A stretch of DNA of 33,198 bases. It comes from Nitrospirota bacterium (GTDB lineage Bacteria; Nitrospirota; Thermodesulfovibrionia; Thermodesulfovibrionales; SM23-35). This document shows positions 1-33,198 of the stretch, in pieces. Within the stretch, counting starts at the first letter, position 1, and each line of letters starts with the position of its first letter. The notes beneath the pieces were generated by a model that made no database searches, was not told where the DNA came from, and worked only from the letters and a program-made list of their open reading frames with translations. A program made the position numbers and the translations under genes. Where the stretch lies: positions 1 to 33,198 of the forward strand of contig JACAEY010000070.1 of the NCBI GenBank assembly GCA_013388605.1, in the 5' to 3' direction.

Positions 1-16
1 ATAAGTAGTCATTTTT

Positions 17-75
17 AAAGAATGTATCCTATTGTATCTTTTTTATAATTTTTGTATCTTTTGGATACATTCTTT
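17..75. repeat. Inverted repeat with 13-nt perfect arms (AAAGAATGTATCC 17-29 / GGATACATTCTTT 63-75); the loop carries two further TGTATCTT motifs
   Basis: Arms read directly and are exact reverse complements; TGTATC recurs at about 24, 34 and 54. Confidence 0.75.
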
Positions 76-123
76 AGGAGTTTTTATTATTTTATTTTTA
101 ATGACGCTTTTTAACTATTTGGG

Positions 124-146
124 TTAAAATAACAAGGTTATTTTAA
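124..146. promoter_or_regulatory. Perfect 10-bp palindromic arms with 3-nt spacer (TTAAAATAAC-AAG-GTTATTTTAA), candidate operator or hairpin just upstream of the first gene
   Basis: Exact inverted repeat 35 nt upstream of the start codon; AGGAGGT RBS at 169-175. Confidence 0.6.
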
Positions 147-180
147 GGGGTAAAATTAAACACAATTCAGGAGGTATAAA

Positions 181-1008
181 TTGATAATACCTGATGAAAA
201 AGAGAAACTTCTCAGTCTCCATATTGACGAGAAGATAGGAAAATCTAAGTCCATTATAGGAGAGGCTATTGAGAGATTTGGCAATGACAGAATAGCAATA
301 GCAATAACAGGCGGGAAAGATAGCACAACGAACCTCTGGTTTTTCAAACAGACATGTGATGAACTTGGTGTCAGAATCCCTGTATGTATGTTTATTGATG
401 AAGGAGATATCTTTGATGAGATTAAAGAATTTGTTACTTATATAAAAGATTTATGGTCTCTTGATATAGCCTATTTAAAGAATGAGGATGTGAGTTCAAA
501 AGCTGGAGGAATTGGTAACTCTGTCCAGGTTACTTTACTAAACGAAATCAATCGATCTGCTCTTAGAGAGATAAACTTTTCAGAGAAAGAATTCAATTTT
601 ATCCCGGATTCTCCAATATGTAACCACTTAATGAAGACTGTTCCAATGAGGGATTTCATTATAAAAAACAATCTAAAAGCCTTATCTACAGCTATAAGAT
701 GGGATGAACAGGAGGCAAGGAAGGATGAAGAATATTTCAGTTTAAGAACAAACCCTGAACATACAAGGGTTCACCCAATTCTACATTTTAGGGAGCGAGA
801 TATATGGATAGCAATATTTAAATATGACATACCATATAACAAACTATATAAGCTTGGTTATCGTTCTCTTGGAGCAAGGAGTGCAACAGGAAGGGCATCT
901 GATATCCCTGCCTGGATGCAGGACCTTGAAAATACACCTGAAAGGGTCGGTAGAGGACAGGATAAGGAGCAGGTAATGGAACAGTTACGAGCATTAGGGT
1001 ATATGTAG
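181..1008 (+). CDS. CysD-like / PAPS-reductase-family PP-loop ATP pyrophosphatase (TTG start)
   Basis: PP-loop-like ITGGKDSTT; IRWDEQEARKDEEYFS; HPILHFRERDIW; GYRSLG; C-terminal ERVGRGQDKEQVMEQLRALGYM resembles the CysD tail; AGGAGGT RBS 5 nt upstream. Confidence 0.8.
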   Translation: MIIPDEKEKLLSLHIDEKIGKSKSIIGEAIERFGNDRIAIAITGGKDSTTNLWFFKQTCDELGVRIPVCMFIDEGDIFDEIKEFVTYIKDLWSLDIAYLKNEDVSSKAGGIGNSVQVTLLNEINRSALREINFSEKEFNFIPDSPICNHLMKTVPMRDFIIKNNLKALSTAIRWDEQEARKDEEYFSLRTNPEHTRVHPILHFRERDIWIAIFKYDIPYNKLYKLGYRSLGARSATGRASDIPAWMQDLENTPERVGRGQDKEQVMEQLRALGYM

Positions 1009-2286
1009 ATGTTCAATATTCTTAAAAAACATAAAAAAGACAGAAAGGTCGTAGTCATAGGGATAGATGGGGTTCCATATACTCTGCTCATAGATTATAT
1101 AAATAGAGAAATCATGCCTGAACTTTCAAAACTATGCTCAAAAGGAAAGCTCCTCAAGATGAAATCCACATTACCTGAGATCTCTTCTGTTGCATGGACA
1201 AGCTTCATGACAGGAAAAAATCCTGGTGAACATGGAATATTCGGATTCATGGAGATAGACAGACAGAGCTATGAATATACTTTTCCAAATTTTCATTCTT
1301 TAAGAGAGAGACCTTTTTGGGAGAGAGATGACATAAAGACAATTGCATTTAATATCCCACAGACTTATCCAGCAAAACAGATGAATGGAGTAATGGTAAG
1401 CGGCTTCGTTGCTATTGACCTTAAAAAGGCAACTTATCCTGAAAGGGTATTTAATTATCTCAACGGAATCGGATACAGAATCGATGTTAATGCAAAGCTC
1501 GCAACAGAAAACCCTGAGGCATTCTTCAAGGACCTGTTTGATACATTTGAAAAAAGAAAAAAGGCTATAGAGTATCTTTATGACAATGAAGAATGGCAGT
1601 TATTCATTGGCACTATTACAGAAACAGACAGGCTACACCACTTCTTTTTTGACTCTGCACATGGAGGATCAAATTTTGAAATCTTCGAAAGGTATTACAA
1701 AGAGCTTGACAGGTTTCTTGGCATAATGGCAGGGAAGGCATTAAAAGACGGCGCTGTTTTCATGACTTGCTCTGACCATGGATTTGCTGACATAAAGACA
1801 GAAGTCTACATAAATAGATGGTTAATTGAAAATGCATATTTAAAATTAAATAGCACAGAAGGGTTAAAAGGAATAACCAAAGAATCAAAGGTATTCTGCC
1901 TCGACCCATCAAGGATTTATATCCATCTTGAAGGGAAATATAAGAGAGGCAATGTAAAAAATTCAGACTGCAAAAGTTTGATAGGTGAGCTAAAAGATAA
2001 ACTTTCAGGTTTAACTTTTGAGGGACAGAATGTGATAAAAGACATCTATCTTAAGGAAGAGATATTCCGTGGAAATTGTGTAGATGATGGACCTGATATC
2101 TATCTTTTACCAAATTATGGATTTGACCTTAAGGGAGCAACAAATAGGGAACATATATTTGGTAAAACCCATTTCAGAGGAATGCACACATACGATGACG
2201 CACATTTCTTTATATCAGAACCACTGCAGAGTGAGGATTTCAAAATAGAAGATGTAGCGGGGGTTATCAGTAGATATCTGAAATAG
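1009..2286 (+). CDS. Alkaline phosphatase superfamily / type I phosphodiesterase-nucleotide pyrophosphatase family protein
   Basis: VVVIGIDGVPYTLL, SSVAWTSFMTGKNPGEHGIFGF, TCSDHGF, TDRLHHFFF: AlkP-superfamily metal-site pattern. Directly abuts the preceding CDS. Confidence 0.85.
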   Translation: MFNILKKHKKDRKVVVIGIDGVPYTLLIDYINREIMPELSKLCSKGKLLKMKSTLPEISSVAWTSFMTGKNPGEHGIFGFMEIDRQSYEYTFPNFHSLRERPFWERDDIKTIAFNIPQTYPAKQMNGVMVSGFVAIDLKKATYPERVFNYLNGIGYRIDVNAKLATENPEAFFKDLFDTFEKRKKAIEYLYDNEEWQLFIGTITETDRLHHFFFDSAHGGSNFEIFERYYKELDRFLGIMAGKALKDGAVFMTCSDHGFADIKTEVYINRWLIENAYLKLNSTEGLKGITKESKVFCLDPSRIYIHLEGKYKRGNVKNSDCKSLIGELKDKLSGLTFEGQNVIKDIYLKEEIFRGNCVDDGPDIYLLPNYGFDLKGATNREHIFGKTHFRGMHTYDDAHFFISEPLQSEDFKIEDVAGVISRYLK

Positions 2287-2346
2287 AGGTTTATATCTTA
2301 TAATAGTTCGGTAAAATAGTTTACATTCTTTTATCTGAACCATAAT

Positions 2347-3255
2347 TTATAATAAACCTAACTCTTCTGAATACTTCCTGAACAATCCAAGACCTCTTTT
2401 ATGCTCCTCAGTCAAATCAAAAGATATACATTTCCAGTATGAAAGGATTTCCTGTTCTTTGAGAAGCAATCCATGATTTTCAAATAGTAATTGCTTTAAT
2501 GCAGAGGCTATCTTATTCAGATGTTCTTTTGCAAGTCTCTTTGATTTATCAAGATCATAAGTAAATTTACTAATAAGATCAGGTTTTTCTTCCAATGAAT
2601 CTTTTCTCACAATCCATAAAGCAAAGACAAAAGGAAGCCCTGTATTTTTAAACCACAAATCTCCGAGGTCATATATATAATAAATAAGCCCGGAGTTCGG
2701 TGTTCTGAGTTCAGCGTTTTTAATCCGTTTCTCAATTTGTAACTTATGATTTGTAATTATTCTTTTTGCCTTTAAGGCATCATCGCCAATACAGAGAAAT
2801 GCATCTGCTTCATTGAGTAATGATTCGATTTTTTCATCTGTTGATTCAAAATAACACTCTATCTGAGAGAATTTTCTCAGAATTATATTGAGGAGAACAA
2901 CAGATGTATCTGATTGTGAGGTTGTAAAAACCTTTATCCCTCTTAGTTTATCGATTGGTATCCTGCTTATTAGGAGTATGCTTTCAATAGCTCCCTTTGA
3001 ACTAAGGGAATGTCCATCAATGTAAACATATCTATCTTTATATCTCAGATATTCGATTGATGAAGAAGGGCTTAAATCTATCTCCCCACTCCTTAATTTA
3101 CGATTTAACAAAGATGGAACACCTTCAATAAAATCATAATGCGAACAGTCACATTCATTCTGTAGCTCATAAAATATCGGGAAGAGATTTGCAAAAGGAA
3201 TCTTGCCTATTCTAAGAAGATTCCTTCTTTCTCTATTAATTGTATTAATTGTCAA
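2347..3255 (-). CDS. mqnA: Menaquinone biosynthesis protein MqnA (chorismate dehydratase, futalosine pathway)
   Basis: LRIGKIPFANLFPIFYEL, FIEGVPSLLNRKLRSGEIDLSPSSSIEY, YDLGDLWFKNTGLPFVFALWIVR. Confidence 0.88.
   Translation of the reverse strand: MTINTINRERRNLLRIGKIPFANLFPIFYELQNECDCSHYDFIEGVPSLLNRKLRSGEIDLSPSSSIEYLRYKDRYVYIDGHSLSSKGAIESILLISRIPIDKLRGIKVFTTSQSDTSVVLLNIILRKFSQIECYFESTDEKIESLLNEADAFLCIGDDALKAKRIITNHKLQIEKRIKNAELRTPNSGLIYYIYDLGDLWFKNTGLPFVFALWIVRKDSLEEKPDLISKFTYDLDKSKRLAKEHLNKIASALKQLLFENHGLLLKEQEILSYWKCISFDLTEEHKRGLGLFRKYSEELGLL
2691..2758. repeat. 7-nt-period repeat tract inside mqnA (GTTC at 2695/2702/2709; TTGTAA, TTATGA, TTGTAA at 2737/2744/2751)
   Basis: Exact 7-nt phase on reading; encodes IITNHKLQIEKRIKNAELRTPNSGL, which looks like an insertion relative to typical MqnA. 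Confidence 0.7.
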
Positions 3256-3345
3256 AATTTACATCTACCTTTCTAAATCTTAAAAAGTGAATTTTAGTCT
3301 ATAAAAAGCTCTGTATTCATTGCAATAATTTCACTCATTCCATAT

Positions 3346-4377
3346 TTGACAACAATTCTGCCTTCTGTAAAAATATCAACAATGATTAGAACTCTCGAAG
3401 AAAAGGTTTTAATAGGTTATCATATATCAAAGGAAGAAGCTCTTACAATTGCTAAAATTTCAGGAGCTGAACTCTTTGAACTCCTTGCCTCAGCAAATAA
3501 AATAAGAGAACATTTTAAAGGAAATACCGTGGGTCTTTGTTCAATAGTAAATGCAAAATCTGGTGGATGCTCTGAGGATTGCTCTTTCTGTGCACAGTCA
3601 TTTAAAAGTAATGCCAAGATAGAGGTTTATCCCTTATTGAGTAAAGAGAAGATTATTCGAAAGGCGATAGATGCAAAAAATTCAGGTGCAGTGAGGTTCT
3701 CTATTGTAACGAGTGGCAAGAGAATCCCGGAGATTGACCTTATTAAAATACAGGAGATAATTGCTGACATCAAAGATATTGGGCTTATACCTTGTGCAAG
3801 CCTCGGGATGCTTGGGAAGAGTGAACTACTAATGTTAAAAAAAGCGGGGCTTGATCGTTACCATCATAATCTTGAAACCTCCGAACCATTTTTTTCTCAA
3901 ATATGCAGTACCCATACTTTTGCAGATAAACTCAGGACTATCAAGGCAGTTAAGAGTTCGGGTCTTTCTTTATGTTCCGGTGGGATATTCGGTCTGGGAG
4001 AGACATGGCAAGATAGGATTGACATGGCATTTCAGTTAAGAGAACTTGATGTTGACTCTGTTTCAATAAATTTTCTAATTCCAATTAAAGGAACGCCTCT
4101 TGGTAATAACGAGCCTTTGCATCCTTTTGAGGCATTGAAGATAATAAGTCTATACAGGTATATCCTTCCCCAAAAAGAAATAAGGATATGTGGAGGAAGA
4201 ATGCAAATACTCGGGGAGTTTAACTCAATGGTTTTTCTCGCTGGTACTGACAGCCTTCTAATCGGTAATTATCTAACAACATCAGGTAGAAATTATGAGG
4301 ACGATTTTAGACTTATAAAGACTTATGGACTAAATCCATATCAACAAAAACCATCCTCTTTAATATTGAGAAATTAG
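3346..4377 (+). CDS. bioB: Biotin synthase (radical SAM)
   Basis: GNTVGLCSIVNAKSGGCSEDCSFCAQS, HHNLETS, SGGIFGLGET, RICGGRMQILGE. The start may instead be ATG 3379. Confidence 0.95.
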   Translation: MTTILPSVKISTMIRTLEEKVLIGYHISKEEALTIAKISGAELFELLASANKIREHFKGNTVGLCSIVNAKSGGCSEDCSFCAQSFKSNAKIEVYPLLSKEKIIRKAIDAKNSGAVRFSIVTSGKRIPEIDLIKIQEIIADIKDIGLIPCASLGMLGKSELLMLKKAGLDRYHHNLETSEPFFSQICSTHTFADKLRTIKAVKSSGLSLCSGGIFGLGETWQDRIDMAFQLRELDVDSVSINFLIPIKGTPLGNNEPLHPFEALKIISLYRYILPQKEIRICGGRMQILGEFNSMVFLAGTDSLLIGNYLTTSGRNYEDDFRLIKTYGLNPYQQKPSSLILRN

Positions 4378-4389
4378 TGGCTGATATAA

Positions 4390-5358
4390 ATGAAAGAAAA
4401 TACAGATATTTATGATGTAGTTATAATCGGTGGAGGACCAGCAGGGCTCACTGCGGGTCTTTATTCAGCAAGGTCAAAACTAAGGACTATAATACTTGAT
4501 AAATCTTCAACAGCAGGCGCACTTGCTTACTCAAGTAAGATCGAAAATTATCCAGGGCTTAATAAACCTCTTTCTGGTAAAGAATTGCTTGATATTATGA
4601 GAAGACAGGCGACAGGCTTTGGAGCTGAATACAAGGAGACACAGGTCATTGGTATAAACCTTAAAGAAGATGTGAAAGAAGTCATTACAATGGAAAATAA
4701 TTACAGGGGGAAGACCTTGATTATAGCTACAGGGTCTATGGGAAGAAAACCGGGCTTAAGAGGCGAGGCTGAGTTTCTTGGAAGAGGGGTTAGCTATTGT
4801 GCTATATGTGATGCAGCATTTTTTAGGGGTAAAAAATTATGTGTGATAGGGAATTCAGAAGAGGCAGTAAAAGAGACCGGGTTTCTTGCGAGATTTGCTG
4901 AAACTGTATATCTTATTTCTCCTACCCTAAAACTCAAGGTGGATGAGGATCATCCTGATCTTAAACTTCTAAATATAAAGATAATGTTAGGCTATCACAT
5001 TATTGGTATTGAAGGTAAAGATGTTGTAGAGAGAATAAAATTGGCTGGTCCTGATGAAAAAGAATTAGAACTTGATTTATCTGGTGTATTTATTTATTTG
5101 CACGGAAATGTGCCTATAACGGACTTCCTCGGAGGAGTTCTTGAAACTGGAGAAGACGGCTGTATTCAGGTAAATTGTATGATGGAGACATCTATACCGG
5201 GTGTTTTTGCTGCTGGAGATGTCACATGCACAGAGATAAGACAGGTTGTTGTAGCTTCATCACAGGGCTGTATTGCAGCACTCTCAGCAGAGAAGTATTT
5301 ATACAAAAGGAAAAAATACAGGATAGACTGGGCTAAAGAGCATAAACCTGCTGATTAG
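4390..5358 (+). CDS. Thioredoxin reductase-like FAD-dependent disulfide oxidoreductase
   Basis: DVVIIGGGPAGLTAGLYSARS, redox motif YCAICDAAFF, C-terminal GVFAAGD; the NADPH signatures are altered (see findings). Confidence 0.88.
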   Translation: MKENTDIYDVVIIGGGPAGLTAGLYSARSKLRTIILDKSSTAGALAYSSKIENYPGLNKPLSGKELLDIMRRQATGFGAEYKETQVIGINLKEDVKEVITMENNYRGKTLIIATGSMGRKPGLRGEAEFLGRGVSYCAICDAAFFRGKKLCVIGNSEEAVKETGFLARFAETVYLISPTLKLKVDEDHPDLKLLNIKIMLGYHIIGIEGKDVVERIKLAGPDEKELELDLSGVFIYLHGNVPITDFLGGVLETGEDGCIQVNCMMETSIPGVFAAGDVTCTEIRQVVVASSQGCIAALSAEKYLYKRKKYRIDWAKEHKPAD

Positions 5359-5364
5359 AAGTCT

Positions 5365-6117
5365 TTATTTTTTCTTTCTGGTAAGTGTAATAAGTTCTGA
5401 AGCATTTTGTGGTGCATAGCCAAATGCATCATTATTGAAATAGACGAAAACATCCTTCTTCTGTCTTAGGTAAGATCTGACTCTTTTTGCATCTTTACTT
5501 AAAAATTCCCTACTATATGATGTTGAATAACTTCCTTGCTGTCCATGTCTTCTTATATATACAAAATCAGCAGTAATAGGAAGCTTGTCAAGAAAATCAG
5601 GCCAGTCTGCCATACAAAGTGCTACATTTTTCTTTGTTAAAAGATCTACTACTTTTTTATTTATCCATGAACCATTCCTGAATTCAAGTGTATTTTTCAT
5701 GTTATAAGAACTAAGAAGTTCAAGAAAATTTTTTAGGCGTTCAAGATCCAGAGGAAGTGTTGGAGGGAATTGCCAGAGAATTACACCCAGTTTCTCCTTT
5801 AGAAGTGTTGCCCTTGAGAAAAAGGCTTCAACAGGTTCCTCACAATCCTTAAGTTTTTTGATATGTGTAACGAACCTACTCCCTTTTAGTGAAAAGATAA
5901 AATTATCTGGAGTAGAAGAATACCATTTTGAGAATGTCTCTCTTTCAGGTAGCTTATAAAATGTGACATTGAGTTCTACTGTTGAAAAGTGCTTACTATA
6001 AAAATCAAGCCAGTAGTTTTTTGGAAGATCTTCTGGATAGAAATTCTTCCTCCAATGTTCATATAGAAAACCGCTACAGCCTATTCTTAAATCTACCAAT
6101 ATTTCATATTTTACCAT
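5365..6117 (-). CDS. DUF72 family protein; ATG at 6117 preferred to the longest-ORF start at 6186
   Basis: DLRIGCSGFLYEHWRKNFYPEDLPKNYWLDFYSKHFSTVELNVTFY, VILWQFPPTL, TLEFRNGSW, YIRRHG, VYFNNDAFGYAPQNA. Confidence 0.88.
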   Translation of the reverse strand: MVKYEILVDLRIGCSGFLYEHWRKNFYPEDLPKNYWLDFYSKHFSTVELNVTFYKLPERETFSKWYSSTPDNFIFSLKGSRFVTHIKKLKDCEEPVEAFFSRATLLKEKLGVILWQFPPTLPLDLERLKNFLELLSSYNMKNTLEFRNGSWINKKVVDLLTKKNVALCMADWPDFLDKLPITADFVYIRRHGQQGSYSTSYSREFLSKDAKRVRSYLRQKKDVFVYFNNDAFGYAPQNASELITLTRKKK

Positions 6118-6263
6118 AACGAGTCGTGAGAGAGTAAAAATTGATGTTGAACGGTCTATAAAAAGAGTGATTTTGATATATAACAATTATGTAACAGTTA
6201 ATAACTCTTGACCTATTTTTTGATTCATGGTAGTTTTTATGCATTAAATATTAATAAGAAAAT

Positions 6264-6461
6264 ATGACAATCGATAGAGAACTTCTTGAGATATTAGCAT
6301 GCCCGAAATGTAAGGGAGACATCAGGCTGGTAGAAAACTATACAGCAACAGGTGAAGATGGATTGGTCTGTGAAAAATGTAGACTACTTTATCCAATAAG
6401 GGACGGAATCCCTGTAATGTTGATAAATGAGGCAATCCCTTTAAATAAAAATGGGCATTGA
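6264..6461 (+). CDS. Trm112-like small zinc protein
   Basis: LLEILACPKCKGDIRL...LVCEKCRLLYPIRDGIPVML: four Cys and the Trm112 pattern. Confidence 0.9.
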   Translation: MTIDRELLEILACPKCKGDIRLVENYTATGEDGLVCEKCRLLYPIRDGIPVMLINEAIPLNKNGH

Positions 6462-7785
6462 TCAGAAGAGGTTGGATCCACGACTTCCCTTAATTCAGAA
6501 TGCTGATCTGAATGGAAAGGTTGTTCTTGTTAGATTCGACCATAATGTTGTTAAGGACGGAGAGATCAGAGACCCCTATAGAATTGACCGCTCTCTTGGA
6601 ACCCTCTATAACATTGTAGAGCGTGGTGGAAGACCAATTCTAATGACTCATGTGGGAAGACCAAGGGATAAAAAGACAGGCGAAATCAGATGCAGGTCAG
6701 GTGAATCTATTGAGTCCATTGTCGATTATCTTGAACATAAATTGCATATAAGATTCCATATACCTAAGTTTTATATAGACCCTAAATTTGGTATCCCGGG
6801 TATTGATACATCAATCAACCTTGCTATACGTGATTTAAAAGATAGGAAGGTTGGCGGGATTTATTTACCAAATACGAGGTGGTTCCAAGGTGAAGAGGCT
6901 GAAAGAGAGATAAGAGACAAATTTGCTTTACAACTTGCTGGACTCTCAGACATATTTATTAATGATGCATTCGGTTCATGGCAACCCCATGCCTCTACAT
7001 ATGATATTACCAGATACCTCCCTTCTTTTGCAGGTTTCTTAATGCAACAGGAAATTATTAATCTTGACTATGTGATCAATCCAAATAGACCTTTCCTCGC
7101 AGTTGTTGCAGGTGCTAAATATGACACTAAGATAAAACCACTTTATGCAATCTATGAGAAGGTGGATCACCTGATTCTCGGTGGAGTAATCTATAACACC
7201 TTTTTATGTGCTAAATATAAAATTTTCATAGAAGGTATACCTGAGAAAGATATCATCGCTGCAAAAGACCTTGTGGAAAAAGACAAAGCAAATAATAAGA
7301 TTATAGAACTTCCATATATTGTTGAATCTGATACACTCGAAGGACGCATCAAAGGTAAATATAGGACTATATTTATAAAGGACTTTAAAGAAGGCAAAAA
7401 GTACGGATATATCTTAGATATAGATCCAGAATCATTTAAAGAACCCTTTGTTATTGAGACTCTATTAAATGCAAAAACTATATTTGTCAATGCTGTTATG
7501 GGATATACACCCCATTTTACTTCAGGCTCAGAAGCACTTGATAGGACAATTGACCACAACCGAGTTGCCCTTAAGATGTATGGTGGCGGTGATACTCTAC
7601 AGGAGTTCAAGGACCTCTGTCCAGGTCTCTATCTTTCCGTCTTAGATAATACTCAATACTATTTCTTTACAGGAGGCGGAACTGTTTTAACAGCGATTGA
7701 ACAAGGAAGCCCTTATGGTCTGAAACCTGTTCAGGCATTAATAGAAAACCGCGACTCACCGGCTTCTCCTAAAATACCAACTTAG
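6451..7785 (+). CDS. Divergent phosphoglycerate kinase family protein (second PGK paralogue)
   Basis: GKVVLVRFDHNVV, MTHVGRP, NDAFGSWQPHAS, MYGGGDT, FTGGGTVLTAIEQG. Overlaps the Trm112-like ORF by 11 nt. Confidence 0.85.
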   Translation: MGIDQKRLDPRLPLIQNADLNGKVVLVRFDHNVVKDGEIRDPYRIDRSLGTLYNIVERGGRPILMTHVGRPRDKKTGEIRCRSGESIESIVDYLEHKLHIRFHIPKFYIDPKFGIPGIDTSINLAIRDLKDRKVGGIYLPNTRWFQGEEAEREIRDKFALQLAGLSDIFINDAFGSWQPHASTYDITRYLPSFAGFLMQQEIINLDYVINPNRPFLAVVAGAKYDTKIKPLYAIYEKVDHLILGGVIYNTFLCAKYKIFIEGIPEKDIIAAKDLVEKDKANNKIIELPYIVESDTLEGRIKGKYRTIFIKDFKEGKKYGYILDIDPESFKEPFVIETLLNAKTIFVNAVMGYTPHFTSGSEALDRTIDHNRVALKMYGGGDTLQEFKDLCPGLYLSVLDNTQYYFFTGGGTVLTAIEQGSPYGLKPVQALIENRDSPASPKIPT

Positions 7786-8592
7786 GATTTTTTCAATATT
7801 ATTAGCAATATTGTCTTTTGCATTTATGATGAATGTCCTGTCATTTATATGAAAAAGCTCTTTTTCCATCCTAATAATCCTTGGTGGGTTCTTATACCTT
7901 GATTTTAATTCTTCCTCAAACATGGGAACAATTTTATCTTTCATTCTCAGTTCTGTATCAACAAAGAATATTCCTATCTCAGGGAGAAGGTCAGAGAGCC
8001 TTTCAAAAAAGGCTGTAATCTCCTTCTGATATATCTGTTTAGGAGGAGAAGACTTTATTTCCATATAGAGAATCTTTCCATCTACTTTTGCAATGAGGTC
8101 ATAGTCACCACCAACCTTCGGTCTTTTAAACCTGATGCCCCATATTGTTTCAGTAGCAAATTCTCTCTTAAATGTCTCTGATATAAACCACTCAAGTGTC
8201 TCGCCAAAACTCTTTATGGGTCTTATGACAAGTTTGTAACCTTCCTGTAATTTTTCTACAAGACCTATCTTTACCATAAAATCAACATAGGATTTAGTTA
8301 CCTCTGCAGTAGCATATCTTGTAACATTTTCCAGTCTGAAAAATACTTGATATTTGATAACCTCCCTTAGAAATAAACGAAAAGAATATTTTTTCATCAT
8401 TTCAAAATAACTATCTATAAATACTTCTTTAGGAATGAGGAGATCCTCTGATGGTTCTCTTCTATAAATTTTGAAACCGCGCCTTTTTAATAGGGCTTCA
8501 AGGGAAGGGGTAAGTTCTGATAATGTCCTTCTGAGCCTTTTTATCTCATCTCGAAGAATCCTAAATTCTTCATTGGATTCATCTGCACACAT
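7756..8592 (-). CDS. Hypothetical protein with a PD-(D/E)XK nuclease-like core
   Basis: GGDYDLIAKVDGKILYMEIKSSPPKQI fits D-X(n)-E-X-K; N-terminal coiled-coil-like region; tail-to-tail overlap with the PGK-like gene. Confidence 0.6.
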   Translation of the reverse strand: MCADESNEEFRILRDEIKRLRRTLSELTPSLEALLKRRGFKIYRREPSEDLLIPKEVFIDSYFEMMKKYSFRLFLREVIKYQVFFRLENVTRYATAEVTKSYVDFMVKIGLVEKLQEGYKLVIRPIKSFGETLEWFISETFKREFATETIWGIRFKRPKVGGDYDLIAKVDGKILYMEIKSSPPKQIYQKEITAFFERLSDLLPEIGIFFVDTELRMKDKIVPMFEEELKSRYKNPPRIIRMEKELFHINDRTFIINAKDNIANNIEKILSWYFRRSR

Positions 8593-8595
8593 AGG

Positions 8596-9000
8596 TTATA
8601 AAAACTTGACTGCTATCCTTCTATGCCTCGGTCCGTCAAATTCACAGAAAAAGATAGATTGCCATGTCCCCAAAAGGAGTTTACCTTCATCAACAATTAC
8701 ATTTACAGAATTGCCAACGATGGTCGATTTAATATGTGCATCAGCATTACCCTCTCTATGAAAATAACTTAGATCATGAGGTACAAGCTTGCTCAGTGTA
8801 TTTAGTATGTCACGTTGTACACTTGGGTCAGCACCTTCATTTATTGTGATTCCAGCAGTCGTGTGAGGGACATAGAGACAGCAAACCCCGTCTTTGATTC
8901 CTGATTCTTTCAACACAGATTGGACTATCTCAGTAACGTCAATAAATTCAATCCTTGACTTACTCTTGACATTTATATATCTTACCATACATCCCCCCAT
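8596..9000 (-). CDS. YjbQ/UPF0047 family protein (secondary thiamine-phosphate synthase family)
   Basis: VCCLYVPHTTAGITINEGADPSVQRDIL, LLLGTWQSIFFCEFDGPRHRRIAVKFL. Confidence 0.92.
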   Translation of the reverse strand: MGGCMVRYINVKSKSRIEFIDVTEIVQSVLKESGIKDGVCCLYVPHTTAGITINEGADPSVQRDILNTLSKLVPHDLSYFHREGNADAHIKSTIVGNSVNVIVDEGKLLLGTWQSIFFCEFDGPRHRRIAVKFL

Positions 9001-9028
9001 TTGAATTGATAGTTATCAACGCTTACCT

Positions 9029-10069
9029 TTATATTGTAAACACCTCATCGTAAAATCCAATACCAGGGCTAAATTCAATTTCAAGTGCAATAAGATTTTC
9101 AATTACACCAAGACTACCGAGTCTCATTATATCTTTTTCGGTCGTAACAATCCAGTCAGCTTTGCTTTTTTTAGACTGGTTAATGATATTTTCTATATCC
9201 CTTGAAGAGTATCTATAATGGTCTCTATAAGATTTGAACCCTTTTAAAACTATGTTTGATGAGATAAGAGTTCTTTTGAATGACTCTGGATTACCAATAC
9301 CACAAAATGCAAAAAATACTTTACCCTTAGACCATTCTAAAGGAAAAGTATCCCCTTGTGTTGAGATAAATCGAAGGGGTCTGTGTTCTGCAAAAAATAT
9401 AAATGCCTTTTTATTGTATTTTTTTATTTCCTTAATCAAATTTCTGTTTTTAGGTGTCTGCACACTGTCTTCTGTCCCTTCCCTTATGTTTTCTGTCTTG
9501 GTTATTACAATAATATCAGCCCTGCCTACAGCATTAACAGGCTCTCTTAAAGTACCACCGGGGAGAAGTCTTTTATTCCCAAAAGGTTTTTGGCTATCAA
9601 TAAGTAGAATATCCTTATTTCTGAAAAGCCTCCAGTGCTGGAAACCATCGTCAAGAATAAAAATAATTTCAGATTCAGGTCTAAAAATCTCAGATTTGAG
9701 GTGCCCGATTGCGAACATGCCTGTATCATATCTATCTTCTCCTTTTATAATTGGCACCCCTTCTAATTTTTTTGCCATTAAGATAGCCTCATCACCAGCA
9801 TCTATTTCGCTCATGAGGGGACCATTACCTTTACTAACAAGACTTGAACCTTGAGTCTTTCCTTTATAACCTCTTGTAAGAATAATCGGCGTTAATCCCC
9901 TCTTTTTTGCCTCTTCCGCGATAGCAATAGTAGCAGGTGTCTTTCCAGTTCCACCAACTGTAATATTTCCAATGCTGATGACTTTATAAGGCAGTTTTTT
10001 CTGATTTTTAAAATCTTTTAATTTTTTAATTGAATAACAAATATAGTAAAGACATTCTATAAAATTCAT
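9029..10069 (-). CDS. lpxK: Tetraacyldisaccharide 4'-kinase
   Basis: VISIGNITVGGTGKTPATIAIA, LTRGYKG, GDEAILMAK, FILDDGFQHWRL, LLPGGTLREP, FCGIGNPESF, TTEKD. Confidence 0.93.
   Translation of the reverse strand: MNFIECLYYICYSIKKLKDFKNQKKLPYKVISIGNITVGGTGKTPATIAIAEEAKKRGLTPIILTRGYKGKTQGSSLVSKGNGPLMSEIDAGDEAILMAKKLEGVPIIKGEDRYDTGMFAIGHLKSEIFRPESEIIFILDDGFQHWRLFRNKDILLIDSQKPFGNKRLLPGGTLREPVNAVGRADIIVITKTENIREGTEDSVQTPKNRNLIKEIKKYNKKAFIFFAEHRPLRFISTQGDTFPLEWSKGKVFFAFCGIGNPESFKRTLISSNIVLKGFKSYRDHYRYSSRDIENIINQSKKSKADWIVTTEKDIMRLGSLGVIENLIALEIEFSPGIGFYDEVFTI
9458..9497. repeat. 7-nt-phased CTGTC repeat tract inside lpxK (CTG at 9458, 9465, 9472, 9493)
   Basis: Spacing 7, 7 and 21 nt; encodes TKTENIREGTEDSVQTPKNRN. 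Confidence 0.55.
9668..9700. repeat. Degenerate repeat tract inside lpxK (TCAGATT at 9669 and 9690, 21 nt apart)
   Basis: Encodes LKSEIFRPESEI, apparently inserted just before the conserved ILDDGFQH motif. Confidence 0.4.
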
Positions 10070-10142
10070 ATTTATATCAACTTTGTTTATTCCTTAAATT
10101 ATATTTTAAAACACATCTAAAATAATATTTTACTAACAAAAA

Positions 10143-10206
10143 TATGAGGCTTGATTTTCGAAGCAAAATCACAGGTACCTTGACGAAACCGGATTTGGAG
10201 CAGAGT
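10143..10206 (+). repeat. Copy A of an intergenic structured repeat (TATGAGGCTTGATTTTCGAAGCAAAATCAC...GGAGCAGAG)
   Basis: About 64 nt closely similar to 14527-14591; internal hairpin GATTTT-CGAAGC-AAAATC. Confidence 0.7.
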
Positions 10207-10277
10207 TCCAAGCTCTGAATGTAGACAAAATTAACTTCTGCAGTATAATTTAAGGTTATAAAATATTCACTAATAGT

Positions 10278-12782
10278 ATGAGAAAAAAGGATAAGAAATT
10301 AGGTTTACCATCATACCAATACTACAAGGATACCCATATTGGTATGAGTGTAGAAGCAATAAAACAATCTGTGCTTGACCATCTTTACTTTAACCTTATT
10401 AAGATCCCTCATACCGCAACATTAAACGATTGGTATATGGCACTTGTTTATGCGCTTCGAGACAGGATGGTAAAACAATGGATTAAAACACTCAAAAATT
10501 TAACAGAAGACATAAAAATAATTGCCTATTTATCTTCTGAGTTTCTTATCGGACCACAACTTGAGATGAATCTTCTATATCTCGATATTTATAAAGAAGT
10601 TTCTCAGGCTTTCAAAGAATTAGGTATAGATCTAAAAGAATTAATCAAACAGGAAAAAGAACCAGGTCTTGGCTATGGTAGTATTGGAAGACTTGCAGCA
10701 TGCTATTTGGACTCACTTACAACGCTCAATATTCCTACAATAGGATATGGTATCTTTTATGAATTTGGACCCTTTGAACAGGAAATTCGGGATGGCTGGC
10801 AGATTGCTAAGACTGAGAAGTGGCTTCTTCTTGGTAATCCATGGGAAATCTTACGTCCAGAGGTCACTTATAATGTGAATTTCGGAGGACATACAGAGTC
10901 ATATTATGACGAGCAGGATTATTTCAGGGTTCGATGGATTCCTAAGTTTTCAATTAAAGGAGTTGCTCATGATTTTCCTCTTTTAGGATATAAAGTTGGA
11001 ATAACAAATCTTTTACGCCTCTGGAAAGCTGAGGCTATTGAATCATTCGATTTTGAAGCCTTCAATAAAGGTGATTATTTTGGTGCACTCTGCGAAAAAA
11101 TCGCCTCAGAATCAATTAGCAAAATCCTTTACCCGGATGATGAACCTTATTCTGGCAAACACTTAAGGCTCGCCCAGCAGTATTTTTTTGTGTCTTGTGC
11201 ACTTCAAGATATGATACGACTTCATCTTTTACGATGGAAAAATATCGAAAGTTTCCCAACCTCATTTGCTGTACACCTGAATAATTCTGATACTGCAATA
11301 GCAGTTGCAGAATTAATGAGACTCCTTGTTGACGAACATTTAGTAAGCTGGGAAAAAGCATGGTATATCACTCAGAATACATTTTCATATACAAACCATT
11401 CTGTTATACCTGAAAACCTTGAAAAGTGGCCTGTTCCTCTCTTTGCAGACATACTTCCGAGACACCTTGAAATTATCTATGAGATAAACAGACGATTTCT
11501 TAATGAGATATGTATAAAATATCCAAATGATAACGATAAGCTTTCACGCCTTTCTCTTATTGACGAAATGGATCAAAAATATGTCCGCATGGTACATCTT
11601 GTTAGCTTAGGAAGCAATGCAATTAATTGTGTTTCAAGCTTCCACTTAAAACTTCTGAAAGATACCTTTCTCTCCGACTTTTATGAAATATATCATGAGA
11701 AATTTTTGAATATTACAAATGGAGTGTCTCAAAGGCGCTGGATTCTTCTCAACAATCGTAGGCTTGCTGAGCTTATAACGAATACTATTGGAGACTGCTG
11801 GATTAATCAACCTAAAGAGCTTAAAAAGCTTGAACCCTATGCTGAAGATAAAGACTTTCTAAAAAAGTGGATGCAAACTAAATATCATAATAAATCTGAT
11901 CTAACAGAGATCATTTATAATAAAACTGGTAATCTTGTAAATCCTCATTCACTCTTCGACATACACATGACCAGAATCCATGAATACAAGCGACAACACC
12001 TTAATATTCTTTATATAATCACCCTCTTTAACAGGATTAAGAATAATCCCCAGATAGAAGTAACCCCACGTACATTTATCTTTAGCGGAAAAACATCTCC
12101 TGGTTATTTCATAGCGAATCTGATTATAAAGCTTATTAATTCTGTGGCAGATGTTATAAATAATGACCAAGATATAGCAGGTCGGCTAAAAGTTATTTTC
12201 CTTCCAAATTTTAATGTAAAAAATAGTCATAAGATTTACGCATCTGCTGATATCTCCGAACAAATTGCTCAACCTAACAGAGAGATATCTGGAATAGGTG
12301 GCATAAAATTCTCTATGAACGGGGCTTTGACAATAGGGACCTTCACGGGATTGAATACTGAACTATATGAAGAAATAGGTGCTGAAAACTTTTTTCTCTT
12401 CGGTATGACGCCAGAAGAAATATCTAAATTAAAATATCATGGCTATAATCCTATTGTTTACTATAATACAAATCCAAATCTGAAAGAAGTGATCAATCTA
12501 ATCGGCTCAGGATTTTTTTCAAGAAGAGATGTGAATCTTTTTAAGCCTTTGGTTGACTCTTTGCTTTGTCGTGATGAACAAATGGTCCTTGCAGACTACC
12601 AGTCCTATGTTGATTGTCAAGATCTTATAAGCACTATCTTTAAAGACCAAGAAAAGTGGGTAAAGAAGTCTATCCTCACTGTGTCACATATGGGAAAGTT
12701 CTCATCTGACAGAGCCATAAGTGAATACAATAAAAAGATTTGGCACATAGCCCCTCTAAAAATTGACTATGATGGAATATAA
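10278..12782 (+). CDS. Glycogen/alpha-glucan phosphorylase family (GT35) protein with divergent active-site motifs
   Basis: IGRLAACYLDSL, IRDGWQIAK..WLLLGNPWEILRPE, RIHEYKRQHLN, GKTSPGYFIANLIIKLIN, IKFSMNGALTIGTF, ENFFLFGM. Confidence 0.9.
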   Translation: MRKKDKKLGLPSYQYYKDTHIGMSVEAIKQSVLDHLYFNLIKIPHTATLNDWYMALVYALRDRMVKQWIKTLKNLTEDIKIIAYLSSEFLIGPQLEMNLLYLDIYKEVSQAFKELGIDLKELIKQEKEPGLGYGSIGRLAACYLDSLTTLNIPTIGYGIFYEFGPFEQEIRDGWQIAKTEKWLLLGNPWEILRPEVTYNVNFGGHTESYYDEQDYFRVRWIPKFSIKGVAHDFPLLGYKVGITNLLRLWKAEAIESFDFEAFNKGDYFGALCEKIASESISKILYPDDEPYSGKHLRLAQQYFFVSCALQDMIRLHLLRWKNIESFPTSFAVHLNNSDTAIAVAELMRLLVDEHLVSWEKAWYITQNTFSYTNHSVIPENLEKWPVPLFADILPRHLEIIYEINRRFLNEICIKYPNDNDKLSRLSLIDEMDQKYVRMVHLVSLGSNAINCVSSFHLKLLKDTFLSDFYEIYHEKFLNITNGVSQRRWILLNNRRLAELITNTIGDCWINQPKELKKLEPYAEDKDFLKKWMQTKYHNKSDLTEIIYNKTGNLVNPHSLFDIHMTRIHEYKRQHLNILYIITLFNRIKNNPQIEVTPRTFIFSGKTSPGYFIANLIIKLINSVADVINNDQDIAGRLKVIFLPNFNVKNSHKIYASADISEQIAQPNREISGIGGIKFSMNGALTIGTFTGLNTELYEEIGAENFFLFGMTPEEISKLKYHGYNPIVYYNTNPNLKEVINLIGSGFFSRRDVNLFKPLVDSLLCRDEQMVLADYQSYVDCQDLISTIFKDQEKWVKKSILTVSHMGKFSSDRAISEYNKKIWHIAPLKIDYDGI

Positions 12783-12847
12783 CATGATGGCAGAATACAT
12801 GAATCTCTTTACGGAACGTACATTAAATGAGACAAAAGGAGTAAGAA

Positions 12848-13573
12848 ATGAATGACAAAAGATTATCAGAAATCTTACAATCTTCTTCCTTACTCAGTCA
12901 GGTTGTTGGAGCAGAGAAACTCTTTCTGTCTGGACGTAGAAAAAGGGGTGAAGATTTAGAGAGTGCAGTGAGATTTTTTCTCGAGTTTTTACATGGCTTT
13001 GAGAGTTTTGATTTTGACAGCCCCTGTGTTACGATCTTTGGATCCGCACGCTTTCAGGAAAGACACAAGTACTATGAACTTGCGCGGGAGCTTGGAAGGG
13101 CACTTGCAAATGCAGGGTATGCTGTCATGACAGGGGGAGGGCCCGGAATTATGGAAGCAGCCAACCGTGGTGCAAAGGAAGCCGGGGGACTAAGTCTCGG
13201 TTGTAATATCAAGCTTCCCAAAGAGCAGAAACCAAATCCTTACCTTGATAAGTTTATCGAATTTGAGCACTTTTTTGTTCGGAAGGTAATGCTCGTAAAA
13301 TATTCATCAGCATTTATTGTGATGCCGGGTGGTTTTGGTACCCTTGATGAGGCTTTCGAGGTAATTACTCTTGCCCAAACAGGAAAACTTGAAAGATTCC
13401 CTGTTGTTGGTATGGTAAGAGAATTCTGGGACCATCTCCGTCGCTTTATGCAAAACACAATGCTGGCTGAAGGCACTATCAGCAAAGAGGATATAGATTT
13501 AATCCACGGAGCAGACACTGTTGAAGATGCTATCCGCATCATTCGTGGCCTCTCAAGGAGTAGCTTCTTATAA
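12848..13573 (+). CDS. LOG family protein (TIGR00730-type Rossmann fold, predicted nucleoside 5'-monophosphate phosphoribohydrolase)
   Basis: VMTGGGPGIMEAANRGAKEAGG and MPGGFGTLDEAFEVITLAQTGK signatures. Confidence 0.9.
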   Translation: MNDKRLSEILQSSSLLSQVVGAEKLFLSGRRKRGEDLESAVRFFLEFLHGFESFDFDSPCVTIFGSARFQERHKYYELARELGRALANAGYAVMTGGGPGIMEAANRGAKEAGGLSLGCNIKLPKEQKPNPYLDKFIEFEHFFVRKVMLVKYSSAFIVMPGGFGTLDEAFEVITLAQTGKLERFPVVGMVREFWDHLRRFMQNTMLAEGTISKEDIDLIHGADTVEDAIRIIRGLSRSSFL

Positions 13574-13603
13574 TTCACTCACATTTGAATTATAAATGGG
13601 GTT

Positions 13604-14449
13604 TTGATGGCATTTGAAGTTATAAAGGCATCAGGACAAACAGAGGAATTTAATATACAGAAACTTGTAGATTCACTCATACGCTCAGGTGCGCCAGAGT
13701 ATGTAGCCCGAGATATAGCTAAACAAGTCGAGAACCAAATAAAACCATCAATGCATACTAAGCATATTTATAGAATTGCTAAGAAGATACTACGCCAATA
13801 TAGCAAAACAGCAGATATGAGATATTCAATTAAAAGGGCTATTTACATGCTGGGACCTGCAGGCTACCAATTTGAAAAATATTTTGCTGAAATACTAAAA
13901 GCCTATGGATATTCAACTGAAACAAACAGATTTATCAAAGGATATTGTGTAACTCACGAAGTAGACATTTTTGCAGTTCATAACGGTATCGGTCATGTTA
14001 TCGAATGTAAATATCACAGCAACGGAGGTATCCCTATAGATGTAAAAATTGCACTTTATGTCTATTCCAGATTCATGGACATTAAAAAGGCATATGAATT
14101 GAAAAATGAAGATACGGTATCAATAAATAAGGGATGGCTGGTAACAAATACGCGGTGCACGTCAGATGCAATAAAATATGCAAATTGTATGGGGCTCGAG
14201 ATTATTAGCTGGAAATACCCTGAAGAAAAAAGTCTTGAAAAAATGATAGAGAATAAAAAACTGTATCCTGTAACTATTCTGTCATCAATAAGAAAGTCTT
14301 CGCTTGATAAGCTCTTTAAGAATAATATCATTCTTGTAAGAGATATAGCTGATATAGATGAGATGACTTTTATTAAACAAAGTGGCATTGATATTTCTGT
14401 TGCAAGGGTTTTAAAAAAAGAGGCTGATGAACTTTATCATAATACATAG
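13604..14449 (+). CDS. ATP-cone domain fused to Mrr-like restriction endonuclease domain with a C-terminal helix-hairpin-helix-like segment
   Basis: N-terminal FEVIKASGQTEEFNIQKLVDSLIRSGAPEYVARDIAKQVE (ATP-cone); HEVDIFAVHNGIGHVIECKYH (D...ECK); C-terminal LVRDIADIDEMTFIKQSGIDISVARVLKKEA. Confidence 0.82.
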   Translation: MMAFEVIKASGQTEEFNIQKLVDSLIRSGAPEYVARDIAKQVENQIKPSMHTKHIYRIAKKILRQYSKTADMRYSIKRAIYMLGPAGYQFEKYFAEILKAYGYSTETNRFIKGYCVTHEVDIFAVHNGIGHVIECKYHSNGGIPIDVKIALYVYSRFMDIKKAYELKNEDTVSINKGWLVTNTRCTSDAIKYANCMGLEIISWKYPEEKSLEKMIENKKLYPVTILSSIRKSSLDKLFKNNIILVRDIADIDEMTFIKQSGIDISVARVLKKEADELYHNT

Positions 14450-14526
14450 CCGCTATCCTATTCATCATCACAAATTAGCATAATCACATCTGCCCAAAAA
14501 ATACTTCGTGATCTTAGAAAGACAGG

Positions 14527-14685
14527 TATGAGAACCGATTTTAGAAGCAAAATCACGGGTAACCTCGATGAGACCGGAGTCGAAGCAGAGGTCTCAGCCA
14601 AAGATTTTTAATAGTGATTAAAGTCAGGTGAAGGTTTAAACATAATTGGAGGTAGTTTATTTTGGCTCGAAAATCGGGTCTCATA
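14527..14685 (+). mobile_element. MITE-like element (copy B) with ~27-bp terminal inverted repeats and flanking TA dinucleotides
   Basis: TATGAGAACCGATTTTAGAAGCAAAAT (14527-14553) versus the reverse complement of 14659-14685, TATGAGACCCGATTTTCGAGCCAAAAT: 23/27 identical. Confidence 0.65.
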
Positions 14686-14868
14686 ACTCTTATATAGAAT
14701 ATTTTGGACAGCGATGTAGCATAATAATTTTTACTGTAATGGTAATCTGCTTGATGTAGACAGCAGATTGCTCAGGGTGAAAAGTTAGAAGATAATAGTA
14801 CCTTTAAGTAAGCATTTAATTACCAAAAGGTAATGAGTAAAAACCAGTAAACACAAAAAAATTTGCTC

Positions 14869-14898
14869 TTGACAATATTATCTTTTTTGCTGTATTTT
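14869..14898 (+). promoter_or_regulatory. Candidate sigma70-type promoter for speD (TTGACA-N18-TATTTT)
   Basis: TTGACA at 14869-14874 and TATTTT at 14893-14898, about 40 nt upstream of the start. Confidence 0.5.
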
Positions 14899-14939
14899 TT
14901 TATTCTTAGTAAAAATAAAATTTGAAGGGGGGTAGAGAA

Positions 14940-15377
14940 TTGTATGCGTTAGGCACTCATCTCTTGATAGAATTGAGGGATTGCAATCCAGATATTCTTA
15001 AGAGTATTGAAAAAGTTAAAAAGATTCTTATTTCTGCAGCAAAAGAAGCCAAGGCAACAATTATAGACATTTCCTTCCATGAATTTAATCCTTTCGGGGT
15101 CAGTGGAGTAGTAGTCATCGCAGAATCACATCTTTCAATACATACATGGCCCGAATATTGTTATGCCGCAGTGGACATATTTACTTGTGGTGATGTTATA
15201 CAACCTGAAATGGCGGTCTCATATCTTATAAAGAATTTTGAATGCAAAAACCCTTCTATTGTTGAAATGAAAAGAGGAATATTATCACACAGAAACGAAA
15301 AATTGCCTCATAAGGTTTCATCTACTGCAGAAGATTCATTAGGAGATAGCAAGTTTTATCAAACGATTACGAGTTAG
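14940..15377 (+). CDS. speD: S-adenosylmethionine decarboxylase proenzyme (prokaryotic class 1B); TTG start at 14940 preferred to 14922
   Basis: YALGTHLLIEL, FNPFGVSGVVVIAESHLSIHTWPEYCYAAVDIFTCGD; the AAGGGGGG upstream of 14940 looks like the RBS. Confidence 0.93.
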   Translation: MYALGTHLLIELRDCNPDILKSIEKVKKILISAAKEAKATIIDISFHEFNPFGVSGVVVIAESHLSIHTWPEYCYAAVDIFTCGDVIQPEMAVSYLIKNFECKNPSIVEMKRGILSHRNEKLPHKVSSTAEDSLGDSKFYQTITS

Positions 15378-15389
15378 GATTAGAAATAT

Positions 15390-17656
<2,267 letters not shown>

Positions 17657-18934
17657 TTATCCTACAAGGACTGGGTTATTCATTTTAAAACTATTTATAA
17701 CAATGCCTGTTAAGAGTTTTGGGTAAAAATATGTTGACTTTGGAGGCATTCTCACTGAGAAAACCGCTGCTTTTTCAACATCTTCAACCCTTGTTGGATT
17801 TAGGAAAAATGCTCCAGCATATTCTCCATTTTTTACTCTGGCGAGAACCCCTTTAGGATCCATTTCATAATCTACGTCTGATATATCCAGTATATTCTTT
17901 AATATAAGGTCATGCAATACAAATACATCTATTCTATTTAGAGATGGATGAATTTTATCTAAGCTGTCTTTTTTGCATTTAAGTAAATACCATCTATCAT
18001 CCTTATTCTGGTAAAAACCGAAGACACACTTCCTGCCAGACATCTTTTTAGTAATTTCAATGTCTAAATGTACAGTTTCAATATCAAAATGCTTAGACAA
18101 TCTTTCTATTACATCTGAGGGAACCTTTTTCAACATTCTGTGCGTCGGAAGTATCGTGATGTCATTGTCCAACATATTTGCAAGAAACATCATTATATAA
18201 TCAAAAGGTTCATCCCCTGAAACTACACCTGAGGTGGATTGTTTTTTCATTCTCATTTCTTTCTGAAACTCAAGAGATGTCTCATACCTATGGTGACCAT
18301 CCGCAATAAAAATATCTTTAGCTCTTATCTCTTTTTTTATTTTCTCTAAATCTATTTCCTCCGTAATCCTCCATAGCCTGTGTATGGCACCAACAGAATC
18401 TCTTACTTCAAATAGAGGTTTTCTCATTGTAACCTTTAAAAGTATAGAGGATATATCCTCTTCTGAACTTTTATACAGAGAAAAAATAGGACTTGTATTT
18501 GCCTCACATATCCTCAGTAGGTTCAATCTGTCCTGTTTTGGTTTAGAATATGTACACTCATGCGGATGTATCTTTCCCCCTCCAAAATCCTCAAGCTTCA
18601 CGAGAGCAAGAAACCCCATTAAATTTTTTACTTCCCCATCTATCTTATAAGAAATGCCATAAGCATAGAATAATGGTTTATCATCACGGATGAATATCCC
18701 TTTTTCCAGCCAATCCTCTAAGAATTTTTTTGCTCTTATATATTTATTATTTCCTTCATTGTCATTAAGAAACTCTTTGCCAAAGTCTATCCTTACGATA
18801 TTATATGGACTTCTCTTATACAACTCCTCTCTGTATTCCTGCGTAATAATATCATACGGAGGAGATAGAACTTCCCCTATTGAGACTTTATTTTTATTAT
18901 AAAGGATTCCCCTGAAAGGGATAATTTCAGCCAT
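17657..18934 (-). CDS. DUF1015 family protein (probable start MAEIIPFRGILYN at 18934)
   Basis: MAEIIPFRGILYN, VLSPPYDIITQEYREELYKRSPYNIVRI, HPHECTYSKPKQDRLNLLRICEANTSPIFSLY, FIADGHHRYETSLEF. Confidence 0.9.
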   Translation of the reverse strand: MAEIIPFRGILYNKNKVSIGEVLSPPYDIITQEYREELYKRSPYNIVRIDFGKEFLNDNEGNNKYIRAKKFLEDWLEKGIFIRDDKPLFYAYGISYKIDGEVKNLMGFLALVKLEDFGGGKIHPHECTYSKPKQDRLNLLRICEANTSPIFSLYKSSEEDISSILLKVTMRKPLFEVRDSVGAIHRLWRITEEIDLEKIKKEIRAKDIFIADGHHRYETSLEFQKEMRMKKQSTSGVVSGDEPFDYIMMFLANMLDNDITILPTHRMLKKVPSDVIERLSKHFDIETVHLDIEITKKMSGRKCVFGFYQNKDDRWYLLKCKKDSLDKIHPSLNRIDVFVLHDLILKNILDISDVDYEMDPKGVLARVKNGEYAGAFFLNPTRVEDVEKAAVFSVRMPPKSTYFYPKLLTGIVINSFKMNNPVLVG

Positions 18935-18996
18935 ATTAAAATCCCATAGATAAGGACTTGTTATCTTATCATGGTTATACATTAAATTCCAATAGT

Positions 18997-19692
18997 CTAA
19001 AGAATAATTTTAAACTTTTTGATCGATTGAGCGAGGTCATTTTTAACTTCTTTTATACCCTTCTCCCTAAGAGTTCTAACTATTCTTTCTTCTGCGATGC
19101 CCTTGAGTAATTGTCTCCTTTTTCTTATGTCTTTTATTTCTCTTATAGCTCTTTTGCGGATTTTTTCTAATAACCTCAGGTATTTTGAAAAATCACGTGT
19201 ATAAAATCTTTCGAGTTCTTTCCTTATTGATTTCGAAAGAGCTGGACTGATGCCATTAGTTGAAATAGCAATAGTAAGACTCCCTCTTCTTATAATAGAG
19301 GGGACTATAAAATTACATAAAGATGGAGAATCAACAACATTTATAAGGCAAGGGGCATCTTTTGAAACATTCCTGTTTGTTACGATTGAATCTGTTGCAG
19401 CAATAGTAAGGAAAGCCCTTTGACTATCACCCTTTTTGTATTCTCTTGAAATGTGCTTCAGATTACCCAATGATCTCTCTTTCTCAAGTCTCTTTGTAAT
19501 TTGAGGACTTATAACAGTTACATTTGCTCCAGACCTCAGAAGAGATAAGACTTTTCTTTCAGAGACCCTTCCACCCCCTATGACTAAAACATTTTTGCCT
19601 TTTAAATTAAGAAATACTGGAAAGTATGTAACTCGTGGATTGATATTTAGTGTAGATATATCTTTATTATCCTTAAGGTTTTTATGCTTCAC
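18997..19692 (-). CDS. Precorrin-2 dehydrogenase / siroheme synthase N-terminal-domain protein
   Basis: YFPVFLNLKGKNVLVIGGGRVSERKVLSLLRSGANVTVISPQ, VNVVDSPSLCNFIVPSIIRRGSLTIAISTNGISPALSKSIRKELE pattern. Confidence 0.9.
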   Translation of the reverse strand: MKHKNLKDNKDISTLNINPRVTYFPVFLNLKGKNVLVIGGGRVSERKVLSLLRSGANVTVISPQITKRLEKERSLGNLKHISREYKKGDSQRAFLTIAATDSIVTNRNVSKDAPCLINVVDSPSLCNFIVPSIIRRGSLTIAISTNGISPALSKSIRKELERFYTRDFSKYLRLLEKIRKRAIREIKDIRKRRQLLKGIAEERIVRTLREKGIKEVKNDLAQSIKKFKIIL

Positions 19693-20453
19693 TTTTTAGG
19701 TTTGACAGGGAGGAGTTCTTTTTTAGCATCTGAAGCAAGTTTATTATTTGGGTATTTTTCGATAAGACGTTTTAGGTACGCCAAAGCTATGTTTTTCTGA
19801 CCGAGGTTCTTATAAGACATCCCAATATAAAATAGCACATCGGGTTCCTTTTTATATTCAGGATAGTTTTTTAATAATTCATCGAAACGGCTTATAGCCG
19901 CATTAAAAGAACCTTTTTTATAATAGTATTCACCTACAAGGAAGTTATAATCTGCTATTATGTTTTTACATTTTTCTATTTTAAGTTCGATTATATCTTT
20001 ATAAGGGTTCCGCGGAAACATCTTTTTTAGTTTCTCGAATTCTTCGAGTGCCTTTTCAGCCCCACTATATCCCCTTTCAGGACCTTCTATTTGGTCGAAA
20101 TAGGTTGAGGCAATTTGGTATTGTGCATAGACTGCATATTTATGTTCTGGATATTCTTCAAGAAATTTTCTATATTCTGCAATAGCAAGCTCTGGTTCTC
20201 CTTCCTGAACATAGGAATCTGCAATTTTGAGCTGTGCAAGAGGAGCAAATTTTCTTGAAGTATCTCTGCTTTTAATTTCTTGAAAGGCAGACCTTGCTTC
20301 TTCATAGTATTTTTTCTCTAACTCTTTGTTGGCTTTTTCAAATGCATTTTCAGCATCGAAATAATCTTCTCTCTTAACTGTTGACTTACCAGAACATGAA
20401 AATAAAAATATCAACAAAAGAAAGGCGATTATGATGTTAATTTTTCTTACCAT
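19689..20453 (-). CDS. bamD: Outer-membrane assembly lipoprotein BamD-like (TPR/Sel1-type repeats)
   Basis: Lipobox signal peptide IAFLLLIFLFSCSGKS; FAPLAQLKIADSYVQEGEPELAIAEYRKFLEEYPEHKYAVYAQYQIASTYFDQI. Confidence 0.82.
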   Translation of the reverse strand: MVRKINIIIAFLLLIFLFSCSGKSTVKREDYFDAENAFEKANKELEKKYYEEARSAFQEIKSRDTSRKFAPLAQLKIADSYVQEGEPELAIAEYRKFLEEYPEHKYAVYAQYQIASTYFDQIEGPERGYSGAEKALEEFEKLKKMFPRNPYKDIIELKIEKCKNIIADYNFLVGEYYYKKGSFNAAISRFDELLKNYPEYKKEPDVLFYIGMSYKNLGQKNIALAYLKRLIEKYPNNKLASDAKKELLPVKPKK

Positions 20454-20471
20454 TTTTCACAAAACAGTACC

Positions 20472-21323
20472 TTAAAATTGATTCAGGGTTTTACATTCTT
20501 TTATCATTCTGTTCATGCTTCCCTGTTTATAACCATCCAGATCAAGAGAAATAAATTTATAGCCAAGGGATTTAAATTTCTCAGAAATAAGACTTCTATT
20601 TTCCGGTGCTATAATAAGTTTTATTTCTTCTTCTTTAACCTCTATTCTTGCAAGACAATCGTGATCTCTAACACGAACCTCTACAAACCCAATTTCTCTA
20701 AGTAATTCTTCAGCCTTTTCAACCCTTCTTAAAGCCTCTTTTGTAATTCTTTGTCCATAAGGAAACCTCGATGAAAGGCATGGTGAAGATGGTTTGTCCC
20801 ATGTAGAAAGTCCAAGGTCTCTTGATTTTTCCCTGATTTCCTTCTTTGTAAAACCTGCCTCTATTAAAGGGCTTCTTACATTATATTTTTTTGCTGCATC
20901 TATGCCGGGTCTGTAATCAAGTGTGTCATCAATATTACTACCGTCAAGTAAAAAATTATATCTTTCAGATATTGCAATATCAGTTAATTTTCTATAAAGT
21001 TCTTTTTTACATAAGAAACATCTCTCCGGTGTATTCCTAATAAATTCTTCCATTAAAAGTTCTTCTGTCTCTATTAGTCTATGCTCAATTCCTATTTCAG
21101 CAGTAATTTTCTTTGCTATTTGTAAATCGTTCATAGGGGTTTTATCTGAAACAGATGTTACAGCCAATGTCCTTATTCCTGAAATATCAAGTGCCTTAAG
21201 GAGGAAAGTACTATCAACACCACCTGAATATGCAAGGATAGCGCTCTCCATATCTTTAAGTATCTCTATAAGTTTTGTTAGCTTAAAGTTAATTTCCTTT
21301 TTATCACAGAACTGATACCTCAT
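20472..21323 (-). CDS. larE: LarE-like ATP-dependent sacrificial sulfur transferase
   Basis: ILAYSGGVDSTFLLKAL PP-loop, RCFLCKKELYRKL, GSNIDDTLDYRPG, KPSSPCLSSRFPYGQRIT. Confidence 0.92.
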   Translation of the reverse strand: MRYQFCDKKEINFKLTKLIEILKDMESAILAYSGGVDSTFLLKALDISGIRTLAVTSVSDKTPMNDLQIAKKITAEIGIEHRLIETEELLMEEFIRNTPERCFLCKKELYRKLTDIAISERYNFLLDGSNIDDTLDYRPGIDAAKKYNVRSPLIEAGFTKKEIREKSRDLGLSTWDKPSSPCLSSRFPYGQRITKEALRRVEKAEELLREIGFVEVRVRDHDCLARIEVKEEEIKLIIAPENRSLISEKFKSLGYKFISLDLDGYKQGSMNRMIKECKTLNQF

Positions 21324-22803
21324 AATTCTCCTGATGAAGGTTGCGGTTCTCTCTGACAGTAACCTTCACATTATACAATTGTTCTATCATCTCAAGCCCG
21401 GCCCTTTCTTCATCAGAAAGGAGCTCAGCAACTGATGGGTGCGCAGTAACAACAATTTTTCCCCCGCCACTTCTTGCAATCTTCTTTATCTTCCTGAATA
21501 TTTCATAGCAGAGCGTCTTTGGTGATTTGACAAATCCTTTCCCTTCGCAATATGGACACGGTTCGCATAGGGTTCTTCCAAGGCTTTCTCTAACGCGTTT
21601 CCTCGTCATCTGGATAAGTCCGATTTCAGATATATGGGAAATTGTATTTTTTGCTCTGTCTTTTTTCATTGCATCAACAAAGGCATTGAATACCCGCTCC
21701 CTGTTTTCAGGTTTCTCCATATCTATGAAATCTACTATGATGATCCCTCCAAGATTCCTGAGTCTGATCTGATAGGCGACCTCCTTGACCGCTTCAAGAT
21801 TTGTTTTAAATATAGTATCCTCAAGCTCTTCTTTTCCAACAAATTTGCCTGTATTTACATCTATAACAGTCATAGCCTCTGTCTGGTCAAGAACAATATA
21901 TCCCCCTGATTTAAGCCAAACCTTTCTTCCAAGCGCCCTTGATAAATCAACCTCTATCCCATAGGCATCAAAAATAAGATCTGTTCCTTCATAGAGCTCT
22001 ATTTTATCTAAAAGCTTCTCGAAATTTGTTTTAACAAAATCTTTCAGTTTTTCATATTCTTCTTCAGAATCTATCACGAGCCTTTTTACATCAGGGCTCA
22101 TAAGGTCTCTAACGCTTCTGAAAACAAGATCGAGATCACTATAAAGAAGGGAGGGGGCTGATACTTTATCTTTTTTCTTCATTATTGTCTCCCATAATAA
22201 GAGGAGAAATTCAAGGTCTTTTTTAATGTCCTCTTCAGCTGATCCCTCGCTTGCAGTCCTGATTATAAGCCCATAACCTTTTGGCTTTATATCCCCTACA
22301 ATAGTCTTGAGCCTTATTCTTTCTGCTTCATTAGATATCCTCCTTGATATTCCAATATGTTCTACATTAGGCATGAGAACAAGATATCTGCCTGGCAGTG
22401 TTACATAAGAGGTTAGACGTGCACCCTTACTTCCAATGGGGTCTTTTGATACCTGAACAAGAATCTCCTGTCCTTCTTGAATAAGGTCTTCAATGGTAAT
22501 ATCTGTTTTGCCTTTTCTCGCAACAAGTTCAAGTGAATCATCTCTCTCTTCAATAAGTGGGGCGTATTCTTCAATATCAGCATGAATATCAGTAATATAC
22601 AAAAAAGCAGCCTTTTCGAGCCCAATATCAACAAATGCTGATTGCATTCCGGGTAGGATTTTAAGTACTCTCGCTTTGTATATATTACCTACAAGACTTG
22701 CATCCTGTTTTCTTTCTACATAAAATTCAACGACCTGACCACCTTCAAGTAGCGCAACTCTCGTTTCTTCGCGTGTTACATTAATTAAGATCTCGCTATC
22801 CAT
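21304..22803 (-). CDS. rng: Ribonuclease E/G family protein (RNase G-like)
   Basis: EILINVTREETRVALLEGGQVVEFYVER, IYKARVLKILPGMQSAFVDIGLEKAAFLYI, DVNTGKFVG, GGIIIVDFIDM, QMTRKRVRESL, EPCPYCEGKG. Confidence 0.95.
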   Translation of the reverse strand: MDSEILINVTREETRVALLEGGQVVEFYVERKQDASLVGNIYKARVLKILPGMQSAFVDIGLEKAAFLYITDIHADIEEYAPLIEERDDSLELVARKGKTDITIEDLIQEGQEILVQVSKDPIGSKGARLTSYVTLPGRYLVLMPNVEHIGISRRISNEAERIRLKTIVGDIKPKGYGLIIRTASEGSAEEDIKKDLEFLLLLWETIMKKKDKVSAPSLLYSDLDLVFRSVRDLMSPDVKRLVIDSEEEYEKLKDFVKTNFEKLLDKIELYEGTDLIFDAYGIEVDLSRALGRKVWLKSGGYIVLDQTEAMTVIDVNTGKFVGKEELEDTIFKTNLEAVKEVAYQIRLRNLGGIIIVDFIDMEKPENRERVFNAFVDAMKKDRAKNTISHISEIGLIQMTRKRVRESLGRTLCEPCPYCEGKGFVKSPKTLCYEIFRKIKKIARSGGGKIVVTAHPSVAELLSDEERAGLEMIEQLYNVKVTVRENRNLHQENYEVSVL

Positions 22804-25370
22804 TGAGATCTCCTTTCAAGAGGACTCAACCACGCTCCATCCCACCCATAAAGAGCTACTCTCATTATATCTAATTCTTTCATAGGAACTCCGAATATCA
22901 TAGGGAGAAGTTCACTTAGTCGGACCTTCAATATTTTAAGGTCAACAACTGTCAAATATACTGTGTTGTCATCTACTATTTTTATATCCTCTACCATGTC
23001 CCTTAGGTTTATAACATCCCCTTTCCTTTGAATATATACTTCATTTTCTGATAAAAAGAACTTGACAGGGGAAAGGTTATTACATTTTATCCTATACCTA
23101 TACCTTGTTATAAAGCTACTGAGGGAACTTACATGGGGAGATATAGTTAACATATCTCTAATATAGATCCCTTTAGGAAGAGTATCGTTTAATTTTCTCA
23201 TGTTTAAAAGTGTATCGAAAGGGGGTATAAATTCTACATCAAAATATTCGCAAATACCTCCGATACCAACGCCGAGTGGAGGTCCAAAGGATATTTTGGG
23301 GGTAGGATGGAAACCTTCTGTATATACAAGTGGCAAACAAGCTCTCCTCATAGCCCGATGAAGTACATCTATAAGTTCAAGATGTGAAAGATAACGCAAT
23401 CTGCCTATTTTTGAGAATTCAACCCTTATCCTTAGTGGCTTAAAGTGCTTCTTAATCCCGTTATATTCAACCTTACTAAAGGAAGAATTAAAGGTAGGTG
23501 AGAGGAGATTTGAGTTCGTAGGCTGGGATTCAGACTCAATAGTTGCAATTTGTAGCTTGTTACTTTCTTTACACCCAAGTCCACATTTCTGGCATATTCT
23601 TCTGCAATCAGGTGTTAAATTTTCATCAAAGGCTTTTAGTCTTTCCCCCCAGAGAAAATCTTTACTTACACCGACATCTATTATGTCCCAGGGGAGTATA
23701 TCTGAGATTGTATATTCTTTTCTTGCAAAGTCTTCTGTATTTATACCTGTTATACCCATTGCCTCTTCCCATTTCTCAAAGTTGAAGACCTCAGACCATC
23801 CATCAAGCCTGCATCCTTCTGACCATGCTTTCTCAATCAGAAGACCTATGCTTTCATCTCCACGACAAAAAGCAGCCTCAAGAAGGCTCATTCTATCATC
23901 ATGGTCTTTGATATTAAAACCCTTTTTCAAAAGGACATCTCTAAGATATTTCTTTTTTCTTCTGAGATCTTCTAAAGAAGGTTGACCAAACCACTGAAAA
24001 GGTGTATGGGACTTAGGAACAAATGAAGAAATACCAATGTTTATATTAACAAATCTATTTGTGTATTTTTTTGAAATTTTAAGAGATTTTAAAACCATTT
24101 TGGGTATTGCCTCTATATCTTCATCATCTTCTGTAGGGAGTCCAATCATAAAGTATAGCTTTAAATTATGCCATCCTTCTTCGAAGAGTATTTTTAATGC
24201 CACTTCATACTCTTCCTCTGAGAAGTCTTTATTTATTACTTTTCTCAATCTATCAGTGCCAGCTTCAGGTGCTATTGTGAAACCGGTTTTTCTTACAGCC
24301 CTTATCTCCTTCAGGATTTCAGAATTTATTGACCCAACCCTGAGAGAAGGTAGAGATATAACAATTTTGTTTTTTGAAAATCTCCTGTTGAATTCTTTTA
24401 AAATATGTAAAAGGCAACTATAGTCTCCTGCGCTCAAAGATGTGAAAGAGACCTCTTCATATCCTGTATTCTTAAGGGAATTTTCTGCGATTTCCATAAT
24501 ATTTTCAGGGGATCTCTCACGAACTGGCCTGTAAATTATCCCTGCCTGACAAAATCTGCATCCTCTTGAACAACCTCTTGAAACCTCAATATTTACTCGG
24601 TCATGGACTATGGATGTATATGGTACAACTGGATTGTCTGGATAAGGGGCTTCATCGAGGGATTTGATAAAACGGCGCTTTATTCGTGTTAAATATTGAG
24701 TGTTGAGCGTCGGGTTAAAAAACTCCGAACTCCGAACTTTAAACTTTGAACTATGAACTGAAGGCACATACATCCCTTCAATCTCGGCTAATGCCTTAAA
24801 AAGGGATTCTTTCTTACTATCTCCTGTCTTTCTCCAGTTATAATATAACTCAACTACTTCTCTTATGGCATCTTCACCATCGCCAATCAAGAAGGCGTCA
24901 ATAAAGCGAGACATTGGTTTGGGGTTTACAGTACATGGTCCACCAGCAATAATAAGTGGATAACTATATAATGAATTAGCTCTTTCTTCAGACTTTAAAG
25001 GTATTCCCCCAAGATAGAGCATATTCAGGACAGTTGTATATGATAGTTCATATTGGAGGCTAAAACCAACAATATCAAAATCTTTCAACGGACGGCCAAA
25101 TTCTAACGATGTAATAGGTATCCCTTTTGCTTTTAACTCTGCTTCAAGGTCTATCCATGGAGAGAAGACCCTTTCAGCAGATGCAAAGGGAAGGTCATTT
25201 ATTATCTTGTAAAGTATTTTGAGACCGAGATGAGACATACCAATCTCATACACATCAGGGAATGCAAGGGCTACCTTTACAGGGGCTTCCTTATGAATAG
25301 AGTTAATCTCATTGTTTATATATCTGCTCGGTCTCCGGAAAGATGAGAGGTTCATAGCTAAGGATACCAT
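22785..25370 (-). CDS. TIGR03960-family radical SAM protein fused to TIGR03936/DUF2344 domain
   Basis: EVSRGCSRGCRFCQAGIIYRPVRERSPENI (CxxxCxxC); second domain RIRVEFSKIGRLRYLSHLELIDVLHRAMRRACLPLVYTEGFHPTPKISFGPPLGVG. Confidence 0.93.
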   Translation of the reverse strand: MVSLAMNLSSFRRPSRYINNEINSIHKEAPVKVALAFPDVYEIGMSHLGLKILYKIINDLPFASAERVFSPWIDLEAELKAKGIPITSLEFGRPLKDFDIVGFSLQYELSYTTVLNMLYLGGIPLKSEERANSLYSYPLIIAGGPCTVNPKPMSRFIDAFLIGDGEDAIREVVELYYNWRKTGDSKKESLFKALAEIEGMYVPSVHSSKFKVRSSEFFNPTLNTQYLTRIKRRFIKSLDEAPYPDNPVVPYTSIVHDRVNIEVSRGCSRGCRFCQAGIIYRPVRERSPENIMEIAENSLKNTGYEEVSFTSLSAGDYSCLLHILKEFNRRFSKNKIVISLPSLRVGSINSEILKEIRAVRKTGFTIAPEAGTDRLRKVINKDFSEEEYEVALKILFEEGWHNLKLYFMIGLPTEDDEDIEAIPKMVLKSLKISKKYTNRFVNINIGISSFVPKSHTPFQWFGQPSLEDLRRKKKYLRDVLLKKGFNIKDHDDRMSLLEAAFCRGDESIGLLIEKAWSEGCRLDGWSEVFNFEKWEEAMGITGINTEDFARKEYTISDILPWDIIDVGVSKDFLWGERLKAFDENLTPDCRRICQKCGLGCKESNKLQIATIESESQPTNSNLLSPTFNSSFSKVEYNGIKKHFKPLRIRVEFSKIGRLRYLSHLELIDVLHRAMRRACLPLVYTEGFHPTPKISFGPPLGVGIGGICEYFDVEFIPPFDTLLNMRKLNDTLPKGIYIRDMLTISPHVSSLSSFITRYRYRIKCNNLSPVKFFLSENEVYIQRKGDVINLRDMVEDIKIVDDNTVYLTVVDLKILKVRLSELLPMIFGVPMKELDIMRVALYGWDGAWLSPLERRSQWIARS
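23543..23563. repeat. 7-nt-phased TTG(C/T)A(A/G) repeat in the interdomain linker of the radical SAM gene
   Basis: TTG at 23543, 23550 and 23557; coding strand AGTAACA-AGCTACA-AATTGCA. Confidence 0.5.
24689..24759. repeat. 7-nt-period repeat tracts inside the radical SAM gene: AACT at 24721, 24728, 24735, 24742, 24749, 24756; TTAAA/TTGAG/TTGAG at 24689/24696/24703
   Basis: Six consecutive units in exact 7-nt register plus three of a second unit; encodes SSKFKVRSSEFFNPTLNTQYL. Confidence 0.88.
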
Positions 25371-25422
25371 CGTATAAACACCTTTTTCAAATCAAGAAGA
25401 TGTCTTGATTATTATGAAAAAA

Positions 25423-25587
25423 ATGCCAATAAGAGAGAGAATGCCGAGATTTATCGAACGGATCAGAATAGAGGAATTCAAGAAAGCGATCTTTCAGGAA
25501 AATTAGGAAAGCTACCATTTTCTTGAATTGAAAGGCAAAAAGAGCAATATTGTTGTTAATACAAACAGAAATCCTCAGCTCATCTAA
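25423..25587 (+). pseudogene. Possible degraded short ORF with one in-frame TAG (MPIRERMPRFIERIRIEEFKKAIFQEN*ESYHFLELKGKKSNIVVNTNRNPQLI*)
   Basis: 54-codon frame interrupted only by TAG at 25504; coding-like composition in an otherwise empty 330-nt intergenic region. Confidence 0.3.
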
Positions 25588-25648
25588 TTATATTTTAGTG
25601 CAAACCTGTTTATACCAGGTTCTTTAGAATTTTAGCTTCTTTTTCACA

Positions 25649-25657
25649 TGCTATAAT
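25649..25657 (+). promoter_or_regulatory. Extended -10 promoter element (TGCTATAAT) upstream of acs
   Basis: Perfect TGnTATAAT about 45 nt upstream of the acs start; -35 region poor. Confidence 0.5.
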
Positions 25658-25701
25658 ACGAAAACAAAATAAACTTACACGACTCGAGGAGATGAAGAAA
25701 T

Positions 25702-27612
25702 ATGGAAGACAAGAAGTTTTACCCAACCAAAAGATATATTGAATTTCAACAGAATGCGGTCACAAATTTAGAAAAATTTTGGGGGAAAGAGGCTGAAAAA
25801 CTTCCGTGGTTCAGGCGCTGGGAGAAGATCCTTCATTGGGAAGAGCCTTACGCAAGGTGGTTTGTTGGCGGCTTATTGAACGCCTCATATAGTTGTCTTG
25901 ACGCTCATCTCAACACATGGAGAAAAAATAAAGTGGCAATATACTGGGAGGACGAGCAGGGAAATACAAAATCTTTCAGTTATGCACAGCTACATAGGGA
26001 AGTTAATAGACTTGCATCTGTCCTGAAGAAGGTTGGTGTTCAGAAAGGTGATATTGTTGTTCTATATCTACCTATGATTCCCGAACTTGTTATATCAATG
26101 CTTGCAACGGTAAGGATAGGAGCAATTCATACAGTTGTCTTCTCAGGGTTCAGCAGTCAAGCATTAACAGACAGAATCAATGATACAGGAGCAAAGGTCT
26201 TGATAACAGGAGACTTTGGTATCCGTAGAGGAAAGTTAGTTCCTCTTAAAGAGATTGTTGATATCGCCCTGAAAAATGCACCGACTGTTAAAAAGGTAAT
26301 TTTGGTCAAAAGGACAGATGAGATGGTTAGAATAGAAGAAGGGCGAGACCTGATTTATCAAGAGCTGATGAAAGATGCAGAGAAATATATTGAACCTGAG
26401 CCTGTCGAAGCCACCCATCCATTATATATCCTATACACATCGGGAACCACAGGAAAACCTAAAGGAATTGTCCATTCTACAGGTGGATATTTAGTTTATA
26501 ACTATGCAACTTATAAATGGGTATTTGACATATCTGATGAATCTATTTACTGGTGTACTGCAGATGTTGGTTGGGTTACAGGACATTCAGCAATTGTTTA
26601 TGCACCCCTGCTTCATGGTGCAACAATTGTCATGTATGAAGGTTCTCCTGATTATCCATATCTGGATAAATGGTGGGAGATAATAGAAAAATATGGTGTC
26701 ACAATTTTTTATACCTCTCCAACAGCACTGAGGATGTTCATTCGTTTCGGAGAAGAATGGATTAAAAAGCATGACCTGAGCAGTCTAAGGATACTTGGAA
26801 CAGTGGGCGAGGCTATTAACCCAGATGTATGGGAATGGTATTACAAAAACATAGGGAATGAAAAATGTCCTATAGTTGATACATGGTGGCAGACAGAAAC
26901 AGGTGGGATAATGATATCTCCTGCTCCAGGGTTGGAGCTAGTACCTCTCAAACCAGGCTCTGCTACACTCCCTCTGCCCGGGATTGATGCAGAGGTTGTA
27001 GATGACTCTGGTAACCCTGTTAGCCCAGGGACGAAGGGCTATTTAGTCATAAGAAAGCCATGGCCAGGAATGCTTATGAACATTTATAAGGATCCTTCAC
27101 GATATATTGAGACATACTGGTCGAGATTTAAAGGAATGTATTATACTGCTGATTATGCGATAAAGGATGAAGAGGGATATTTCTGGCTTCTTGGAAGAGC
27201 AGATGAAGTTTTAAAAATAGCTGGACATAGGATCGGTACCGCAGAGATTGAGAGCTCAGCAATCAATACACCCTCAGTTGCCGAGGCTGCAGTTGTTTCA
27301 GTCCCTGATGAGGTGAAAGGAGAAGCAATAGCCCTTTTCGTAATACTAAAAAAAGGATATAAGCCTACAGAAGAGATTAAAGGAGAAATCATTAATAATA
27401 TTCGTAAGATGATAGGACCTATTGCTACGCCAAGAGAGATATACTTTGTGGAAAGACTTCCAAAGACCCGCTCGGGTAAGATTATGAGGAGGATATTAAA
27501 GGCGATTATTATGGATAAACCTATCGGAGATATTACTACACTGGAAGACGAAGCCTCTGTTGAAGAAATAAAAAGGACTTACGATGAGATTAAAAGGATG
27601 TTAAAGGGATAA
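25702..27612 (+). CDS. acs: Acetyl-CoA synthetase (AMP-forming)
   Basis: WFVGGLLNASYSCLDAHL, YTSGTTGKPKGIVHSTGGYL, WWQTETGG, TADYAIKDEEGYFWLLGRADEVLKIAGHRIGTAEIES, PKTRSGKIMRRILKA. Confidence 0.97.
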   Translation: MEDKKFYPTKRYIEFQQNAVTNLEKFWGKEAEKLPWFRRWEKILHWEEPYARWFVGGLLNASYSCLDAHLNTWRKNKVAIYWEDEQGNTKSFSYAQLHREVNRLASVLKKVGVQKGDIVVLYLPMIPELVISMLATVRIGAIHTVVFSGFSSQALTDRINDTGAKVLITGDFGIRRGKLVPLKEIVDIALKNAPTVKKVILVKRTDEMVRIEEGRDLIYQELMKDAEKYIEPEPVEATHPLYILYTSGTTGKPKGIVHSTGGYLVYNYATYKWVFDISDESIYWCTADVGWVTGHSAIVYAPLLHGATIVMYEGSPDYPYLDKWWEIIEKYGVTIFYTSPTALRMFIRFGEEWIKKHDLSSLRILGTVGEAINPDVWEWYYKNIGNEKCPIVDTWWQTETGGIMISPAPGLELVPLKPGSATLPLPGIDAEVVDDSGNPVSPGTKGYLVIRKPWPGMLMNIYKDPSRYIETYWSRFKGMYYTADYAIKDEEGYFWLLGRADEVLKIAGHRIGTAEIESSAINTPSVAEAAVVSVPDEVKGEAIALFVILKKGYKPTEEIKGEIINNIRKMIGPIATPREIYFVERLPKTRSGKIMRRILKAIIMDKPIGDITTLEDEASVEEIKRTYDEIKRMLKG

Positions 27613-27630
27613 ATAAATTTTTTCAAAACA

Positions 27631-27900
27631 TCAATTTAGGTATGAATTAAATAGCTTAGAAGTTTCGAGAGATAGGTAGTATTCCATGGTTTCCATATTT
27701 TCAGGAATTTTATTACTCTTTATAGTAATCCTTTCTGTTCTTATGTGGCCTGCCTCAAAATAACCATAAACAGCTATTAGCAGAGAAATTATGAAAGGCA
27801 ATAAGAAAGACAACCTCGCAGAAAGGGTATAGGCAATAATATTTATTTTTAATGCTAAACCAATTAAATAGATTATTAGACGATAGGTATCAGTCCTCAT
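27631..27900 (-). pseudogene. Probable truncated metallophosphoesterase-family membrane protein (N-terminal TM region only)
   Basis: TM helices followed by AVYGYFEAGHIRTERITIKSNKIPE, resembling the segment just before the LRIVQISDVHLG metal-binding block, which is absent. Confidence 0.5.
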
Positions 27901-27972
27901 ATAATACGGAGGGTTTGAGATTGTTCATTTTTACGTGGTATATTACAAAATATCTCAGGAGGCTAAATAGAT

Positions 27973-29190
27973 ATGTTGGTTGTTCAAAAATATGGTGGCA
28001 CATCTGTTGGAAGTTTAGACAGGATAAAGGCAGTTGCGGAGAAGATTGCAAGTACATATAAAGAGGGAAATCGTGTCGTTGCTGTTGTCTCTGCTATGGC
28101 TGGTGAAACAGATAAGCTCATTGGTCTTGCAAATCAGTTATCACAAAACCCTGATGAGCGGGAGATGGACCTTCTGCTTTCCTCAGGAGAAAGAATCAGT
28201 GCTGCTCTGACAGCAATTGCAATAAGACAAGTCGGTTTAAAAGCCATGTCTTTTACAGGCAGGCAGGTAGGGATTATAACTGATGAGGTTCATACCAGGG
28301 CAAAGATAGAAAGGATAACAGCAGAAAGGGTGAAGAAGGCAGTAGAAGAAGGCGTAATTCCTGTTATCGCAGGGTTTCAGGGTATTACAGAGAAATCTGA
28401 TGTAACAACACTCGGTAGGGGAGGTTCTGATCTTACTGCTGTTGCTGTTGCAGCAGCACTCAATGCAGACATCTGCGAAATTTATACGGATGTTGAAGGT
28501 ATTTATACAACGGACCCTAACATTGTTCCTGAGGCGAGAAAATTAGAAAAGATTTCCTATGATGAGATGCTTGAACTTGCCAGTCTCGGAGCAAAGGTTC
28601 TTCAGACCAGGTCTGTTGAATTTGCAAAAAAATATAATGTCCCTGTTGTTGTAAGATCAAGTTTTAGCGACAATCCTGGGACCCTTGTAATGAAGGAGGA
28701 TAAAGAAATGGAAAAGGTTGTAGTCTCAGGTGTTGCATATGATAAGAACCAGGCAAAGATTACAGTCATAGGTGTGCATGATAAACCCGGTATCGCTGCA
28801 AAGTTATTTAATTCGATTGCAGAAGCTAACATTATTGTCGATATGATCGTTCAGAATGTAAGCAGTGACGGAAAGTCAACAGATATATCCTTTACAGTTC
28901 CCAAGGTAGATAGCAAGAAAACACTAAATATTACTAAAGGAATTGTTACAGAACTCGGTGCAAAGTCTGTAAATCTCAGGGAGGATATAGCAAAGGTTTC
29001 TATTGTCGGCGTTGGTATGAGAACACATTCAGGGGTTGCGGCAAAGATGTTCGAAACTCTTGCAAGGCAAGGAATTAATATCTTGATGATCAGCACCTCG
29101 GAGATTAAGGTATCCTGTGTAATAGATGCAAAATATACAGAACTTGCCGTAAGGGTTCTGCATGATGCCTTTGAACTTGGAGAAAAATAA
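27973..29190 (+). CDS. lysC: Aspartate kinase
   Basis: [66 protein letters not shown], tandem ACT domains. Confidence 0.97.
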
Positions 29191-30768
29191 TTGAAGCGTT
29201 CTGTAGAGATCTATGACACGACCTTAAGAGATGGTTCACAGACTGAGGATATTTCCTTCTCAGTAGAGGATAAACTACGTATTACAGAGAAACTTGATGA
29301 ACTCGGCGTCCATTATATTGAGGGAGGTTGGCCGGGTTCAAATCCAAAAGATAACGAATATTTTAAGAAAGTAAAAAAACTAAATCTCGAAAATTCCAAC
29401 ATCGTTGCTTTTGGTAGCACCCACAGACCCAGATACCGTATTGAAGAAGATAATACGATGAAGGCTCTTCTTGACTCAAATACGAAGATCATAACTATAT
29501 TTGGAAAGACCTGGGATTTTCATGTAAAGGAGGCTCTGAAAATTTCGCTTAAAGAAAACCTTCAAATTATACATGATTCAATTGTCTATCTCAAAGAGAA
29601 CGGCAGGAAGGTTTTTTTTGATGCAGAGCACTTTTTTGATGGATATAAATACAATCCAGATTATGCGATGAAGTGTTTAATCACAGCAGAGAATGCTGGA
29701 GCAGAGCGTCTCGTACTTTGTGATACTAATGGGGGAAAATTACCAAATGAGGTAGGAAGTGTAGTTGAAGCAGTTATGAAATATATCAATATACCCATTG
29801 GAATTCATGCACATAATGATTCGGATTGTGCTGTTGCAAATTCTCTTGTAGCAGTTGTAAGTGGAGCTTCTCATGTTCAGGGAACTATTAATGGTCTTGG
29901 AGAAAGGTGTGGGAACGCAAATCTCTGTTCTGTAATACCAGACCTTCAGATCAAACTCGGTATAAACTGTATAAGTAACGAACAACTAAAAAGACTAAGG
30001 GATGTATCAAGATTTGTAAACGAAATAGCAAATCTAAGGCATTTCAAAAGACAACCATTTGTTGGCGACAGTGCCTTTGCTCACAAGGCTGGCATCCACG
30101 TAAGTGCAATCAGAAAGAGACCTGAAACATATGAACATATTAAGCCCGAACTTGTTGGAAATTCACAAAGAGTCCTTATATCAGACCTTGCAGGTAAGAG
30201 TAATGTACTAAGAAAAGCTGAGGAATTTGGAATTCACCTTGACGCCGATTCACCACAGGTACAGGATATGGTTACTACCCTGAAGAACCTTGAAAATGAA
30301 GGATTTCAGTTTGAAGGAGCAGAAGCATCTTTTGAATTACTGATGAAGAAATCTCTTGGACTTCACAGGAGATTCTTTGACCTTATAGGTTTCAGGGTTA
30401 TAGTGGAGAAAAGAAAAGAAGGTGAGGAGCCTATAAGTGAGGCAACTATAATGGTAAGGGTTGGTGGACGCATAGAGCATACAGCATCAACGGGCAATGG
30501 ACCAGTCAATGCAATCGATAATGCATTAAGAAAAGCTCTTGATAAATTCTACCCTGAATTAAAACATGTTGTGCTACATGACTATAAAGTGAGAGTACTT
30601 ACAACAGGTAAAGGCACCTCTGCAAAGGTCAGGGTACTCATAGAGTCAGGTGATGAAGAAAAGAGATGGGGGACTGTTGGTGTATCTGAGAATATTATTG
30701 AGGCATCATATCAGGCCCTCGTTGACAGTATAGAATATAAACTGCTCAAAAATGGAAAGAGTCATTGA
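29191..30768 (+). CDS. cimA: Citramalate synthase
   Basis: [85 protein letters not shown]. Confidence 0.95.
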
Positions 30769-30812
30769 ATATTAAAATATCAATTTTTAATTCCAGATAG
30801 AGGGGGTTATAT

Positions 30813-32915
30813 ATGGCAGAGATAGATGTTGAGAAAATAAGAAATGTAGCAATTATTGCACATGGAGGAGCTGGTAAGACCTCACTTGTAGAGGCAATGC
30901 TTTTTAATGCTGGCTCTATTGATAGACTTGGAAATGTTCAGGACGGCACAACAACAACAGATTATGAGCCTGAAGAGATAGAAAGAAAAATAACTATTTC
31001 ATCAGCCTTTGCATTCTGTGATTGGAAAGGACACAAGACAAACCTCATAGATACCCCTGGCTTTATCAATTTTATTGAAGATGCCAGAAGTTGTCTCAGA
31101 GTTGCTGATGGAGCTGTCGTCATTATAAGTGCAATCTCAGGTGTAAAGGCAGAAACTGGGAAGGTCTGGAGGTATGCTGATGAATTTGAATTGCCAAGGA
31201 TTGTATTTGTAAATAAAATGGATAGGGATATTGCAAACTTTTCAAGGGCGATAGGAGAACTCGAGAAGGCTTTTGCCAAAGAAGCTGTCCCTATAATAAT
31301 GCCTATAGGGTCTGGAGAGAACTTCAGGGGTGTTATTGATCTAATAAAAATGAAGGCTTACATATATCAGAATGGTAAGCCGGAGGAATCTGATATTCCT
31401 TCTGAAATATTACCAGAGGCTGAAGATTACAGAAAAAAGCTTGTAGAAAAGGTTGCAGAGTCAGATGATATCCTCCTTGAAAAATACCTTGAGGGAGGTG
31501 GTCTCACAGAAGAAGAAATAAACAAAGGTATTAGAGAATGCTCACTAACAAAAAGATTTGTTCCTGTTACATGTGGCTCAGCAACAAGAAATATTGGAAT
31601 TCCACATCTCCTTGATAGTATATTATTGTGCCTACCTTCGCCTTTTGAAATGGCTCGATTATCATCAATAAAAGGGAGAAATCCAAAAGATAAAAAAGAG
31701 GTTGAAAGAAAGCCATTAAAAACTGAACCCTTCTCAGCATATATATTCAAGACGATCGCAGACCCTTTTGCTGGCAAGCTCTCTGTCTTCAGAGTATATT
31801 CGGGAGTGCTAAGGGCTGACTCTAATGTTCTGAATACAACAACCAGTGCAAAAGAAAGGATTGGACAGGTATTCTATCTTATGGGGAAAAAACAGATTCC
31901 TGCTCATACACTTGGACCGGGTGAAATTGGTGCTGTTGCAAAACTGAAGGAGACATATACAGGTGATACCCTTTCAGATGATGCACATCCAATAATTTTT
32001 GAAAAGATTAAATTTGCTGAACCAATAATTTCTTATGCAATAGCCCCAAAGAGTAAAGGGGACGAAGAAAAGGTTAGTGTTAGCCTTAGCAGGATATTAG
32101 AAGAGGATCCTACTCTTAGGTTCCAGAGAGATGAAGAGACAAAGGAGATGATCCTTTCAGGAATGGGGCAGGTTCACATTGAGGTGGCGATTGAAAAATT
32201 GAGGAGAAAGTTTGGTGTTGAAGTTGTAATGAAGACCCCTAAGGTCCCTTATAGAGAGACAATTAAAGTGCTTTCAAGGGCACAGGGCAAATACAAAAAG
32301 CAGTCAGGTGGTCGTGGTCAATATGGTGATTGCTGGCTGGAGATTGAACCATTACCAAGAGCAGGTGGATATGAGTTTGTTGATAAAATTGTTGGCGGTG
32401 TGATTCCTCAACAATACAGACCAGCGGTTGAAAAGGGAGTTATTGAAACAATGAAAAGTGGTATTCTCGCAGGATATCCAGTGATAGATATAAAAGTTAC
32501 TCTTTATGATGGTTCCTATCATACTGTTGATTCATCAGAGATGGCATTCAAGATTGCTGGGGCAATGGCTTTAAAAAAGGCCTTCATGAATGCAAAGCCT
32601 ATAATCCTTGAGCCCATAATGAAAGTTGAAGTTATTACTCCTGATGATACACTCGGAGCTGTAATAGGTGATTTGAATGCGAAGAGAGGAAAGGTTCAAG
32701 GAGTAGAACCTCAGGCAGGAGGTAATCAGAAGGTTATCTCTTTTGTGCCAATGGCTGAGATGCTCACATATGCAAACCAGCTTCACAGCCTAACATCAGG
32801 AAGGGGTCTTTACTCAATGGAATTTTCACATTATGAAGAGGTCCCTGGACATATTTCACAGAAGTTGGTCACTGAGTTTGAGGCTCAGAAAAAGGAAAAG
32901 GCAGAAGAAAAGTGA
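30813..32915 (+). CDS. Elongation factor G-like GTPase (non-canonical EF-G family)
   Basis: [38 protein letters not shown], domain [24 protein letters not shown]. Confidence 0.92.
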
Positions 32916-33198
32916 GTATCCTCTCAAAAAAGGATTATAAGAATACCCTTAATCTTCCCCAGACAGACTTTCCTATGAAGGCAAATCTTTCTGAGAGAGA
33001 GCCTAAGATAATAGAATTCTGGGAAGAGAAAAAAATATATAAAAAGATACAGGAGAAAAATAAGAATAACAAATCATATATTCTCCATGATGGGCCTCCT
33101 TATGCTAATGGACCAATTCACATAGGTCATGCACTTAATAAGATTCTCAAAGATATAATCATAAAGTATAAATCAATGAAAGGCTTCTATTCGCCATA
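32912..33198 (+). CDS. ileS: Isoleucyl-tRNA synthetase, N-terminal part (truncated by window end)
   Basis: GTG start overlaps the EF-G-like stop (GTGA); [39 protein letters not shown]...[36 protein letters not shown]. Confidence 0.93.

Follow-up and report, generated by a model that had tools for sequence, protein, structure and literature searches.

A conserved radical SAM gene of an uncultured Nitrospirota bacterium carries, in frame, a short palindrome built of 7-nt units (heptads), and palindromes of the same kind recur within and between genes in its genome and those of its relatives. The segment is probably one copy of a class of dispersed, small, non-autonomous palindromic elements that resemble Rickettsia palindromic elements (RPEs), are filtered by selection to permissive loops and turn over their units rapidly. 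The window, the whole stretch of DNA analysed, is 33,198 nt long and is an entire contig of a 1.675-Mb draft genome. Genomes are given as G-numbers (G000 being the window's own) and loci as L-numbers; most of the genomes compared are MAGs.

An imperfect palindrome of heptads in a radical SAM gene

The host gene (22785..25370, minus strand) is intact and encodes an 861-aa protein in which a B12-binding radical SAM protein (TIGR03960) is fused to TIGR03936/DUF2344. The CxxxCxxC cysteines (C267, C271 and C274) are invariant. Among publicly available genomes, the top radical SAM relative comes from a Thermodesulfovibrionales MAG (69% identity). The right arm of the element, (AACTNNN)5 AACT, spans 24721..24759 on the plus strand; AACT starts at 24721, 24728, 24735, 24742, 24749 and 24756, in the exact 7-nt register that the initial annotation reported. 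That annotation also described TTAAA, TTGAG and TTGAG at 24689, 24696 and 24703 as a second unit type. The units do lie at these positions, but they are better described as the inverted arm of the AACT units: both sequence and pair polarity define a left arm of degenerate GTT-type heptads (GTTAAAT ATTGAGT GTTGAGC GTCGGGT T; 24689..24716, plus strand) that is inverted with respect to the right arm. The two are separated by a loop, AAAA (24717..24720), at which RNA folding places the apex of a hairpin. The element is thus an imperfect palindrome of inverted heptad arms, beyond a plain direct array. This copy has eroded arms, and folding predicts a weak hairpin for it (z of -1.5 for RNA and -0.06 for DNA).

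The minus-strand gene reads through the element in frame as VHSSKFKVRSSEFFNPTLNTQYLTR, between IEGMYVPS and DEAPYPDNP, just as had been claimed. Peptides such as SSKFKVR and SSEFFNPTLNTQYLTR would derive from this insert of the host protein if it is translated, and the element-encoded peptide (residues 209–227; 24690..24746, minus strand) is predicted to form a disordered loop, with pLDDT under 50. The period-7 score at the element is 19.5. Among 300 Markov-3 windows the highest score was 13.5, and none of 5000 codon-shuffled copies of the host gene reached 19.5. This is the one strong period-7 array of the window and is also detected by TRF.

A second, degenerate heptad array (AACGCTG AACTCAG AACACCG AACT; 2694..2718, minus strand) lies in frame in a menaquinone-biosynthesis (PF02621) gene at 2347–3255. 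In the G104 homologue of that gene (L178), an array adjoins the same YIYDLG(D/E)LW motif. The window also holds two phosphoglycerate kinase homologues, at 6451–7785 (plus strand) and 15390–16631 (minus strand), the former far more divergent from the Pfam PGK model (258 versus 531 bits).

The same site in TIGR03960 orthologues

Comparison with 30 TIGR03960 orthologues identifies the loop at residues 209–227 as an insertion hot spot, with a period-7 array in 9 of the 30. A second hot spot is the linker between the two domains (residues 601–642; 23445..23570, minus strand), where 13 of the 30 carry arrays and the window's own copy has no clear one. Loop and linker together account for 27 of the 29 period-7 or period-8 arrays found in these orthologues, and they are the only regions, chain ends apart, that AlphaFold predicts to be disordered.

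The loop is filled in many ways. AGTTNNN heptads occupy it in the window copy, L143, L156 and L164, AACTCAA/AGCTCAA units in L139, (CACTCAT)n in L142 and L150, and CATTCAG/CATCCTT units in L149; a C-rich palindrome takes their place in L141 and L144 and accompanies the heptads in L164. In L148, L155, L158, L160, L163 and L165 the loop is short and heptad-free; at the exact site of the element, close Nitrospirota relatives thus have a shorter loop without heptads. In more distant taxa (Geomonas, Clostridia) the loop is about as long as in the window copy, but its sequence does not align. Relative to them the TIGR03960 loop has therefore been refilled, not simply lengthened. These sequences indicate a permissive position that has been refilled again and again. 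There is a possible third array site near residue 142 in L150 and L164 (CTGGCCACTGGCCACTGGCCACT; TGACTACTGACTACTGGCCACTG).

The C-rich palindrome, CCCCCC..CCCCCCTT(N)AAGGGGGG..GGGGGG, encodes the peptide PPTPPLxKGGxGG. It shares heptad loops in many relatives, sometimes directly adjacent to the heptads (the loop in L141, L144 and L164; PrmC site 3 in L208, L210 and L211; also L226, L233, L261 and L267–L270). Nothing in the window's own genome matches it well. Versions of the palindromes with an 8-nt period occur in the linker of L140, L144 and L147 and in HemH of L234 and L236; L140 contains a perfect 18-nt inverted repeat, GAAGTTAGGAAGTTGTGA.

A genome-wide class with fixed polarity

Period-7 arrays are abundant in these genomes. 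The own-genome sample, every eighth contig plus the window (231 kb), contains 17 arrays, where 0.5 would be expected. In 349 kb of G104, a member of the same order, there are 66 (0–1 expected), reaching one per 5 kb, together with 14 octad arrays; 107 kb of G284, from the same family, yields 12 (0.5 expected). Local triplet shuffles gave 66 arrays versus 1 and 16 versus 0, real versus shuffled. Hence 7-nt periodicity, which might have been no higher than in shuffled sequence, is genome-wide far above both the Markov and the triplet-shuffle nulls. A reversed control pattern was unusable as a null, since reverse complements of AACTTTG arrays match it too, and a looser search for three units with one mismatch stayed at noise level (37/19 versus 29/21 for the control). 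Heptad arrays are few in G142; its sample (L188–L197, same family as the window) has period-9/18 arrays of AAACNCAAT units instead (9 observed, 0 expected).

These counts bear on another account of the segment, in which a variable loop has simply drifted and its 7-nt register arose by coincidence or as an assembly artefact. The site is length-variable in the family, and the unrelated loop of similar length in distant taxa would fit drift. Against it stand the codon shuffles that never reach the observed score, the recurrence of units and the presence of the class in many independently assembled genomes. The genome-wide enrichment already refutes this account, to which we give almost no credence.

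Arrays share a consensus and an anatomy. AGTTCAA is matched at 5/7 or better by 72% of arrays, compared with 21% at random, and unit families are many (GTTCACN, GATGCAC, AATTCAA, GAGCAAA, GATTGAA and others). An inverted partner scoring above the 99th percentile of the null accompanies 36% of arrays. In G104, neighbouring pairs are inverted in 17 cases and direct in 3, and an array's own partner matches better than a shuffled one (p 0.0055). Moreover, AGTT-type paired elements have AGTT on the left and AACT on the right in 12 cases and the reverse in none. The pattern is 5'-(AGTTYAA-like)n - short loop - (TTRAACT-like)n-3', with arms of 3–7 heptads and an overall length of ~30–80 bp (about 60–80 bp for two-armed copies). 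Many copies are single-armed, and some pair arms of different unit families, as in AroC (GAGCAAA and AACTCCG). In G000, the window's own genome, heptad palindromes are also found next to tRNA-like genes or in the gaps between them (L010 and L024; contigs C28 and C5).

At the loci of orthologues, Nitrospirota relatives have 20 arrays in 146 kb. In the flanks of ~75 loci from other phyla there are none in 195 kb of Clostridia, 2 in 104 kb of Desulfobacterota and 4 in 156 kb of others. Searches for a phage or viral counterpart, by exact 25-mer in viral contigs and by blastn of the site against phages, were both empty.

Arrays within conserved enzymes

Arrays are commoner between genes than within them. 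ORFs make up 86% of the G104 sequence but hold 25 of its 66 arrays, a density per kb about tenfold below that of intergenic DNA. Nevertheless, roughly 40% of arrays are found in frame within genes. Hosts recognised by NCBIfam are FPP synthase, QueC, BioD, AroC, LeuRS, CarA, PyrC and CobA-HemD in the window's own genome, GuaA, PrmC, BioA, KdsB, HemH, HemG and MoeA in G104, and YggS and DapF in G284. Among in-gene examples picked for having arrays, alignment to solved homologues places extra residues at the array in AroC (293–316), QueC (208–239), PrmC (115–133), KdsB and DapF, and a small extra segment in GuaA. The suggestion that the repeat can invade ORFs without destroying them thus holds for the class, the same family being found in frame in many conserved enzymes. 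Judging from the intact reading frames, the inserts would be translated in their host enzymes.

Intergenic enrichment, together with fixed polarity and conserved 7-nt spacing, would also be expected of selected binding sites for an RNA-binding protein, a nucleoid protein or a regulator, a role proposed for the intergenic TAACTGA heptads of Beggiatoaceae. Binding sites would, however, have to accommodate unit sequences that change from one orthologous site to the next, arrays in housekeeping genes that some congeners have and others lack, and hosts that belong to no common gene class. We regard selection for binding as improbable.

Rapid turnover among close relatives

Turnover is most readily appreciated in the genus of G104, compared across eight genomes. 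MoeA orthologues are 88–92% identical elsewhere, and in two species (G126 and G307) the loop that follows VIMIEDVNV holds no insert. Other congeners have four different fills: GTTCACG; AGAGTCA with AACTCCG; CAGGTGT; and GGGGTCAA units. Fills also differ among congeners in the KdsB, HemH and PrmC loops. L210 departs from its relatives in the units of both arms at PrmC site 1, and at PrmC site 2 a constant length of 35 nt is retained while the units change. The latter pattern better suits in-place conversion than re-insertion. In the window's own family, one AroC loop is empty, heptad-filled or occupied by a C-rich palindrome. Across close relatives a site may thus be vacant or hold another fill, while unit period and arm polarity are kept.

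Local hypermutation could produce some of these features with no movement between loci, slippage building arrays in permissive loops and fold-back template switching making the inverted arm. It would account for units that are uniform along each arm yet vary from species to species at a given site, for arms that often have slightly different units, and for the ends and length kept at PrmC site 2 as the interior changes. Local hypermutation does not readily explain why the same few unit families occur at dozens of unrelated loci, 72% of arrays being AGTTCAA-like, nor why C-rich palindromes come and go at the same sites and adjoin heptads. Moreover, MoeA flanks that are about 90% identical leave little time for substitution and homogenisation to yield wholly different units. 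We therefore consider a purely local origin unlikely and favour dispersal of elements between loci.

How such elements could spread

Copies would be inserted, or would overwrite each other, by non-autonomous copying; candidate routes are a transposase acting in trans and, between copies at different loci, ectopic gene conversion or template switching. Slippage in 7-nt steps would then lengthen the arms and make them uniform, and purifying selection would remove copies that break fold or frame, with total length alone having to restore the frame. Periods of 7 and 8 are coprime to 3, so that an array encodes one and the same cycle of residues, 7 long for heptads, whichever frame is read. An array free of stops over the 21-nt cycle is consequently open wherever it lands, and more landings are tolerated, in keeping with the initial proposal that the repeat can stay open in several frames. 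The period is nonetheless identical in arrays that lie between genes and is therefore a property of the generator, not of the coding filter. Several points count against this scheme. Element boundaries are too fuzzy for terminal ends or a target-site duplication to be defined, and insertion as a discrete unit is therefore not proved. Single-armed copies, arms of unlike unit families, the weak folding of the window's copy and the constant length at PrmC site 2 also tell against it, as does the failure to find a mobilising enzyme.

Two enzymes were rejected as required agents. The Y1 transposase profile PF01797 has 0 matches in the window's own genome and in the element-rich G126, and G205, G213 and G266 are not among the genomes with a match. 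The reverse transcriptase profile PF00078 (RVT_1), which a reverse-transcriptase-templated (diversity-generating) repeat would call for, has 0 matches in G000, G104, G126, G213 and G256.

More tentatively, and with some doubt, the class may be a mobile or self-propagating repeat that inherits geometry (a 7- or 8-nt period, two inverted arms and fixed polarity), not sequence, dispersed copies swapping cassettes at fixed permissive loops, driven by an undescribed enzyme. If so, orthologues in sister species would receive different peptides at the same place.

Relation to known repeats

Like RPEs and the Wolbachia palindromic elements, the elements described here are palindromic and dispersed, and lie both between genes and in frame in genes for conserved proteins, at sites that are empty in relatives, with a product that is apparently functional; gmk with an RPE inside it still yields an active enzyme (PMC2229807, PMC10969869). 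Whereas RPEs form families of 105–150 bp with terminal inverted repeats and a conserved sequence and peptide, the present elements are heptad-built and their units vary by species, differing even at orthologous sites. Their hosts are free-living Nitrospirota, and their density in the richest genome sampled is higher.

TAACTGA heptamer repeats of marine Beggiatoaceae, Cyanobacteria and Bacteroidetes share the 7-nt unit, an AACT core and short dispersed arrays, a few of them in ORFs (PMC4679880). They have one fixed unit, almost always direct, whose 'forward' form stops all three frames, and for the most part they sit immediately ahead of start codons or where genes end; the present class has an AGTTCAA-like consensus, many unit families and inverted arms, and occupies enzyme loops. 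The heptanucleotide repeats of Calothrix and the GGGAATC/GGGGA(C/T)T repeats of Xanthomonas and Nostoc are likewise dispersed and mostly non-coding, but are G-rich quadruplex formers with four units preferred, the parts of that account available to us describing no inverted-arm anatomy (PMC4692102). Tandem repeats of Bacillus and other bacteria also keep repeat length constant while sequence varies between families and species (PMC8161180). Those repeats, from a search that left out units under 10 nt, are 20–21 or 52 nt long, chiefly non-coding and do not form palindromic pairs within enzyme loops.

REP/REPIN elements, which have RAYT (Y1) transposases, and MITEs are also small non-autonomous palindromes at many loci. 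The present class differs in that no Y1 transposase was found in the window's own genome or in several element-rich relatives, and in having no defined terminal sequence; inverted arms are present, but their boundaries are too fuzzy to call the target-site duplication that marks a MITE. In the open-access papers searched, outside which most subscription papers fall, we found no description of heptads combined with inverted arms and enzyme loops.

Significance

Palindromes that encode protein have, to our knowledge, been described mainly in Rickettsia and Wolbachia. The architecture seen here is different, occurs at high density in uncultured Nitrospirota and places foreign peptides in essential enzymes, with turnover visible within a genus. 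The elements are also a warning that variable loops in these genomes can be repeat-derived and not functional insertions. The elements are fast-changing, apparently mobile repeats that add peptide loops to conserved proteins. They make it possible to test how repeats invade coding sequence, why the period is 7 nt and how old proteins gain new loops.
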